Below are positions 1 to 64,000 of a stretch of 64,000 nt of DNA, one piece after another. How positions within the stretch are numbered: position 1 is the stretch's first letter; each line of letters begins with the position of its first letter. Below the pieces are notes generated by a model. That model searched no databases, was not told the DNA's origin, and saw only the letters and a program-made list of their open reading frames with translations. Origin of the DNA: Desulfosporosinus acidiphilus SJ4 (GTDB lineage Bacteria; Bacillota; Desulfitobacteriia; Desulfitobacteriales; Desulfitobacteriaceae); NCBI RefSeq assembly GCF_000255115.2, contig NC_018068.1, positions 4,435,977 through 4,499,976 of the forward strand, given 5' to 3'. The position numbers and the translations under genes are program-made.

Positions 1-674
1 TGGAGATTGCTCATAACATCCTTGATTGACGGAGGCAGAGTATCGCGTGTCGTTGCTAAAATAGGAATTCCCTGAGCAGCGGCGATGGAGGAAACGGACA
101 AGGCATCTGCCGGAGCCATCCAGCCGGCGGCAACGATCACCTTCGTAACCTTAGCCCCCTGAGCTATCATTTCCTTAGCAATGTTGGCAGAGGTTTCATA
201 TTGATCATTTCCCCCAAGTAAAACAGGAGTGATCCCCAGCTCTTTGATTTCTTCAATCACCGAGGGTTTAATTACTGCTGTCCCACTGGTAATGTATATC
301 TTCTTCGGTTTAAGGCGCTGCAGTTCAATTTTGGTAAATGAGTTCAACGTTTGCCCGTTATCCGTTAACAGAATGGGAGCTTTTAATTGAGCCGCCAAAG
401 GACCCGCCGAGAGTGCATCAACAAGGGCCTTGCTTATTCCCGAAGAGAGAACAATGTTATCCGCCGTTCCTGTCCAGCCTTTCTCAGCGATGAGCGCAGC
501 TGTCTGGTATTGATCAACTCCGCCAATCCTGGACACATTACTAGTTACTGTCTTCGTAGTGGACGGGGTACTCGTCGTGTCAGCTTTTGCGGTTACCGGC
601 GTTAGAAGTGCGGATAAGACAACAATCCCTGCCATACAACCCCGTATCAACTTCCGTTTTATCCTTTGAGGCAT
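1..674 (-). CDS. CWB2-repeat cell-wall-binding protein, partial (3' end outside window)
   Basis: Secreted protein carrying cell wall binding repeat 2 (CWB2, PF04122) units, which anchor proteins to the wall of clostridia through anionic polymers. The N-terminus is a signal peptide (basic MPQRIKRKLIRG, then a hydrophobic stretch ending near AKA). It is followed by repeats with the family hallmarks RIGGVDQYQTA, VDALSAGPLAA, APILLTD and LLGGNDQYETSANIAKEM. ATG at 672-674 is preceded by a good AGGAGG site. Only about 224 codons are visible, so the effector domain is unknown. It lies in the same direction as, and downstream of, a second CWB2 gene whose N-terminal half is clearly similar, which suggests tandem duplication. 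Confidence 0.9.
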   Translation of the reverse strand, partial: MPQRIKRKLIRGCMAGIVVLSALLTPVTAKADTTSTPSTTKTVTSNVSRIGGVDQYQTAALIAEKGWTGTADNIVLSSGISKALVDALSAGPLAAQLKAPILLTDNGQTLNSFTKIELQRLKPKKIYITSGTAVIKPSVIEEIKELGITPVLLGGNDQYETSANIAKEMIAQGAKVTKVIVAAGWMAPADALSVSSIAAAQGIPILATTRDTLPPSIKDVMSNL

Positions 675-816
675 TTAATTTGGACCTCCTCTTATCATTT
701 TAAGTCATGAATGCTTTGCTTGAAAAAAACGAACTCTCTGCGGTTAAATCATGCAAGAGAGGGTTATTTAGTTAATAGCCCGGATCGAAATAATCAATTT
801 GGAGTTTTCAAACTTA

Positions 817-848
817 GAAGAACCCGCTGCTTTTCTAGCGGGTTCTTC
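817..848 (-). terminator. Perfect 12-bp hairpin after the large CWB2 gene
   Basis: Arms 817-828 and 837-848 (AGCGGGTTCTTC and its complement) are perfectly paired around an 8-nt loop, about 65 bases past the stop codon of the large CWB2 gene. The U tract on the minus strand is weak (TAAGTTT), so termination is inferred from the stem and position. Confidence 0.55.
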
Positions 849-911
849 CCCAGGAAAAACTCTTTGTTCAAGCCAATCCTAAGAACTTAACTTCTCCATC
901 CTACTGGTATA

Positions 912-3839
912 TTAGGACTTAACAACGGTATACGTCGTAGTGGTTTGGTTGGCATTAGATAAGGACAGTGTCACTGTATTGGGACTTGTCATTACTAATT
1001 CCAGCAGAGCTCCGTAATCAATTGTGTTGCTGAGATTCGTGGATAAAGCCACTTGGTAGATAACGGCACAATCCAGGTAAACAAGGTCTTTATTGGCTGA
1101 TGGTAAACTGTCCACAGAGGTGAACAGAGCTGTAAAGTTTATGGCTGTGTATACAGCCCCTTTATTTGGGGAGGTACGCAAGACACTAAACAGTTGTTGA
1201 AAATCAAGATTGCTGAAGAACGCATTCATTTGATTTGAGCTGCTCAGCGTCGCGACAGCGGTTGCCGAGGTTGAGGAAGACAACAATTGGGCGGCGGTTA
1301 CACCTGTGGGAGTCGGCAAGGCATTTAAGGCATTATCAATAATTGAACTGATACTTGTCTGGGTATTCACATCAGCCGCTGCATATATTCCCGGTAGATT
1401 TAGAGCCTGATAAAATGAATTTGCTGCGCTTGTATTTTTCCCTTGACTCATAATATCAGCCAGCGCATTATACACTTTTTGTTTATCCGTTGTTGATAAG
1501 CCTTGAGCTGCAGTCAGAAGCGCCTGGAAATTTACTGCACTAAAAATTTGAGAGCTGGTGATTTGTGAGGCTTTTAAGGCCTTAAGAGTATCAATCAGGT
1601 TCAGATCGGAAGCATTGCTCACTGAAAGGATATCGTTGCCTGCGGATTTCGATAGGTTCCAGGACCCAAGATTATATTGGGTACCATTTCTCGTCACTGT
1701 AATTTTCATCGTTGAATTTTGATCCACGGATATAATTGGTTCTTTAAAAGCTCCTGAGGCGATCGTTATCTGAGTTCCGCTGACAGTGGCAGCAGATCCT
1801 CCGGTGACACCACTGATAATAGACGTTACTTTTGGTGCCGGCGTCGTCACGGTTTGACCTCCCGGAACACTCTGCCCGCCTACTGAGGCACTGCCGGCCG
1901 AATTCGAAACAGTCGTTGAAACGGGAGATTGTTCGATGGTCGTTCCGCTGGCATTAACCGTCACGTTCTGGATAGCCCCCGAACCGGTGACACCGGTAGC
2001 AGCATTCAGAGTCATGGTATCTACCGATGCTGCTGAATCCATGCTGATAGCGGTGCTTGGTGCAGAGCTATCGACTGTAATCGTATTTACTGAACCACCA
2101 TGTATCGTGACTTGAGCCGTCGCTTGGATGTCAAGTTGTCCGATACTTCCCGAACTCATCGAGACGGAAGGACTGCTGACCCCTTGGGAAACGGTCAGGG
2201 AGGTAACTGTTCCTCCTGTCACATTCACCGAGCTTCCGGCCGCACTTTGACCCAAAGAAAGGTTTGACACGGTTCCACTGGGAACAGTGACTGAAACGCC
2301 TGGGGCTTCTATCGTGACATCTGTGAAATCTCCTTCAAGATCAATGCCTTTATCAGTCCCGGAAAGGGTCATCACTGTCACCTTGCCAAACGTAGTACTT
2401 GATCCGGTGTCATTTTCCAATGTTGCCCCGGACTGTACCTGAGAACTTGCGATGCTCGTACTTCCCGCAGCAACGATCCGAACATGACCGTCTTGTCTGA
2501 TAACAATCAATGTTCCAGATAATGTCGAATTTGAGATATGAATACTATGTTCTCCTCCGCCGTAGACTGTTGTTTGTCCTGCGATGGTGACATTATCCAA
2601 GTAGACGTCTCCATCTCCGACAGCCGCAGAGATTTCCAAATTTCCGCTAATGTACATATGCTGAAGATGGATTCCCTGTGCAGTGATCTGAACGTTACCC
2701 GTCACGGTTTGTGTACCGGTAGTCGGTCCGATGGTCGAATTGGCTGTACCATAGACTGTTGTGGAGGTGCCACCGCCATTACTACCGCCACCGCCGCCAC
2801 CACCTACAGCACCGCCTCCGCCTCCACCTGCGCCACCGCCGCCGGCGGGAGCAGTATACACTATGCTTGAGCGGACACCTTCAGGTACCACAGCAGTCCC
2901 GCCCAAGGCGCTGACGACGCTGTTGGCATTAAGTTTAGTTTTTACATATTGGGTACCCTCATTGGCTTCGCCGTTAGTGAGCACAATGCCGGCCTTGTAT
3001 TTTGCTGCCAGAGGTGCTCCTGCCAATGCGTCAATGGCCGTTTCACCGTTCGCAATAAAGACGTGGTCATATTTTAATACGCTGTCAAATGCTTTTAAAA
3101 CAGCAAGGTTTGTATCGTAAGCACTCGTCCCATAATAACGAGCAGCCTTCGGCAGCTGATCTTTCACCTCATCACTGATTACGCCGGTTCCGCCAATCAC
3201 ATCGGTGGATTTAACACTCGTGTTGTTCGCCAAAAACTCCTGAACGCTTGCTGGAATGGAATCTTTCTCTGTCAAGAGAATGGGTTCAGTTTGCGCAGCG
3301 GCGATAGAGGCTATGGAAAGAGCATCTTGATTCTTCCATCCAAAGGCCACCGCAGCTTTTTCAACCTTAGCACCGAGCTCTACCATTTTATTGGCAATAT
3401 TTACTGAGGTTGCGAAGCGGTCAACTCCTCCCAGAGGAACAACCGTTATGCCCATCCCCGTTAATTCATCAAGAACACCCTGACTGATAACTCCTGTTCC
3501 GCTGGTGACATAAACCTGCGTAACTTTGAGTTTTGTTAACTCTGCTTTTGTGTCGGGATTTAAGGCATCTCCCGCATCTGTCAAAAGGATCGGCGCTTTA
3601 AGGTAAGCAGCAAGGGGACCGGCGGTCAAGGCATCAACCATGCCATAGGATGTTGAAGAAGCTAGGATCGCAGTACCGGACCATCCGGTCTGTTCAGCAA
3701 TCTGTACCGCAGTTTGTGCCGCAGTGTCTCCGGCAATACGTGTCGGGAACGTGTTCGCCGCCAGGACATTTAAAGGAACAAAGGTTAGTGCCATAGTTGC
3801 AATAGCAAACGTTGCTACAGCCTTTCTGATTCTTGTCAT
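912..3839 (-). CDS. Large secreted CWB2 protein with Gly-rich linker and repetitive beta-rich region
   Basis: Predicted S-layer-like or wall-bound protein of about 975 residues. The chosen ATG (3837-3839) has an AGAGGAGA ribosome site; an ATG 14 codons further upstream has none. Order: signal peptide ending near NVLAA; three CWB2 repeats to about residue 325 (RIAGDTAAQTA, LGGVDRFATSVNIANKM, VIGGTGVISDEV); a linker of almost pure glycine; a roughly 350-residue Thr/Ser/Val-rich region with short repeating strands (SGTVSNLSLGQ, GGTVTSLTVSQG type) that looks like a beta-solenoid; and a C-terminal helical segment of unknown kind. CWB2 modules are established wall anchors. The function of the C-terminal two thirds is not recognised. 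Codon use looks native. Confidence 0.88.
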   Translation of the reverse strand: MTRIRKAVATFAIATMALTFVPLNVLAANTFPTRIAGDTAAQTAVQIAEQTGWSGTAILASSTSYGMVDALTAGPLAAYLKAPILLTDAGDALNPDTKAELTKLKVTQVYVTSGTGVISQGVLDELTGMGITVVPLGGVDRFATSVNIANKMVELGAKVEKAAVAFGWKNQDALSIASIAAAQTEPILLTEKDSIPASVQEFLANNTSVKSTDVIGGTGVISDEVKDQLPKAARYYGTSAYDTNLAVLKAFDSVLKYDHVFIANGETAIDALAGAPLAAKYKAGIVLTNGEANEGTQYVKTKLNANSVVSALGGTAVVPEGVRSSIVYTAPAGGGGAGGGGGGAVGGGGGGGSNGGGTSTTVYGTANSTIGPTTGTQTVTGNVQITAQGIHLQHMYISGNLEISAAVGDGDVYLDNVTIAGQTTVYGGGEHSIHISNSTLSGTLIVIRQDGHVRIVAAGSTSIASSQVQSGATLENDTGSSTTFGKVTVMTLSGTDKGIDLEGDFTDVTIEAPGVSVTVPSGTVSNLSLGQSAAGSSVNVTGGTVTSLTVSQGVSSPSVSMSSGSIGQLDIQATAQVTIHGGSVNTITVDSSAPSTAISMDSAASVDTMTLNAATGVTGSGAIQNVTVNASGTTIEQSPVSTTVSNSAGSASVGGQSVPGGQTVTTPAPKVTSIISGVTGGSAATVSGTQITIASGAFKEPIISVDQNSTMKITVTRNGTQYNLGSWNLSKSAGNDILSVSNASDLNLIDTLKALKASQITSSQIFSAVNFQALLTAAQGLSTTDKQKVYNALADIMSQGKNTSAANSFYQALNLPGIYAAADVNTQTSISSIIDNALNALPTPTGVTAAQLLSSSTSATAVATLSSSNQMNAFFSNLDFQQLFSVLRTSPNKGAVYTAINFTALFTSVDSLPSANKDLVYLDCAVIYQVALSTNLSNTIDYGALLELVMTSPNTVTLSLSNANQTTTTYTVVKS

Positions 3840-4440
3840 TTGTTGGGATTCTCCTCTCAACCCTCTTCTTAACTTTTTCATTTATGCGAGGTGACTTTTT
3901 CCATTCACACTCCGGACGCAGCTAACCGTCCCTCACCTCCTTAAAATAAATCTATCCTTTCCGGTAATAGGGTAAAAGTATAATACCGAAGATGTGAAAT
4001 TTTTCACCCATTGTCCATCCAGATATACATGAAATTATTCTTTATATATTTAAGAAAATCCTGCTAAGTCTTGCCAAACTTTTTATTTAAAGTCAATAAA
4101 ATTGACCTACTGCAGAAATAATTGCACTTATAATAATGTATTTGCTTTACATTCTTTAAATTACGATTAATATTTAAAAATACACTTATTTTACGCTATA
4201 TTTAAATAAATATATTTTTATTCTGACAAATTTCCATTTAATTGACTCAAAATATTGTCAAATCCTTTTAATTTCCTTAAATTTCTTGCGAACACAATAA
4301 TATATTCTTTGTTTTTGTTGTAATCGACTCTTGTCATGTTATTGCTACAAAATACAACATTTTAATTGGGTTAGTATAGAAAACTTAACAGGTATCTAGG
4401 CTCTGACACCTGCCGCTGGTTATACGATTTTCATCCTATC
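3840..4440. other. AT-rich intergenic region upstream of the CWB2 gene
   Basis: No convincing ORF on either strand. On the minus strand an AAGGAGGTGA sequence near 3943-3952 starts a five-codon GTG reading frame. It lies upstream of a TCACCTC near 3890 that could pair with it, so a small leader hairpin controlling the CWB2 gene is possible but weakly supported. The part from about 4030 to 4370 is very AT-rich and featureless. Confidence 0.4.
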
Positions 4441-4587
4441 TTAAGACTCATACTTCTATAAATGGAATGGTCCCCGTTCTCCGCAACGGTGGGGGTAGAA
4501 CCTCCCACCGTGCCCTAATGTTCAGCTTTAGCTGAACGAGTTCACTCATCTGTGATGCCGCTTCGCTGTGTGTGGTGCTGATAGTAC
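4440..4587 (-). mobile_element. Possible relic of an IS right end (stem-loop scaffold)
   Basis: Read on the minus strand, this has an 18-base palindrome (GTTCAGCTAAAGCTGAAC), then a stem-loop CGGTGGG/CCCCACCG around GAGGTTCTA, then a TTTATAGAAG tail. A diverged copy with the same order lies at 31095-31240 on the plus strand. Two dispersed copies of an ordered hairpin scaffold without a protein resemble right ends of IS200/IS605-type elements. That identification is inference; no transposase or TnpB gene is present at either site. Confidence 0.3.
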
Positions 4588-4611
4588 AAAAAAAAGCGTG
4601 CCATCGCACAC
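4588..4611 (-). terminator. Rho-independent terminator downstream of rng
   Basis: On the minus strand GTGTGC-gatg-GCACGC is followed by eight U residues (4588-4595). It sits about 75 bases past the rng stop and probably backs up the tighter hairpin that overlaps the stop codon. Confidence 0.6.
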
Positions 4612-4659
4612 TCCTACATCGTTGATTCACAAGTCTAAGTTATATATTTCTTATGTTAA

Positions 4660-4683
4660 TACAAAAAGAGGCCGAAGCCTCTT
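4660..4683 (-). terminator. UUCG-capped terminator at the rng stop codon
   Basis: On the minus strand AAGAGGC-UUCG-GCCUCUU runs straight into a U run. The stem begins at the last base of the rng TGA stop (4683-4685), so transcription is expected to end right at the end of rng. It would prevent read-through to rplU-type genes, and none follow. Confidence 0.85.
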
Positions 4684-5969
4684 CATACCCTCCCGCTTCC
4701 CTCACAAGTGGGACAGGGTGACGTATAGCGAACGGCCAAGGTCTGGCCGACTTTCTTCCGTGTCATTTCCACTAAACCTAGCTGAGTAAGTCCCAGAATC
4801 TGAGACTTTGTTTTATCCCGCGCACAGGCCTCTTCCAAAGCATCGATCACTCGCTCCTGATCTTCCTTCGCTGCCATATCAATAAAGTCAATGATGATAA
4901 TTCCTCCGAGATTTCTCAAGCGCAGCTGCCGGGCTATTTCCCGAGCCGCTTCCAAATTAGTATGGGCCACCGTTTCTTCCAGAGAACGTTGTCCCACATA
5001 TTTCCCAGTATTCACATCAATGACAACAAGAGCCTCCGTTTGCTGGATCACCAGATAGCCGCCGCTTTTCAGCCAGACCTTTGAGCGTAAGGCTTTCCGT
5101 ATTTCATCGTCTATACCATATTGAGTAAACAGACTTTCCCCCGGTACGACTAAGATTCGTTTCGCCGCCGGATGTTCAATTTCACGTAAGGCTTGACGCA
5201 GAGTCTCAGCGGTTTCCTCCTGATCAACGGTAATTCTCTCCACATCCTGATCAATCCAATCCCGGACTAGGCGTGAAATCAAATCAACATCCTTATGTAC
5301 TAATCCGGGAACAGAGACATGGGGAATCTTACGCTCTAAAGCTTGCCAAGTTTTAACCAACTGATCAATATCTTCGGCAATTTCCTCACCGTCAATCCCC
5401 TCCGCTAATGTACGAATAATCACACCCATCCCGTCAGGTTTAGCTTTCTCGGCCAACCCTTTCAATCTCTCCCGTTCCTGGCCATCGCTGATCTTCCGGG
5501 ACACACCGATATAACTTACCTGAGGAAGAAGGACCACATATCTCCCAGGCAGCGTAAGATTGACACTAATCCGCGCCCCCTTCGTGCCCACAGGTTCCTT
5601 ACTGATCTGAACCAAAAGTTCCTGCCGAGGCTTTAAGAGGTTCTCAATCCGTTCTTGAATAACCGAAGTACTCTTTTCCTCTTCCTCATAACGGGAAGGA
5701 GAAGGAATCACATCCCCCACATAAAGAAAGGCATTCTTCTCTAAACCAATATCCACAAAAGCCGCCTGCATCCCGGGCAAAACATTCTCCACCCGCCCGC
5801 GATAAATATTCCCCACCAAATGAGAAGAACCATCCTCATCCTCAAAGACATCCATCAATTCACCACATTCAAACACAGCCGCCCGAATCCTTTGAGATTT
5901 CCCTTTAGCATTCGGCTCACTTTGCAGAACCAGTTCCTTCTTACAAGTCCCCGAGTTTTCAAGTTTCAT
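4683..5969 (-). CDS. rng: Ribonuclease E/G family endoribonuclease (RNase G)
   Basis: Single-strand-specific endoribonuclease of RNA processing and decay. The start ATG (5967-5969) follows AGGAGGTG; a longer frame 14 codons upstream lacks a site. About 428 residues. An S1-like domain (NIYRGRVENVLPGMQAAFVDIG) occupies roughly residues 55-125. The catalytic DNase I-like core has VVIDVNTGKYVG and IIIIDFIDM, which carry the metal-binding aspartates. The Zn-link CPTC is near the C-terminus. The protein stops only about six residues after that motif, shorter than many homologues, so the small C-terminal domain is absent. In clostridia rng usually precedes rplU; here it ends a cluster and is followed by terminators. 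A 0.9-kb structured non-coding block separates it from its upstream neighbour. Confidence 0.9.
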   Translation of the reverse strand: MKLENSGTCKKELVLQSEPNAKGKSQRIRAAVFECGELMDVFEDEDGSSHLVGNIYRGRVENVLPGMQAAFVDIGLEKNAFLYVGDVIPSPSRYEEEEKSTSVIQERIENLLKPRQELLVQISKEPVGTKGARISVNLTLPGRYVVLLPQVSYIGVSRKISDGQERERLKGLAEKAKPDGMGVIIRTLAEGIDGEEIAEDIDQLVKTWQALERKIPHVSVPGLVHKDVDLISRLVRDWIDQDVERITVDQEETAETLRQALREIEHPAAKRILVVPGESLFTQYGIDDEIRKALRSKVWLKSGGYLVIQQTEALVVIDVNTGKYVGQRSLEETVAHTNLEAAREIARQLRLRNLGGIIIIDFIDMAAKEDQERVIDALEEACARDKTKSQILGLTQLGLVEMTRKKVGQTLAVRYTSPCPTCEGSGRV

Positions 5970-6043
5970 ATCGGATTTACACCTCCTAAGAGAACTTGCG
6001 TTACCACGCAACCTTGCATGCTCTCGCAGATCAAACTAGGACC

Positions 6044-6202
6044 CAAGAGCTTGAAAATTAGCGGGCGGGGTTCCCGGCATATCGGACATCCGACGGCTAG
6101 GACGGCCTAGTGTCCCCGGAGCCACGGATGGCGGGAGGGGACCCTGTCCGAATGCCGGCAGTGTACGTCCAGTACACTGCCCCGCTTATGAAAGCGCTCT
6201 TG
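6044..6202. ncRNA. GC-rich multibranched fold-back module (module 0)
   Basis: Nested complementary arms: CAAGAGC (6044-6050) with GCTCTTG (6196-6202); AGCGGG near 6060 with CCCCGCT (6180-6186); CCGGCAT/TCGGAC (6074-6087) with GTCCGA/ATGCCGG (6146-6158); and a perfect 10-bp hairpin GGCAGTGTAC/GTACACTGCC (6157-6166, 6172-6181) on one side, its first two bases shared with the preceding arm. The region is much richer in GC than the flanking genes and has no plausible ORF. It precedes two related-looking palindromic units. Whether it is a transcribed RNA or a mobile DNA palindrome cannot be settled from sequence alone. Confidence 0.5.
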
Positions 6203-6308
6203 AGTCAAGTTTGATAGCTGCTTGATCAAAGAAGGTCGCTTTTGTAAGCGCGAAGTTCTAAGCTAATTCTGCCCCGGTATTCCTAATAAGAAGTCTTAAG
6301 AAATACTT

Positions 6309-6589
6309 GCAAGAATACCCGAGCACCACCCGAGCTTCAGAGCGAGGGGCGCGATCACCGGCGTGAAACCTTTGCGGGAGCCGCTGCCAAACTCGGCTTT
6401 AAATTCTCATTCATCCAGCAGGGCGGGAAACTGGACGTTTCCCGCCGGCCAAGCGTCAAGGATGACGCTTTGGCCGGGAACCCTGCCCTCTTCCATTAAG
6501 AATTTAAAGCCCTAGTTTGGCGGGGCGAGCGCACGGTTGAACAAGGTGACGTGCCACTCCGCTCCCGAACATTCCCAACTGGAATCCAA
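6309..6589. ncRNA. Structured tandem repeat, copy A (candidate ncRNA or palindromic element)
   Basis: First of two 281-bp direct repeats. The whole unit folds. P1 pairs 6340-6359 with 6545-6564. P2 pairs 6386-6407 with 6499-6521 in about 21 bp, with only a small asymmetric interruption. Inside are a 10-bp hairpin (6422-6431/6437-6446) and a hairpin 6447-6457/6464-6475. Against copy B, the P2 core changes AAATTCT/AGAATTT to AACCCCT/AGGGGTT and the distal hairpin changes AGCGTC/GACGCT to TGCGAC/GTCGCA, with pairing kept each time. One P1 pair is G-U if read on the plus strand, a weak hint of plus-strand transcription. No coding gene overlaps. The family is not recognised. Confidence 0.6.
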
Positions 6590-6855
6590 GCAAGAATACC
6601 CGAGCGCCACCCGAGCTTCAGAGCGAGGGGCGCGATCACCGGCGTGAAACCTTTGCGGGAGCCGCTGCCAAACTCGGCTTTAACCCCTCTTGCATCCAGC
6701 AGGGCGGGAAACTGGACGTTTCCCGCCGGCCTTGCGACAGGGATGTCGCATAGGCCGGGAACCCTGCCCTCTTCCGTAAAGGGGTTAAAGCCCTAGTTTG
6801 GCCCGGCTACTGCACGGTTGAACAAGGTGACGCGCCCCTCGCTCCCGAGCAGGAC
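6590..6855. ncRNA. Structured tandem repeat, copy B (candidate ncRNA or palindromic element)
   Basis: Second copy, offset by exactly 281 bases from copy A and nearly identical outside the covarying stems. P1 is 6621-6640 with 6826-6844 (19 bp, one bulged A), P2 is 6667-6688 with 6780-6802, and the distal hairpin is 6727-6738 with 6745-6755. P1 is perfectly Watson-Crick here but contains mismatch or wobble changes in copy A. The copy ends about 18 bases before the stop codon of the DUF2344 gene. Because both neighbouring genes run on the minus strand, an operon transcript could also pass through it. Confidence 0.6.
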
Positions 6856-6872
6856 CCAATACTAGCTCGCCC

Positions 6873-7574
6873 CTACTCCGCAAGCAGCTCGAACGGCGAA
6901 CTCTTCGTCCCCTTATAAGAAATATGCACACCCGTCCGCTTAACCCTTAACCCATCCAAATCCAACGGCAAGTTCTCCAACTCCCTCAAACTGCCGAGAA
7001 CCTCCTCCGGCCGGACGCTCCCTGCATTCCCGATCTCAACCTCCAACTCGAAGACAAGCTCATCCCCATGAACTTCCCCTTTAAGACTCTTAACCCAGGG
7101 ACGAATGTCCTTATCTGTCGGTCCTTTCTTCGAATAGCGGGAAAAGGTCACATGTCCCCGTGCTAACCAAGCCTTAATCGCTTCCTGCAAACGCTCCTCC
7201 TGAACCGGCAGAGCCATAGGAACCCGCATCTTATAGCTCGCAGCATTCAGAACGGCCATTAACGGTTTAGCTCCTATGGTTAGAAACTGGCCCTGCAATA
7301 AACGGATTCCGGGAGGCAATTGTTCCTGAATTCGACCTAAGACCTCGGTCAATTCAAGATCCCGGTCCAACTCAATATCCACATATTCTCGTTCCCCTTC
7401 GGTTCCCACTGCCAGAGCAAAACCAAAAGAGATTTTCGGCCGGGGGTTAAATCCTTCCGTATAGGACATTTTAATCCCTGCCCGCCGAATAGCGCGTTCA
7501 AACACCCGAGTCAAATCCAGATGGGCAATAAACTTAGCATCTTCCTTTTTGGTATAGGCGATTCTCAGCCGCAT
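6873..7574 (-). CDS. TIGR03936 family radical-SAM-linked protein (DUF2344)
   Basis: Member of the DUF2344/TIGR03936 family, which occurs next to, or fused to, a particular radical SAM protein in Firmicutes; its biochemical role is not established. The sequence opens MRLRIAYTKKEDAKFIAHLD and has the family stretch YTEGFNPRPKISFGFALAVG at about residues 39-58. It ends with GVHISYKGTKSSPFEL. ATG at 7572-7574 has AAGGG eight bases upstream. A GTG three codons earlier overlaps the upstream stop (GTGA) and would give translational coupling. It directly follows its radical SAM partner, which supports a joint function. Confidence 0.88.
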   Translation of the reverse strand: MRLRIAYTKKEDAKFIAHLDLTRVFERAIRRAGIKMSYTEGFNPRPKISFGFALAVGTEGEREYVDIELDRDLELTEVLGRIQEQLPPGIRLLQGQFLTIGAKPLMAVLNAASYKMRVPMALPVQEERLQEAIKAWLARGHVTFSRYSKKGPTDKDIRPWVKSLKGEVHGDELVFELEVEIGNAGSVRPEEVLGSLRELENLPLDLDGLRVKRTGVHISYKGTKSSPFELLAE

Positions 7575-7579
7575 GGCAC

Positions 7580-9436
7580 TCACCCTTTCAAATCAATCTG
7601 AACCCCTCTGCCCGGGCAAATCCCGCACCCGGTACAGACATCATACCGACAATCAATGGTCCTGGCTTCATCTAAGGCCCGGTGATGTTCTTCTACCAAG
7701 AATTGTTTCGTCACTCCGCTTTCTAAATGCTCCCAAGGCAGGATATCATCGTAATCCATAACCCTGTTGGCATAAAAATGAGGATCGATGTCTAATTCTT
7801 TAAAGCCTTGCATCCAAGTTTCCTGATCAAAATGTTCAGACCAACCGTCAAAACGACAACCATGTTTAAAGGCCCATTCCAATAGAGGAGCCAAGCGCCG
7901 GTCTCCCTTGGCAAATACCGCCTCCATATAGCTGGTCTGCATGTCGTGATAATTATATTTTATCCGCCGATCCTTAAGTTTATCTTTAAGATACTTCTGC
8001 TTCAGCTCGACGGAAAGATGTGCTTCCTGAGGTTCCCACTGAAACGGAGTGTGGGCCTTGGGAACAAAAATACTTGTAGAAACCGTCACGTTAACATTGC
8101 GGCGGCCCAACTGGGTTCCCAAATTGGCGACCTTTTTCGCCAAATCCGCAATCCCGTCAATATCTTCCTGAGTTTCCGTAGGCAGTCCCATCATGAAATA
8201 CAGCTTAATATTGGACCAACCCTTTTGAAAGGCAGCTCCTACAGCGGCCAAAAGGTTTTCCTCCGTAACTCCTTTGTTAATGACATTTCTCAAGCGCTGA
8301 GACCCGGCTTCCGGGGCGAAAGTCAACCCGGATTTGCGGGCTTTCTGAATCGACTCAGCGAGATCGACATCAAAAGAGTCCACACGCAGGGAGGGCAGGG
8401 AAACCCCCACTCCTTCGGGACTATGCTTTTCCATAATCGCCTGAATCGTCGGTTGGATACAGGAATAATCGCCGCTGGAAAGAGAAGTCAGGGCAATTTC
8501 ATCATAGCCTGTGGAACGAACCAATTCTTCCGTTTGTTTAAGCAGGGTATCTGTTGATCTCTCCCGCACCGGGCGGTAAATCATGCCCGCTTGACAAAAA
8601 CGGCAGCCCCGGGAACAACCGCGCATCACTTCCAACATCATCCGGTCATGAACGATTTCCATATACGGGACAATGGGCTTCGTCGGGAAAAAGGCCTGAT
8701 CGAAATCAACCACAATCGCTTTCTCCACCACAGCCGGGACACCGGGCTCCGCCTTGATCTCGTCAATCCGACCGTCCTGCTTGTAAGATACATGGTAGAA
8801 ATCCGGAACGTACACTCCTTGAACTTGGGCCACTCGCAGCAGAAACTCCCGGCGAGGCAAGGGGTGCTTCTTCTGTTCATTCATCAAGCGCAGGACTTCC
8901 GGCAGCTGTTCTTCACTTTCCCCCAGCAAGAAGAAATCAATAAACCCGACCAGGGGTTCAGGATTGAAGGCACAGGGACCTCCGGCAATAATCCACGGAT
9001 CGTTCTCTCCCCGTTCCTCACAGCGGAGCGGAATCCCCGCTAAATCGAGCATATTAAGAATATTGGTGAAACTCATTTCGTATTGCAGTGTAAAGCCAAC
9101 CACATCAAAGGTCTTCAGCGGCTGAAAAGATTCAAGGGTATATAAGGGAAGATTTCTTTGCCGCAGCATTTCCTCCATATCCACCCAGGGAGCAAAAACC
9201 CTTTCGCAGAGGAACTCCGGAATGGAGTTTACTAAATGGTAAAGAATCTTGGTTCCTAGATGAGACATTCCTACTTCATAGACATCGGGAAAAGCAAAGG
9301 CCATGTGCACTTCGGTTTGATCCCAGTCCTTTTTTATAGCGTTCCACTCCGACCCCAGGTAACGGCTCGGCTTCAAAACTTTAGGCAAAAACATTTCCAC
9401 CTGCCGGCGCAATTCCGCAGCAGTAAGTTCACTCAT
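7580..9436 (-). CDS. TIGR03960 family B12-binding/radical SAM protein
   Basis: Radical SAM enzyme of about 618 residues whose substrate is unknown. The N-terminal part resembles a B12-binding Rossmann domain (MAFAFPDVYEVGMSHLGTK). The radical SAM core has the cluster motif CSRGCRFC (CxxxCxxC) near residue 275. Later conserved stretches include LTFAPEAGSQRLRNVINKGV and YFMMGLPTETQEDI. The C-terminus carries a second cysteine cluster, CRYDVCTGCGICPGRG, which could hold an extra Fe-S centre. ATG at 9434-9436 follows GGAGG. It overlaps or abuts the DUF2344 gene downstream; both sit between the spoIVFB-like gene and rng, as in other clostridia. Confidence 0.9.
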   Translation of the reverse strand: MSELTAAELRRQVEMFLPKVLKPSRYLGSEWNAIKKDWDQTEVHMAFAFPDVYEVGMSHLGTKILYHLVNSIPEFLCERVFAPWVDMEEMLRQRNLPLYTLESFQPLKTFDVVGFTLQYEMSFTNILNMLDLAGIPLRCEERGENDPWIIAGGPCAFNPEPLVGFIDFFLLGESEEQLPEVLRLMNEQKKHPLPRREFLLRVAQVQGVYVPDFYHVSYKQDGRIDEIKAEPGVPAVVEKAIVVDFDQAFFPTKPIVPYMEIVHDRMMLEVMRGCSRGCRFCQAGMIYRPVRERSTDTLLKQTEELVRSTGYDEIALTSLSSGDYSCIQPTIQAIMEKHSPEGVGVSLPSLRVDSFDVDLAESIQKARKSGLTFAPEAGSQRLRNVINKGVTEENLLAAVGAAFQKGWSNIKLYFMMGLPTETQEDIDGIADLAKKVANLGTQLGRRNVNVTVSTSIFVPKAHTPFQWEPQEAHLSVELKQKYLKDKLKDRRIKYNYHDMQTSYMEAVFAKGDRRLAPLLEWAFKHGCRFDGWSEHFDQETWMQGFKELDIDPHFYANRVMDYDDILPWEHLESGVTKQFLVEEHHRALDEARTIDCRYDVCTGCGICPGRGVQIDLKG

Positions 9437-9544
9437 GATTTCCGCAAGGCCTCCTTGTACTCCTTTGTGAACTTACATTATAACACAGATTGCAGGAAAT
9501 ACCCAATATTTTACGCAAGCCCCCTTAAATTTCCAAAAGGCCGT

Positions 9545-10435
9545 TTAACTGATTCTTTTCCCCAGTTTCCCCACCGGAAAGCGAATTCCTTCGTTGAGCA
9601 TTCCCTCTAAAACATCCGTTTCCGTCAGGATTTTCTCCAGACCCATTTCTTCTTTGGTTAAACTGATCAGAGTATAACGATCAGGGGTGAATTTCTCAAC
9701 AATGCGGACCAGGGGCGTATCGGGCTGCACCGTAAGCCACTTGCTGCGCATGAGGCCTTTCTTGAGAAGTTCCTCCTTTTTATGAGTCAGCTGGCGGAGA
9801 AAGGTAATATGAGCTGCCGATATTTCCTTGCTTCCGGCCAGCCAAAAGAATCCTCCCAGAACGATAAAGGTCAGGGGACCCTCAGAAAACTGCCCCTTGC
9901 TCCAAAGAAGAATCCCATAAAGCGTCAAGAGGACGCCCAGGCCTTTGCCCGCCCAGGCCAGAAATTTCGTGGTTCGCACAAAGCCGCAAGCGTCTGCCCA
10001 GAGAGCCCGCATGACCCGCCCTCCGTCCAAGGGCAGCACCGGCAGCAAGTTAAACACTGCCAGCCAGAGATTATAGCGTACAAAATCATTCGCCAGATCG
10101 CTTGCCCAGATTCCTTGCCACCTTAAACCCTGAGCAGTGAAGAGGAGAACAAGGTTAAAAGCCGGGCCGGCTAAAGCCATCACACTCTCCTCCAGCTTTC
10201 GCCCCTCGAAGAGATCATCGCAATAGGCCGCTCCTCCGAAGGGGAAAAGCTCTAAACCGACGACTTTAAAGCCATAAGCCCGGGCTGTTAAGAGATGAGC
10301 CAGCTCATGGCCTAATACTAATGCGAAGATGAGAAGAGCCTGGGTTACAAGACCCAGGACCCCGTAAATTGCCAGAACGAGAAAAAATGTTGGATGAATG
10401 CGCACACTTATCCCGAAAACCTTCAAAAGCTCCAT
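9545..10435 (-). CDS. spoIVFB: Site-2 protease, SpoIVFB-like M50 zinc metallopeptidase
   Basis: Intramembrane metalloprotease of about 296 residues. The zinc motif HELAH is at residues 43-47 inside a membrane helix, and the second motif LLPVLPLDGGR carries the expected metal-ligand aspartate. Several hydrophobic segments span the membrane; the C-terminus, about 80 residues, is soluble and resembles a partial CBS-like regulatory domain. In Bacillus, SpoIVFB cleaves pro-sigma-K in the mother cell under SpoIVFA control. A degenerate M23 protein is encoded just upstream, which makes the SpoIVFA/SpoIVFB assignment likely. No strong ribosome site precedes the ATG. Confidence 0.85.
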   Translation of the reverse strand: MELLKVFGISVRIHPTFFLVLAIYGVLGLVTQALLIFALVLGHELAHLLTARAYGFKVVGLELFPFGGAAYCDDLFEGRKLEESVMALAGPAFNLVLLFTAQGLRWQGIWASDLANDFVRYNLWLAVFNLLPVLPLDGGRVMRALWADACGFVRTTKFLAWAGKGLGVLLTLYGILLWSKGQFSEGPLTFIVLGGFFWLAGSKEISAAHITFLRQLTHKKEELLKKGLMRSKWLTVQPDTPLVRIVEKFTPDRYTLISLTKEEMGLEKILTETDVLEGMLNEGIRFPVGKLGKRIS

Positions 10436-10504
10436 CGTTATCCCGGTTCAAAACCAGGGACTTCACCTCTTTCCTTATTCAATGGCTTGTCAGGTTGATC
10501 TCGT

Positions 10505-11287
10505 TTAATTTTTAGATTGGGGCGGGACCAAATAAGGGATTGGATCAAGAGGCTTGTTGTTTTTGCGCAGTTCAAAGTGCAGCCAGGGCTTTTTCAGAGG
10601 AGCCGACAGCCCAACCGTGCCAATAACGCTTCCCCTGCTGATTCGCTGGCCCTTCTGCACATAGATTGATCCTAGATTGCCGAGAACAGTCGTCCACCCG
10701 TCACCCAAATCTGCTTTGACGATGTTCCCCAATTGAGGATCGCTTCCGACGAAAGTGACCACTCCGTCGGCCGGCGATTCCACTTTAGTTCCCAAGGCAC
10801 TCTCAACATCAATTCCCTGGTGTACGGTTCCGGCAGCATTGCTGCCCCCTTCACCGACGATCCCGAATTTAGCCATCACCTGACCGGAGATAGGAGGCAG
10901 AAACTGTCCCAGCATCTTAGCATCGACAGGAACACTGCTATTGCTGACACCACCCAGAGACAGGGCGTCCTTGGCCATGCCGTTCATGGTAGTATAATAA
11001 TTTCCCGAGTCCATAGCGCTGCGGTAAATACCATGAACTGCTTGTGAAAGGCCGTCCGAGCCATTGGCACTGAAAAATACCAAGAGAAATAACATGGCAG
11101 CCAAAAGAGTCTGCCTTTGAATCCCATTCCAGTTCTTAAAAAAATTCCCCCAGCTCTCTTTCGGCGAGTGTCGATATCCTCCGGGATTATACTGAGTATT
11201 TCTTGATTTTCCACGCCCCTTGTCTTTCCCTACTTCTTGAATAGCCCGTTCCCATTCCCAATCATCCCAGCGTTCAAATGGATTCAT
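10505..11287 (-). CDS. spoIVFA: SpoIVFA-like membrane-anchored degenerate M23 (LytM) protein
   Basis: About 260 residues: a charged N-terminus of about 60 residues, one transmembrane segment (TLLAAMLFLLVFFSANG), then a C-terminal M23/LytM fold (HQGIDVES, GDGWTTVLGNLGSIYVQKGQ, LHFELRKNNKP). Active LytM enzymes have an HxH pair; here the first histidine is tryptophan (WLHFEL), so peptidase activity is doubtful. That pattern fits SpoIVFA, whose LytM-like domain holds and inhibits SpoIVFB. Length and adjacency to the M50 protease support the call. A gene for an active wall hydrolase is the less likely alternative. Confidence 0.75.
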   Translation of the reverse strand: MNPFERWDDWEWERAIQEVGKDKGRGKSRNTQYNPGGYRHSPKESWGNFFKNWNGIQRQTLLAAMLFLLVFFSANGSDGLSQAVHGIYRSAMDSGNYYTTMNGMAKDALSLGGVSNSSVPVDAKMLGQFLPPISGQVMAKFGIVGEGGSNAAGTVHQGIDVESALGTKVESPADGVVTFVGSDPQLGNIVKADLGDGWTTVLGNLGSIYVQKGQRISRGSVIGTVGLSAPLKKPWLHFELRKNNKPLDPIPYLVPPQSKN

Positions 11288-11362
11288 AGTTCAAGGCCTC
11301 ACTTTTACCGTTGATTTCTATGACCAAGCTCGTACTATTTCTTTACTAGTTTATGAGAGGGC

Positions 11363-11393
11363 AAAAAAAATAGAACTCGTGAGAGTTCTATTT
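11363..11393 (-). terminator. Terminator downstream of rodA
   Basis: Arms 11369-11378 and 11383-11392 pair perfectly (AATAGAACTC/GAGTTCTATT) around a GTGA loop and run into a U tract on the minus strand (A run at 11363-11370). It separates rodA from the spoIVFA-like gene, which therefore probably has its own promoter. Confidence 0.85.
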
Positions 11394-11408
11394 CGAAACA
11401 TTAGGTGT

Positions 11409-12569
11409 TCAAAACATTAGGTGCTGACTCCTTAGATTGATGCTCAAGAGCAGTCCCACCGCCGCCATATTTGACCACATGGCGCTTCCTCCGAAACTGA
11501 TCAAGGGTAAGGGAATTCCGGTTACGGGCATAATCCCTGAGGTCATTCCTACATTAACTAAGATATGAAAGGTAAACATGGATATGATACCAGTCCCTAT
11601 CAGCATCCCATAGGGGTCCCGAGCTTTCATGGCGATACTGACACTGCGGAGAATAAATATCAGGAAAATAAAGAGCAAGGTCACTGTTCCGATAAAACCA
11701 AATTCTTCACCAACCACCGAAAAAATAAAATCAGTGTGATGTTCGGGAAGAAAATTCAGCTGCCCCTGGGTACCCATTCGATACCCTTTACCCCAGAAAC
11801 CTCCTGAGCCAATGGCCCAGATAGACTGAATGATATGGTAGCCGTCCCCGGAGGTATCGGCTGCCGGATTAACGAAGATTGTCAGCCGCTTCAACTGATA
11901 ATCCTGCATGGGCAAAGGAAGGCCTTGAGCCCAATGCAGCCACCACGGCAGGTCTGTGGCAAAATGAAGCCAGAGGGCAACCGCCACGATACAGGCCCCT
12001 CCCAGCAGCAAGCCTCCGAATTTGTAAGGATTTGCGCCGGCCACAAACATCATACCAATGAAAATTGCCGCAAAAACTAAGGTCGTCCCTAAGTCAGGCT
12101 GTTTAAAAATCAGCAGCATCGGTATCAAAACAAAAAGGAAAGGCAGAATAAAGTCTTTGAAATTATTCAGCTTTCCTTTACGATTCGCCAAAAAATCCGC
12201 CAGGGTTAAAATAATGAAAATTTTAGCGAACTCCGAAGGCTGGATGCTAAAACTTGAGGTGATGGGAATCCAGCGTGTTGCTCCCTTGGCGCTGGATCCG
12301 AAAAGAATAACCGCCAGGAGCAGAGCCAGATTCAAACCGTAAATCCACCAGCGAAAATGCCGCCATTTCTGATAATCTAAGGCAGCTATGACAACGGCTA
12401 TGATAATCCCGCTGGCGATCCAAATCGCCTGAGCTTTCACATAATGCATAGGGTCTGCCTTATCAACATTGATCGAAGCCGTACTGAGAATAAATAAGCT
12501 CGCGGCCAGTAACAGAGCCGTAAAGACAACAAATAAAAGGTCTATGTTTCGATATACGCGTTTATCCAC
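11409..12569 (-). CDS. rodA: RodA, SEDS-family peptidoglycan glycosyltransferase
   Basis: Polytopic membrane enzyme that polymerises lipid II into glycan strands during elongation, working with PBP2. It is about 386 residues, with around ten hydrophobic segments. Typical SEDS stretches include TRWIPITSSFSIQPSEFAKI, IFKQPDLGTTLVF, FLPEHHTDFIFSVVGEE and GIPLPLISFGGSAM. GTG at 12567-12569 is chosen because GAAGGGG lies eight bases before it; an ATG 19 codons upstream has no site. It lies in the mre/min cluster with mrdA upstream, so RodA is preferred over FtsW or SpoVE. Confidence 0.9.
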   Translation of the reverse strand: MDKRVYRNIDLLFVVFTALLLAASLFILSTASINVDKADPMHYVKAQAIWIASGIIIAVVIAALDYQKWRHFRWWIYGLNLALLLAVILFGSSAKGATRWIPITSSFSIQPSEFAKIFIILTLADFLANRKGKLNNFKDFILPFLFVLIPMLLIFKQPDLGTTLVFAAIFIGMMFVAGANPYKFGGLLLGGACIVAVALWLHFATDLPWWLHWAQGLPLPMQDYQLKRLTIFVNPAADTSGDGYHIIQSIWAIGSGGFWGKGYRMGTQGQLNFLPEHHTDFIFSVVGEEFGFIGTVTLLFIFLIFILRSVSIAMKARDPYGMLIGTGIISMFTFHILVNVGMTSGIMPVTGIPLPLISFGGSAMWSNMAAVGLLLSINLRSQHLMF

Positions 12570-12671
12570 ACAAGCTGTCCCCTTCATTAAATGTCGCAGC
12601 AGAATTATTATAAGTATGCACTTCAAACATTATAACACAACTCGACTTTTCTCCCCAACATATGGAGAAGG

Positions 12672-12708
12672 AAAAAAAACTGCAGCAACTTTACAGGTCG
12701 CTGCAGCT
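12672..12708 (-). terminator. Terminator downstream of minE
   Basis: CTGCAGCAAC (12680-12689) pairs with GTCGCTGCAG (12697-12706), including G-U, followed on the minus strand by eight U residues. It separates the min genes from rodA. Confidence 0.85.
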
Positions 12709-12746
12709 TTGAGTTCAAGAGCATACTTGTCTAAGCCATTGATGGT

Positions 12747-13025
12747 TTAACCTTTTGCCGCATAATCACGTTTCATTTTGATAACCGGAATATTGGCAAC
12801 CAAGGCTACATCACGTTCATCTTGACAAAGATTAAATTCCAAGGCATTTTCGTCAATCTCCATATAGTTCGTGATTACCTTAACCAAATCTTCCCTCAAC
12901 TTGTTTAGCATTGCGGGTGAAATACTGGCGCGGTCGTGAACCAAAACGAGTCGCAGACGTTCTTTGGCCAACGACTTGCTCGAGGCAGTTTCCTTGCCAA
13001 GTATGCGGCTGATAAATTCTAACAA
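12747..13025 (-). CDS. minE: Cell division topological specificity factor MinE
   Basis: Small activator of the MinD ATPase that drives Min oscillation or gradients and so restricts division to mid-cell. It is 92 residues. The N-terminal amphipathic membrane-targeting segment (LEFISRILG) is followed by the MinD-binding region RLRLVLVHDRASISPAMLNK and the dimerising beta domain. The start is TTG, with GGAGGAAT upstream. It ends a minC-minD-minE operon and is followed by a terminator. MinE together with MinD marks an oscillator-type Min system, as in several clostridia, rather than the Bacillus DivIVA type. Confidence 0.93.
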   Translation of the reverse strand: MLEFISRILGKETASSKSLAKERLRLVLVHDRASISPAMLNKLREDLVKVITNYMEIDENALEFNLCQDERDVALVANIPVIKMKRDYAAKG

Positions 13026-13054
13026 GGACGATTCCTCCTCTCACTATCGAACAA

Positions 13055-13849
13055 TTAACGTTTGCCGACGAGTCTTTTGAGTTTATCCATAAATCCTTCA
13101 GGCACGTCCAGGTTCATTAAGGGAACATCTTCTCCCTGTATCCGCTTCGTAATCCTTCGATAAGCCTCTCCGGCTTTAGAATTCTTATCCATAACACAAG
13201 GTTCTCCACGGTTCGTCGAAATGACAATGCTCTCGTCTTCCGGAACAACCCCGATCAGATCTATGGCCAAGATATCCAGAATATCATTGATGTCCATCAT
13301 ATCTCCCCGTTTTACCATCTGAGGACGAATACGATTGATAATCAATTTCGGATTTCTAAGATCTGCTGCCTCTAAAAGACCGATAATCCTGTCAGCATCC
13401 CTCACCGAGCTTACTTCCGGGGTGCAGACAACAATCGCCCGATCCGCTCCGGCAATAGCATTGCGAAAGCCTTGCTCAATTCCGGCGGGGCAATCAATAA
13501 TGGCATAATCAAATTCTTGTTTTAACTCCTCAGACAAAACCTTCATCTGCTCCGGGCTGACGGCTGTTTTGTCCTTCGTTTGAGCCGCGGGGAGCAGATG
13601 GAGATTTTGAAAACGTTTATCTTTAATGAGCGCTTGCTTTAAACGGCAATTTTCACTCGTTACATCCACAAGATCATAGACAATTCGATTCTCCAGTCCC
13701 ATCACAACATCAAGATTACGCAATCCGATATCTGTATCGACTAAGACTACTTTATGCCCTGCAGAAGCCAGTCCTGTCCCAATGTTCGCTGATGTTGTTG
13801 TCTTGCCTACGCCTCCTTTGCCGGAAGTTACGACGATTACCTCTCCCAT
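13055..13849 (-). CDS. minD: Septum site-determining ATPase MinD
   Basis: Deviant Walker-A ATPase that binds membranes in its ATP form and recruits MinC. It is 264 residues. The motif GKGGVGKTTTSANIG is at residues 10-24, DTDIGLRNLDVVMGLENRIVYD follows, and the C-terminal amphipathic helix (FMDKLKRLVG) is the membrane-targeting sequence. ATG follows GGTAGG. It lies between minC and minE with short gaps, consistent with one operon. Confidence 0.96.
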   Translation of the reverse strand: MGEVIVVTSGKGGVGKTTTSANIGTGLASAGHKVVLVDTDIGLRNLDVVMGLENRIVYDLVDVTSENCRLKQALIKDKRFQNLHLLPAAQTKDKTAVSPEQMKVLSEELKQEFDYAIIDCPAGIEQGFRNAIAGADRAIVVCTPEVSSVRDADRIIGLLEAADLRNPKLIINRIRPQMVKRGDMMDINDILDILAIDLIGVVPEDESIVISTNRGEPCVMDKNSKAGEAYRRITKRIQGEDVPLMNLDVPEGFMDKLKRLVGKR

Positions 13850-13885
13850 ATTCTGACCTACCTTTCCGCTTAGTACTTATTCTTC

Positions 13886-14593
13886 TTAACGACCTTTGCC
13901 ACGATAACCTGTCAAACCAGCTGCTTCGACAATCAAACGGTCATCTTTAATTCTGGCAATTTCCGGTCCTCGTTCCTCTGATTCCTCATCAGGTGCTCTT
14001 GTTACTAAATCTGCAATTCTCAGCTGTGTCGGTGCCAGATGATAGGCACTTACTGAGGCTGTCCGTTCTCCGGTGGCCCCTGCATGAGCTACGCCGCGCA
14101 AAGACCCCAAAACAACAATATTTCCGGTAGCAATAATCTCTGCACCGGGATTAACATCACCCAGCACTACAACATGCCCTTCAAATTGCACACTCTTCCC
14201 GGAACGCATCGTGCGTTCCACAAAGAGGCATTGTCCCGAGACCATCCCTTCATCGACAGCCCGCGTTTCTTTCTCTTCCGCGTGGGATTGAATTTTTCCC
14301 GGCACGTACACTTCCTCCGTCGTTAACCATCCCCCAAGTTCCAACTGGTGCTCACTTAAGAGGTTTGTTAACTGATCATGCTCACCCTCTGAGTATTCTT
14401 TGCTTCCTGCAAAACACCGAACTGTCGCACCCTTTAGGAATTGAACTGAATCCTTCAGCAACTTATCGAGTTCCGTCATCAACAATCCAAACTCCGCAGC
14501 CGGATCAAAGTACAGCACCAGTCCTTCGCGGGTGCCCTTTAGGGCAACATGTTCTGTCCGTGTCAACCTGCACAATCCTCCATTGCTTTTCAT
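13886..14593 (-). CDS. minC: Septum site-determining protein MinC
   Basis: FtsZ antagonist delivered by MinD. About 235 residues: an N-terminal FtsZ-interacting domain (ALKGTREGLVLYFD), a linker rich in charged residues, and a C-terminal beta-helix that binds MinD (GHVVVLGDVNPGAEIIATGN, VVLGSLRGVAHAGA). The ATG at 14591-14593 has a weak ribosome site. A TTG nine codons later (14564-14566) is preceded by GGAGG and may be the real start. The gene begins after the mrdA terminator, so a min promoter should lie in 14594-14645. Confidence 0.9.
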   Translation of the reverse strand: MKSNGGLCRLTRTEHVALKGTREGLVLYFDPAAEFGLLMTELDKLLKDSVQFLKGATVRCFAGSKEYSEGEHDQLTNLLSEHQLELGGWLTTEEVYVPGKIQSHAEEKETRAVDEGMVSGQCLFVERTMRSGKSVQFEGHVVVLGDVNPGAEIIATGNIVVLGSLRGVAHAGATGERTASVSAYHLAPTQLRIADLVTRAPDEESEERGPEIARIKDDRLIVEAAGLTGYRGKGR

Positions 14594-14645
14594 AATAAAT
14601 GCCTACTATAAATTCTACAAGCCTGTCCCAATTCCCTTTTCTTCT

Positions 14646-14680
14646 TAAAAAAAAACGAGGAGAAATTTCCTCGTTTTTTA
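14646..14680 (-). terminator. Terminator overlapping the mrdA stop codon
   Basis: On the minus strand ACGAGGA and TCCTCGT pair around a short AAATTT-type loop and lead into nine U residues. The mrdA TAA (14678-14680) lies at the stem base. It separates mre/mrdA from the min operon. Confidence 0.85.
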
Positions 14681-16783
14681 GCCCCCATTCGTGGATTTCC
14701 ATCCAAAATACTTCATAAATGCCGCCCTAGCGACGTATCCTGCCGTATCCCCGCCGTGACTTCCATATTCAACGACTCCGGCAAAGGCTATCTGAGGATG
14801 ATCATAGGGAGCAAAGGCCACAAACATCCCGTTATAGACATCTGCATTACTAGTATTTACTGATCCGGTTTGAGCGGTACCTGTCTTAGCACCGCCTGAA
14901 AAGTCGGGAATATCGGAAAACAGAAAAGCTGCTGTTCCTTCGCCTGTTGTCGCGGCCTGCATCCCCTGCTTGACTGTAGCCAAAACGTCCGGCGAGATCG
15001 AGACCGTATTTTCGACTTTAGGCTGATTTTGCATGACTACTTTTCCCGTCAAAGGATCGCTTATTTTATTCACAATGTAGGGACGATAGTGTTTGCCGCC
15101 ATTGACGATGGTTGCCACGTAATTCGCCAATTGGAGAGGCGTATAATCATTGTACCCTTGCCCGATAGCATTGTTATAACTGTCATAAGCTTTCCAAGCC
15201 ACGTACTGATCGACCATTTGCTGATACCAAACCTGAACTTGCTTTTTCTCCTGATCTTCAGCAGACTGCAGTTTCTGTTTCGTCTGAGTATCCTTAGCCT
15301 GAGCTAATTTTGGTGCATATTTACTGTTGATAGCAGCGAGTTTCTGATCCCGCTGTTTGGCATATTGGGGTTCAATATTGGCCTTTTTCCATTGTTCTGA
15401 AGGTACAAGTCCCTTTGCTTCACCGGGTAAATCGACACCGGTGTAAGTCCCCAAACCAAATTCATGGGCAATCTGGCCAATAAATTCCGGATTGGCGTCA
15501 AAAACCCGCCGGCCCACAACTTCAAAATAGATATCCGAGGATAAGGCCAGAGCCCGATAAATATTCACAAGGCCAAAATTATTTCCGCCCCATTCTACAA
15601 ACCCTTGTTTTTGAGCTACGATATTTCCCAGCGAGGAGAGTACGTCATTAATTTTTTCATCCGGCGTCGTTAATTTCAATTGCAAAGCAGCCATTGCCGT
15701 AATCATTTTAAAGGTAGAACCAGGCGGGTAAAGCCCTGCTAAGGCGCGGTTCAGGGAAGCCGCCGGTGCATCTTTATTGGTAAAGTATTTATCCGAAACT
15801 TGTTGAGAAATATTTCCGATCAAATCATTGGGGTCCATACTCGGCCGGGAGGCCATAGCCAATATCTTGCCTGTATTGACATCAATGACCACAGCTGCAC
15901 CCGATTTGGCGTTGGGATTCGTGTCTCTTTGAACATTGGCTATAACCTGATCCAAGCTGTCTTCCACCGTTTTTTGCAAGTCGGCGTCGATAGTCAGCTG
16001 AATTGTCTTTCCGGGTTCCGGTGTCTGAACTATCTTTTTGGTCAAAGGGCGGGCATTATTGTCGACTTCAACTTGTTGCACCCCTTCTTTACCGCGCAGC
16101 CAAAAATCATAAGTCTTTTCCACACCGTCCTTACCCACCAGGTCCCCCTGAGAATAGGTAAATCCGGCTTTTTGAGCATCGGGGTTTTTATTAAACTGAT
16201 CAATTTCATTGGGACCGATCTCCCGCACATAGCCAAGAATCTGTCCTGCTAAGGTATGCTGAGGGTAAGAGCGGATTGGCGTTGCATCCACGCTGACCCC
16301 GGGAAGTTCATCTTGATGCTCGGCAATAACGGCTTGAAGCTGTTGAGGAACATTCTCCAAGATTGTAACCGGGCGGTAACGTTCCCACTGGTGGTTTTGG
16401 ATATTGACTAAAATATCGACATCGATAGCATCAACAGTTTCGTTGGCATTAGGCCAATAGGGCTTTATAAAGCCCGCTAAACGCATAACTACGTCTTTCC
16501 AGTTGGTCGTTTTAGACTGCTGAAGATCAAGCCAGTCTAAGGTTAGGACAAACTCCGGCACGCTGGTGGCCAAAAGCTTATTGTTTTTGTCAACAATATC
16601 GCCGCGAGTGGTTGGAATCTTCACAAGCTGCATAACGTTGCCTTTAGCCATTTCCGAATAGTAAGATCCCTCAGCAATTTGCAAATGCCAAAGGTTTAAA
16701 CCCAAAATCAAAAAAACAATAACCACGACCGCCGAGAGACCCCAAAAACGATGGACATATGGTTTTCGTTCTTTGTCATCCAT
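14678..16783 (-). CDS. mrdA: Penicillin-binding protein 2 (elongasome transpeptidase)
   Basis: Class B PBP that cross-links peptidoglycan with RodA in the MreB elongasome. 701 residues from ATG 16781-16783 (GGAGGAG site); an in-frame ATG 43 codons upstream is unsupported. One N-terminal transmembrane helix (VVIVFLILGLNLWHLQIAEG), a pedestal domain, then the transpeptidase: PGSTFK with the active serine at about residue 356, SSD (ALSSDIYFE) and KTG (GGAKTGTAQTG). Unusual: about 65 mainly charged residues (around QRDQKLAAINSKYAPKLAQA) predicted to form a coiled coil are inserted between the SxD and KTG motifs, just before the conserved AIGQGY. Confidence 0.93.
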   Translation of the reverse strand: MDDKERKPYVHRFWGLSAVVVIVFLILGLNLWHLQIAEGSYYSEMAKGNVMQLVKIPTTRGDIVDKNNKLLATSVPEFVLTLDWLDLQQSKTTNWKDVVMRLAGFIKPYWPNANETVDAIDVDILVNIQNHQWERYRPVTILENVPQQLQAVIAEHQDELPGVSVDATPIRSYPQHTLAGQILGYVREIGPNEIDQFNKNPDAQKAGFTYSQGDLVGKDGVEKTYDFWLRGKEGVQQVEVDNNARPLTKKIVQTPEPGKTIQLTIDADLQKTVEDSLDQVIANVQRDTNPNAKSGAAVVIDVNTGKILAMASRPSMDPNDLIGNISQQVSDKYFTNKDAPAASLNRALAGLYPPGSTFKMITAMAALQLKLTTPDEKINDVLSSLGNIVAQKQGFVEWGGNNFGLVNIYRALALSSDIYFEVVGRRVFDANPEFIGQIAHEFGLGTYTGVDLPGEAKGLVPSEQWKKANIEPQYAKQRDQKLAAINSKYAPKLAQAKDTQTKQKLQSAEDQEKKQVQVWYQQMVDQYVAWKAYDSYNNAIGQGYNDYTPLQLANYVATIVNGGKHYRPYIVNKISDPLTGKVVMQNQPKVENTVSISPDVLATVKQGMQAATTGEGTAAFLFSDIPDFSGGAKTGTAQTGSVNTSNADVYNGMFVAFAPYDHPQIAFAGVVEYGSHGGDTAGYVARAAFMKYFGWKSTNGG

Positions 16784-16800
16784 TTCAAAAACTCCTCCAA

Positions 16801-16850
16801 TTCGATGTTCCTGGCTCGATATTCCTGGTTCGATTTCCCTGGTTCGAAAC
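16801..16850 (-). repeat. Short direct repeats before mrdA
   Basis: Three tandem units of about 14-16 bp, related to ATCGAACCAGGAAT on the minus strand, lie directly upstream of the mrdA ribosome site, next to an inverted repeat TTCGATT/AATCGAA at about 16850-16875. They would be in the 5' leader. No regulator is known to match. Confidence 0.5.
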
Positions 16851-16963
16851 GGATTCGATTTATTGAATCGAAGAACGGAATCAGTTGTATTATTTAGAGT
16901 TAAAACCATCATTATTTTATGGACTTAAGTGCTAATTCATGAGTTTTAGTATTCGGTAATAGA

Positions 16964-17470
16964 TTATCGTTCATATCTTGGTCTGTACCGCAGCCAGCCG
17001 TACTGGAAAGACCTGTGAATCAAAGGATAGGTGATTGGAACGAGAACAGCATTGTATAATGCGACTCCAAACACTAATTGGGCTATGTCAGCCATCGACC
17101 ATTGCAGTCCTGCTCCCAAGGCCAAAAAAGCTACACAAATTTGCCCAACCGCCGTAACTATGAAGACCATGAACGTTGTCAGCAAGAAATTTTCCCGATA
17201 CCAGCGTTCCGTCAGCCAGTTGCTTAAGAAGGCCACTACTAAGAGAGTAAGAGTATACATTCCTATATACCGGCCTAAATAAAAGTCTTCCAACAGCCCC
17301 GCACCTAAACCCCAAAGCAAACTGGAAAGCCGCCGGTGGTGCGCGGCCATATAGATGGTCAAGAGCATGAGAAGATCCGGTTTAATGCCTGACCAGGCCC
17401 AAAAGTGGAAAAGCGTCCCCGGCAAGATCAAGCTTAGAAGAAACATGACTGTAATCAGGATGTAGCGCAT
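16964..17470 (-). CDS. mreD: Rod shape-determining protein MreD
   Basis: Small integral membrane component of the MreBCD elongasome. It is 168 residues with five or six hydrophobic helices and the family stretch GIKPDLLMLLTIYMA near the N-terminus, followed by LLWGLGAGLLEDFYLGRYIG. The start ATG overlaps the end of mreC, so the two are translationally coupled. mrdA follows. Sequence conservation is low in this family, so the assignment rests on topology, those motifs and position. Confidence 0.9.
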   Translation of the reverse strand: MRYILITVMFLLSLILPGTLFHFWAWSGIKPDLLMLLTIYMAAHHRRLSSLLWGLGAGLLEDFYLGRYIGMYTLTLLVVAFLSNWLTERWYRENFLLTTFMVFIVTAVGQICVAFLALGAGLQWSMADIAQLVFGVALYNAVLVPITYPLIHRSFQYGWLRYRPRYER

Positions 17471-18339
17471 TATTTTGCCCCCACCATTTTCACAATATAG
17501 ACTTCTTCAAGAGAATCAAAGTCAACCAAGGGTTCGATGTATGCCGTCTTGAGCAGACCGGAAGGGTCAAGCTCGATTTCTTTAACTTTCCCGATGGGGA
17601 CATCTTGAGGGTAAACTCCGCCCTGACCGGAAGTCAGGACCAGATTTCCAACATTGACATTATCCGCCCGGCGAAAGAGCATTTCCAAATTCCCCTCAGG
17701 GGTCAGACGAGAACCCCGTTTATAAGTACCCTGTACAATTCCGAAGGTACCATTGCCTGCACTATCGCGCACGACAGCACTTACTTGTCCTTCACCATCG
17801 AGAATCATCAGAACTTCAGACGTTGTCGGTGAAACACTAACAACCTTACCCACCAAACCTAAGTCTCCGATCACAGGATCATTAATCTGAACCCCATCAT
17901 TGCTTCCTCGATTTACAGTCAATGTGCTGTACCAGGATGTCGGGTTGCGATTGATGATCGTTGCCCCTACTTTGGTATACTTATCAAGGGTCGGGCTGCG
18001 AAATACTCCTTGGTCAAGTTCTGAGTATCGCAAGCCGGCCAGCACTTGTTCTTTAAGTTTTAGGTTATCACCGGTAAGCTGATCTACTTTTTTGTGTAAT
18101 TCTTGATTTTCCTGCTCAACATTTCTGAAATTCCACAGAACTTTGGTATTATCTCGAATTCCGTTTCCCAACTGAAGAATAGGCTTCTCTACGACACTCA
18201 ACACTCTTTGCATAGCTCCCCCTACGGGATTGGGGAACCGGCTGCCAAGACCCGTCAAGCGAATACTTATTAATACGCCCAGCAACAGAAAGAAAACGAG
18301 AACCGCAATTCCCGTTACATTAACTCTCTTCCCCACCAA
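17470..18339 (-). CDS. mreC: Rod shape-determining protein MreC
   Basis: Bitopic scaffold linking MreB filaments to the extracellular PBPs. 289 residues: an N-terminal membrane helix (GIAVLVFFLLLGVLISIRL), a periplasmic-side coiled coil (NVEQENQELHKKVDQL), then paired beta-barrel domains with typical motifs INRNPTSWYSTLTVNRGSND and VLTSGQGGVYPQDVPIGKV. Start TTG with GGGGAGGAATC upstream; GTG one codon later is possible. It lies 18 bases behind mreB. Confidence 0.94.
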   Translation of the reverse strand: MVGKRVNVTGIAVLVFFLLLGVLISIRLTGLGSRFPNPVGGAMQRVLSVVEKPILQLGNGIRDNTKVLWNFRNVEQENQELHKKVDQLTGDNLKLKEQVLAGLRYSELDQGVFRSPTLDKYTKVGATIINRNPTSWYSTLTVNRGSNDGVQINDPVIGDLGLVGKVVSVSPTTSEVLMILDGEGQVSAVVRDSAGNGTFGIVQGTYKRGSRLTPEGNLEMLFRRADNVNVGNLVLTSGQGGVYPQDVPIGKVKEIELDPSGLLKTAYIEPLVDFDSLEEVYIVKMVGAK

Positions 18340-18357
18340 GATTCCTCCCCGCTATTC

Positions 18358-19377
18358 CTAGCTTTTTTGCGAGGCAGCTATTTTACGAAGGACATCAGCG
18401 TGTTCCAGGACATGTCCTGTCCCGTGAACAACACAAGACAGAGGGTCCTCCGCCAAGTGCACCGCAATGCCTGTTTCATCGGATATCAGCCGATCAAGAT
18501 TGCGAAGCAATGAGCCTCCGCCCGCCATCATAATTCCTCGGTCCATAATGTCGGAAGATAATTCCGGCGGAGTCTTCTCCAGGCACGATTTAACCGCATC
18601 AACAATGGCCATCACCGGTTCCTGCAAGGCTTCTTGGATTTCCTCTGCAGAGACATCAATGGTTTTTGGAAGTCCTGTTAATAAATCTCGCCCGCGCACC
18701 GTGTAATTGCCCGGTTCAGCCATATAAGCATAACCGATTTCAAATTTCAGGGACTCAGCGGTGCGGTAACCCACCATTAAATTATATCGTCTCTTAATAT
18801 GAGCTACAATGGCATCGTCCATCTCGTCTCCTGCCACTCGGATTGAACGGCTGGTTACGATTCCTCCCAGAGATATGACTGCAACTTCTGTGGTGCCGCC
18901 GCCAATGTCTACAATCATATTGCCTGTCGGTTCACTGACCGGAAGTCCTGCGCCGATGGCTGCTGCCATCGGTTCTTCCAGAATCATGGGATCCTTGGCA
19001 CCGGCGGCCATGGCAGCTTCTTTAACTGCGCGTTCTTCAACGGGTGTAACACCGGAAGGCACACAAATGACCACCCTGGGGCGAATAAAAGGATGATCCG
19101 TTCCGAGAGCACGGCTGATAAAGTATTTCAACATTTTCTGAGTAATATTAAAATCCGAAATAACCCCGTCTTTAAGAGGGCGAATAGCCACAATATTGCT
19201 GGGAGTACGGCCAATCATTTCCTTAGCTTTGTCTCCGACTGCCATTGGGGTCTTCGTCATAATATCCATCGCAACAACGGAGGGTTCACGTACAACAATA
19301 CCTTTTCCCTTTAAATGAACTAATGAGTTCGCTGTCCCAAGGTCAATCCCTAAATCCCGGCTGAAAAAACTAAACAT
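18358..19377 (-). CDS. mreB: Rod shape-determining actin homologue MreB
   Basis: Cytoplasmic actin-like ATPase that organises lateral wall synthesis. 339 residues from ATG 19375-19377 (GGAAGGAG site). The N-terminus has the amphipathic [18 protein letters not shown], which is membrane-binding plus phosphate-1 loop. Further motifs are [45 protein letters not shown] and [10 protein letters not shown]. First gene of mreBCD-mrdA; 170 bases without a gene separate it from radC. Confidence 0.96.
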
Positions 19378-19548
19378 GGTTTGTAAAAACTCCTTCCAGT
19401 CACACTCTCTATACGAACAGTATACCCGTTCAAACCTAAAATTACCAAACGCCAAATATTATACCATAGTTCTAATTTCCTGATCTTCAGATTTTAGATC
19501 TGATTTCAGATCTTTAGATCTTTAGATTTATTCGAACCCCGAACCTCG

Positions 19549-20232
19549 CTATATGACTCCCCGTTCCTTCAAGCTGACATAACGGTTATCCCCAATGATA
19601 ACGTGATCAAGAACCTCAATACCGAGAATCTTTCCCCCGTCTGCCAGGCGGCGGGTAACTTCTATGTCTTCCTTACTGGGAGTCGGGTCACCGCTGGGAT
19701 GATTATGTAATAAAATAATAGCATTCGAATTTCTCCGAATGGCTTCTTTAAAACATTCTCTGGGATGAACCAGCGATGAATTGAGTGAACCAATCGAGAT
19801 GGGGCTGATCCCCAAGACATGATTTTTTGTCGAGAGGGAAACCACCCGAAAATGCTCCCTGTCCAAATAGCGCATTTCTTCCATAACAATATGCGCCACA
19901 TCTTGCGGCGAATTAACGGTCGGCCTAGACATGGGGTCCACTGAAACTGATCGGCGACCCAATTCTAGAGCAGCCTTTAACTCGGCGGACTTCGCCTTTC
20001 CTAAACCGTGAATCTGAGCTAATTCATGAACCGTAAGCTTTCCTAACCCCGAAAGGCCGCCTACCCCTGCCAGAATACGTTCTGCCAGTGTTAAAACGTT
20101 TTCCCCTTTAAGGCCTGTACGCAGGAGGATTGCCAGGATTTCGCTGTTAGACAGCACCTCCGGTCCTAATAAACAAAGTCTTTCCCGCGGCAGCAGTTCC
20201 TCAGGTAGATCTTTCAGACGCCGATACTCCAT
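19549..20232 (-). CDS. radC: RadC family JAMM/MPN protein
   Basis: 227-residue protein with an N-terminal helix-hairpin-helix region (LTVHELAQIHGLGKAKSAELKAA) and a C-terminal JAMM metalloprotease-like fold with the metal motif HNHPSGDPTPSKED. The historic link to DNA repair is unproven and its real function is unknown. Its ATG, with GAGGTGAATC upstream, lies inside the last 32 bases of maf in another frame, so the genes are probably coupled. The maf-radC-mreB order is common in Firmicutes. Confidence 0.93.
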   Translation of the reverse strand: MEYRRLKDLPEELLPRERLCLLGPEVLSNSEILAILLRTGLKGENVLTLAERILAGVGGLSGLGKLTVHELAQIHGLGKAKSAELKAALELGRRSVSVDPMSRPTVNSPQDVAHIVMEEMRYLDREHFRVVSLSTKNHVLGISPISIGSLNSSLVHPRECFKEAIRRNSNAIILLHNHPSGDPTPSKEDIEVTRRLADGGKILGIEVLDHVIIGDNRYVSLKERGVI

Positions 20233-20839
20233 GATTCACCTCGCGTGAAGCGATATTTGCCTGCATAATCCCCCACGCCTTAAGTTCATCTGTTAAGTAT
20301 TCCATCGGAAGCCCAATAACATTTGTCAGTGATCCCTCAACAGAAGTGACAAACTTTCTGGCTTCTCCCTGAATTCCATAGGCACCCGCTTTATCCATCG
20401 GTTCTCCGCTTTTGACATAGTCTTTAATTTCCTGAGGGGACATTTGACGGAAAACCACAAAAGTTTCAATTACCTCAGTCTTCAGTTTTCCAAACCCATT
20501 CAACAAGGCCACACCGGTCAGAACAACATGAGTTCGTCCACTTAACTCTTGCAGCATTTCCTCTGCTTCCTGCGGATTTGACGGTTTACCTAAGATTCGG
20601 GTATCCAACACAACCATGGTGTCAGCTCCCAGCACAACATCCAAAGAGTCTCCTCCGAGTTTAAGCCACTGCTGAAGACCTGCTCTCGCTTTGCGTTCTG
20701 CCAATTCTCTAACTCCAGGCTTCGGTAGCATTCCAACCGGCAGCGTCTCAGAGACAGTCGATCTAACCGTTTGAAATAAAAAGCCGGCCTCTTGAAGCAG
20801 CATTGCTCTCCTGGGAGATGTGGATGCAAGAACAAGCAT
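20201..20839 (-). CDS. maf: Maf nucleotide pyrophosphatase
   Basis: House-cleaning nucleoside triphosphate pyrophosphatase of the Maf/YhdE type, which hydrolyses dTTP, UTP or modified nucleotides. 212 residues from ATG 20837-20839 (AAGGAAGTGG site), opening with the signature MLVLASTSPRRAMLLQEAG. Conserved LGADTMVVLD and the segment KAGAYGIQGEARKFVTSVEGS follow. The last ~11 residues overlap radC. It starts immediately downstream of the DUF4321 gene. Confidence 0.93.
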   Translation of the reverse strand: MLVLASTSPRRAMLLQEAGFLFQTVRSTVSETLPVGMLPKPGVRELAERKARAGLQQWLKLGGDSLDVVLGADTMVVLDTRILGKPSNPQEAEEMLQELSGRTHVVLTGVALLNGFGKLKTEVIETFVVFRQMSPQEIKDYVKSGEPMDKAGAYGIQGEARKFVTSVEGSLTNVIGLPMEYLTDELKAWGIMQANIASREVNHGVSASERST

Positions 20840-20840
20840 C

Positions 20841-21104
20841 TTACCACTTCCTTGATAACATATATCCACCCAGCGCACCTAAAAGTGTGGCACTGGTAAT
20901 GCTTAGACGAAAGCCAAAGGAAAGCGAGAGAAAAAAGAAATCGAGATAAGTATGTGACGGAAAATCAATGACAGCCGGCTTTAAAAATGGTGCAAATATG
21001 CCATATTTATCCAAGCCAAACCCGACTAGAGTCCCAAGGGCAGCTCCTATTAAAATGAGCAATATCATTCTCCCTGTCCCTGAAGAATTTCGCCCAACCG
21101 CCAT
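20841..21104 (-). CDS. DUF4321 family small membrane protein
   Basis: 87-residue membrane protein with two or three hydrophobic helices (MILLILIGAALGTLVGFGLD, LDFFFLSLSFGFRL and SITSATLLGALGGYMLS). DUF4321 genes are commonly found before maf in Clostridia; the function is unknown. ATG 21102-21104 is chosen for the GGAAGGGG site; an ATG six codons upstream has none. It abuts maf, suggesting co-transcription as the first gene of the shape operon. Confidence 0.85.
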   Translation of the reverse strand: MAVGRNSSGTGRMILLILIGAALGTLVGFGLDKYGIFAPFLKPAVIDFPSHTYLDFFFLSLSFGFRLSITSATLLGALGGYMLSRKW

Positions 21105-21263
21105 AGTTTTTTCCCCTTCCATCGTCAGAAATTCAGTCTTTTATCTAGAAATCCCCAAACTATGACTTCTCATTTAGTGTAGCATCTTACCCTTGACTAA
21201 GCAAGTTCGTACCCCCTGCCGGAAGCCTAAAAAAAGACATACTTTTATTAAAGCTGCAAAGTG

Positions 21264-21317
21264 AGGAACGGTTCTTTACTGCACGAAACAGAGTTCATAC
21301 AATAAAGAACCGCTCCT
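21264..21317. repeat. 15-bp inverted repeat with 24-nt loop
   Basis: AGGAACGGTTCTTTA (21264-21278) pairs with TAAAGAACCGCTCCT (21303-21317), one mismatch. It follows the tiny ORF at 21327-21419 and could be its terminator, although no U run is present. The arm contains ACGGTTC, resembling the core of the dispersed GGGACGGTYC repeats elsewhere in the window. Confidence 0.5.
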
Positions 21318-21326
21318 GGTTCCATT

Positions 21327-21419
21327 CTAACGCGGCAGAATGCCGGCAACAATTATAACGACTAAGGCGATCACGATACATACCCCAATAATAATTTTGT
21401 TCTGCTTTCCAGCGTTCAT
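21327..21419 (-). CDS. Possible 30-residue single-pass membrane peptide
   Basis: A 30-codon frame from ATG (21417-21419) to TAG encodes a polar N-terminus (MNAGKQNK) followed by an Ile/Val-rich transmembrane helix and a short GILPR tail. The layout suits a small membrane peptide. A promoter-like sequence lies upstream at 21491-21520 and a hairpin follows. Against it: there is no clear ribosome site before the ATG. No family is recognised. Confidence 0.4.
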   Translation of the reverse strand: MNAGKQNKIIIGVCIVIALVVIIVAGILPR

Positions 21420-21490
21420 TTTATGCCACGGTAATCGTCGATCCGACAAACCAAGCGTCCCCCTATGTCTAATTTTTACTCTTACTGTAA

Positions 21491-21520
21491 AATATAGTTA
21501 AGAACGTGTAAATAGTCCAA
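21491..21520 (-). promoter_or_regulatory. Sigma-A-like promoter for the small ORF/DUF4321 region
   Basis: On the minus strand TTGGAC (21515-21520) and TATATT (21491-21496) are 18 bases apart. An overlapping TTGACA lies just upstream, at about 21534-21539. It faces the tiny ORF and the DUF4321-maf-radC-mre cluster. Confidence 0.45.
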
Positions 21521-21637
21521 ATAGCCTATCCTTTGTCAAATCTTCGACACATCTCTCTCGTCATTTTTAGGATAGGACGATGGTACCGGATGTTTATGGC
21601 AAATTCCTCCACAAGGGCGCGGCATCCTATTTTGACC

Positions 21638-22198
21638 TTAAGTCTCCTTGGTCTTGGCTAAGGCCGCAATCTTACTGATTGTTTTCCAGTTTCGCATGGT
21701 TGCCGGAACTCCAAGCTTATAGAGATTATTGGCAAGTTGTGAGTTTCGAATACTCTGGTGAAGCAAAAGAAATACATCCCGACCAATAATTTGAAATTGA
21801 TTATTCGTGTTTGCGTAGGTATCCAAAGACACGATCTTTTCCTTTAAAGGTTCATGAGTCAACAATGCCACATATTGGCTCTCAAAATCCGACCCCTCTG
21901 CCGCTGCAGCGGTTTCTTCCTCAGAGAATGGGTAATCCGAAATCAGTTGCTGCAGCTCTGCTGATGTCCTCAAAACCACCGTCACTGAAAACCCAAAAGT
22001 CGCCTCGATTTGATGTTCCAGTCTGTTCCGAAGAGATTCCTCTTGTTCATTTGATTTAAACAAGACATTACCGCTTTGTATATACGTTTGCACATCGGAA
22101 AGACCCATTGCTTCAAATACCTTTTTTAGATCCACCATCTTTATAACATTCTTTCCGCCTACATTTATGCCGCGCAATAGCGCGATATAAGTTGTCAT
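21638..22198 (-). CDS. DUF1697 family protein
   Basis: 186-residue cytoplasmic protein of the DUF1697 family. Diagnostic stretches are MTTYIALLRGINVGGKNVIKM at the N-terminus, YIQSGNVLFKS near residue 40, and the closing GVPATMRNWKTISKIAAL. The structure is a ferredoxin-like fold and the biological role is unknown. ATG is preceded by AAGGAG. It stands alone between the shape cluster and a repeat-rich gap, and could be accessory. Confidence 0.92.
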   Translation of the reverse strand: MTTYIALLRGINVGGKNVIKMVDLKKVFEAMGLSDVQTYIQSGNVLFKSNEQEESLRNRLEHQIEATFGFSVTVVLRTSAELQQLISDYPFSEEETAAAAEGSDFESQYVALLTHEPLKEKIVSLDTYANTNNQFQIIGRDVFLLLHQSIRNSQLANNLYKLGVPATMRNWKTISKIAALAKTKET

Positions 22199-22439
22199 GT
22201 TGCCGGCTCCTTTTTCAGTTAAGTACTAAGTACAAAAATATTACGCGTCTTTTCTTCCAATATAGTTCCAGTGCCGTCATGTTCGATTATATTATTGTCT
22301 GCAATTTCCGAATACTGAACCAGGAACAATATGTCAGTGCAATAATTTTCTATGATGGACCTGATTAGCTATGAATAGGACCGAATATTTGCGAATCTGT
22401 AATAGGCATAGGTAAAGAGCTATCCCCTTCTTGAGGATA

Positions 22440-22550
22440 CCTCTTTACCCCTTATCTCTTTATCTCTTTATCTATTTATCTATTTATCTATTTATCTCGT
22501 TACCCCTTTTATCTCTTTACCTTTTTATCACTTTATCTTTTTACTTTAAA
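22440..22550. repeat. Pyrimidine-rich 8-bp microsatellite-like tract
   Basis: Many near-tandem copies of TTTATCTA and variants such as TTTATCTC and CTTTATC, with strong strand asymmetry (almost no G on the plus strand). It fills part of the 395-base gap between the DUF1697 gene and the secreted repeat protein, in which no gene is seen. Confidence 0.75.
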
Positions 22551-22594
22551 TTTTTTCCTTTCTTGAGTCCCACTGTTTAGATCTATACCTGCAT

Positions 22595-24163
22595 CTATTT
22601 TAAATCAGCGGGCATATTTCCAATATTCAGCGCAGTTTTGACTCCGGTTTCTTTATCTGTTATGGAAACTATAATTGTTTTATCTGAGTCATTTAAATTA
22701 TAGGTTATTGTACAAGTTCTATCTTTTGGCTGTAAAGATATCATTGAATTGACTGAGGAACTCAAAACAAGTTGAGATGCAGAAACTTTTGATGTAATAT
22801 CTGTTCCTTCTTTGTTAAGTATTTGATATTGCAACTGAGCGTAGGATTTAAACGTAATCATATCCGTAGGGATGAAAGAGATTTGAGCTATTTTCAGATC
22901 ATCGGTATTGCTACCTATCGTATTATCTGATTCCGAACTTGCCAGGTTTAGTAACGCTGAAACACCGATACCTTTTTCGTGCCTTAAACTAACCAGGATT
23001 TGTGGGTCACTCTTCGAAAAATCATACGTTATCGTTCCTATCCCTGTTGATGGATCTAAACTTACGGCAGCTTTGGTGGTGCTGGTTAAGGCAGTAACAT
23101 TGAGATCTGTTGCCGGAACCGCCTTGGTGATATCCATATAATTATGGTCTAATATTTTGTATTGGAAGGTTGCTGTATCCGTTCCGGTCTTTGTTAAATC
23201 ACCTGAAACAAAACTAATTCTGTAAATTGCCGAAGCAGTCGTTGATTGAACTGGGTCCGGAGTTGAATTCACGGATATTGCCGAGTCAGTGGTTGATTCA
23301 GTTGTAGAATCTGCAGTTATTGCTGAGCCGGTGGTTGACTCATCCGCCGAATTTACGGATATTGCTGAATCAGTCGTTGATTCAGTCGTTGATTCTGCTG
23401 ATATTGCCGAAGAAGTTGTAGTTTGAACTGGATCCGGAACTGGGTCTAACCCTAATGTATTTAAGACAGCAGTTATTCCTGTCCGTTTATCTCTAAGCGT
23501 GGTTCTGATAAGCTGATTCGTCTCGGAGGTATTAAAGGTTATGATACCTGTTCCTGTGGAGGGATCTAAATCAACACTTGAATCAATTGATGAAAACGCT
23601 TCGATCTCGGAAGCGGGAATTTCTTGAGTAATATCATTTATGAAATTGATTATTTGATATTTGAAGGTGGCAGTGTTGGGTCCGGTCTTAGTTAAAGAAT
23701 CGGAAAGAAAATGAATTCCATCGACCCTTTTAAGGCTATCTGCATCAGAATTGCCTATGATTAAAGTTTTCGAGTCTCCGCTGCAATATCTGGGCGTTAA
23801 GAAAATTTTAATGTATTTGTCGGCTTCAGAAAAATTATAGGTCAGGGTACAGGTCCCAGTTAGGGGATCTAAGCTGGCAGCGGCTCTTCCTCCGCCATTT
23901 TCCCAACCATCTGTGGAAATTCTCGCGTCTACCGTTAGATCGGAAGCAGGGACCTCAGAAGTTATGTCTATGCCATGTACACCAAATAATTTGTAGTGGA
24001 AAGTTCCTGTGGTTGGGCTGGACATAACTAATCGATCTCCAACAATTTGAGTAGATAGTGGGTCTGGCCAGCCATGGGATAGGGGCAAAGCAAAAACGTT
24101 GGTGGAGGAAATAAGTAAGAATATTAAGACAACTACCAAGGAGTTTCGGATAGTTTTAAACAT
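22595..24163 (-). CDS. Secreted repeat protein with Ser/Thr-rich linker, unknown function
   Basis: About 522 residues from ATG 24161-24163 (AGAGGTG site). A signal peptide (IRNSLVVVLIFLLISSTNVFA) is followed by four diverged copies of an about 85-residue beta-rich unit. Each has a core like TKTGTDTATFQYKIL, then DIT-x-VPATDL, SLDPSTGTGTITYNFS and a final LNLA-type strand. Between units 2 and 3 lies a low-complexity linker built from SAISxxSTTESTTD. The units look like bacterial Ig-like modules, but no named family is certain. It is probably exported and surface-associated. Confidence 0.75.
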   Translation of the reverse strand: MFKTIRNSLVVVLIFLLISSTNVFALPLSHGWPDPLSTQIVGDRLVMSSPTTGTFHYKLFGVHGIDITSEVPASDLTVDARISTDGWENGGGRAAASLDPLTGTCTLTYNFSEADKYIKIFLTPRYCSGDSKTLIIGNSDADSLKRVDGIHFLSDSLTKTGPNTATFKYQIINFINDITQEIPASEIEAFSSIDSSVDLDPSTGTGIITFNTSETNQLIRTTLRDKRTGITAVLNTLGLDPVPDPVQTTTSSAISAESTTESTTDSAISVNSADESTTGSAITADSTTESTTDSAISVNSTPDPVQSTTASAIYRISFVSGDLTKTGTDTATFQYKILDHNYMDITKAVPATDLNVTALTSTTKAAVSLDPSTGIGTITYDFSKSDPQILVSLRHEKGIGVSALLNLASSESDNTIGSNTDDLKIAQISFIPTDMITFKSYAQLQYQILNKEGTDITSKVSASQLVLSSSVNSMISLQPKDRTCTITYNLNDSDKTIIVSITDKETGVKTALNIGNMPADLK

Positions 24164-24654
24164 ATTAGCAAACACCTCTTTCTGGTTAATTATACTTATT
24201 TGTTCATGGAGCAAGATTACTAAATACGAAATTCCCCAAATGGATAACCTTCGCTTTCATGTAACTATCGATACGTCATAACCCATGCCCAGTGATTAAA
24301 TCCAATACTATTTATTATCCGCCCCTCCTAATTCACAAAGCAGAAGCATTTTGGTATGATTCTCCGATTTTATTTTATATTTCTTTTTGTACTTCTATAT
24401 TTCTACGCCGTTGATATCCTCACTAGTCCTATTATATTAACTCACTCAAACGGACCGATGCTAAAGTCAATAGTCGGCAATTTTCCTATTGTAACTAATT
24501 TTGCTTTCCACGATAAAATTTGATATAACGCAGGGAAAAAGCAGCAGGTATAATCTTTATATTTTCTACAGGCTCATGAATATTCCTTCTAAGTAAGTAA
24601 AATAATGGATTCCTGTCCATTCAATTTTCCCGCATGCCTATAGTAGTAAGTCTT
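24164..24654. other. Intergenic gap without recognised gene
   Basis: AT-rich DNA between the secreted repeat protein and the aspA terminator. Neither strand has an ORF with a credible ribosome site. The promoter of the secreted protein should lie at its left edge, but I cannot place it with confidence. Confidence 0.5.
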
Positions 24655-24702
24655 TAATAAAAACTAGAAAGAGCATAATGTGCCTCTAACACATTATGCT
24701 CT
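24655..24702 (-). terminator. Terminator downstream of aspA
   Basis: A perfect 13-bp stem (24670-24682 with 24690-24702, AGAGCATAATGTG and complement) with a 7-nt loop is followed on the minus strand by TTTCTAGTTTTTATT. It lies about 110 bases beyond the aspA stop. Confidence 0.8.
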
Positions 24703-24809
24703 CCATGGATGGGCTGCTTTTGCTTTTCACGTCACGTCATATTAAGACAATCAACGTTGCAAACGCGATCATCAATGACGTCACTTGATAACATCTATTG
24801 GCCTTTCGG

Positions 24810-26219
24810 TTATTTTCTCTTTAACAGTTCCGCACCGGCAATACCTGGTTTGGTCATTTCATAAGGATGTAAAATCAAATCCAGTTCCTCCGAAGTTAAG
24901 ACTCCCTTTTCCAGTACAATATCACGAACGGGCCGGCCGCTCATAATCGCTTCCTTGGCCACTCCGGAGGCCACTTCATATCCTACATGCGGATTGATGG
25001 CAGTGACAATTCCAACGCTGTTTTCCACCATATTCCGGCATCGTTCCACATTTGCTGTGATCCCTGCCACACAGCGTTCTCGAAAAACGCGAATAACGTT
25101 GCGCAAAATATCCAGGGATTGAAGCAAATTAAACACGATTACTGGCTCCATAACATTAAGCTCAAGCTGCCCAGCACCACAAGCTAAGGCAATTGTAAAA
25201 TCATTTCCCTGCACCTGAAAAGATACTTGATTAACCACTTCAGCCATCACTGGGTTTACTTTGCCCGGCATAATCGAAGATCCCGGCTGCATTGGAGGCA
25301 GATTAATTTCATTCAAGCCGGTTCGCGGCCCTGAAGCCATAAGGCGCAAATCATTTGCCACTTTGGAAAGATTAACGGCTAAGGTTTTTAAGACTCCCGA
25401 AACCTCCATGAAGGCATCCGTATTCTGTGTTGCATCGACCAAATCTTCGGCCATCCTCATTGGCAGGCCTGTCCATTCAACTAAACGTTCAGATACCTTT
25501 TCAATATACTTCGGATCAGCATTCAAGCCCGTTCCTACCGCGGTCGCGCCCATATTCATTACCTCAAGGGCCTGCATAGCCTGTTTCAAGCGCTTAAGGT
25601 CACGTCCCATCATATGAGCATAAGCCGAGAATTCCTGACCAAGGCGAATAGGCACCGCATCTTGCAAATGGGTCCTCCCCATTTTAATAATACCGTCAAA
25701 TTCCTGCGCTTTTTCCTCCAAAGATTGACGCAATTCATCTAAAGCCTTCATTAAATCCATGGCAACATTTAAACAGGCAATTCGAATTGCCGTAGGAAAG
25801 ACATCGTTAGTGCTTTGAGCCATATTCACATGAACATTAGGGTGAGCTTTAAAGTACTCGCCTTTTTTACCCCCAAGAATCTCGATAGCCCGATTAGCAA
25901 TGACCTCATTGGCATTCATATTAATTGAGGTTCCAGCCCCGCCTTGAATTACATCAACTACAAACTGGTCATGAAACTTCCCATCAATAAGTTCCTTAGA
26001 AGCTTCAACGATAGCCTTGCCGATAGCGGGACTGAGAGAACCAATAAACATATTAGCTTCAGCAGCAGCCCCTTTAACCATGCCCAGAGCCCGGATTAAT
26101 TCTCGGTGAGGATGATACCCTGTAATCGGAAAATTTTCGGTCGCCCTCAGTGTTTGAATTCCATAATAGACATCATCGGGAACATCATGAACCCCTATTA
26201 AATCTTTCTCCTGACGCAT
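24810..26219 (-). CDS. aspA: Aspartate ammonia-lyase
   Basis: Converts L-aspartate to fumarate and ammonia; cytoplasmic homotetramer of the aspartase/fumarase superfamily. 469 residues from ATG 26217-26219 (GGAGGAG site). The opening VYYGIQTLRATENFPITGY is aspartase-like rather than fumarase-like. The superfamily signature is GSSIMPGKVNP, with the catalytic-loop serine, and MAQSTNDVFPT and GRTHLQDAVPIRLGQEF line the active site. Monocistronic by its own promoter region and terminator. Palindromic GTATACAA repeats upstream suggest a dedicated regulator. Confidence 0.94.
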   Translation of the reverse strand: MRQEKDLIGVHDVPDDVYYGIQTLRATENFPITGYHPHRELIRALGMVKGAAAEANMFIGSLSPAIGKAIVEASKELIDGKFHDQFVVDVIQGGAGTSINMNANEVIANRAIEILGGKKGEYFKAHPNVHVNMAQSTNDVFPTAIRIACLNVAMDLMKALDELRQSLEEKAQEFDGIIKMGRTHLQDAVPIRLGQEFSAYAHMMGRDLKRLKQAMQALEVMNMGATAVGTGLNADPKYIEKVSERLVEWTGLPMRMAEDLVDATQNTDAFMEVSGVLKTLAVNLSKVANDLRLMASGPRTGLNEINLPPMQPGSSIMPGKVNPVMAEVVNQVSFQVQGNDFTIALACGAGQLELNVMEPVIVFNLLQSLDILRNVIRVFRERCVAGITANVERCRNMVENSVGIVTAINPHVGYEVASGVAKEAIMSGRPVRDIVLEKGVLTSEELDLILHPYEMTKPGIAGAELLKRK

Positions 26220-26246
26220 GCCACATCTCCTCCAATCTTTAAGCAA

Positions 26247-26289
26247 GTATACAAACTATAGTTAAGTATGTATATTGTATACATTATAC
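26247..26289 (-). promoter_or_regulatory. GTATACAA inverted repeats upstream of aspA
   Basis: GTATACAA at 26247-26254 and TTGTATAC at 26275-26282 form an inverted pair, followed by a third half-like ATTATACAA. Such AT-rich palindromes 30-60 bases before a start codon are typical of operators, for example of GntR-type repressors. The regulator is not identifiable here. Confidence 0.45.
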
Positions 26290-26320
26290 AACTTTTCTGA
26301 AATTCTGTCGACGAAAATCG

Positions 26321-26360
26321 TGTAAAGGGACGGTCCTTTCGACACACTTCACACGTTGGT
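26321..26360. repeat. GGGACGGTCC-type dispersed repeat, copy 1
   Basis: Contains AAAGGGACGGTCCTTT followed by GACACACTTCACAC. It lies exactly where the N-terminal part of the gluQ pseudogene is missing. It is related to copies at 29251, 44899, 46908 and 47049. Confidence 0.55.
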
Positions 26361-27027
26361 GTCAAAGAACGATGAAGTCTATCCCTGTTTTTGTTCTCGG
26401 GCAGATATCCGGGCTTCTGCTTCAGCCCCCCAAGGCATAGATATTGCTTCAGAATATACAGGCACTTGCCGCAAGCTATCCTCCAGAGAAGTTGAGCATC
26501 GAAAACAAAGAGAACCCTATAGTTTGCGTTTTAATTTAAAACCTAGGACTATCACGTTCCATGATCTTTGTTACGGTGTTCAAAATTACAAACCCGGAAA
26601 AACGTTGGGTGATTTTATTGTCAGACGTCGTGATGGCGTACATGCCTACCAATTAGCCGTCGTTGTTGATGACGCCATGATGAACATTACGCATGTGCTT
26701 CGCGGTTCTGACTTACTAGTTTCAGCCGCACGACAAATTGCCCTTTTTCATGCACTTCATTGGCCCATTCCGGAATATGCACATGTCCCTATTTTATTAG
26801 GCCCGGACGGTCACCGGCTTTCCAAACGACATGGTGATGTAAGCCTGTATGCGCTACGAAAGGCCGGCATAGCTCCCCAACAAGTTGTAGGCTGGCTGGG
26901 ATATTGGGCGGGAATCCTTCCTGAACCTTTTCCATTAAATGCCCAGGAGTTGATTAAGCCCTTTAGTCTGGAATTGATCCCTCGTCACGAAATAACAATA
27001 GATCCAAAACAATTCGTTGGAGGTTAA
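26356..27027 (+). pseudogene. gluQ: 5'-truncated glutamyl-Q tRNA(Asp) synthetase
   Basis: The reading frame encodes the C-terminal two thirds of GluQRS, a GluRS paralogue that attaches glutamate to queuosine in tRNA(Asp). Recognisable parts are YPCFCSRADIRASASAPQG (family-specific, zinc-site region), LGDFIVRRRDGVHAYQLAVV, ITHVLRGSDLL and the KMSKS-like GHRLSKRHGD. The N-terminal Rossmann half with the HIGH motif is absent: in-frame sequence begins at about the residue expected near position 95-100, directly after a GGGACGGTCC repeat. The C-terminus looks complete. Without the ATP-binding half it should be inactive. Confidence 0.85.
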
Positions 27028-27191
27028 AGTTAAGTATACAGCATGAGGAGATGGATGCTGCTCTAGATTTCTAATTCATGCGCAAAGATTGGTTCGCTAT
27101 CTGGGAGTTTAGCCGAAGCAATTTGCAATGACATTGGATACTTCTGTGTCAATAGATGCTGTTTTTTAGCAAAATACCATTTTTTGTTAAA

Positions 27192-27635
27192 TTAGAAATT
27201 TGGTTTCTTGAATAGATATCGCTTAATCAGATAACCTCTAACAAGACCCGCAATTGCTGCAGCTGATGCTTGTGAATAGTTACCAGCTGCATTTTGAATC
27301 ATATATTCATTTCTCATAAAGGTTCCGAAAACAATAAAAAGTACAGCCTCAGCAAACATACTAATAAAAACTGCTTTAATTAAGTAATGATCGATTCCGG
27401 TGAATTTAGGAGTGTAATACAAGAACAGTCCTAATATTGCGCTGTATCCTATGTGAGATAAAACTCCTAGCGCAAGGCTACCTTCCCTTATAAACATCAT
27501 GCTTGTTGCCTTTGGAGCAGATATTGTAGTGAAATGAAAGTAAATCATTATTTCAGAGAATATTCCCGCAGGTATAGCACCGATTATTGATAGAAACATA
27601 GCAATTAAAGGCTTGTCAAATTTTACTTCTGCCAT
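27192..27635 (-). CDS. Small polytopic membrane protein, paralogue of 27955-28401
   Basis: About 147 residues from ATG 27633-27635 (GAAGGAG site); a longer frame upstream is not needed. Four hydrophobic segments. It shares most of its length with the divergently oriented gene at 27955: DKPLIAM-LSI-GAIP-GIF, ASSMMFI-EGS versus ATSMMFI-EGS, HIGYSA versus YIGYSA, LFISMFAE and RGYLIKRYLFK versus RGFLIKRYLFK, roughly 60 percent identical by eye. No family is recognised. The short positively charged C-terminus should be cytoplasmic. Confidence 0.75.
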   Translation of the reverse strand: MAEVKFDKPLIAMFLSIIGAIPAGIFSEIMIYFHFTTISAPKATSMMFIREGSLALGVLSHIGYSAILGLFLYYTPKFTGIDHYLIKAVFISMFAEAVLFIVFGTFMRNEYMIQNAAGNYSQASAAAIAGLVRGYLIKRYLFKKPNF

Positions 27636-27829
27636 ATTAACTCCTTCATGGTTTTTGCTATTATCATTTCTTCGCAAGTATTTTCTATACACAAATATAA
27701 GAGTTACTTGGTTAAAGATGCGAATCCAAAATATACTCAAAATAACCTTCGCTAAAGACCCAATAATCGAAACCCATAGTGGGCCAGTATTCTCTTCACT
27801 TTATTGACGCTTGCCTTTTAAAAACACCG

Positions 27830-27864
27830 ATGCCATAATTGCTCGTTAACAATTATGGCATTTT
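27830..27864 (+). terminator. 12-bp hairpin between the divergent paralogues
   Basis: ATGCCATAATTG (27830-27841) pairs perfectly with CAATTATGGCAT (27850-27861) and is followed by TTTT on the plus strand. It lies upstream of the plus-strand paralogue, so it may be an attenuator-like leader terminator or the end of a lost gene. Nothing else is seen in the 320-base gap. Confidence 0.5.
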
Positions 27865-27954
27865 GCAGATATAGGGACAACAGTATAGAAAAATAGTATT
27901 TTATTTGCGTAAAAATCAATAATAACAACATAAATAATAAAGGGAGTTGTAAAT

Positions 27955-28401
27955 GTGAAGTTGCAGTATGATAAACCTTTAATTGCTATGCTGTTATCAA
28001 TATTAGGGGCCATACCTGTAGGTATATTTGTTGAGATCATGAAATTTTTCCATCTTACAACCGTTACCTTTTTCCAAGCGTCAAGTATGATGTTTATTAA
28101 GGAAGGAAGTCCCCTATTAGGAATTTTATCATATATTGGCTATAGTGCATTCTTAGGATTAGTGATGTATCATAGTCCTAAGATACTTGGAAACGATTAT
28201 TTTGTAATTAAATGCTTGTTTATTAGTATGTTCGCAGAATCTCTATTATTTATAATATTTGGGACTCTTGTAGGAAATATTCACTTAGTACAGAATACTT
28301 CCGGTAACTACGTACATGCCTGTGCAGCAGCTATGGGAGGTTTATCAAGAGGCTTTCTCATAAAGAGATATCTCTTTAAACAATATGAAGCTAAAGTTTA
28401 A
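27955..28401 (+). CDS. Small polytopic membrane protein, paralogue of 27192-27635
   Basis: 148 residues with four predicted transmembrane helices; start GTG after AGGGAG. The sequence matches its divergent neighbour throughout, including the N-terminal DKPLIAM, the central SSMMFIKEGSPLLGILSYIG and the C-terminal GFLIKRYLFK. A conserved pattern of Gly/Ser in helices and an N-x-x-GNY segment (QNTSGNYVHACAAAMGG) may mark a functional site. Family and function are not recognised. The divergent pair is most simply a local inverted duplication. Confidence 0.75.
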   Translation: MKLQYDKPLIAMLLSILGAIPVGIFVEIMKFFHLTTVTFFQASSMMFIKEGSPLLGILSYIGYSAFLGLVMYHSPKILGNDYFVIKCLFISMFAESLLFIIFGTLVGNIHLVQNTSGNYVHACAAAMGGLSRGFLIKRYLFKQYEAKV

Positions 28402-28476
28402 ACCTTTGTTACAGGACAACATCAGAGAGGGCAATATGGTTATAGTTTATAATAGGGAGAGGGGGAGGGATTTATA

Positions 28477-28701
28477 TTGAATGATTTATTTAATGAAAAG
28501 CGTTCATGGTTAAAAACTCATCGATCCTTTCTGAAGAATACCCTTAAAATTGGAGCTATAATTGGGGTATGGGCTACAATTATTATTCCAGTTAATGTAT
28601 GGCCCTTCAAATTAAGCAAATTTGCAATAGTTATTGTATGCGGCATAATTTATTTGGCATTAACTTTAATTAACTATTATCGGCCATTTAATACGTACTA
28701 A
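28477..28701 (+). CDS. Small two-helix membrane protein
   Basis: 74 residues. A TTG start follows a strong GGGGGAGGGA site. The N-terminal 25 residues are basic; two hydrophobic helices (IGAIIGVWATIIIPVNVW and FAIVIVCGIIYLALTLI) follow. It lies 75 bases downstream of the membrane paralogue and is closed by a clear terminator, so the two may form an operon. No family is recognised. Confidence 0.65.
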   Translation: MNDLFNEKRSWLKTHRSFLKNTLKIGAIIGVWATIIIPVNVWPFKLSKFAIVIVCGIIYLALTLINYYRPFNTY

Positions 28702-28716
28702 TTTAAGTCAACAGTG

Positions 28717-28743
28717 AAGAGCTGCCAAATGGCAGCTCTTTTT
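28717..28743 (+). terminator. Rho-independent terminator
   Basis: AAGAGCTGCC-aaat-GGCAGCTCTT, a perfect 10-bp stem with a 4-nt loop, followed by TTT. Ends the small membrane-protein unit. Confidence 0.85.
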
Positions 28744-28834
28744 CATAATTTTAATTATAAGACTCAGAAGGTTATTTATTCCAGTTTGACGAAGATCTAA
28801 ATATAGAAATCTCAAGCTGGAGGAGGTAAGTGGT

Positions 28835-29227
28835 ATGCCCCTAGTTAAGGTAGAAATTCTAAAAGGAAGAAGTACTGAGTATAAAAAAGCGATTTTAGAC
28901 GGGGTTCATTCTGCGTTAGTGGAATCGTTTAAAATTCCTGATTACGATCGGAACCAGCGGCTCTACGAATTGGATAATGAACACTTTGAGTTCTCTGATA
29001 CTAAAACTGATCAATGTACCATTATAGATTTGACAGTATTCAAGGGCAGGAGCCCTGAAGCAAAGAGGCTTCTTTACTCTGCTATAGTCCGCAATCTTCA
29101 AAACAACCCCGGCATTGACGGAGAAGACATTACTATTGTGGTTCATGAACCACCTTTGGAAAACTGGGGGGTTCATGGCGGTAAAATGGCGAGTGAAGTA
29201 AATTTAGGGTTCAAAGTAGACGTTTAG
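28835..29227 (+). CDS. Tautomerase family protein
   Basis: 130-residue member of the tautomerase superfamily. The Met is followed by proline (MPLVKVEILKGRSTEYKKAI), the N-terminal Pro being the catalytic base after Met removal. The internal half repeats the pattern (IIDLTVFKGRSPEAKRLLYS), so this is the fused two-unit Tautomerase_2 type rather than the 62-residue 4-OT type. The C-terminal EPPLENWGVHGGKMASEV is also family-like. AGGAGG precedes the ATG. The substrate is unknown. It is convergent with cimA. Confidence 0.88.
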   Translation: MPLVKVEILKGRSTEYKKAILDGVHSALVESFKIPDYDRNQRLYELDNEHFEFSDTKTDQCTIIDLTVFKGRSPEAKRLLYSAIVRNLQNNPGIDGEDITIVVHEPPLENWGVHGGKMASEVNLGFKVDV

Positions 29228-29250
29228 ACGTTTAGGTCTTGCGATCATGT

Positions 29251-29273
29251 GTGTTGGGACGGTCCCCTAACAC
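29251..29273. repeat. GGGACGGTCC-type repeat, copy 2, overlapping the cimA stop
   Basis: GTGTTGGGAC-GGTCCCCTAACAC is an imperfect palindrome between the convergent tautomerase and cimA genes. The cimA TAG stop codon lies inside it, so the element has supplied the end of the coding sequence and may act as a two-way terminator. Confidence 0.6.
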
Positions 29274-30859
29274 GCTCCTCCTTCAAACTTCCAAATCGTC
29301 CAATTGATTGCATCAAGCAAAGCTTGGGCACTGGCTTTAAGAATATTGTTGGAGACCCCAATGGTCCCCCAAACCTCGCGCCCCAAACGAGTATCGATAA
29401 TAACCCGAACGATAGCCTCGGTGCCCCGCGATCCATCTAAAACCCTCACCTTGTAATTGACCAGTTCACTCTTTTCCAGAATGGGGAAGAAACTTGCCAA
29501 GGCCTGCCTTAAAGCCGTATCCAAGGCATTTACCGGGCCGTTTCCTTCTGAGGCAATATGCACGGTTTGTTCCCCCACCTTAACTTTAACAACAGCCACC
29601 GAATCAAGTTCACCGCGCAGCGGATCACTCCAAACATGGTAATCTAACACCTCAAAAGGTGTGCTGAAGCGACCTAATATACGCACCAGCAGCAGATCAA
29701 GGCTTCCCTCTGCCGCTTCAAATTGAAATCCATGGTTCTCCATGTCCTTAATCTCCAACATGGCCTTTTCTACTAAGGGATCTTCTTTAAGAATATCCGG
29801 AGCAAAACGGCGAAGACGTTCTAAGATATTTGCTTTCCCGGCCTGATCTGAGATCAATATTCGACGCTCATTTCCTACATCCAGCGGATCCATATGCTCA
29901 AACGTACGATGATTTTTGAGAATTGCATCGACATGCATCCCTGCTTTATGAGCAAAGGCACTGCGCCCCACGTAGGGCTGCTTCTCATCAAAGGGAGCAT
30001 TGGAGAGTTCCGCAACAAATCGGGAAAATGGGGTGATCTTATGAAGTGCCGATTCCGAAAGGACGGTATAGTTCCCTTTGACCTGCAAGAGCGGAATCAA
30101 AGTACTTAAATTGGCATTCCCACAGCGTTCACCAAATCCGTTCCAAGTCCCTTGGATCTGAGTTACCCCGGCTTCCACCGCCACCAGTGAATTAGCCACT
30201 GCCAATCCACTGTCATTATGAACATGAATTCCTAATTCTCGAGGAGCAAATTCCTGCATAACTGCTTCGACGCCCCGGGCGATATCAGCAGGCAAACACC
30301 CGCCGTTGGTGTCACATAAGATAGATATCGCTGCCCCAGCCTCGAGAGCCATCTTAATACACTTCAGAGCATAGTCCGGGTTCTCCTTAAATCCATCAAA
30401 AAAATGTTCTGCATCAAAGAAAACTTCATGGCCCTGTTGGACCAGGAAGGAAACAGATTCACGGATTAAACGGAGGTTTTCCGCTAAGTTTGTCCTCAAG
30501 ACATCACGGACATGCAGATCCCAAGCCTTCCCAAAGATGGTGATCGTTTGAGCTCCGGAAGCCACCAACTTAAGTAGAATCTCACTATTTTCCGGAGACT
30601 CATTGACTTTGCAAGTACTCCCAAAGGCAGCAATATGTGTCATGGGAATGTTCTGCTCTTTTAAAAGCTGAAAAAAATTATCATCTTTCGGATTAGCTCC
30701 CGGCCAGCCTGCTTCCACATAGAGGCTGCCCATCTCCTTAATCCGTTCGACGTAACTCAGCTTGTCCTGAGTCGAAAAATGAATCCCTTCTCCCTGAGCT
30801 CCATCTCTTAAGGTTGTGTCATAAACTGTTATTTTTCTTTTACCCTCGTCGCGACCCAT
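29267..30859 (-). CDS. cimA: (R)-citramalate synthase
   Basis: Condenses acetyl-CoA and pyruvate to citramalate, the threonine-independent entry to isoleucine. 530 residues, the length of the TIGR00977 type rather than of LeuA. The TIM-barrel catalytic domain has VYDTTLRDGAQGEGIHFS (substrate and metal loop) and the HxH metal motif IHVHNDSG. A C-terminal allosteric domain of about 130 residues (LLVRILGRFSTPFEV onwards) would mediate feedback inhibition. ATG follows GAGGAGGAG. The gene is preceded by a ykkC-type riboswitch and terminator, so it is probably controlled by an alarmone signal. Confidence 0.94.
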   Translation of the reverse strand: MGRDEGKRKITVYDTTLRDGAQGEGIHFSTQDKLSYVERIKEMGSLYVEAGWPGANPKDDNFFQLLKEQNIPMTHIAAFGSTCKVNESPENSEILLKLVASGAQTITIFGKAWDLHVRDVLRTNLAENLRLIRESVSFLVQQGHEVFFDAEHFFDGFKENPDYALKCIKMALEAGAAISILCDTNGGCLPADIARGVEAVMQEFAPRELGIHVHNDSGLAVANSLVAVEAGVTQIQGTWNGFGERCGNANLSTLIPLLQVKGNYTVLSESALHKITPFSRFVAELSNAPFDEKQPYVGRSAFAHKAGMHVDAILKNHRTFEHMDPLDVGNERRILISDQAGKANILERLRRFAPDILKEDPLVEKAMLEIKDMENHGFQFEAAEGSLDLLLVRILGRFSTPFEVLDYHVWSDPLRGELDSVAVVKVKVGEQTVHIASEGNGPVNALDTALRQALASFFPILEKSELVNYKVRVLDGSRGTEAIVRVIIDTRLGREVWGTIGVSNNILKASAQALLDAINWTIWKFEGGAC

Positions 30860-30896
30860 CTTTCTCCTCCTCTGGCGAAACTAGACTAACTAGTAC

Positions 30897-31012
30897 TTAA
30901 AACCCCGCAGCCGTTCTAAAGAACTTCCACGGGGCTTTTGTCCCACACGGTGTAGTTGGTATTCCAACCTGTGTCGCTCGGTCCAGACCCCAGCGGCGGA
31001 ACCCTTGACACA
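30897..31012 (-). promoter_or_regulatory. ykkC-family riboswitch (probably ppGpp type) with terminator, upstream of cimA
   Basis: Minus-strand sequence has the conserved ykkC pieces in order: AAGGGTTCCG, GGTCTGGACCGAG, GACACAGG, a short hairpin, ACACCG, then GGGACAAAAGCCC. The 3' part then folds into a terminator (CCCCG...CGGGG around AAGTTCT/AGAAC, then TTTT at about 30897-30900). Guanidine-I members carry GGGAGA after GCCC; this has CGTGGAA, as expected for the ppGpp/PRPP subtypes. Established knowledge: the ppGpp subtype sits before branched-chain amino-acid genes in clostridia. The cimA context therefore favours ppGpp, with ligand binding preventing termination. Confidence 0.85.
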
Positions 31013-31025
31013 CTTCTTATGCTCT

Positions 31026-31055
31026 ATTATATGACACAAACGCCTTAATGTACAA
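31026..31055 (-). promoter_or_regulatory. Promoter of the cimA leader
   Basis: TTGTAC (31050-31055) and a perfect TATAAT (31026-31031) on the minus strand are separated by 18 bases. It begins transcription a few bases before the riboswitch aptamer. Confidence 0.75.
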
Positions 31056-31094
31056 CAGCACAATCTCCATAGAGGTATCTTATTAGCTATATTA

Positions 31095-31240
31095 GCTGTA
31101 TCTTTGGGCAGACGCCAGTAGCTATGTTAGTGAACACGTTCAGTTAAAGCTGAACATCGGAGTTCAGATAGGGACTCTACCCCACCTGAAGTTTACGAAG
31201 GGCCCACCCCCGCTTATAGAAATGGGGGTTTTAAAAAACC
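31095..31240 (+). mobile_element. Possible relic of an IS right end, second copy
   Basis: GTGAACACGTTCAGTTAAAGCTGAACAT style palindrome followed by TTCAG...CTGAA and CCCCC...GGGGG stem-loops and TTATAGAAAT, in the same order as the minus-strand copy at 4440-4587. No transposase ORF remains. The rest of the 31060-31480 gap is AT-rich without a recognisable gene. Confidence 0.3.
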
Positions 31241-31482
31241 GAATAAATTATGTTGGTATTATATTTATTAAATTGACGGTATTATATTTATGTAACTGCA
31301 TTTATCAAAACTTACTTAATTAACATAATTGCTGGTATGGGTAGATAGATAGCAAAAATAATCGCATAAACCGTTTTTGGAAACAACAATGAGAACGGTT
31401 CACGCACTTCACTGCCTTCCCCGAACTCATTGGCCTTGAGTATTTAAGTATTAGTATAGAAATAGTTCGGCACGTTTCAAGC

Positions 31483-32115
31483 CTAAAATCTTTGGGCCCC
31501 TACGTTAAAGGTAAGTACTTCAAGATTAACGGCAAGATCAACATTACGCAGCTCAATCTCAGGCGGAACATTCAAAACTACCGGTGCAAAATTCAAGATT
31601 GCCTGCACGCCGGCTTTAATAAGTTTATCTGCAATATCTTGAGCTACCGCCGATGGTACGGCTATAATACCGATTTGCGTTTGGTTTTGTCTCGTAATTT
31701 CTTCCAGTTGTTCAATCGGCAAGACTTCCACATCACCGATTTTTGTTCCGACCTTGCTTGGATCCGAATCAAAAATACTGGTGATAATGAACCCTCTCTC
31801 ACGAAAGCCTTTGTATGAACTTAACGCCAAACCTAAGTGCCCGGCCCCGACCAAAGCAACACTCCAGTCAACACTTAAACCAAGAATTCTAAGAATATGT
31901 TGACGGAGATCTTTGACGTTATACCCCACACCCCTTGTTCCAAACTCTCCAAAATAAGCCAGGTCTTTCCGGACTTGTGCGGGGCTGACACCGACTCCTT
32001 CTGCGATATCCCCTGATGAGGTGGTAATTATTCCTTTTCTATCGACGTCTGTCAGATGTCGTGAGTAAACTGAGAGTCGAATAATCGTGGCCTCCGGGAT
32101 TTTTAGCGTTTTCAA
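31483..32115 (-). CDS. rex: Redox-sensing transcriptional repressor Rex
   Basis: NADH/NAD+-responsive repressor of fermentation and respiration genes. 210 residues: an N-terminal winged helix ([39 protein letters not shown]) and a Rossmann domain with [19 protein letters not shown] and the C-terminal swapped helix ([14 protein letters not shown]). TTG start with GAGGGA upstream. The key DNA-binding RKDLAYFG and the NAD-binding GAGHLG are intact. It stands alone; no clear Rex operator was noticed in its own promoter region. Confidence 0.95.
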
Positions 32116-32265
32116 TAAGTTCCCTCATTTCTCATCTGATAATTAATATAGATAGTTATGTTAATTATATCACTATTGACCAAAAACGCAAATAGTTCCA
32201 ATTTGTAATCTTCAGAATATTACCGATTACCATTTTAGATCCTAACTTGGATGTTTTTCGGCCTA

Positions 32266-32964
32266 CTAACTATTATTTCCAGAAAACTTATTTATAATCC
32301 TCATTGCTTCAAAATACAAGGATAATCCAAGTAAATGTTGTTCTTCCGGATCACTTTTCTCTCGAAGCAGATTATAGATATTGTGAAGCTGAACTAATTG
32401 TGATGGAGAATAATCTCCGGCAAGACTGTTCCATAGTTGAAATTCTTCGGCTAATCTTTGAGAATTAATCCCCTCCTGCAAAATTGCATTTACATTGGCC
32501 AGAAGTTCCATCGTCAAGTGAGAGCCATTTCCTGTCACTCGAAATGTCCGTTCCGGAAGTTTCACTTGTTTGATTAAGGCGTGGATTCCCTTTTCTGCCA
32601 GAGCCTGCTTCAATCCGTTTAATTCCTCGGCTGTGTGACCTAAGCCAAGGACAACAATCCAGGGATTATGACTGATTATCCCACCGGAATAGGACAATTC
32701 CTTAAGTTGTTTTAGACAAGACTGAGCATTTTCTTCGCTTTTAAAAATACCAATCTGGCAGGTCCAAAACGTTGCTTTAGACAACACGAAGATATCTGTT
32801 TGATCTGCTGGGCGGCCGCCGTTTTTTACTTTTTGAGCAGTTATTCCTCCCGAATGCCCGACAAGTTCTAAGTATACTTTTCCGATTCCCCAAGTCAATA
32901 AACCTAGGCCGATGATTCCCAAGACCAACGCCGCGAGGATGCGCAGACGCTCAAAGTTTTTCAT
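32266..32964 (-). CDS. Membrane-anchored SPOR-like domain protein
   Basis: 232 residues. An N-terminal transmembrane helix (RILAALVLGIIGLGLLTWGI) is followed by an external SPOR-like fold (FWTCQIGIFKSEENAQSCLK, NPWIVVLGLGHTAEELNGLKQAL). A C-terminal helical region of about 90 residues completes it. SPOR domains bind denuded glycan at division sites or in sporulation septa, so a wall-related role is likely but unproven. GGGGAAGAGG precedes ATG. It lies downstream of the phosphate transporter and is transcribed separately. Confidence 0.7.
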   Translation of the reverse strand: MKNFERLRILAALVLGIIGLGLLTWGIGKVYLELVGHSGGITAQKVKNGGRPADQTDIFVLSKATFWTCQIGIFKSEENAQSCLKQLKELSYSGGIISHNPWIVVLGLGHTAEELNGLKQALAEKGIHALIKQVKLPERTFRVTGNGSHLTMELLANVNAILQEGINSQRLAEEFQLWNSLAGDYSPSQLVQLHNIYNLLREKSDPEEQHLLGLSLYFEAMRIINKFSGNNS

Positions 32965-33039
32965 GCCTCTTCCCCTTCCGCAGGGCCGGACAACCCTTCT
33001 AACGGAAGATATGTTATGAATTCAAAAAATAGACTTCAA

Positions 33040-33094
33040 AATTCAAAAGAGGTCTGCAGTAAACTTTCAGTCGTTTATTGCAGACCCCTCTTAA
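33040..33094 (-). terminator. Terminator downstream of the phosphate transporter
   Basis: Long hairpin: GAGGTCTGCAGTAAAC and GTTTATTGCAGACCCCTC pair with one or two mismatches around an 8-nt loop, and the minus strand continues CTCTTTTGAATTTT. Located just past the pit stop codon. Confidence 0.75.
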
Positions 33095-33105
33095 ATTTCT
33101 TTTTT

Positions 33106-34113
33106 TTACATTATTCTCGAAACAACGAAATAGTATAAGGCAGCAATAGCCGCAGTTGTGGGAATTGTCACAACCCAAGCGATAAGCATTTGTTGGGCAA
33201 TGCCCCAGCGTACAGCCGAAACTCTCTTCGCACTGCCCACCCCCATAATCGAACCCGAAACCACATGCGTCGTCGATACCGGGAGGTGCAGGCTTGGAAA
33301 TACCGTAGCAGTCCAAATAACAATGGAAGAACTTAAATCTGCGGCAAAGCCGTTGATAGGTTCAAGTTTAAAAATCTTGCCACCCATGGTATGAATGATT
33401 TTCCATCCCCCAGCGGCAGTCCCAAGGGACATAGCCAGAGCACAAGCCAGTTTAACCCAAAGGGGAGGCGCCAGAACTGTCTGAGCCTGAATTCCTGTGG
33501 CAATGAGAGTCATTGTTATAATCCCCATGGATTTTTGGGCATCATTGGAACCATGATTAAAGGCTAGCATGCTTGCGGAAAGAAGCTGCATTTTCTTAAA
33601 TCCATGATTAACTCGCGATGGTGAAAAACTGCCGAAAAATATGTTCAACACTTTCATAATGATAAAACCTAAGATCATACCGATAATCGGAGAGAAAATT
33701 AAGGCCGTAATGATTTTGCCTAAGCCTTCCCAATGCAGAACTGCAAATCCGGCTTTCGCTGCCGCCGCACCGGCAATTCCTCCGACAATTGCATGGGAAG
33801 AACTGCTGGGAATTCCTAAATACCAAGTCAAAAGGTTCCAAGTAATGGCGCTCAGCAAACCCGCTATAATGACCTCTTGCGTCGTTAACGTCGGTGAAAC
33901 GATATCCTTAGCAATGGTTTGGGCCACTCCTGTACTGACCAAAGCACCCAGTAAATTAAAGGCCGCAGCCAAAACAACGGCATGTTTAGGACTCAAGGCC
34001 CGTGTTGATACGCTGGTGGCAATGGCATTGGCAGTGTCATGGAATCCATTAATATAGTCAAAGGTTAAGGCTAAAAAGACAACAATTACTAACAATGCGC
34101 CAATATTAGTCAT
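33106..34113 (-). CDS. pit: PiT family inorganic phosphate transporter
   Basis: 335-residue polytopic permease for metal-phosphate with H+ or Na+. Both family signatures are present: FDYINGFHDTANAIATSVSTRAL in the first half and MLAFNHGSNDAQKSMGII in the second, reflecting the internal duplication. GIPSSSSHAIVGGIAGAA and LPVSTTHVVSGSIMGVG are the other conserved repeats. The start overlaps the last eight bases of the DUF47 gene, so the two are translationally coupled, the usual arrangement in bacteria. Confidence 0.93.
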   Translation of the reverse strand: MTNIGALLVIVVFLALTFDYINGFHDTANAIATSVSTRALSPKHAVVLAAAFNLLGALVSTGVAQTIAKDIVSPTLTTQEVIIAGLLSAITWNLLTWYLGIPSSSSHAIVGGIAGAAAAKAGFAVLHWEGLGKIITALIFSPIIGMILGFIIMKVLNIFFGSFSPSRVNHGFKKMQLLSASMLAFNHGSNDAQKSMGIITMTLIATGIQAQTVLAPPLWVKLACALAMSLGTAAGGWKIIHTMGGKIFKLEPINGFAADLSSSIVIWTATVFPSLHLPVSTTHVVSGSIMGVGSAKRVSAVRWGIAQQMLIAWVVTIPTTAAIAALYYFVVSRIM

Positions 34114-34732
34114 ATTTCAGAACCACACTTTTGAGAAGATCGGCGATAGATTCGCAGTGATCCAGCGTCGTTTCAATATGCTCTAGAATCTCTTTCCACT
34201 TAATAATTTCGATAGGATCCTTCTCAAATTCGAAGAGTCTCGCCACTTCCTGGCGATAGAGCTTGTCTCCGGCGCTCTCTAAATGATAGATTTCTTCAGC
34301 GGCCGCCAAAATCGTGGTTTTCTTAAAATGAATGTTGCCTAAACACGCAAAAGCCGCTTGGATTTGCTGAGTTGCCAGTCCCACTAAATGTACCAGTTCC
34401 TGAGCTCCAAGGGAAGGTTTTCCTGTTCGGTACAAGAGCATGCGTTCTACGGTGCCTTCGGCGAAATCGACGATATCATCCAATACTTGCGCAAGTTTGT
34501 AGATGTCTTCACGATCTAGGGGTGTGATAAAGGTAGAGTTAAGACGTTCCATGATTTGATTTGTGACATTATCTGCTTCATGTTCGAATCGATGCATTTG
34601 AGCCGCATCTTCCGAGGAAACAGAGTCTTGCTGCATGATGTCTTGGAGCCTTATTAAGGTTTTGGAGACGATCTGGGTACTTTGGGTGAAGAGTAAATAA
34701 AATTTATCCTCTTTTGGTGACAAACCGAACAT
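34106..34732 (-). CDS. DUF47 (PhoU-like) partner of the phosphate transporter
   Basis: 208 residues from ATG 34730-34732 (GGGGG site); an upstream in-frame ATG 44 codons earlier has no support. All-helical PhoU-like protein with family features LFTQSTQIVSKTLIRLQDIM, HRFEHEADNVTNQIMERLNSTFITPLDREDIYKLAQVLDDIVDFAE. The ExxxD-type metal clusters of PhoU proteins (HEADN, DDIVD) are visible. Such proteins are encoded next to PiT transporters and modulate their activity. Confidence 0.9.
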   Translation of the reverse strand: MFGLSPKEDKFYLLFTQSTQIVSKTLIRLQDIMQQDSVSSEDAAQMHRFEHEADNVTNQIMERLNSTFITPLDREDIYKLAQVLDDIVDFAEGTVERMLLYRTGKPSLGAQELVHLVGLATQQIQAAFACLGNIHFKKTTILAAAEEIYHLESAGDKLYRQEVARLFEFEKDPIEIIKWKEILEHIETTLDHCESIADLLKSVVLKYD

Positions 34733-34915
34733 ACGAAATAACCCCCAACCTATTTTTTCAATTCTCCTGGAAAGCCAAAAATCACTAGGACACTCCACGA
34801 AACATTGTATCAAATCTTTGGGGGTTTGTGTAAAAAATATATTAAGTTTTTCGAAACAGTTCATAAAAAGGCGGCAAGTATCAGGCCCTTGCTCTAAAAC
34901 TATGTTAAGTGAATG

Positions 34916-36241
34916 TTATTTTTTCTTTAACTCCTCAATTAGGGCTTGACGGGCATCTGCAAGCATGTAGAGGGAACCCGTAACACAGAGCATGTCCTTT
35001 TCTCCCAGACGACTCAGGGCGTAGATAACGGCCTCTTTAGGATCTTCAATACATTGAACCGGACGTCCGTGCTGTTCAGCAAGCTTCCCTAAGGCTAACC
35101 AATCCCCAGCCCGCGGAGAATTGGGACGGGTTATAACAATCTCTTCCGCCATGGGTACAAGCATATCCACAACCTTTTCCCGTTCCTTATCTGCCAGCAT
35201 TCCCATACAGAGGATAAGGCGGTCCCGGGAATAAAGCGGAAGCGCCTCTGCTAAGGCTCGGGCCCCATCAACATTATGAGCCCCATCCAAAAGAATTTTA
35301 GGATTAAGAGAAAGCATTTCTAATCGTCCCGGCCATTCAACATTACGCAGCCCGGCATAGACAGCTTCCCGCGGAATAATCACTCCGCAGTTGCTTTGCA
35401 GAAGTTCACAGACCGTCACGGCCGTTGCAGCGTTGCGCAATTGGTGAGGCCCAATAAGATGCAGACGTAATTTATAATACGTAGAATGCAGCCCCACAAG
35501 ATCAAATTCCTGTTCCAGTTCACCGCTCCATATACTTTCCCAGTGAACATCCTCACCCACGATAAAGAGGGGTACATTGTTGGCTTTCGCCGTATCACGC
35601 AACACTTGAATAACATCAGGATCCTGAGCTGCTGTGACGACCAAAGACTCCGGTTTAATAATTCCCGCCTTAACTTTGGCAATAGATACCACATCAGGAC
35701 CCAGATAATCCATATGATCCATGGCTACATTGGTAATGACCGAAATTAGAGGAGTTACCACGTTGGTGGAATCAATAGCTCCTCCCAGGCCAACTTCAAC
35801 GATTGCATAATCAATTTCTTCTTGAGCGAAATAAAGGAAGGCCAGGGCGGTACTTACCTCAAATTCTGTAGGGTGTTCAAATCCTTCGGCAACCATATCC
35901 TCCAAATGGGGACGGAGAATGGAAATCATCTGAACTACCCATTCTTTAGGAATCATTTGTCCATTGATCGTTATACGCTCACGATAATCATGGAGATGAG
36001 GAGAGGTAAAAACACCGACCTTATAACCCGCTTCCCGTAATATTCGGGCAACCATAACTGTCGTAGAGCCTTTGCCATTGGTCCCCCCCACATGAACAAC
36101 CTGCAGTTTCTTTTCCGGATTCCCTAACCTTTTAAGCAGTTCTCGGATTCTCTCCAAGCCAAAGTTCATCCCAAAAGTTGTTAGGTTGACAAGGTAATCA
36201 AGACTAGCTTGGTACGTATGCTCAAGTTCCATTGATTTCAT
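34916..36241 (-). CDS. folC: Bifunctional folylpolyglutamate/dihydrofolate synthase
   Basis: Mur-ligase family enzyme that adds glutamate to folates and possibly to dihydropteroate. 441 residues. P-loop HVGGTNGKGSTTVMVARIL near residue 50, SPHLHDYRERITING, the metal and substrate loop EVGLGGAIDSTNV, NVAMDHMDYLG, and the C-terminal domain with LLDGAHNVDGARALAEAL. ATG follows AGGGGGG. It lies 22 bases behind valS; folC-valS linkage is common in Firmicutes. Confidence 0.95.
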   Translation of the reverse strand: MKSMELEHTYQASLDYLVNLTTFGMNFGLERIRELLKRLGNPEKKLQVVHVGGTNGKGSTTVMVARILREAGYKVGVFTSPHLHDYRERITINGQMIPKEWVVQMISILRPHLEDMVAEGFEHPTEFEVSTALAFLYFAQEEIDYAIVEVGLGGAIDSTNVVTPLISVITNVAMDHMDYLGPDVVSIAKVKAGIIKPESLVVTAAQDPDVIQVLRDTAKANNVPLFIVGEDVHWESIWSGELEQEFDLVGLHSTYYKLRLHLIGPHQLRNAATAVTVCELLQSNCGVIIPREAVYAGLRNVEWPGRLEMLSLNPKILLDGAHNVDGARALAEALPLYSRDRLILCMGMLADKEREKVVDMLVPMAEEIVITRPNSPRAGDWLALGKLAEQHGRPVQCIEDPKEAVIYALSRLGEKDMLCVTGSLYMLADARQALIEELKKK

Positions 36242-36263
36242 CTCGTTTCCCCCCTGTAACGTA

Positions 36264-38924
36264 TTAACTCTGCTGCAATTCCTTCAGACGTTCTTCTAAA
36301 GCTGCTTTTCGAGCGGCTAAGCCTTCCGCCCTTTCGCGTTCTTTAGCCACAACAGCTGCCGGCGCCTTGCCGACAAAGCCCGGATTATTGAGTTTGGCTT
36401 CCAGAACCTTTTGTTCACCAAGTACGAGGGTTATCTCCTTCTCTAAACGGGCTATTTCCTTATCCAGATCCATAAGGCCTTTCAGAGGAAGATAAATTTC
36501 CACTCCTTCTAAAACAGCGCTTGCTGCCTGTGAGGGTTTCTCAGCCATGGTTTCGAACAGTTCCACACTCGCCCCACCGGCTAACTTTAGAATATCCGCT
36601 TTTCCATTTTCCAAAACCCGGCGTTGGTTTGCATCGGAGGCAAGCATCAGAATCTCTACTTTTTGGCCGGGCGATACTTTCATTTCAGCTCGGATATTAC
36701 GAATTGCTTTAATCGCCTCCATTAGAAGAGTCATGCTTTTCACGGCCTCTTCGTCATGATAGGCTGGTACTTCGGGCCATGACTGCATCATAATGCTTTT
36801 GCCCTGAACGGGGAGGTTTTGCCAGATTTCCTCCGTCAGGAAGGGCATAAAGGGATGCAGCAAACGCAGTGTCCCTTCAAGAACTTCGAGGAGAATAGAC
36901 TGAGCGGTGTGTCGGGCGAGAGCATCTTCTTTGTTATAGAGCCGGGGCTTACTGAGTTCAATATACCAATCACAGAATTCATTCCAAATAAATTCATAGA
37001 GAATTCTGCCGGCCTCGCCCAGATCGAAGGCTTCCAGAGCTTCTGTGGTTTTCTCGATGGTGGAGGCGTAACGCGTTAAGATCCAGCGGTCTGCCAGGGT
37101 AAGTTCTCCCCGCGGCCCGGCCTCGTAGTCTTCTAAATTCATCAGAACAAAGCGGGAAGCATTCCAAATCTTATTGCAGAAATTCCGTGTTGCTTCCAGT
37201 CGTTCCGGATGGAAGCGCAAATCATTGCCCGGGGTGTTGCCGGTAATTAACATGAAACGCAGCGTATCCGCTCCATACTGTTCAATCACTTCAATGGGGT
37301 CAACCCCGTTGCCCAGAGACTTGCTCATTTTACGGCCTTTTGCATCGAGCACCAGGCCGTGGATCATTACCTTCGGGAAAGGCACTTCTTTCATAAATTC
37401 CATAGCCATAAAGATCATGCGCGCGACCCAGAAAAAGATAATATCCCTGCCGGTAACCAACACCGTTGTCGGATAAAACTGCTGCAATTCCGGTGTTTTT
37501 TCCGGCCAGCCCATGGTGGAAAAAGGCCAAAGTCCCGAGGAAAACCAAGTATCCAGGACATCCGGATCTTGCTTCAGATGCTCACTTCCGCAAGAGGGAC
37601 AGTTCGTCGGGTCTTCTTGCGCACAGATCTCCTGACCGCAATCCTCACAATACCATACCGGTATACGATGTCCCCACCACAGCTGACGCGAAATACACCA
37701 ATCACGAATGTTTTCCATCCAGCCCAGATAGATTTTATCAAAACGGTCCGGCACAAACCCCAGACGCCCGTCGTTAATAACTTCGATGGCCGGCTTGGCC
37801 AAAGGCTCCATTTTCACAAACCATTGTTTGCTGACCATAGGTTCAATCACCGTCGAACAACGATAGCATTCACCTACAGCATGGGCATGGTTATCAATTT
37901 TAACCAAGACTCCTGCTGTTTTCAGGTCTTCGACAATTGCCTTGCGAGCTTCAAAGCGATCCAGCCCTTGATATTTTCCAGCCTGTTCATTCATTCTGGC
38001 TTCTTTATCCATTACGGCAATTTGGGGAAGCTGATGACGCAGCCCTACTTCAAAGTCGTTAGGATCATGAGCCGGGGTAATTTTCACAGCGCCGGTGCCA
38101 AACTCCCGATCCACATACTCATCGGCGATAATCGGGATTTCCCGGTCCACTAAAGGCAAAATCAGGGTTTTGCCGATTAAATGCTGATATCGCTCATCCT
38201 CCGGATGGACAGCCACTGCCGTATCCCCCAGCATCGTTTCCGGCCTTGTGGTGGCAACAACCAAGGTTTCTAAGCTGTCTTTTACAGGGTAACTCAAATG
38301 ATACAAGTGTCCTTCGCTGTCCACATGCTCCACTTCGATATCGGAAATGGTGGTATGACACTTTGGACACCAATTGACGATATAATTCCCGCGGTATATC
38401 AAACCTTTACGATACAAGGATACAAAAGCTTCCCGCACCGCTTTTGAACAGCCTTCGTCCATAGTAAACCGTTCTCGGTCCCAGTCACAGGAAGCCCCTA
38501 AACGCCGAAGTTGTTGGGTAATGCGTCCGCCATACTGTTGTTTCCAATCCCAGACCCGTTCCAGGAATTTGTCCCGCCCAAGTTCCTGCCGGCTTGTACC
38601 TTCTTTAACGATCTGAGCCTCTACTTTCGCTTGAGTAGCGATCCCAGCATGATCTGTTCCGGGCAGCCAAAGAGTATTAAAGCCGCGCATCCGTTTATAT
38701 CTTGTTAAAATATCTTGGATCGTTCCATCCATGGCATGGCCCAAGTGTAAAGCTCCCGTAACATTCGGCGGCGGCATGACAATACTGAAAGGCTTTTTCG
38801 TGTCATCGACCTCCGAATGAAAAAATCCATTCTCCTCCCAGAATTGATACCACTTTCCCTCAACTTGGCTCGAGTCATAAGCCTTAGCCATCTCTATCAT
38901 TTCCGTTTTCTTAGTTTCATCCAT
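36264..38924 (-). CDS. valS: Valyl-tRNA synthetase
   Basis: Class I synthetase charging tRNA(Val). 886 residues: HIGH variant PPPNVTGALHLGHAMDG at about residues 50-66, CP1 editing domain (TTRPETMLGDTAVAVHPED), zinc-type cysteines (CEDCGQEICA, NCPSCGSEHL), KMSKS motif GRKMSKSLGNGVDP, anticodon-binding domain and the C-terminal coiled coil (LDKEIARLEKEITLVLGEQ). Controlled by the T-box immediately upstream. folC follows closely. Confidence 0.97.
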   Translation of the reverse strand: MDETKKTEMIEMAKAYDSSQVEGKWYQFWEENGFFHSEVDDTKKPFSIVMPPPNVTGALHLGHAMDGTIQDILTRYKRMRGFNTLWLPGTDHAGIATQAKVEAQIVKEGTSRQELGRDKFLERVWDWKQQYGGRITQQLRRLGASCDWDRERFTMDEGCSKAVREAFVSLYRKGLIYRGNYIVNWCPKCHTTISDIEVEHVDSEGHLYHLSYPVKDSLETLVVATTRPETMLGDTAVAVHPEDERYQHLIGKTLILPLVDREIPIIADEYVDREFGTGAVKITPAHDPNDFEVGLRHQLPQIAVMDKEARMNEQAGKYQGLDRFEARKAIVEDLKTAGVLVKIDNHAHAVGECYRCSTVIEPMVSKQWFVKMEPLAKPAIEVINDGRLGFVPDRFDKIYLGWMENIRDWCISRQLWWGHRIPVWYCEDCGQEICAQEDPTNCPSCGSEHLKQDPDVLDTWFSSGLWPFSTMGWPEKTPELQQFYPTTVLVTGRDIIFFWVARMIFMAMEFMKEVPFPKVMIHGLVLDAKGRKMSKSLGNGVDPIEVIEQYGADTLRFMLITGNTPGNDLRFHPERLEATRNFCNKIWNASRFVLMNLEDYEAGPRGELTLADRWILTRYASTIEKTTEALEAFDLGEAGRILYEFIWNEFCDWYIELSKPRLYNKEDALARHTAQSILLEVLEGTLRLLHPFMPFLTEEIWQNLPVQGKSIMMQSWPEVPAYHDEEAVKSMTLLMEAIKAIRNIRAEMKVSPGQKVEILMLASDANQRRVLENGKADILKLAGGASVELFETMAEKPSQAASAVLEGVEIYLPLKGLMDLDKEIARLEKEITLVLGEQKVLEAKLNNPGFVGKAPAAVVAKERERAEGLAARKAALEERLKELQQS

Positions 38925-38960
38925 GATATTATTTCAAAACCCCTTCCCAAAATTGAATAT

Positions 38961-39215
38961 AAAAACGCTTTCCATCCTGATAAAGGACGAAAAGCGATCG
39001 TGGTACCACCTTATTTCAGTGAAACAACCTTACAGCATGGCATTTCACTCTCATTTACCTAACGGGTTTTCCGTCAGAAAGTACTCCGTTCCCCTCTGCC
39101 CCTCCTGTGCGACCCAAGCACTTTACCGTAAAGACCTCTCAGCTCCTAGTCTTTTCTCTGAACGGTATCCTGATGCTATTCCTCACAATCACCGGGTTTA
39201 CCAATATTTGATTTG
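38961..39215 (-). promoter_or_regulatory. T-box riboswitch upstream of valS
   Basis: The minus strand shows the universal T-box tail AAGGTGGTACCACG (complement of 38999-39010), followed by a terminator whose arms CGCTTT and AAAGCG (38965-38996) lead into five U residues (38961-38965). The preceding 200 bases fit Stem I and the later stems. Uncharged tRNA(Val) is expected to promote read-through into valS. I did not resolve the specifier codon with certainty. Confidence 0.92.
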
Positions 39216-39388
39216 AATACATTATACTCAGAAGGTTAATTAATGTCAAAATTTATAGGGTTTAGTCCTTTTATTTTATTGTAACCATTTTGGGCGGCAT
39301 TAGGACTCAGCATTCAGGAATCAGTATCGACAACCTTGGTACTCGCCGTCCTTAAGATGTAGAATTCGTTAGTTCATGGGCTCTGCTG

Positions 39389-40825
39389 TCATTTTTTGGA
39401 ACCAAACACTTCCTGGTATGTATAAGCAGGTTTTACTCCGGTTACTTTGGCCGTCCAATCATCCAAAGCTACAAGGTCATTGGGGCCCAGCTCAGACAAA
39501 GACGTTTTTCCCAAAGCCCGTACACCTTCCTCCATTTCCAAAGTCATCGACTTGAAAACGTTGGCAACGCTTTGGCTGGCTAAATTAATGTCAAGCCGAT
39601 CTTTATAGGGAGAATTGTACCAAACCAATTGAGTTAAAGGTTCCCAGGGAAGTATTTTATGAATTTGCCGGTGTACTAAGGCAAACAAGGGAACGGTTCC
39701 TAAATAGACCGCATCGGCTCCCAGAGTTAAGGCTTTCAAACATTCACCGCTGGTCGCATACCCACCGGCAACAACCAGGCTCACCTCTTTACGGGCACCT
39801 TGCTCACAAAGAAATCGTTCCGCCCGAACTAAGGCTAGTAAGCTGGGAATCCCTAAATCATCACAAATCATGGGAGAAGCCCCCGAGGCGCCGCCCTGGG
39901 CCCCGTCAACAACAATCACATCAAAGCCCGCCTCTAAAGCCACTGCTAAATCTCTTTCGATCGCACCGGTGGCCATGAGTTTGAGGCCAATAGGTATACC
40001 TCCTGCTTCTCCTCTTAAATCCTTAACGTACTTGATCCAATCCCAGGGACTTTGAATTCCCGGGATTACCGCAGGGGTAACTAATGTTTCCACGGGAGAG
40101 ATACCCATGAGTTTTTGAGCCTTTCCCTTGACAGCATTGGGTTCAACGGTAAAAGGACCCATACGTGTCCCCTGTCCCATCTGAACTTCGAGCATATCTG
40201 CCGCTGCTATAGCCTCAGGAGAATGCCCCCAGGGGCTTCTGCTTATTTGCCAAATGAACTTTCCCGCTTCCTGACGTTCCTCAGCCAAGTAAGGACCCTC
40301 TCCGGAATTCGTGGCCGTTTGAAGTTGTTTAGCGGCTTTTGCCAAGGCTCGCTTAGCTTGTTCACTGAGTCCTATTCCGTACCCCATGCCTGAAATCATC
40401 AGGGGAGTTTCTATCGTTAATGGTTTTTGTGCTTTGGGCCCAAGAGTCACTTTCATATCAACAGCTACGTTTGCTTCTTTAGGCAGGCGGGCCATCTGCC
40501 CGGGAACAAACATTAAAGTATCGAAATGAGGAAATCGTCTGGGAGAACCGAGAGGGCGTTCAATAAGCTTGCCTTTTTCTGCTCGTAAACTGATTTCCAA
40601 GATTGTTTGTACCGAAGTGCGGCGTACAGCACTCCATAGCTCCATCAGATTTTCATGATACTTATCTTCAAGCAGCCTTTCGATCACCAAGCCGAAAAGC
40701 CGCTGGACAATGGTGCGAAACAACCGTTTGCCTATAAAAAACAGCAATCCCAAGAGTAAAACTCCTGCCAAGAATGCTCCTAAGGCTGAAAGAGCGATAA
40801 CGAGCAGAGCAGTCTGAAGCAACAA
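39389..40825 (-). CDS. FMN-binding glutamate synthase-family protein, membrane-anchored
   Basis: About 478 residues. An N-terminal hydrophobic helix (LLVIALSALGAFLAGVLLLG) is followed by the FMN-binding (alpha/beta)8 domain of glutamate synthase: ISGMGYGIGLSEQAKRALAK, EGPYLAEERQEAGKFIWQI, GGIPIGLKLMATG, DVIVVDGAQGGASGASPM and AGGYATSGECLKALTLGADAV. There is no amidotransferase domain. Standalone proteins like this are common in anaerobes, with no proven reaction. TTG at 40823-40825 is preferred because GGAGG is seven bases away; the TTG two codons earlier is too close. Confidence 0.88.
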   Translation of the reverse strand: MLLQTALLVIALSALGAFLAGVLLLGLLFFIGKRLFRTIVQRLFGLVIERLLEDKYHENLMELWSAVRRTSVQTILEISLRAEKGKLIERPLGSPRRFPHFDTLMFVPGQMARLPKEANVAVDMKVTLGPKAQKPLTIETPLMISGMGYGIGLSEQAKRALAKAAKQLQTATNSGEGPYLAEERQEAGKFIWQISRSPWGHSPEAIAAADMLEVQMGQGTRMGPFTVEPNAVKGKAQKLMGISPVETLVTPAVIPGIQSPWDWIKYVKDLRGEAGGIPIGLKLMATGAIERDLAVALEAGFDVIVVDGAQGGASGASPMICDDLGIPSLLALVRAERFLCEQGARKEVSLVVAGGYATSGECLKALTLGADAVYLGTVPLFALVHRQIHKILPWEPLTQLVWYNSPYKDRLDINLASQSVANVFKSMTLEMEEGVRALGKTSLSELGPNDLVALDDWTAKVTGVKPAYTYQEVFGSKK

Positions 40826-41165
40826 TGCCAATCCTCCATTATATAAGGCTTCGATTTATTCATAGTCTGTACCACATATCAAAGAATATTCATTTAACCG
40901 GCTGGACAACGGTCAATAACGCTGCTATTCAAGGCCGGCGGTCTCATCCCGCTCTACCGATAGTTTCCAGTGAAGACTATCGCACTTGTTTGGCTCCAGA
41001 GGCACTCGGCTGCACAGCAGGAGTATGCATAATAAGTTGCAGTATGACGATTAGCTCATCCGCTTCTCGTCTTGCCAGCAACTGGTTAGTCGTACTTATG
41101 CTAGCGCCCTGGAAAATTAATCTTTCATTCATCAATGGCAGCGCATCAGGGCACGGAGGTCTGAG
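40826..41165. other. Gap without a convincing gene
   Basis: Overlapping open frames occur on both strands (for example the minus-strand frame ending at 40977). None has a ribosome site or recognisable protein, and the minus one begins inside a terminator. It may be a decayed gene. No function is assigned. Confidence 0.5.
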
Positions 41166-41169
41166 GATA

Positions 41170-41200
41170 TAAAAAAAGAGGCGGATAGTTCCACCTCTGA
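41170..41200 (-). terminator. Terminator downstream of the nitroreductase
   Basis: On the minus strand AGAGGTGG-aactat-CCGCCTCT is followed by seven U residues (A run at about 41170-41177). It lies about 60 bases past the nitroreductase stop. Confidence 0.8.
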
Positions 41201-41259
41201 AATCCATCATGTTACTTAATGTTACTTAACGTTCCTTCGTCCTCATCCTGATCTTGCTG

Positions 41260-41793
41260 TTATTCCCGACCCCATTTACCGTGAAAAACAATCTCCGACA
41301 TAGCTTTGCGGGGCCGCGGGCGTCGTTCCTCCGCTGCATACCCCAGCGGAGTCATGGCTAGTACCCGAACATCCTCAGGAATCTGCAGGGCTTCTCGAGC
41401 CTTTTGTTCCGTGAACAAGCCCTGCCAGCAAGTGCCAAGCCCCTGCTCTGTCGCAGCTAAAACAAGATGTTCCATGGCAAGCCCCGCATCGAGCATCATG
41501 AAATCTTTACCTTCCCAGATTTCCGATTCCTTAGGCACTGCGCAGAGCACGATAACAATAGGCGCTCCCGTTAAGGCTTTTCGTCCAGGATTTGTTTCTC
41601 CCATGGTCTCGGCCAGCGCTGCTCTTCCTGCTGCGTCTTCAACAACAATAAAACGCCAACATTGCATATTCTTCCAAGAAGGTGCTAAACGGGCTGTTTC
41701 CAGAACGTATTCCAACTTTTCACGCTCTACAGGCTTATCGAGATAAGTACGCAAACTTCTGCGGGTCTGAGCTAATTCAAGAAAATTCATCAT
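41260..41793 (-). CDS. Nitroreductase family FMN oxidoreductase
   Basis: 177 residues from ATG 41791-41793 (AGGAGG site). Features of the nitroreductase fold: FLELAQTRRSLRTYLDKPVE (FMN phosphate-binding arginines), APSWKNMQCWRFIVVED, MLDAGLAMEHLVLAATEQGLGTCW (central helix and FMN contact) and the closing LGYAAEERRPRPRK. The natural substrate is unknown. A 9-bp inverted repeat (AATTCTGAA/TTCAGAATT at 41847-41871) lies just upstream and could be an operator. Monocistronic. Confidence 0.92.
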   Translation of the reverse strand: MMNFLELAQTRRSLRTYLDKPVEREKLEYVLETARLAPSWKNMQCWRFIVVEDAAGRAALAETMGETNPGRKALTGAPIVIVLCAVPKESEIWEGKDFMMLDAGLAMEHLVLAATEQGLGTCWQGLFTEQKAREALQIPEDVRVLAMTPLGYAAEERRPRPRKAMSEIVFHGKWGRE

Positions 41794-41986
41794 CAAGTGC
41801 CTCCTTCTCATTAGGGAACTTTCGCAATTATGTCTCCATTGTTCTCAATTCTGAATTCTCCTTTCAGAATTCTCCTCAAGATTAATGATTCCTTCTCCTT
41901 AACGTTGTTTCGGGAAATTATTTCTCGGAATTCATTTGACGGAATATATTTTTAACTTTTTTTCTAATTAAATGCAAGCACAGAAG

Positions 41987-42814
41987 TTACTCCCACCAAG
42001 GTTTATCTTCCTTCATTCCCTGAGATGGCTCAAGTTTTAAAGGCTCTGTTTTTCGCGGCTTTGCACTCTCACGCTTCCTATTCCAGGGCCAATCAATCTC
42101 CGAATTCGCTCCAAAATCAGAGCTTAAATGGCCGGCTATATCAGACTTCAAATTTGCTCCCGAATACGGTCCTGAATTGGCCCCTGGATGTGTTTCATAA
42201 TGTGTTTCATAATCTTTTTCAAAATCCTTTCCAAAATCCAGCCGAGATTCAATCCCTAAATCCGAATCACAAGCTCCCTTATCCGAGTCTGTTTTCCAAT
42301 AATCATCATCTATGTCATCACCGGCGGGTAAAGTTTCTTTTGATGAGTCAAAGTCCTTTGTATCCCACTCAAAATCACGGCCCGTCTGTTCCTCACGTCC
42401 ATATTCATTATAATTTGACCACTGATCACCTTTTGTCCTCCTGCCTGCCCATGCACTTCTAACATTTCCCCGCCGCGAACCTCCTGCCCCAAAAGCCCCG
42501 GCAATAGTTCCCAGAATCGCCCCTTCTCCCAAAACTTGAATAAAGCCCCATACTCTGATCGGCAGAAACAAAGCCAACAAGAGGGTCCCTACTGTTACAT
42601 ACCCAACTCCCGTAACTCCACCCAGCAATAATTCCCCGCTTTCTCGAGAAGCTCGGTATCCCCCTATTAAGCAGCTTGCCAGAAGTCCAATATCTACGAG
42701 ATTAGAAACGCTCAGCCCCCCTAATCCCATCGCTCCCCAAACTATTCCAGCGAGAAGAGTTAAAAGCGTCACCAGCAAAGCAGTTGTAATTCCCCTCAGA
42801 ACAAATGAAAGCAT
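41987..42814 (-). CDS. TIGR04086 family membrane protein with long acidic tail
   Basis: 275 residues. The first about 115 residues hold four transmembrane helices of the TIGR04086/DUF3792 type (SFVLRGITTALLVTLLTLLA, GLLASCLIGGYRASRESGE, GVGYVTVGTLLLALFLPIRV). The remaining about 160 residues are a hydrophilic Asp/Ser/Glu/Lys-rich, apparently disordered tail with repeated DF/DFGKD-like motifs. Family members normally end after the membrane part, so the tail is unusual. Function unknown. Confidence 0.8.
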   Translation of the reverse strand: MLSFVLRGITTALLVTLLTLLAGIVWGAMGLGGLSVSNLVDIGLLASCLIGGYRASRESGELLLGGVTGVGYVTVGTLLLALFLPIRVWGFIQVLGEGAILGTIAGAFGAGGSRRGNVRSAWAGRRTKGDQWSNYNEYGREEQTGRDFEWDTKDFDSSKETLPAGDDIDDDYWKTDSDKGACDSDLGIESRLDFGKDFEKDYETHYETHPGANSGPYSGANLKSDIAGHLSSDFGANSEIDWPWNRKRESAKPRKTEPLKLEPSQGMKEDKPWWE

Positions 42815-42983
42815 ATAGTTTCCTCCCTGCTTTTTGAATTTTCTATCTTTAGGACAACTCTTATCGTTCTATAGATACGCAGAACCACTCTGATACATTC
42901 CATGTATCTCCATAATATTCCATTACCATGCCGCATACTTTACGAATATAGTGTATTATGCCATAGCAAAAGGAGGAGTCCTA

Positions 42984-43691
42984 ATGGATTATGCACGCTA
43001 TGTAGTGCAAGCAGGGGATACTATTTATAAAATCTCCAGAGCCTACTCAATCGAGATGTCGGAGATTATTCAACTTAACCATCTTAAACATCCCGATCGC
43101 ATTTACGCCGGTCAGATACTGCTGCTTCCTGTTTCAAGAACTCAGGAACCTGCTCCCGGAGAAATACCTGAACCAAATTTTACATACGCCATTTGGCTCT
43201 ACGAGGCCTATGCCGGGTCGGATTCAGAACTAACCGCAATTACGACGTATCTTTACCAGGCTGTGTTGTTGGATCGCCCGGAATTCGATTCTCTGTTAAG
43301 ACCTATTGCCTATGATGAAATGCGTCATCTGGAAAAACTGGCTCAAGCCTTAAGGTATCTGGGGGTTGATCCCAGGTACGGTTCATTGAGCAGCGGACAC
43401 TGGGTTGACTGGCGCTCTCGCTTCATCAACTACACCAGTGAGCTTTGCGCCCTTCTTGACAATAATATTGAGGACGAAGCAAAAGCCCATCGTCACTACC
43501 TAGAACTTGCCCAGAAAATACCCATACCGGAAATACAAAAAATATTAACCGAAATGGCGGCCGACGAAGAACGACATTACTATCTTTTCTGCCAGGCTAA
43601 GCAGCAATATTGTACCGACTGTGCCACAGTCCCCACAGACGATTCCATTCAATCAGTACAGCAAGCACCCCCTGAAGGTACCATAGGTTAA
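42984..43691 (+). CDS. LysM domain fused to ferritin-like (rubrerythrin-type) protein
   Basis: 235 residues from ATG 42984 (AGGAGG site). A LysM glycan-binding module (YVVQAGDTIYKISRAYSIEM...YAGQILLLPVS, residues 6-50) precedes a four-helix ferritin-like domain. Carboxylate-histidine motifs are YDEMRHLEK and DEERHYYLF, with further acidic residues in helices 1 and 3 (EDEAKAHRHY), as in diiron or dimanganese proteins. There is no signal peptide, so a cytoplasmic, forespore or spore-coat location is more likely than secretion. The domain pairing suggests peroxide handling at a glycan surface such as the spore cortex or coat; this is inference. Confidence 0.8.
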   Translation: MDYARYVVQAGDTIYKISRAYSIEMSEIIQLNHLKHPDRIYAGQILLLPVSRTQEPAPGEIPEPNFTYAIWLYEAYAGSDSELTAITTYLYQAVLLDRPEFDSLLRPIAYDEMRHLEKLAQALRYLGVDPRYGSLSSGHWVDWRSRFINYTSELCALLDNNIEDEAKAHRHYLELAQKIPIPEIQKILTEMAADEERHYYLFCQAKQQYCTDCATVPTDDSIQSVQQAPPEGTIG

Positions 43692-43794
43692 TAGTTATGC
43701 CCGAGAGAAGATAAATTTCCTTCTTTTCAGTTCTCTTACCTTCCGTTATACTAAAATTGCGTGGTTTCAGTTGCAAGACAATCTCTAATTGCAG

Positions 43795-43830
43795 AAAGGC
43801 TGTTGCGTCGCTTGCGCAGCGGCCTTTTTC
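43795..43830 (+). terminator. Terminator downstream of the LysM gene
   Basis: AAAGGCTGTTGCG pairs with CGCAGCGGCCTTT (G-U pairs included) around a short loop and ends in TTTTTC. About 105 bases past the stop codon. Confidence 0.75.
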
Positions 43831-43859
43831 GCACTATCAGAAAGTATAACTTTTGGTTA

Positions 43860-43970
43860 AATACTGCAAGAAGAGTTTATACGTGCGAAGACAGTGTCTT
43901 CGTCCTCTAGCATAAGTGCAACTAACCTGCCGCTTTCGCCGGAGGCTTAGCGCCAGCTAAGTTTTCTTTA
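43860..43970. repeat. Cluster of small hairpins in an otherwise empty gap
   Basis: Contains CGAAGACAGTGTCTTCG (near-perfect palindrome at about 43884-43900) and CTTAGC-gcca-GCTAAG (43946-43961) followed by TTTTCTTT. No gene is seen between the LysM gene and the EamA transporter. The second hairpin could be a weak plus-strand terminator. Confidence 0.45.
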
Positions 43971-44023
43971 TACTATTAAATATCCATGCCGCTTAGCGGT
44001 TGACTGCCCAAAGGAGCTGAATT

Positions 44024-44887
44024 GTGTTGAAAATAACTCGGGCTCAGGGAGCTGATTTTTCCTTATTACTCATTACATTTATTTGGGGTTTTACATTTGT
44101 TGTTGTGAAATGGGCAATAGCGGATCTTCCACCCTTTCCTTTTCTGGCCATTCGTTTTTTTCTTGCCTTTATCAGCTTATTACCCTTCCTCTGGCTGCAA
44201 AGGGCTTATATTTCCAAAAAAAACGTTCTCAAAGGAATGGCTGTCGGTGTTTTTCTTGCTTCAGGCTACATATGGCAGACAATCGGGCTGCAATACACCT
44301 CTGTTTCCAACACCGGTTTTATTACCGGGCTTTCCGTCGTCATTGTCCCTGCCTTAGTCACCTTAACAACTAAGAAAATCCCGCGCCCCAGTCTGATGCT
44401 TGGCATCCTCAGCGCTTTAGCCGGCTTAGCCTTACTTTCCTTAGGAGATCATTTTCAGTTCAACAAAGGTGATATCATGGTTCTGATCTGTGCTGTCAGC
44501 TTTGCTTTGCACATTTATCTTGTAGGACGTTTTGCTCCGGATACAAACGCTACAGTTCTTGCCAGCTTCCAAATCCTTACGGTAAGCATATTAAGCGGAA
44601 TTTTCTCTGTAATTTTACCTCAACCTCCACTGCATTTTACCGCGAATGTTTGGATAGGACTGTTAGTGACCGCCATTCCTGCCACTTCTCTGGCTTTTTT
44701 TGTCCAGTCGAAAATGCAGCAATTCACAACCTCTACCCATACCGCCATTATATTTTCTATGGAACCTGTCTTTGCAGGCTTATCGGCCTATTTCCTTGCA
44801 GACGAAGTGTTAACCCTTAAAGGCTTATTTGGGGCAGGATTAGTCCTCGCAGGCATGCTCATCGCCGAATTCAGCGGCTCGGACTGA
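44024..44887 (+). CDS. EamA family (DMT) transporter
   Basis: 287-residue permease of the drug/metabolite superfamily with ten predicted helices formed by two EamA repeats. The first has LLITFIWGFTFVVVKWAI and SNTGFITGLSVVIVPALVTL, the second TTSTHTAIIFSMEPVFAGLSAYFLADEVL, both typical. Start GTG with AAGGAG upstream; TTG one codon later is possible. Substrate cannot be predicted (amino acid, nucleotide or sugar). A large palindromic repeat directly after the stop may terminate it. Confidence 0.9.
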   Translation: MLKITRAQGADFSLLLITFIWGFTFVVVKWAIADLPPFPFLAIRFFLAFISLLPFLWLQRAYISKKNVLKGMAVGVFLASGYIWQTIGLQYTSVSNTGFITGLSVVIVPALVTLTTKKIPRPSLMLGILSALAGLALLSLGDHFQFNKGDIMVLICAVSFALHIYLVGRFAPDTNATVLASFQILTVSILSGIFSVILPQPPLHFTANVWIGLLVTAIPATSLAFFVQSKMQQFTTSTHTAIIFSMEPVFAGLSAYFLADEVLTLKGLFGAGLVLAGMLIAEFSGSD

Positions 44888-44898
44888 AAAAGGTGCAT

Positions 44899-44956
44899 GT
44901 GAAAGGGGGACGATCCTTTTAACACATTCGTGTTAAGAGGACCGTCCCCCTTTCAC
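44899..44956. repeat. 27-bp inverted repeat, GGGACGGTYC family copy 3
   Basis: Arms 44899-44925 and 44930-44956 pair over 27 bp with two deviations (one G-U-like) around an ATTC loop. The arm contains GGGGGACGATCC and its partner GGACCGTCCCCC. It lies 12 bases past the EamA stop and faces the convergent CaCA gene, so it may work as a bidirectional terminator as well as being a mobile repeat. Confidence 0.8.
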
Positions 44957-45038
44957 TCCGCGGTTTCTCTCGGCTGTGTTTTCACACGGCCCCTTTCACG
45001 CATTTAAAAGTCCAGGGTTTAGGCAGTCTTGTAAGGCT

Positions 45039-46028
45039 CTAATAACGTAGTACCGTCAAAATAAACATCAGATAAAAGACACCTCCCATTAAGAGACCCG
45101 TGGGATGGATGGCTCCTTTGCGACGAAGAGAAACTAAGGGGATCATCGCAGAACCAACGGATAATAAAGCGCTCCAAAGGGCCAAGGGGTCCAATTTCCA
45201 GGATGTCATGATGATTCCGATCGCCGGAATGACTGAACTCTGAAAAACCATTGCGCCTGTCAAATTACCAAGGGCTAAGGTATCTTTGCCGCGAAAGATC
45301 CAAAGAACACTGTTAAACTTCTCCGGCAGCTCTGTCGCTACCGGAGTTATTACTAATGAAAGGACAAAAACCGGTATCCCCAAAGATACTGCAAGCGGTT
45401 GAACGGCATTAACAAAGCCATTGGCTCCGAAGACAATAGCTACTAAGGCCATGAAAATCTGTAAGATAATTGAGCTTATTTTAGGATCATCCACGTTACG
45501 CGCAACGTATAAAGAGGCTAATTTTTCTTCTTTATGCACACCCCTGTTGGAACGCAAAGTAAGGAAGACGTAAATAATATAAGCTGAAATTAATAACCAC
45601 GCCGCTATGTTCTTATACTGCTGTTTCCCTAAAAATGATGCCGAAATGGCGATGGTAAATACTAAAAGAAAAAACTGCAAATCCCGCTGAACAACCTCCG
45701 CCTCTAATTTTAAGGGGCGGTTACTCCGGCGAAATAAGAGAACCGCTGAGCCGGTTATAAAGAAAGCCAGGGTTGATAGCATGAATGGTGCACCAAGGAT
45801 AGCCCCGATCCCTATGTCTGCCCCCTCTGTTCCCTCACCGAAACCAAGAAAAGCAATGATCGGAACAATCGTCTCCGGCAAAGCGGTCCCAACAGCTGCC
45901 AAAAGACTCCCCACAGCTCCCGCGCCAAGGTGCAGCTTTTTCCCCAACCACTCGATACTGTTCGTAAAGGCCTCGGCCCCTATCAGAATTATTCCTAAGC
46001 TTAGAATGAGCATTCCCACATCTCGCAA
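45039..46028 (-). CDS. Sodium/calcium exchanger family (CaCA) protein
   Basis: About 330 residues, ten or so hydrophobic helices. The two alpha-repeats are visible: LGAGAVGSLLAAVGTALPETIVPIIAF near the N-terminus and VITPVATELPEKFNSVLWIFRGKDTLALGNLTGAMVF in the second half, each with the conserved acidic residue. A charged cytosolic loop (RSNRGVHKEEK) separates the halves. TTG at 46026-46028 follows AGGAGGAG; the upstream ATG frame has no site. Cation specificity is not resolvable. A 14-bp inverted repeat lies just upstream at 46125-46160. Confidence 0.85.
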   Translation of the reverse strand: MRDVGMLILSLGIILIGAEAFTNSIEWLGKKLHLGAGAVGSLLAAVGTALPETIVPIIAFLGFGEGTEGADIGIGAILGAPFMLSTLAFFITGSAVLLFRRSNRPLKLEAEVVQRDLQFFLLVFTIAISASFLGKQQYKNIAAWLLISAYIIYVFLTLRSNRGVHKEEKLASLYVARNVDDPKISSIILQIFMALVAIVFGANGFVNAVQPLAVSLGIPVFVLSLVITPVATELPEKFNSVLWIFRGKDTLALGNLTGAMVFQSSVIPAIGIIMTSWKLDPLALWSALLSVGSAMIPLVSLRRKGAIHPTGLLMGGVFYLMFILTVLRY

Positions 46029-46124
46029 GCGTTTCTCCTCCTTCACTGTCCCGCTTAAACCTGCCAAATCATTCCTCACTGTAACTATACGAGAGTGGCA
46101 ATTCTTTTATAACCGAGAACTTTT

Positions 46125-46160
46125 AATGCCATCAGCACGTTTTAAAGTGCTGATGGCATT
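46125..46160 (+). terminator. Perfect 14-bp hairpin downstream of engB
   Basis: AATGCCATCAGCAC (46125-46138) and GTGCTGATGGCATT (46147-46160) pair around 8 bases. A T-rich tail (TTAATAA) is on the plus strand and AAAAG on the minus strand, so it is not a textbook terminator for engB, though its place 20 bases past the stop suggests that role. Confidence 0.5.
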
Positions 46161-46180
46161 TTAATAATGGCTCCATTCAC

Positions 46181-46771
46181 TCAGACAAGTCCCATCTCCT
46201 CAAGTGACTCGTTTAACTCCTCAACCCCTATCCCAGTCTGGGCAGAAAAGGGCAAAATCATCGATACATCATCAATTTCCAATGCCTTGGCGATGATCGT
46301 TAAATGTTTCAGCCATTGTCCACGGGAAATTTTATCGGCCTTTGTGGCAACCACCATGGTTGGAATTTGTCTCATCCTAAGCCACTGCTGCATTTCAACA
46401 TCCTCACGACTCGGTGCATGACGGATATCAACAATTTGAATCACGGCCCGCAGAGACTCCCGCTTTTTAAAGTAGGTTTCCATCATGCCACCCCATTGAG
46501 CATTCACGGACTTTGCCACTTTAGCGTACCCATATCCAGGCAAATCCACTAAAAACCATGCGTCATTGACACGATAGAAATTAAGAGTCTGTGTTTTTCC
46601 AGGTGTATTTCCGGTTCGGGCGAGGTTCTTCCGGCTCAAAAAGCGATTAATTAATGAGGATTTTCCGACATTAGACCGCCCAGCCATGGCAATTTCCGGC
46701 AAATCACCGACTGGGTATTGTTCATATTTTACTGCGGATGCCACATATTCGGCTTTCCGAATAACTATCAA
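46181..46771 (-). CDS. engB: Ribosome biogenesis GTPase EngB/YsxC
   Basis: TrmE-Era-EngA-EngB class GTPase needed for 50S assembly. 196 residues. G1 GRSNVGKSSLINRFL, G3 DLPGYGYAK, G4 TKAD, and the typical switch region NTPGKTQTLNFY. Start TTG (46769-46771) after GGAAGATG-like sequence; the N-terminal IVIRKAEYVASAVKYEQYP fits the family. It is the last gene of the lonB-lon-engB block, separated from lon by a repeat-filled 390 bases. Confidence 0.94.
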   Translation of the reverse strand: MIVIRKAEYVASAVKYEQYPVGDLPEIAMAGRSNVGKSSLINRFLSRKNLARTGNTPGKTQTLNFYRVNDAWFLVDLPGYGYAKVAKSVNAQWGGMMETYFKKRESLRAVIQIVDIRHAPSREDVEMQQWLRMRQIPTMVVATKADKISRGQWLKHLTIIAKALEIDDVSMILPFSAQTGIGVEELNESLEEMGLV

Positions 46772-46907
46772 ACTTCATCTTCCTTTTAAAAAATTTGCGT
46801 ATAATCACGCTAAATAATAATATCATTCGAATAAAAATTAATACATAAGGGGAACTATCTCCTTATTACACTTGTTTGTTTTGAAACAAAAGTGATACGA
46901 AAGGTGC

Positions 46908-47074
46908 GACAGGGGGACGGTTCCTTTGTCTCAATATGGACAAGGAGGACAAAAGGACGAGCTATGTCTGTCACTCTGTCGAGAATTCAACTCACAAGTC
47001 ACATGCAGAACCATCCCTTTATCTCCCTTGTTCTTGTTGATACAAAAGTGAGACAGAAGAACCGTCCCCATTGT
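46908..47074. repeat. Inverted pair of GGGACGGTTC repeats (REPIN-like, 167 bp)
   Basis: The 26-base left arm (46908-46933, GACAGGGGGACGGTTCC then TTTGTCTCA) and right arm (47049-47074) are inverted repeats with only a few differences. They enclose about 115 bases with no gene. The pair resembles a doublet of REP sequences as mobilised by RAYT transposases, or a small MITE. It fills the gap between engB and lon; a short plus-strand frame through it has no ribosome site. Confidence 0.65.
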
Positions 47075-47112
47075 TTACCCACCATTGTTTACCCATTGTT
47101 TACATTGTTTAT
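47070..47112. repeat. CATTGTTTAC tandem repeats
   Basis: Four imperfect copies of CATTGTTTACC follow each other between the inverted-repeat element and the lon terminator hairpin. Confidence 0.7.
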
Positions 47113-47115
47113 TTT

Positions 47116-47150
47116 AAGCCGGCGGAAACGAAGATTTATTCCGCCGGCTT
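47116..47150 (-). terminator. GC-rich hairpin downstream of lon
   Basis: AAGCCGGCGG (47116-47125) pairs perfectly with CCGCCGGCTT (47141-47150) around 15 bases, 12 bases after the lon stop codon on the minus strand. The following minus-strand bases are TAAAATAAAC, a weak U tract. Confidence 0.65.
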
Positions 47151-47161
47151 ATTACGTTTAG

Positions 47162-49582
47162 CTATGACACTACCGGTCGTTCTCCCGGTCTGTTATTATT
47201 GATGGGCACTCCCTTTGCGCCGTATACGGAGTGCCTGGAGTCATTATCTTGAACTTCATCTGATTGAGCCAGGGGGAGAAGCGCCAGTTTCAGAACTTCT
47301 TCAATGCGGCTCACAAAATGGAATTCCAGAAGTTTACGTACCTTCTCGGGAATTTCCTCCAGGTCCTTGCGGTTTTCTTCCGGTAGCAAGACAACTTTAA
47401 TGCCGGCTCGATGGGCCGCCAAGACTTTTTCTTTCACTCCGCCGATGGGCAAGACATTGCCTCGGAGTGTAATTTCGCCGGTCATCGCTAAATCGGCACG
47501 AACGGCACGTTTAGAAAGGGCGGAGGCCATTGCGGTTGCCATGGTGATGCCTGCCGAAGGACCATCTTTGGGAACAGCACCTTCAGGAACATGGATATGA
47601 AGATCTGTATGCTCATAAAAATCTTCTTCGATTCCCAATTCTAAGGCATAAGCCCTTATGAAGGTCCAGGCCGCTTGAGCAGATTCCTTCATGACATCCC
47701 CTAATTTTCCCGTCAGGGTTAAATGACCTTTACCGGGCAAGGGAGTCACCTCGATGGTCAGCACAACTCCTCCCACTTCGGTGAAGGCCAGCCCTGTCAC
47801 TGCTCCGATCTCCGGAGCCTTGGCCGCCACTTGGAAATGATAACGCGGTGCTCCCAAGGCAGTTTCAATATCCTCAAGGGTTAAATCGTGAGCTTCCCAC
47901 TCTTCCTTAACCCAACGAACAGCGATCTTACGGCAGAGATTGGCAATTTGTCTCTCTAAATTTCGCACTCCGGATTCCCGCGTGTAATTCTGGATGATTT
48001 TAAGCAGCATTTCTTCATCAACGCTCAAAACATCTTCCTTCAGCCCGTGAGCTTTCTTTTGTTTCGGAACGAGATAGCGCTTGGCAATATTGACCTTTTC
48101 ATCCTCGGTATAGCCGCTGATGCTGATAACTTCCATGCGGTCCAAAAGCGGACGAGGAATTGTATCCAAGGTATTCGCCGTCAAGACAAAAAAGGTTTGA
48201 GACAAATCGAAAGGAACCTCTAAATAGTGATCCGTGAAATTGGCATTTTGCTCAGGATCTAGAACTTCAAGGAGGGCTGACGCCGGATCTCCGCGAAAAT
48301 CTGAAGACATCTTGTCTATTTCGTCTAAGAGAAAGACGGAATTGCGTGTTCCTGCTGTTCGAATCCCTTGAATAATCCGCCCAGGCAAAGCCCCAATATA
48401 CGTGCGCCGGTGTCCTCTGATCTCGGCCTCATCGCGCAAGCCGCCTAAGGACATGCGTACAAACTTACGATCCAGCGATCTGGCAATCGATTTCGCTAAG
48501 GACGTTTTGCCGACTCCCGGCGGCCCTACCAAGCAAAGGATCGGACTCTTCATTTTTGGTGTCAGTTTGCGGACCGCTAAGAATTCCAAGATGCGCTCTT
48601 TAACTTTCTCCAAACCATAGTGGTCCTCGTTAAGTATATCCTCAGCCTTCACCAGGTCTATTTTATCTCTGGATGTTTTGGTCCAAGGCAGGACCAGGAG
48701 CCAATCTAAGTATGTGCGTACAACGGTACCTTCCGCAGAGGAGGGAGGCATTTTCTCTAAACGTTCAATTTCTTTTAAAGCCTTTTGCTCAACTTCTTTT
48801 GGACATTTAGCCTTTGCTACTTTTTCGCGATATTCATCGGCTTCAACTTGGCGTTCATCCTTATCACCGAGTTCTTTTTGAATCGCCTTGATTTGTTCCC
48901 GTAAATAATATTCTTTCTGAGCTTTATCCATCTGCTTGCGGACTCTTAAACCAATGCGGCGTTCCAGTTCCATGATTTCAATCTCACGCATAATGAGTTC
49001 CGTTAAACGCTCGATGCGTTCATTTATCTCTAAGGCCTCTAAGATTGTTTGTTTGTCAGGAACTTTAAGATTGAGATGAGAAGCTACAATATCAGCAAGC
49101 TGGCCTGGCTCTTCGACGGAGAGAACAGTGCCTAATGTTTCTACAGGAACTCGTTTGCTGAGTTTAGCATACTCTTCAAATTGATGGGTCATGCCTCGAA
49201 TCAGTGTTTCAGTTTCTGTAGACATAGGTTTCTTTTTCTCAATGATTTCTTCAACCCGAACTTTAAAAAATGGCTCTTCCTGAAGAAATTCGGCGACATG
49301 CCCCCGAGAGATTCCTTCTACCAGGACGCGCATGGTGCCGCCCGGAAGTTTGAGAAGTTGTTTAATTTCCGCAATGGTCCCCATGGTATATAAATCTGCC
49401 GTGGTGGGAGAATCAATTTCCGTTTCTTTTTGTGAAGTCAATAAAATGATCCGGTCTCCAAGCATCGCTTCTTCAATGGCTGCCATGGAACGCTCTCTGC
49501 CAACATCAAGGTGAATAACCATATATGGAAAGACAAGAATTCCGCGCAAGGGAAGCAATGGTAATTCACGTTCTTTGCTCAT
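47162..49582 (-). CDS. lon: ATP-dependent protease Lon (LonA type)
   Basis: Cytoplasmic AAA+ serine protease degrading misfolded and regulatory proteins. 806 residues from ATG 49580-49582 (AGGGGGGA site). N-terminal substrate domain ([21 protein letters not shown]), AAA+ module with Walker [16 protein letters not shown] and Walker [11 protein letters not shown], and C-terminal peptidase with the Ser-Lys dyad in [14 protein letters not shown] and [14 protein letters not shown]. It lies behind lonB. The last ~25 residues are a polar tail. Confidence 0.97.
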
Positions 49583-49606
49583 CAATATCCCCCCTATTAG
49601 ATCTAT

Positions 49607-49635
49607 AGAAAAAGACACACTACAGCTAGTGTGCC
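49607..49635 (-). terminator. Terminator between lonB and lon
   Basis: On the minus strand GCACACTA-gctg-TAGTGTGT is followed by CTTTTTCT. It lies 20 bases past the lonB stop and just upstream of lon, implying that lon has its own start of transcription. Confidence 0.75.
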
Positions 49636-49654
49636 AAACTTATCATTATCTATT

Positions 49655-51400
49655 CTAACATGTTTTGCCTTGTTCAGGCAAATTTACAGAGGCATTGTTT
49701 ACCACTTTATTTACAGCAAAATCTAAACAACTTAGAACTTCTTCCAAAGGTGGACGTATTTCTGTTTTTTCCAGCCTTATTTCAGCGGAAATCGCCAGCC
49801 GCAAAACCTGGGAAAGCTCTTCCACAGGGATTACCTCCATCTCCCCTTCAAATTCAGCAAATCTCTCTTGCCAATTTTCTTTAGGGATTAAAACGCGTTT
49901 ACATCCGGCCTGTTTTGCCGCTTCAATCTTAGCTGCCACTCCACCGATGGGTTTCACCCTTCCTCTGATTGACAATTCTCCTGTCATCGCCACATAATTA
50001 TCCACTTTCTGCTGCAGGATTGCGGAAACTGTGGCAGTGGCAATGGCTATTCCCGCTGATGGCCCATCTATAGGCACCCCGCCGGGAAAATTAACATGAA
50101 TATTATAGTTTCCCGGCTCAATTCCTAACTGCCGCCTGAGGACCGTAAGGACATTCTCCACGGAACTGCGGGCCATGCTCTTCCGCCGAATCTTCTTACC
50201 GGCACTCCCTTGCTCTTCTTCTTCAACAATCCCTGTGACAAGAAGGTTACCTGTACCTGGGGCAACAGGCATGGCGGTTACTTCAAGTTCCAATAAGGCA
50301 CCCATATTAGGGCCATAAACAGCAAGTCCGTTAACAACTCCTATGCTGGCTTCCGCCGGGACCTTCCTTTCGGGACGAGGGGTATATTGTCCTGTAGTGA
50401 CCACCCATTCAACAATTTCCACGTCCACTTCTGTCAGGCGTTCTGTTAAGGCTACCCCTGCGGCTAGTTGGACCATATTAACAGCTTCCCGTCCATTAGA
50501 GGCAAATTGCTTAATGACTTCTATGGCACTCGGAGTAAAGGTCATATCCATTTTTGCTGCGGCAACACGAGCAATCTCCGCAATTTCGTCGGGAAGCAAG
50601 CCACGGAAGTAAACTTCCATGCACCGGGAGCGTATGGCAGGCGGGATTTCCTCCGGGCTGCGAGTGGTGGCCCCAACAAGACGAAAATCTGCCGGAAGCC
50701 CATTCTGGAAAATATCGTGAATATGCTGGGGAATATTCGGATCCTCTGAACTGTAATAGGCACTTTCTAAAATTACTTTTCGGTCTTCCAAAACTTTTAG
50801 AAGCTTATTAATCTGGATCGGATGAAGTTCCCCTATTTCGTCAATAAATAGGATGCCTCCATGGGCTTTCGTGACAGCTCCCTGTTTTGGCTGAGGAATT
50901 CCAGCCAAACCCATGGCTCCGGCCCCTTGGTAAATCGGGTCATGGACTGAACCTATCAGAGGATCGGCTATACCCCTCTCGTCAAAGCGAGCTGTCGCCC
51001 CGTCAATCTCAGTGAAACAGGCACTCTCTTTAAAAGGAGAAAGGGGATTTTTCTTGGCCTCTTCTAAAATTAAACGAGCAGCTGCAGTTTTACCGATACC
51101 CGGAGCCCCATAGATCAAAACATGCTGGGGATTGGGACCGCAAAGCGCAGCTCTTAACGCCTTGATACCCTCTTTTTGACCGATAATCTCTTCGAAATGA
51201 ATAGGACGAGTTTTTTCGGCTAAAGGAGTTGTTAAAGCGATTTTACGCATCTTTTGCAGCCTCTCAAGTTCTTTACGTGATTCGCGTTCAACGGAGATTT
51301 TATTACCCTGTTGCGATTTGAGCATTCCCCAAAAATACAGCCCGATGACAACAGCAAAAACCAACTGAACGACCATAACTATTCCGCCCAGTCCATTCAT
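49655..51400 (-). CDS. lonB: Sporulation-type ATP-dependent protease LonB
   Basis: Membrane-anchored Lon paralogue; in Bacillus it is expressed in the forespore under sigma-F. 581 residues: N-terminal transmembrane segment (VVQLVFAVVIGLYFWGML), AAA+ domain with Walker A YGAPGIGKTAAARLILEEA and GGILFIDEIGELHPIQINKLL, and peptidase domain with IDGPSAGIAIATATVSAIL and GGVAAKIEAAKQAGCKRV carrying the Ser-Lys dyad. The ATP domain is RuvB/Lon-like, as in TIGR02902. Supports endospore formation in the host. Lies between clpX and lon. Confidence 0.93.
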   Translation of the reverse strand: MNGLGGIVMVVQLVFAVVIGLYFWGMLKSQQGNKISVERESRKELERLQKMRKIALTTPLAEKTRPIHFEEIIGQKEGIKALRAALCGPNPQHVLIYGAPGIGKTAAARLILEEAKKNPLSPFKESACFTEIDGATARFDERGIADPLIGSVHDPIYQGAGAMGLAGIPQPKQGAVTKAHGGILFIDEIGELHPIQINKLLKVLEDRKVILESAYYSSEDPNIPQHIHDIFQNGLPADFRLVGATTRSPEEIPPAIRSRCMEVYFRGLLPDEIAEIARVAAAKMDMTFTPSAIEVIKQFASNGREAVNMVQLAAGVALTERLTEVDVEIVEWVVTTGQYTPRPERKVPAEASIGVVNGLAVYGPNMGALLELEVTAMPVAPGTGNLLVTGIVEEEEQGSAGKKIRRKSMARSSVENVLTVLRRQLGIEPGNYNIHVNFPGGVPIDGPSAGIAIATATVSAILQQKVDNYVAMTGELSIRGRVKPIGGVAAKIEAAKQAGCKRVLIPKENWQERFAEFEGEMEVIPVEELSQVLRLAISAEIRLEKTEIRPPLEEVLSCLDFAVNKVVNNASVNLPEQGKTC

Positions 51401-51485
51401 ACACTCATTTCCTCTCAGTTTTTTCTCCCTTTTAGTATTGCCAGCAGATTTAAATTAAAAACATTTAATTTCACAAAGATAGAGA

Positions 51486-51536
51486 GAAAACTAAAAGGCT
51501 GCAACAAAACCAAAATCTACAGGTTTTGTTGCAGCC
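51486..51536 (-). terminator. Strong terminator downstream of clpX
   Basis: GGCTGCAACAAAACC and GGTTTTGTTGCAGCC form a perfect 15-bp stem with a 10-nt loop (51497-51536); the minus strand continues TTTTAGTTTTCTC. Confidence 0.9.
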
Positions 51537-51584
51537 CACGTATTAATCGTTCATATTTGTTGCTCAGGCTTCAGGCTTCAAAGT

Positions 51585-52850
51585 TCAGGCAGATTCTTCC
51601 TTCTTGCCTTTTTTAACCTTATCAGCCATAACCAACATCGGCTCTTCCTTCTTCTGAACTACTTCTTGGGTTACTACGCATTTGGTTACATCAGTGCGGG
51701 AAGGCAAATCGTACATAACATTAAGCATAAGCTCTTCCACGATAGCTCTTAATCCCCGTGCACCGGTATTGCGGCGAATCGCCTCAGAGGCAATGGATGT
51801 AAGGGCCGAGTCTTTAAATTCCAAAGTTACGCCGTCTAATTCCATAAGCTTCTGATACTGTTTAACCAGAGCATTTTTAGGTTCAGTCAGGATTCTGACT
51901 AAGGCAGATTCATCCAGCGCATCCAAGGTCACAATGATGGGGAGACGTCCAACAAACTCGGGGATAAGCCCATACTTTTGCAAGTCCGCAGGCAAAATTC
52001 CTTTGAGAACTTCCCCGATTTTCAAATCCTTTTTGTTTTGGATATCGGCCCCAAAACCCATGGTCTTTTCACCGGTACGATTCTTGATGATCTTTTCGAT
52101 TCCATCAAAAGCCCCGCCGACGATGAAGAGGATATTTGTGGTATCCAACTGAATAAATTCCTGATGAGGATGTTTCCGCCCACCTTGTGGAGGTACACTG
52201 GCGACTGTTCCTTCGAGAATCTTCAGTAAGGCTTGCTGAACTCCTTCTCCTGATACATCCCTGGTAATGGAAGGGTTTTCTGATTTGCGGGCAATTTTAT
52301 CGATTTCGTCAATATAGACAATACCTTTTTCTGCCTTTTCAACATCATAATCAGCTGCTTGGATTAATTTTAAGAGAATATTTTCGACATCCTCGCCTAC
52401 ATAACCAGCTTCTGTAAGCGATGTGGCATCAGCGATAGCAAAGGGAACATTAAGAACCTTAGCCAGAGTCGAGGCCAGCAAAGTTTTTCCCGAACCAGTG
52501 GGGCCAAGCATAATAATATTGGATTTCTGCAATTCCACATCATCAATCTTCATACCAAGATTAATACGCTTGTAATGATTGTATACCGCTACGGAAAGTG
52601 CCTTTTTCGCTTCTTCTTGACCAATAACATATTGATCAATAATCGCCCGGATTTCCTTAGGCTTTAAGATCTCTCCGATCTCAACTCCCAAATCGTCTGT
52701 GAGCTCTTCCTCAATAATTTCATTACAAAGTTCAATACATTCATCGCAGATATAAACGCCCGGGCCGGCAACCAGTTTCTTGACTTGCTCCTGGGTTTTA
52801 CCGCAAAATGAACACTTTAGTTGATTTTTGTCGTCGGTGTACTTTGCCAT
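51585..52850 (-). CDS. clpX: ClpX, ATPase subunit of ClpXP
   Basis: AAA+ unfoldase delivering substrates to ClpP. 421 residues. N-terminal zinc-binding domain [11 protein letters not shown]...[11 protein letters not shown], Walker [16 protein letters not shown], Walker [15 protein letters not shown], the pore and RKH-type segments, and sensor 2 [14 protein letters not shown]. The IGF-type loop for ClpP docking lies near [14 protein letters not shown]-like residues. It follows tig after only 41 bases. Most relatives have clpP between them; here none is present. Confidence 0.97.
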
Positions 52851-52891
52851 CCTCTCACCTCTATACCTCAGAATTTCCCTCTAAGGCGTAG

Positions 52892-54175
52892 TTAGGCATT
52901 CTGTTCTACTAAAAAGTTGACGGTCTTCTCTTGAATCAAACTTTGTTTATAGAACTCCATCTGTCCACGCTCTAGAAGGGATTGTTTGAGCAATGCAGGG
53001 TCTTGTTTAAAACGCTCACTAAGATTTTTGAGTCCTTCATTTACTTCGTCTTCAGTGACCGTAATTCCTTCTGCTTTTGCTACAGCTTCTAAAACTAAAT
53101 CTCTTTTAACGCTTTCCACGGCCTGAGGACGTAATCGTTCCCGCATGATTTCCTCTGAAGAGTTCGTAAACTGATAGTACTGATCCATGTTCATTCCCTG
53201 CTGAATGAGGCTGGTATTCAATTCCTCGAACATCTCATCAATTCGTTGCGTAAACATCGCTTCTGGAATTTCAACACTGGCGTTGTCTACCACTTTCGTA
53301 ATAATCGCTTTTAGGTGATCATCTTTTACTTTTGATTCAGCGATCTTCATTAATTTATTCCGCAAATCGTTTTTCAATTCATCAAGAGTATCAAATTCAC
53401 TAACATCTTTTGCAAATTCATCATCTAAAGGCGAAAGCTCTTTACGTTGGACTTTTTTAACATTGCATTTAAAAACAGCTTTTTGCCCTGCTAGCTCTGC
53501 ACTATGATATTCATCAGGGAAGGTAACGTTGACATCAATCTCCTTACCAACCTCAGCACCTATGAGACCTTCTTCAAAACCAGGAATAAAGGTCCCTGAA
53601 CCAATGACAAGCTCATAATTCTCAGCCTTGCCGCCCGCAAAGGGAACATCATTGGTGAAGCCCTCAAAGTCAAGGGTCACAATATCCCCATCTTCAATTT
53701 TACCATCTTCTATGCTTAAGAGTCTAGCATGCTGTTGTTGTCTGCCCTTTAATTCTTCCACAACTTCTTCTTCAGTGACGCTGGCAACATCTTGTTCTAT
53801 TTCTAAGCCTTTATAATCGCCTAAAATGACTTCTGGGCGAACGACGACTTTAGCTTTAAAAATCAGTTCTTTACCCTCTTCGATCTGAACCAGCTCAACA
53901 TCAGGACGATCAACAGGATTAATTCCGCTTTCTTCAACAGCTTGAGCATAAGCTGGCCCGATGATATGGTCAAGAGCCTCATCATAGAGAGCTGCCTTAC
54001 CCACTTGAAGTTCTACCATCCGGCGAGGAGCTTTCCCTTTGCGGAAGCCGGGAACATTCACCCTTTTAGCCAAGCTTTTTGCAGCTTGATCCACAGCTTG
54101 AGCGAATTTTTCCGCTTCAACTGTAACTTGCAAAGCCACTACATTTTTTTCAACATTTTCAACCGAGACTGACAT
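52892..54175 (-). CDS. tig: Trigger factor, ribosome-associated chaperone
   Basis: Peptidyl-prolyl isomerase and holdase at the exit tunnel. 427 residues: N-terminal ribosome-binding domain with the signature VPGFRKGKAPRRMVE (residues ~40-54), central FKBP domain (GDIVTLDFEGFTNDVPFAGG, IGSGTFIPGFEEGLIGAEVG) and a C-terminal helical cradle. ATG follows AAGGGGGAG. It is first in the tig-clpX block. Confidence 0.97.
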   Translation of the reverse strand: MSVSVENVEKNVVALQVTVEAEKFAQAVDQAAKSLAKRVNVPGFRKGKAPRRMVELQVGKAALYDEALDHIIGPAYAQAVEESGINPVDRPDVELVQIEEGKELIFKAKVVVRPEVILGDYKGLEIEQDVASVTEEEVVEELKGRQQQHARLLSIEDGKIEDGDIVTLDFEGFTNDVPFAGGKAENYELVIGSGTFIPGFEEGLIGAEVGKEIDVNVTFPDEYHSAELAGQKAVFKCNVKKVQRKELSPLDDEFAKDVSEFDTLDELKNDLRNKLMKIAESKVKDDHLKAIITKVVDNASVEIPEAMFTQRIDEMFEELNTSLIQQGMNMDQYYQFTNSSEEIMRERLRPQAVESVKRDLVLEAVAKAEGITVTEDEVNEGLKNLSERFKQDPALLKQSLLERGQMEFYKQSLIQEKTVNFLVEQNA

Positions 54176-54327
54176 ATGTTCTCCCCCTTAAAACACTATT
54201 TACTCTATGTGCAAGGCAAGTTTGGGATACTTCAATAGTCTTGCCTTTTTTTCAAGACTACAAACCCCGCTTAAGCCAAATACATCCTAAAAAGTTTAAT
54301 TTCAGACATTAAAGCTTAAATCTGCCT

Positions 54328-54352
54328 AAGGGGGAACATATCGTTCCCCCTT
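54328..54352 (-). terminator. 10-bp hairpin downstream of the deacetylase gene
   Basis: AAGGGGGAAC (54328-54337) pairs perfectly with GTTCCCCCTT (54343-54352), loop ATATC. It lies 150 bases after the deacetylase stop and upstream of tig. No strong U run on either strand; the only structure seen in this 320-base gap. Confidence 0.5.
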
Positions 54353-54498
54353 TATCACAAAGTTTCACGTAAAATGGGCATAAATCGAACCGAAAAATAC
54401 ACTAGCACATTATACCAGACTTAAGCTCCGTAATCAAATACAAGACATACAAGTTCTTAAGGTTTGCTCTTAGCTCCTATTAACGATTAGCTTAACGA

Positions 54499-55809
54499 TT
54501 AGCCATTTGTCTTGCTATGTAATGTTTGACCCTCATTAACTGCCTTATTGCCAAAGGTTATTCCCGAGGCAGCGTAGGAAAGCAGCTTTTCTCTGCTAAT
54601 CCAAACTAATTTCGTTTTGTTCCCTAAACGACCATTTTGTCGTTCTTTACCTTCCGGATGATAGATGAGCATGATCGTCCTTTGCAGCCAGGCAATACCC
54701 TTGCTCTTCCAAGTATCGGGCAAATCTTGAACCGTAAAGCCAAACCCTTTTACCCCGCGGTAGAGTAATGTTTCACCGATAAATACTTTTATGTTAGAGT
54801 ATCCCGGATTATTGGCTATATATCGCGCCAGATCCGGAAATGATATCAGAGCTTTACGCATGGCCTTGAGCGCCGTTTTCTGGGCGTCTCGTCCTTTAGC
54901 CTGAAGCCGAATATTATCGATATGGATTTCTGCCACCGTATCGCCTTTCTGCGCTAATAAGGTTCCCTCTTCCGAGTAAAGTTCAGGTCCCTCATAGATC
55001 GTTTTTTCCAAACGGAAAATATTCGTATCATCAACCCGCTCTACATGATGTTGTTTAGCATAATGGTGCTCCCACTTTTCCCATAGTCTGAACGTTAAGC
55101 GTCGCCCCAAGGACCAATCGGGAAATTCAAGGGGAACAAAGGGCAACTTTAATTGCTGCGGGATTTTGTCCGCTATTAACTCCAAGGCCCTTAGGGTATT
55201 TTCCGGTGCTCCGCTTTCTCCGCCGCTGTCATGAAGGACGACAATGGACCCCTCATTGACCTTTTTTAGGATCCTGGCATTAATATCTTCAGGTGAGCGC
55301 CGGGCCTCCCAATCATGGCCTTCGGCGTTCCATAAGACAGCTCTCATGTTATGTCTTTTAAGCCACAACCAAGTGACGAGATTAAAGGTCCCCCACGGAG
55401 GGCGCATCCAAGTTATTTTTTTATCCATCAGTTGCTCCAAGATACGAACACTTTCTGTCCATTCCCGGGCTGTTTTCCATGGGGATGTAAACCAAGCATA
55501 ATGATGAGAGAGGGAATGGACACCAATTTGATGCCCTTCTTTCACCATCTGTCGAATTAATTCCGGATATTTCGCTGCCTTTTCGGCAATTACAAAGAAG
55601 GTTACTGAAAGTTTGCGGCGTTTCAATACTTCCAGCAAACGTGGAGTGATCATGGGATCAGGCCCATCATCAAAGGTGAGTGCAACTCCCGGACTATATT
55701 GCCGCTTCCAGCTTCCAAAACCCAGGCGATGGAGAAACAAGTCAGGGATAATAGTATAGAGCGCCGCACATATCAATATGAAACCAATTACCATAACTGC
55801 CCAAAACAT
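54499..55809 (-). CDS. Polysaccharide deacetylase (NodB) with C-terminal YkoP-like domain
   Basis: 436 residues. An N-terminal transmembrane helix (VMVIGFILICAALYTIIPDL) anchors a CE4 deacetylase domain: catalytic ALTFDDGPDP at about 43-52, zinc histidines in GVHSLSHHY, arginine-tryptophan motif RPPWG, and the C-terminal His motif IVVLHDSGG. About 180 further residues (RLEKTIYEGPELYSEEGTLL, GDTVAEIHIDNIRL) resemble the YkoP-like domain found fused to such enzymes in bacilli and clostridia; its role is unknown. Probably modifies wall or other extracellular glycans. Pairs with the glycosyltransferase gene upstream. Confidence 0.88.
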   Translation of the reverse strand: MFWAVMVIGFILICAALYTIIPDLFLHRLGFGSWKRQYSPGVALTFDDGPDPMITPRLLEVLKRRKLSVTFFVIAEKAAKYPELIRQMVKEGHQIGVHSLSHHYAWFTSPWKTAREWTESVRILEQLMDKKITWMRPPWGTFNLVTWLWLKRHNMRAVLWNAEGHDWEARRSPEDINARILKKVNEGSIVVLHDSGGESGAPENTLRALELIADKIPQQLKLPFVPLEFPDWSLGRRLTFRLWEKWEHHYAKQHHVERVDDTNIFRLEKTIYEGPELYSEEGTLLAQKGDTVAEIHIDNIRLQAKGRDAQKTALKAMRKALISFPDLARYIANNPGYSNIKVFIGETLLYRGVKGFGFTVQDLPDTWKSKGIAWLQRTIMLIYHPEGKERQNGRLGNKTKLVWISREKLLSYAASGITFGNKAVNEGQTLHSKTNG

Positions 55810-55848
55810 GTTCTATCTCCCTATCTTTCTTGATACTCCTTCCGAATC

Positions 55849-57000
55849 CTAACCAATCCTCTGGGTGCTGCGCCGCTCTTCCACAAGCTGCAGGATTCCC
55901 TCCAAGGCCCGTTCCGCTGCACGACCCGGAACAGCCTTCGCAGCTGCTCCGCGCATTCCTTCTAAAATCTCGGGACGTTCTAAAAGGGTAAAGACAATTT
56001 TCTCCAGCTCATCTTCGTTCTCTGCAACCCGGCCGGCGCCGATTTGCGCCAAATAGCGGGCATTCTCTTCCTCTTGACCAGGAATTGGTTTGAAAATTAC
56101 TAAAGGAAGACGTTTTGTCAAGGCTTCCGAAACTGTCAGTCCTCCGGCCTTTGTTATGATCATATCCGCTGCACTCATCAATTCCTCAACATTGTTGACG
56201 AAACCGAAGCGTACCAGAGGATTCTTGTTATCTTCGACCAGCGAGTCCAAAGCTTTGTATAATTTTTCGTCCTGCCCGCAAACTACAATAGTCTGCAAAG
56301 GAACTGCAGCTTCCGATAAAGTTTTGCAAAGCCATTTTGCTCCGCCTAAAACTCCATACGCTCCGCCCATCACTAATACGGTAGGGAGCTTGGGATTCAT
56401 ATTTAATTTATTCAAGATCTTTTGGCGATCCAAGGTCCTTTCAAACTTTGGACTTACAGGAATCCCGCTGATATGGATGGATTGGGGATTAATTCCTCGA
56501 GCTACTAACCCTTCATAAACCCCTTCACATCCTACAATGTAATGATCTACCCCGGGGTGAATCCACTGACTATGCACCGCATAATCCGTGACCACCGTCA
56601 CCAAGGGAACATTTAACACTCCCCTGAGTCTTTGTTGTGCTAAAACGCCCGCAACCGTCGGATAGGTGCAAATTACGAGGTCAGGCTGTAAAACCTGAAT
56701 AAATCTCACGAATTCCCGTCGCCCTAAACCATTCAGAAAGCGCTGAAATAAGGAACCCGGAGGGATCTTCGAAGTGCGGTAATAAAACTTGCCCCATAGT
56801 CTGGGAGTATGTTTAATAAGTTCAATATAAGTATTTTTAACCACTGAATTAAATGTCTTGCTCAAAAAAGCGCCAAAGTCCAGGTGGGTAATCTTAACGT
56901 TCGGGTCCTTAGCTCGCAGAGCTTCTATAATTGCATCTGCGGCTCGAACATGCCCGGCGCCAAATGACGCCGAAAAAATCAGCACATTTAAGTGTTCCAC
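55849..57000 (-). CDS. Diacylglycerol glucosyltransferase/MGDG synthase-like glycosyltransferase
   Basis: Family GT28-type enzyme of about 383 residues, similar to UgtP and plant MGDG synthase, which glycosylate diacylglycerol at the membrane. The N-terminal acceptor domain has LIFSASFGAGHVRAADAI; the C-terminal donor domain has VLVMGGAYGVLGGAKWL, TIVVCGQDEKL and ADMIITKAGGLTVSEAL. GTG at 56998-57000 follows AGGAGG; longer frames upstream lack a site. Co-directional with the deacetylase 40 bases downstream, so probably an envelope-glycolipid operon. Exact substrate is inferred. Confidence 0.85.
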   Translation of the reverse strand: MEHLNVLIFSASFGAGHVRAADAIIEALRAKDPNVKITHLDFGAFLSKTFNSVVKNTYIELIKHTPRLWGKFYYRTSKIPPGSLFQRFLNGLGRREFVRFIQVLQPDLVICTYPTVAGVLAQQRLRGVLNVPLVTVVTDYAVHSQWIHPGVDHYIVGCEGVYEGLVARGINPQSIHISGIPVSPKFERTLDRQKILNKLNMNPKLPTVLVMGGAYGVLGGAKWLCKTLSEAAVPLQTIVVCGQDEKLYKALDSLVEDNKNPLVRFGFVNNVEELMSAADMIITKAGGLTVSEALTKRLPLVIFKPIPGQEEENARYLAQIGAGRVAENEDELEKIVFTLLERPEILEGMRGAAAKAVPGRAAERALEGILQLVEERRSTQRIG

Positions 57001-57185
57001 GAACAAACCTCCTTGTGAACTATGTTTAATTCTTTTGACCATTATAGCGTGAAATTGGCAATTCGCCAAATTATGGAGAACCCAATGAATCGAAGGGATA
57101 ACTCACAATCTTTGAGGGAACTATACTTTAGCAAATAATTCCGTCGATCCAAGCGTGAGAAATCTATCCAAAAAGGAGTAGGAAA

Positions 57186-57866
57186 ATGATCATCGTCGTG
57201 CTCAGAACTCTTATACTGTATGCCTTGGTTATTATAGCCCTTCGCCTTATGGGAAAACGGGAAATCGGTCAGTTGCAGCCTTTTGAACTGGTTGTTATTA
57301 TTATGATTTCCGAACTGGCTGCCATTCCAAGCGAAAATATCGGTATTCCCCTTCTCAGCGGTATTATACCCATTTTAGTTCTGCTCTTAACTGGCATAAC
57401 ATTGGCTTGGATTTCCTTAAAAAGCGAACGTGCCAGAGCAATTATTTGCGGCACACCCAGCGTCCTTATTGAGCGGGGAAAAATCATAGAAGATGAACTT
57501 AGAAAAAATCGTTATAGTCTCACTGATTTGCTGGAAGAGCTGCGTATTAAAAATGTACCAAACATCGCTGAAGTCGAATTTGCAGTTTTAGAGACCAACG
57601 GACAGCTGAGTGTTTTCCCCAAATCTCAGAATAGGCCAACAATCCCCAAGGATTTCATGCTAAAAACCCAATACGAAGGCCTGCCTCTGACAATTATCAT
57701 GGATGGTGTGCTGAATCATAAGAATCTCCGGCAGGGAAATAAAGAACTAAATTGGCTTATGAATGAGCTGAAAAAACAAAAAGTTGACCGTGTCGAAGAT
57801 GTTCTTTTGGCCTCTTTGGATAGCTCCGATACGCTGTTTGTTCAGGCTAAAAAACATCTTAACTAA
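57186..57866 (+). CDS. DUF421 (YetF/YrbG-like) membrane protein
   Basis: 226 residues, three N-terminal membrane helices (VLRTLILYALVIIALRLMGK, ELVVIIMISELAAIPSENIG, IPILVLLLTGITLAWISL) then a soluble DUF421 domain (IICGTPSVLIERGKIIEDELRKNRYS, LLEELRIKNVPNIAEVEFAV). The hallmark RLMGKREIGQLQPFELVV is intact. AAGGAG before ATG. The biological role is unknown; linked in Firmicutes to spores and envelope. A DUF4363 gene follows 21 bases downstream, a recurrent pair. Confidence 0.92.
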   Translation: MIIVVLRTLILYALVIIALRLMGKREIGQLQPFELVVIIMISELAAIPSENIGIPLLSGIIPILVLLLTGITLAWISLKSERARAIICGTPSVLIERGKIIEDELRKNRYSLTDLLEELRIKNVPNIAEVEFAVLETNGQLSVFPKSQNRPTIPKDFMLKTQYEGLPLTIIMDGVLNHKNLRQGNKELNWLMNELKKQKVDRVEDVLLASLDSSDTLFVQAKKHLN

Positions 57867-57887
57867 CTATAATCGAGGTGAAATCTT

Positions 57888-58268
57888 TTGCGCACCCTAC
57901 CCACGATCTTTGTAATTGTTGTTTTGTTGCTTGGCGGTTCTTTTTTATCTTATCAATATATCCAAAGAACAACCCAAAACCTTCACTCCCAAGTATCTAC
58001 CGTTGAACAATCTATCTCCAACAAGCAATGGGATGCTGCTCAAAGCAAATTGAGGGAAACCCAACAACACTGGGATAAGAACAAATTTTGGTGGACTATT
58101 CTTTTAGATCATCAAGAGATCGATAAAATTGACCTTAGCTTAACTCGCCTTGACAAATATCTGCTAACCCAAAACCTCTCCCTTTCTCTCGTTGAAGTTT
58201 CAACTCTAGAATTGTTATTTGATCACATTTCAAGTTCAGAACAGCTCAACCTTGAAAATATTTTATAA
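57888..58268 (+). CDS. DUF4363 family protein
   Basis: 126 residues from TTG (GAGGTGAAATC site). One N-terminal membrane helix (IFVIVVLLLGGSFLSYQYIQ) followed by a helical external domain with the family pattern QWDAAQSKLRETQQHWDKNKFWWTILLDHQEID. Co-transcribed with the DUF421 gene. Function unknown. Confidence 0.85.
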   Translation: MRTLPTIFVIVVLLLGGSFLSYQYIQRTTQNLHSQVSTVEQSISNKQWDAAQSKLRETQQHWDKNKFWWTILLDHQEIDKIDLSLTRLDKYLLTQNLSLSLVEVSTLELLFDHISSSEQLNLENIL

Positions 58269-58474
58269 TAATATGGCTCAATATTATTACATTAATTAGA
58301 TTTGGGATGAATTATAATTCATCCCAAGACGATTATACTATCTTTTTCCTTCATGTGCATATCTTATGTACTTCACCCCAAGCCATAATGCTCTGAATAA
58401 TGTATTAGCTTGTTTGACATCTTCTAACAAACTATATAAAATTTAATGAAATAGAATTCATGAGGTGAGTTTGA

Positions 58475-58921
58475 GTGAAAAAATCAGTTTATTTTTTAAT
58501 CCTATTATTAGTACTGGCAACAGTAGTATCTTGCGGCACCAAAAGTCCTGCAAGTAATGCAAATACCACAAGTAATGCAAATACCAATAGTTCTGCTGCT
58601 AACAAAACAAACGCCAGCACCAAAATAACTTACACTAAAGAATTTACATACCTTCCATCCTACAATGATACAAAAGCGACCACTTACACTCCTTCAAGCA
58701 CGAAACAGCCCCTCGGGAAGGCAGTCTATTATATCCAAAATACGACAGATACCAAGGTATTTGAAGATTATGAAGCACTCTTTAAGAAAGATGGCTGGAC
58801 TATTACTAAAGAACAAAAAGTTACCAGTTTCTCGGCGAAAAAGCAAGATCATGTAGCCAATATTTTAATATCCATTTTAAGCGGCACTAAAACTATAATC
58901 CTGACTGTTGATTCAAAGTAA
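58475..58921 (+). CDS. Small lipoprotein
   Basis: 148 residues. A lipoprotein signal (KKSVYFLILLLVLATVVSC) with lipobox VVSC at Cys20 is followed by an Asn/Ser/Thr-rich linker (SNANTTSNANTNSSAANKTN) and a compact domain of about 95 residues with FTYLPSYNDTKATTYTPSS and YEALFKKDGWTITKEQK. GTG start with GAGGTGAG upstream. No family is recognised. Confidence 0.8.
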   Translation: MKKSVYFLILLLVLATVVSCGTKSPASNANTTSNANTNSSAANKTNASTKITYTKEFTYLPSYNDTKATTYTPSSTKQPLGKAVYYIQNTTDTKVFEDYEALFKKDGWTITKEQKVTSFSAKKQDHVANILISILSGTKTIILTVDSK

Positions 58922-59035
58922 ATTGCGAAGCAACATGAAAGGGGCCTCGATCGGGGCACAAAGTTAATTTTATCAAACTAATCCTTATAGAACTAATTAA
59001 TTGAATCCTTATCTTCTTATATTGATATGAATACA

Positions 59036-59095
59036 AAGGATATGTCATTTTTCGTCCTTAAGTCCTATTTTATTTATGACTAATGACATATCCTT
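59036..59095 (+). terminator. 13-bp inverted repeat after the lipoprotein gene
   Basis: AAGGATATGTCAT (59036-59048) and ATGACATATCCTT (59083-59095) pair perfectly around a 34-nt AT-rich loop and are followed by TTCG. Possible terminator. Confidence 0.5.
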
Positions 59096-59154
59096 TTCGT
59101 ATCATTTCTCGTGTAAACTGTATATCAAATAAAATTCAAAAGGAGTTTTAAGCG

Positions 59155-59349
59155 ATGTATGGAAAAACGAACAAACCTGGAACTTTACAAACTGCACAGA
59201 TGATGTGCGAGAAGGTAACTACTTCCTTTGTTAGTGATTGTACAACTCGTTTAATGACACCTGAAGATTGGGAGAAATATGGGCCATTAACTATAACAAA
59301 ACAAAGAATGCATAAAAAGTACCTTGCCAATCACCGCTGCGAAGATTAA
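59155..59349 (+). CDS. Small protein of unknown function
   Basis: 64 residues with AAGGAG nine bases before the ATG and a strong terminator 45 bases after the stop, so it looks like a real, independently expressed gene. Soluble and basic, with three cysteines, and the segment TPEDWEKYGPLTITKQRMHK. No family is recognised. Confidence 0.6.
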   Translation: MYGKTNKPGTLQTAQMMCEKVTTSFVSDCTTRLMTPEDWEKYGPLTITKQRMHKKYLANHRCED

Positions 59350-59392
59350 TTGCATAAGATTTTCCCCACGTTTCAAACTGATTTGGCATCAA

Positions 59393-59418
59393 CCTCCGGA
59401 CACGGAGGCTATTTTTTT
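59393..59418 (+). terminator. Rho-independent terminator
   Basis: CCTCCG-gaca-CGGAGG followed by CTATTTTTTT. Ends the transcript of the 64-residue gene. Confidence 0.9.
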
Positions 59419-59602
59419 GGAAAACTTTCCTGGCGCTCAGCGACATGGGAGGCCGACAGTGAAAAGAAAAACGTCCTTTGGACGACTTTATTTTTCAAAA
59501 GGATAATAAACGGTATGATTACAGCATATATATCATAATAGACATACTTATTGTCTGTAGCGGGTACGCAGCCATTTCTCTCTAAAGGGAGGAATGGGGA
59601 TC

Positions 59603-59704
59603 ATGAAAACATATGAAACCATGATGGTTGTGATCGGGTCCTGTTCATTACTGGTTAGTTTACTGGTATTAGTCGTGGAGGTGATAAAAGCGATACTAAG
59701 GTAA
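59603..59704 (+). CDS. Holin-like toxin, TxpA/BsrG family (type I toxin-antitoxin)
   Basis: 33-residue peptide opening MKTYETMMVVIGSCSLLVSL, matching the (M)xxYExLxxMIxFxxL pattern of the TxpA/BsrG/Hol_Tox family, followed by a hydrophobic helix and a short basic end. GGGAGG lies ten bases before ATG. In Bacillus these peptides damage the membrane and are controlled by an antisense RNA that overlaps the toxin 3' end. Here the terminator at 59786-59813 and AT-rich DNA to its right leave room for such an RNA on the minus strand. The toxic activity is inferred from the family. Confidence 0.75.
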   Translation: MKTYETMMVVIGSCSLLVSLLVLVVEVIKAILR

Positions 59705-59785
59705 ACAATTTCCCAGATGGGTAAAAAGTAGCCAGCGATCAACCGAGCTACTTCTCACCGTACCAATATGGTTGTCTGCCCGCGC

Positions 59786-59813
59786 CGATAAGGATTTTCC
59801 TTATCGTTTTTTT
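59786..59813 (+). terminator. Terminator of the toxin transcript
   Basis: CGATAAGGA-ttt-TCCTTATCG, a perfect 9-bp stem followed by seven T residues. It defines a 3' UTR of about 100 bases after the toxin ORF, a feature of type I toxin mRNAs. Confidence 0.9.
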
Positions 59814-59939
59814 GCACTTGCATTATCATAATTATGATGAACTTCACATTTGTATTACAGGTAAAATAATATAAATTTTTAAAAAAACACCTTACAACGT
59901 ATATATATTCGACTTAAATATTTTGCTATTTGACTGTTT

Positions 59940-59987
59940 ACGAAAGAAACAAGAAATCCGCTCAGCAATTGATGTCAAGCGGATTTT
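59940..59987 (-). terminator. Terminator downstream of the Big_2 gene
   Basis: AAATCCGCT (59954-59962) pairs with AGCGGATTT (59978-59986), and the minus strand then reads TCTTGTTTCTTTCG. About 80 bases past the stop at 60066. Confidence 0.6.
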
Positions 59988-60065
59988 ACATTTTTGCGAA
60001 TGGTCAGATTGTCCGGAAAGTCTCCATATTGGAAGCTAACATATCTTTTCGTATCGATAAAACGT

Positions 60066-63000
60066 TTAAGACAAATAAATAACTGTAACACTACATGAAG
60101 CAGTCTTGTTTCCATCTTCACTCGTTACCGTAATAACTGCTCTTCCTGGTTTAATTGCGGTAACGTTCCCATTAGTATCAACCGTTGCTACTGAAGGGTT
60201 GCTTGATTTCCAGGTAAAGTTTTGGTTTGTTGCATCGCTCGGTGTGATGGTTGCCACTAAGGTATCACTGTTTCCAACTTTAACGATATCTGATGTCTTA
60301 TTAAGCGTGATCTTCGTAACGCCTGTTTGAACGAGTAACGCACAAGTTGAGGTAAATCCTCCGTCTTCTGAAGTTGCTGTGATATTAGCACTCCCTTCAG
60401 CTATTCCTTTAACGCGACCATAAGCATCTACCGTTGCCACGGAGGGGTTATCCGATGACCATGTAACTTTTTTATCGGTAGTATCACTTGGCCTAAAAGT
60501 AACACTTAATGTTTTCGTTACACCAATGTTAACTGTTGTAATATCGGGATTAACTGAGATACCTTTAGCTAAATTGGGAACAGTTACTTGACAAGAGGCA
60601 ACTTTATTGCCGTCTTGAGTCGCAACTGAAATTACTGTTGTTCCCGTCTTAACAGCAACAACCTTACCGTTCTGGTCAACCGTTGCCACCGAAGGATTAC
60701 TTGATTTCCAGGTAACGGCTTGATTGGTCGCATTACCGGGAGTAATAGCGGCAACCAAAGTATCGTTGTTTCCAACATTGATGGTGTCTGTCGTCTTACT
60801 AAGGACTATTTTCGTAACGCCCGTTTGAACCGTTACTGCACACGCTGCGGAAAGTCCTCCGTCATCACTCTTTGCAGTAATATTGGCACTACCCAAAGCA
60901 ATTCCTTTTACCCGTCCATAAGCGTCTACTGTTGCCACTGAAGTATTATCCGATGACCATGTAACCTTTTTATCCGTCGTATTGCTTGGTGTAAATACAA
61001 CGTTTAACGATTGTGTAAATCCTACATCGATGGTTGTACTTGTGAGATTCAAGGCAATGCTTGACGCTAAGTTGGGAACAGTTACTTGACAAGAGGCAAC
61101 TTTATTGCCGTCTTGAGTCGCAACTGAAATTACTGTTGTTCCCGTCTTAACAGCAACAACCTTACCGTTCTGGTCAACCGTTGCCACCGAAGGATTACTT
61201 GATTTCCAGGTAACGGCTTGATTGGTCGCATTACTGGGAGTAATGGTGGCAACCAAAGTATCGTTGTTTCCAACATTGATGGTGTCTGCCGTCTTACTAA
61301 GGACTATTTTCGTAACGCCCGTTTGAACCGTTATTGCACACGTTGCGGAAAGTCCTCCGTCATCACTCTTTGCAGTAATATTGGCACTACCCAAAGCAAT
61401 TCCTTTTACCCGTCCATAAGCGTCTACTGTTGCCACTGAAGTATTATCCGATGACCATGTAACCTTTTTATCCGTCGTATTGCTTGGTGTAAATACAACG
61501 TTTTAACGATTGTGTAAATCCTACATCGATGGTTGTACTTGTGAGATTCAAGGCAATGCTTGACGCTAAGTTGGGAACAGTTACTTGACAAGAGGCAACT
61601 TTATTGCCGTCTTGAGCCGCAACTGAAATTACTGTTGTTCCCGTCTTAACAGCAACAACCTTACCGTTCTGGTCAACCGTTGCCACCGAAGGATTACTTG
61701 ATTTCCAGGTAACGGCTTGACTGGTCGCATTACTGGGAGTAATAGCGGCAACCAAAGTATCGTTGTTTCCAACATTGATGGTGTCTGTCGTCTTACTAAG
61801 GACTATTTTCGTAACGCCCGTTTGAACCGTTACTGCACACGTTGCGACAAATCCTCCGTCATCACTTTTTGCAGTAATATTAGCACTACCATCTGCAATG
61901 CCTTTTACATTACCGTTAGTATCTACAGCAGCCACAGAAGTGTTATCTGATGACCACGTAACTTTTTTGTCCGTTGTAGCACTCGGCCTAAACACAACGC
62001 TTAACGATTTTGTAAATCCTACATCGATGGTTGTGCTTGCAGGACTCAAGGCTATGTTTGTCGCAGAATTAGGGACAGTAACGTGACAAGAGGCAGATTT
62101 ATTACCGTCTTGAGTTGTAACAGTAATTGTTGCCGTTCCACCATTAATCGCTAAAACCTTACCGTTCTGGTCAACCGTTGCCACCGAAGGATTACTTGAT
62201 TTCCACGTAACGGCTTGATTGGTCGCATTACTGGGGGTAATGGTTGTAACTAAAGTATCGTTGCTTCCAACTGCAATTGTATCCATTGTTTTGCTGAGAG
62301 CTATGCCAATGACTGAACCTGATGATGAATATAGAGTTGCTGCTTGTGGAAATTTTGTTTTATCCCAAGTAAAACCATGTTGTGACAAAAATATGTCAGT
62401 AACATTGTAAAACAAATTATTTAGGACACCGTCATTTGTCGCATCAACTTGATACCAAAATCCATTAAGTTGAACCATATTCCAGGCATGAAAATCCTCC
62501 GGCTGATTACCATTGAGATAGCCCTTAATTATTATCGTTTTAATTCCTGCGTCATTCAGCATTTTTTCCATTAACATAGCATATCCTTGACATACAGCTC
62601 TCCCATATGTTAAAGCATCATATGCGCTATGATATTGAAGACTGTAATCATAAGATACGTGACTCGTTATGTAATCGTGAATCGCTTTTTCCTTTTCGTC
62701 AGGAGTCATGCCAGGAGTAATAATGCTTGATACTATGGATTGTGCTTGACTAGTAACAAAGTCCTCCTCAGCCTTTGTCGTAATGTAGCTTACCGTGAAG
62801 GTTAAAACAGTATCATATTTACTTATGACATTTGCGTTATATTGTATATCTGAGAAAGAAAGAGCAAGATAATCATCTTGAGTAGACGCTTTATTCATCG
62901 TAGACATTAGGTTCCCGTTTTCTAATGTTTGGACATCTCCCGTATACTTAATTTCAAAAGGAGTCTCTCTGTCTACCATATCCTGATAGATTAAGCTTTG

Positions 63001-63105
63001 AAGGTCAGTCAAATTTGCCGCTGTTTGCATTGTATCTGCCAATGTCACACCTGGAAATGCGAATATACTCAATAATACTATTAACCCAAGTAGTAATTTT
63101 CTCAA
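60066..63105 (-). pseudogene. Secreted transglutaminase-like protein with Big_2 (Ig-like) repeats, frameshifted
   Basis: Two adjacent frames (61468-63105, 60066-61436) form one gene of about 1012 residues broken by a single extra T at 61501-61504 (TTTT where the parallel repeat copy has TTT at about 61001). Start TTG after AGGTGAGGAG. Order: signal peptide (LLLGLIVLLSIFAFPGVTLA); transglutaminase-like domain with Cys-His-Asp in GRAVCQGYA, DFHAWNMV and YQVDATND; then about nine Big_2 units (VTWKSSNPSVATVDQNGKV, ITVTTQDGNKSASCHVTV types). Probably wall-attached. A c-di-GMP-I riboswitch precedes it. The frameshift may be real, a sequencing error or phase variation. Confidence 0.85.
60573..61850 (-). 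repeat. 498-bp near-identical repeats coding for Big_2 pairs
   Basis: The same sequence (landmark TTGGGAACAG) recurs at 60573, 61071 and 61570, a period of 498 bases (166 codons, two Big_2 domains) plus the one inserted base in the last interval. Copies differ at only a few positions, so recent duplication or gene conversion is likely, and the number may vary between strains. A fourth, more diverged copy follows towards 62070. Confidence 0.9.
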
Positions 63106-63172
63106 TATATTCTCCTCACCTTCTCTTAATATAAATAGTCACTATTTAAACAATAGCGGCCAATTTCCTTAC

Positions 63173-63258
63173 TGTTCGGTAGCTTGGCAATCATCAGCAA
63201 TGACTGGAAGACCCATAGCTTTGCGTCCTTGGCCTTCGCCAAGTTTGCCTTTGCTGCT
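63173..63258 (-). promoter_or_regulatory. Cyclic-di-GMP-I (GEMM-I) riboswitch upstream of the Big_2 gene
   Basis: Minus-strand sequence matches GEMM-I landmarks in order: GCAAAGGCAAACTTGG, a GAAG tetraloop-like apex (GGCGAAGGCC), GGACGCAAAGCTATGGGTCT, a second hairpin, and GCCAAGCTACCG. The GGACGCAAAGC and GCCNAGCTACCG segments are the c-di-GMP pocket and the tetraloop receptor. It lies 68 bases upstream of the transglutaminase/Big_2 start, so surface-protein expression is probably controlled by c-di-GMP. Confidence 0.92.
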
Positions 63259-63739
63259 AGTCTAAAATCCTTATCTGCCTTATTGTAACATCTGCAAATT
63301 GAATATTCTGTCGAAATTTAGAGCATTAACAAGTTACAAAGAATAATCAATAGGGGAATAGCTAATTTCTGCAAATTAGGAGTTTCGATGGTTGATCTAA
63401 CATAAATTAATCTTGAAATCAATGTTGCAGTTACCTGACTAATTAGCGAAATTAACCACACCATTAATTGTTGCTTTTTTGCGCCTCAGTGCTTTCTTCA
63501 TGGCTAAGAAAATATTAGACATCTTCCCATCAAAAATCCTTATTAAGTTTTTGATTCGTATAGACACAAAAAATCCTCCTTTTAGCCCGTCTAAATCCAA
63601 ACGGTTAAAAGAAGGATACTATTTTTTTAAATTAACGAAATCTCATTCAGTACTCCGCTGGATTACTAAAACCAACTTCGCTAGATTTGCCCATAAATCC
63701 CTTTCAAATTCTAATTTAAAATCCCACAAACCCTTGTGC
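63259..63739. other. Gap between the riboswitch and the transposase remnant
   Basis: AT-rich. The promoter for the riboswitch transcript should lie at 63260-63330 but no motif stands out. A plus-strand frame from about 63479 runs into the transposase remnant, but its first 80 residues show no transposase similarity and are probably noise. Confidence 0.4.
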
Positions 63740-64000
63740 CATAAGCCTTACTTTCGCAAAAATAATGCAAAGGCTATTAAATATGTCTTTAAGGCGTTTG
63801 TCAAAGTATATATCGACCTGAAACTCTACGAACGCGAGCTGATTGCCGTCGATGGTTCGAAATTCCGGGCGGTTTATGGGCGAAAGAAAATGTATAACAA
63901 AAAAAATCTTAACTAAGAAGCTCCAGCGAATTGATGAAAATATGACCAACTACCTGAACGAACTTGATCATGCCTTCTTTTTATGTATTTGGTCAAAAAT
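63740..64000 (+). pseudogene. IS1182-type transposase remnant, frameshifted and cut by window edge
   Basis: The translation FRKNNAKAIKYVFKAFVKVY and ELIAVDGSKFRAVYGRKKMY matches the region of IS1182-family (DUF772) transposases that includes the first catalytic-core aspartate. The frame then stops in a run of eight A residues (63900-63907). Dropping one A restores the expected continuation TKKLQRIDENMTNYLNELD. The N-terminal DNA-binding part is missing or unrecognisable. No terminal inverted repeat was found within the window. Confidence 0.7.

Follow-up and report, generated by a model that had tools for sequence, protein, structure and literature searches.

What is the structured, repeated DNA that fills the spacer upstream of the RNase E/G family gene in Desulfosporosinus acidiphilus SJ4? 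Within the 64,000-nucleotide stretch analyzed here (the window), this spacer separates rng (4683-6011, minus strand) from a DUF2344 gene (6873-7583, minus strand), which adjoins a radical SAM gene (7580-9436, minus strand). An initial annotation described two tandem 281-bp units at this site and proposed an undescribed noncoding RNA or a palindromic element. A repeat search of the window bore out the tandem arrangement; the direct repeat 6302-6559/6583-6840 has a spacing of 281 bp and an identity of 89%, with unit 1 at 6302-6582 and unit 2 at 6583-6851, both on the plus strand. A genus covariance model (R1), built from 53 Desulfosporosinus copies including both window copies, matched the structured core of copy 1, comprising helices P2 and P3 and two hairpins, at 6373-6532 (G000:C3:4442349-4442508, plus strand; 163.5 bits) and that of copy 2 at 6654-6813 (G000:C3:4442630-4442789, plus strand; 165.7 bits). 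While the two tandem copies thus stood, a third had been overlooked. This copy (core 6019-6228, minus strand; R1 match G000:C3:4441995-4442204, 111.3 bits, and fold) is inverted and adjoins rng, lying between the tandem units and that gene in the rng leader, and its second hairpin loop is interrupted by an insert of about 50 bp (6092-6141 by alignment and sequence, with boundaries approximated by eye). A motif search found the motif of this insert in other Desulfosporosinus copies. Elsewhere in the window, a T-box leader (38980-39201, minus strand; 94.9 bits) and a c-di-GMP-I-GGC riboswitch (63174-63258, minus strand; 63.4 bits) both scored above their Rfam cut-offs, and a 989-aa open frame with a glycine-rich stretch and serine/threonine-rich repeats was seen by eye at 912-3881 on the minus strand.

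The helices can be traced in both tandem units. Helix P2 of copy 1 (6386-6521, plus strand) has arms at 6386-6407 and 6499-6521, as judged from the inverted repeat, the sequence and pair counts; within it, 6395-6407 (GGCTTTAAATTCT) pairs with 6499-6511 (AGAATTTAAAGCC), and the corresponding arms in copy 2 are GGCTTTAACCCCT and AGGGGTTAAAGCC. P2 of copy 1 holds a three-pair AT to GC exchange relative to copy 2, so that the change of three adjacent pairs from A-T/T-A/T-A to C-G claimed in the initial annotation is present in the sequence, as is the swap it reported in the distal hairpin (AGCGTC/GACGCT to TGCGAC/GTCGCA). The closing stem P1 of copy 2 (6621-6844, plus strand) is formed by the perfectly complementary arms 6621-6634 and 6831-6844. 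Hairpin H1, identified from the sequence and its inverted repeat, lies at 6422-6446 in copy 1 (loop CUGGACG, with GGA at 6433-6435) and at 6703-6727 in copy 2 (the same loop); hairpin H2, identified from sequence and fold, lies at 6447-6475 in copy 1 (loop CAAGGAUG, with GGA at 6460-6462) and at 6728-6756 in copy 2 (loop CAGGGAUG), all on the plus strand.

Pairing is also maintained across Desulfosporosinus, a genus of sulfate reducers. Among the 53 genus copies, both sides had changed in 28 of the 43 consensus pairs (19.0 in shuffles) and 98.2% of cells paired (82.4% in shuffles); none of 500 shuffles reached the observed both-side changes or paired cells, and the covariation score was 0.416 compared with 0.132 in shuffles. 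The number of pair types gave a weaker signal (54 versus 50.1 in shuffles, equalled by 25 of 500 shuffles). When the partner was slid by 1-3 columns, pairs with both-side changes fell to 2-9 and paired cells to 29-50%. The kind of compensation is unusual: the cores of 94 distinct copies contained 766 alternative Watson-Crick, 33 G-U (0.8%) and 18 A-C cells among 3988, compared with 8 alternative Watson-Crick, 73 G-U (9%) and 1 A-C among the 814 cells counted for Desulfosporosinus SAM riboswitches, a contrast that is indicative rather than proof because the SAM sequences, at 90% identity, have diverged much less than the element. This near-absence of wobble is an indication that pairing may be kept at the DNA level, through selection or template-switch correction. 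The earlier preference for selection on pairing as the simplest explanation was right as to true covariation but too strong with regard to RNA, as few G-U pairs would also fit the upkeep of a DNA palindrome.

With regard to family, no Rfam model reached its gathering score at the repeat region in an Rfam scan. The closest relationship was to TwoAYGGAY (RF01731; Weinberg 2010), whose matches in copy 1 (6379-6528, plus strand) and copy 2 (6662-6807, plus strand) scored 34.5 bits (E 0.0017) and 32.2 bits (E 0.0058), below the gathering cut-off of 43 bits. Both alignments nevertheless span model positions 1-168, end to end, through the same helices, and a paralogue in the same genome (C3:4380948) reached 48.3 bits. 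Copies above the cut-off were found in 22 of 29 Desulfosporosinus genomes, with matches at E up to 0.01 in 26 of 29, and RF01731 matched none of 14 control genomes. Since these above-cut-off copies bridge the window units to RF01731, the units belong with TwoAYGGAY; because they themselves score below the cut-off, they are classed, by sequence comparison, as a divergent Desulfosporosinus branch and not as strict Rfam members. The strict A-Y-GGA-Y form in both apical loops is absent from the window copies, in which the GGA is retained. The possible match to a known Rfam family, which the initial annotation had named as a refutation, is thus borne out as full-length homology and falls short for the window copies in score, and the label "undescribed" is not supported. 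An undescribed RNA family unrelated to anything in Rfam would be in keeping with the lack of a gathering-score match at the region, but is scarcely credible next to the full-length matches and the paralogues that pass the threshold, both in this genome and in the genus, and it was rejected on account of the bridging copies.

The expectation that homologues exist elsewhere was confirmed. At E up to 1e-6 and with 102 candidates scored per genome, the genus model found 1-54 copies in 28 of 29 Desulfosporosinus genomes, and none in the csrA-positive genome G028. A duplication confined to a single locus was ruled out by these copies and by those across the window's own genome. Two subtypes could be distinguished among 62 full-length copies by the letters that follow CAAACT, with 42 copies of type A, the window type, and 20 of type B. 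The branch shares with TwoAYGGAY the helix order over 168 positions and the two apical GGA-loop hairpins on the same strand; it differs in the sub-threshold score of the window copies, in keeping CAAACU/AGUUUG at the base of P2, in reaching up to 54 copies in one genome and in lacking the plus-strand folding bias found in 27 of 30 copies from other families. No published account of TwoAYGGAY multiplication in Desulfosporosinus was found in the open-licence literature. The Rfam entry labels RF01731 as Cis-reg, while a passage of PMC2864571 rates the motif as likely to be RNA and unlikely to be cis-regulatory. Bacillaceae-1 RNA (RF01690), which a passage of PMC4333381 proposes as CsrA-binding together with TwoAYGGAY, also resembles the element in reverse complement through two neighboring GGA hairpins; its match over the copy 2 hairpins (minus strand, 18.9 bits, E 0.88) is sub-threshold, and the likeness is confined to the apical part with a score at chance level. 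Inspection by eye of two TwoAYGGAY copies from other families (L207 and L217) showed near-identical terminator-like hairpins on both sides.

TwoAYGGAY was proposed in 2014 as a CsrA-binding and CsrA-sequestering sRNA (in a passage of PMC4333381), and the loops of the Desulfosporosinus branch were compared with CsrA recognition sites. Among the 94 distinct genus copies, the H2 loop was CANGGANG in 85 and CAGGANG in 2, and the H1 loop was CANGGANG in 50 and CAGGANG, with N absent, in 31; both loops had the form CA(N)GGANG in 75 copies. The gap between the two GGA motifs, measured in 75 copies, was 24 nt in 67. The N position of H2 is free while the remaining loop letters hold the CsrA form. Published work gives a SELEX consensus of RUACARGGAUGU for CsrA and contacts to an ANGGAN hexaloop for RsmE (PMC7652899, PMC3791407), and PMC7652899 states that a CsrA dimer bridges sites 10-63 nt apart, a range that includes the 24-nt spacing. 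The two window copies both have the 24-nt gap; their H2 loops (CAAGGAUG and CAGGGAUG) match the recognition form and their H1 loop (CUGGACG) does not. SELEX hairpins mostly have four or fewer contiguous pairs according to PMC7652899, and the hairpin stems of the element are longer than most of these. Two or more such motifs were present in 29 of 30 copies from other families, compared with 18 of 3000 shuffles, a count that is partly circular as these copies were selected by a model already carrying GGA loops. Like CsrB, CsrC, RsmY and RsmZ, the element presents GGA in hairpin loops that in most copies are of, or close to, the ANGGAN type, and its two sites are near enough for a single CsrA dimer to bridge. 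CsrB carries many CsrA sites per RNA, whereas the element has two sites per copy and many dispersed copies; it also differs from these RNAs in that it has no promoter signal and in that its host also has FliW.

The genome that contains the window encodes csrA (C3:4010597), adjacent to fliW and with a flagellin gene nearby. In a phylum sample of 398 genomes, RF01731 was found in at least 39 and csrA in 292; csrA was present in 37 of the 39 carriers compared with 255 of the 359 other genomes (Fisher p 0.0009, uncorrected for kinship), and the two carriers without csrA (G241 and G433) belong to one family. Six candidates per genome were scored in this sample, in which the window's own genome was negative, so that absences are unreliable. 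Within a class sample, an RF01731 match was found in 34 of 69 csrA-positive and 2 of 13 csrA-negative genomes. A first count, which found a match in 0 of 7 csrA-negative genomes that were at least 90% complete, had suggested that the element occurs only in csrA-bearing genomes. This idea is weakened, and the link to csrA is not exclusive, because the csrA-negative genomes G013, G023, G024 and G025 carry 3, 1, 3 and 1 copies according to the genus model.

Tests of which strand might be transcribed gave conflicting answers. The excess of G-U over A-C cells in the core of the 94 distinct copies (33 versus 18) favors the plus strand; by subtype, full-length type A copies had 16 G-U and 7 A-C cells and type B copies 9 and 11. 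Predicted folding energy favored the minus strand in 74 of 98 Desulfosporosinus copies and the plus strand in 23. By the same measure, all 26 SAM sequences preferred the plus strand, as did 27 of the 30 TwoAYGGAY copies that came from other families. G-U pairs in predicted folds were also rarer on the plus strand than on the minus strand in Desulfosporosinus (1.4% and 5.9%), compared with 8.8% and 6.7% in SAM sequences and 3.1% and 2.5% in other families. Because the core G-U count points to the plus strand and the folding energies and predicted G-U to the minus strand, the strand was left uncalled for Desulfosporosinus. A consensus scan revealed no promoter enrichment upstream of the copies (plus-strand match in 4 of 79; shuffles mean 8.6), and consensus scans of window positions 5950-6950 found no sigma-70-like site and no plus-strand terminator-like site. 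Three terminator-like sites were found around the window copies (shuffles mean 1.4), all on the minus strand, including one between the two tandem units at 6616-6598. These consensus scans lend no support to an independent sigma-70 sRNA unit that ends at a terminator of its own.

Placement was analyzed for 124 loci (L001-L124), which hold 109 distinct copies among the matches listed, these being the best matches, with 88 scoring at least 60; the neighbor statistics are based on long open frames in place of gene calls, and some of the loci counted are orthologous and so not independent. Among the matches listed, 87 copies scored above 60 and lay outside predicted open frames, and their downstream neighbor ran opposite to the element in 65 cases, in the direction of the element in 15 and was uncallable in 7. 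Similarly, an opposite-strand stop codon lies no more than 110 nt from the end of 58 of 88 copies among the matches listed, and these 58 adjoin 29 groups of unrelated open frames, some of them short and doubtful. Nine adjoining genes were checked and encode an RNA methyltransferase (PF04452, rsmE), a LeuA dimer domain, Lon, a CDP-alcohol phosphatidyltransferase, a histidine biosynthesis protein, a ribosome-binding GTPase, PhoH, SMC and an SRP signal-peptide-binding domain. The subtypes differ in placement, again among the matches listed: type B has an opposite-strand stop 10-45 nt past the core in 26 of 32 copies and none in 6, and these stops are TAG in 15, TGA in 11 and TAA in 0, while type A has a stop in 32 of 56 copies, usually at a greater distance (46-110 nt in 23), and 10 of these 32 stops are TAA. 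For comparison, the long open frames at the SAM loci of Desulfosporosinus end in TAA in 29, TAG in 8 and TGA in 8 cases. Many subtype B copies (e.g., L034, L043 and L059) appear by eye to have a similar extra hairpin a few tens of nt upstream, near GACGGTGCACATGAAATGTGCCGTC.

Two sites allowed comparison among genomes. Of the 24 readable loci next to rsmE, 17 contain the element, in every case antisense to that gene, and because the same site is occupied so often, many copies are not recent insertions. The other 7 loci include two with a remnant (L181 and L188), one with a weak diverged match (L192), one that is ambiguous (L185) and three with no trace (L179, L180 and L197). Where the site is occupied, the copy lies between rsmE and a co-directional neighbor; at L180, where the site is empty, 26 nt separate rsmE from the next gene, which runs in the same direction. 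In the rsmE loci L174, L176, L177, L187 and L191, another kind of insert, some 60-70 bp long (CATCCTTCGGCGATAGT...ACTATCGT), was seen at the junction before the hairpins. Upstream of rng, for which 24 of the 29 genus genomes had a match, at least one copy was found at 14 of 24 loci, which contradicts the earlier impression that most relatives have nothing of this size there. The spacer to DUF2344 measured 343-1227 bp at 16 of 20 measurable loci, and some genomes have a copy in the sense of rng plus copies antisense to DUF2344 upstream of rng. In the window genome, 16 sense copies were found (19 matches minus 3 weak antisense echoes), 14 of them on the plus strand. All 16 lie within 77-98.6% of the chromosome, counted from a start near dnaA (p 1e-4 for 8 clusters), a region on one side of the origin (G000:C3 3.80-4.86 Mb) that makes up about one fifth of the chromosome and also holds fliW-csrA. 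Long inserts inside a GGA loop were found in 4 of 94 copies for H1 and 7 of 94 for H2, and the recurring-insert motif occurred in 14 of 124 loci, which overlap in part.

The most economical account of these data, in which we place moderate confidence, is that the units represent a candidate CsrA-binding and CsrA-titrating RNA element of the Desulfosporosinus branch of TwoAYGGAY that has multiplied. Its observed basis comprises the homology and structure of the element, its number of copies, the form of its loops, their spacing and the co-occurrence with csrA; the last three are what favors CsrA. We infer plus-strand transcription, CsrA binding and titration from this basis. On the plus strand, the long closing stem and the second stem would hold up two hairpins, the loops of which would present GGA motifs spaced by 24 nt in a form equal or close to that recognized by CsrA/RsmE; a single copy could then be clamped by a single CsrA dimer, and transcribed copies would bind and titrate CsrA alongside the genome-encoded antagonist FliW. 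The window copies would be weaker variants because their H1 loop (CUGGACG) is without the loop A, and that only their H2 matches the loop form counts against the reading. Further points against it are the missing promoter signal, both upstream of the copies in general and around those in the window, the antisense orientation of most copies among the matches listed to their adjoining gene, including the rsmE copy, the disagreement among strand tests in the genus, the presence of copies in csrA-negative genomes with none in the csrA-positive G028, and stems longer than most SELEX hairpins (PMC7652899). That no promoter signal was found, that copies mostly lie antisense, that the strand tests conflict and that compensation proceeds almost without wobble pairs would instead favor either a DNA repeat or a 3' element in the sense of the adjoining gene.

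REP/BIME and ERIC sequences are intergenic palindromic repeats, and intercistronic REP/BIME or ERIC hairpins affect mRNA. The element resembles these and MITE-like repeats in being dispersed, palindromic and located in spacers at gene 3' ends, and differs in its longer covarying two-hairpin architecture and conserved loop letters. That it is a palindromic DNA repeat of the MITE or BIME kind, which would multiply by tandem duplication, insertion beside stop codons and nesting, with pairing kept by selection on cruciforms or single-stranded hairpins or by template-switch correction and with RNA being incidental, is a serious rival that we regard as less probable than the CsrA reading. It would explain why GC/AU exchanges occur with so few wobble intermediates, the 0-54 dispersed palindromic copies per genome among 29 genomes, the tandem copies and the inserts of about 50 bp nested in hairpin loops, the position of type B just before opposite-strand stops that are never TAA (among the matches listed) and the confinement of the 16 window-genome copies to one part of the chromosome, but it would leave unexplained the CsrA form of the loop letters around a free N in H2, the near-constant presence of csrA in carriers of the phylum sample, the shared occupation of the rsmE site and the RNA-like plus-strand folding of copies from other families, and its wobble argument relies on a SAM control much less diverged than the element. 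Less probable again, and in our view unlikely, is a cis element of the gene-sense mRNA, in which the reverse complement would follow the stop codon as a large hairpin that stabilizes or delimits the upstream mRNA or uncouples neighboring genes. The opposite-strand downstream neighbor in 65 of 80 callable copies and the proximity of stops (both among the matches listed), the position between co-directional genes at rsmE, the better folding and greater predicted G-U of the minus strand, and the minus-strand terminator-like sites around the window copies are all consistent with this function; the GGA loops and the Rfam family on the other strand, the excess of core G-U over A-C on the plus strand and the opposite orientation of some copies, including the inverted window copy in the rng leader, argue against it.

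A multiplied CsrA-binding RNA thus remains our preferred reading, and it can be combined, with a low likelihood that we set a little above that of the cis element, with spread of the repeat itself: a regulatory TwoAYGGAY may have turned into a palindromic repeat that spreads to sites next to stop codons and within its own loops, with dozens of copies forming a genomic sponge. More generally, the nearly wobble-free compensation seen here is a caution that covariation by itself need not imply a functional RNA. According to a passage of PMC4333381, CsrA-sequestering RNAs had been identified only in Gammaproteobacteria by 2014, and a passage of PMC7652899 treated the joint action of FliW and CsrA-sequestering RNAs in any species as an open question in 2020. 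If true, a self-multiplying decoy would represent a joint sponge of dispersed CsrA clamps in a Firmicute that also uses FliW. With csrA, fliW and 16 found candidate clamps in the window genome, and up to 54 copies per genome in the genus, the question of whether FliW and RNA act together becomes directly testable in Desulfosporosinus.
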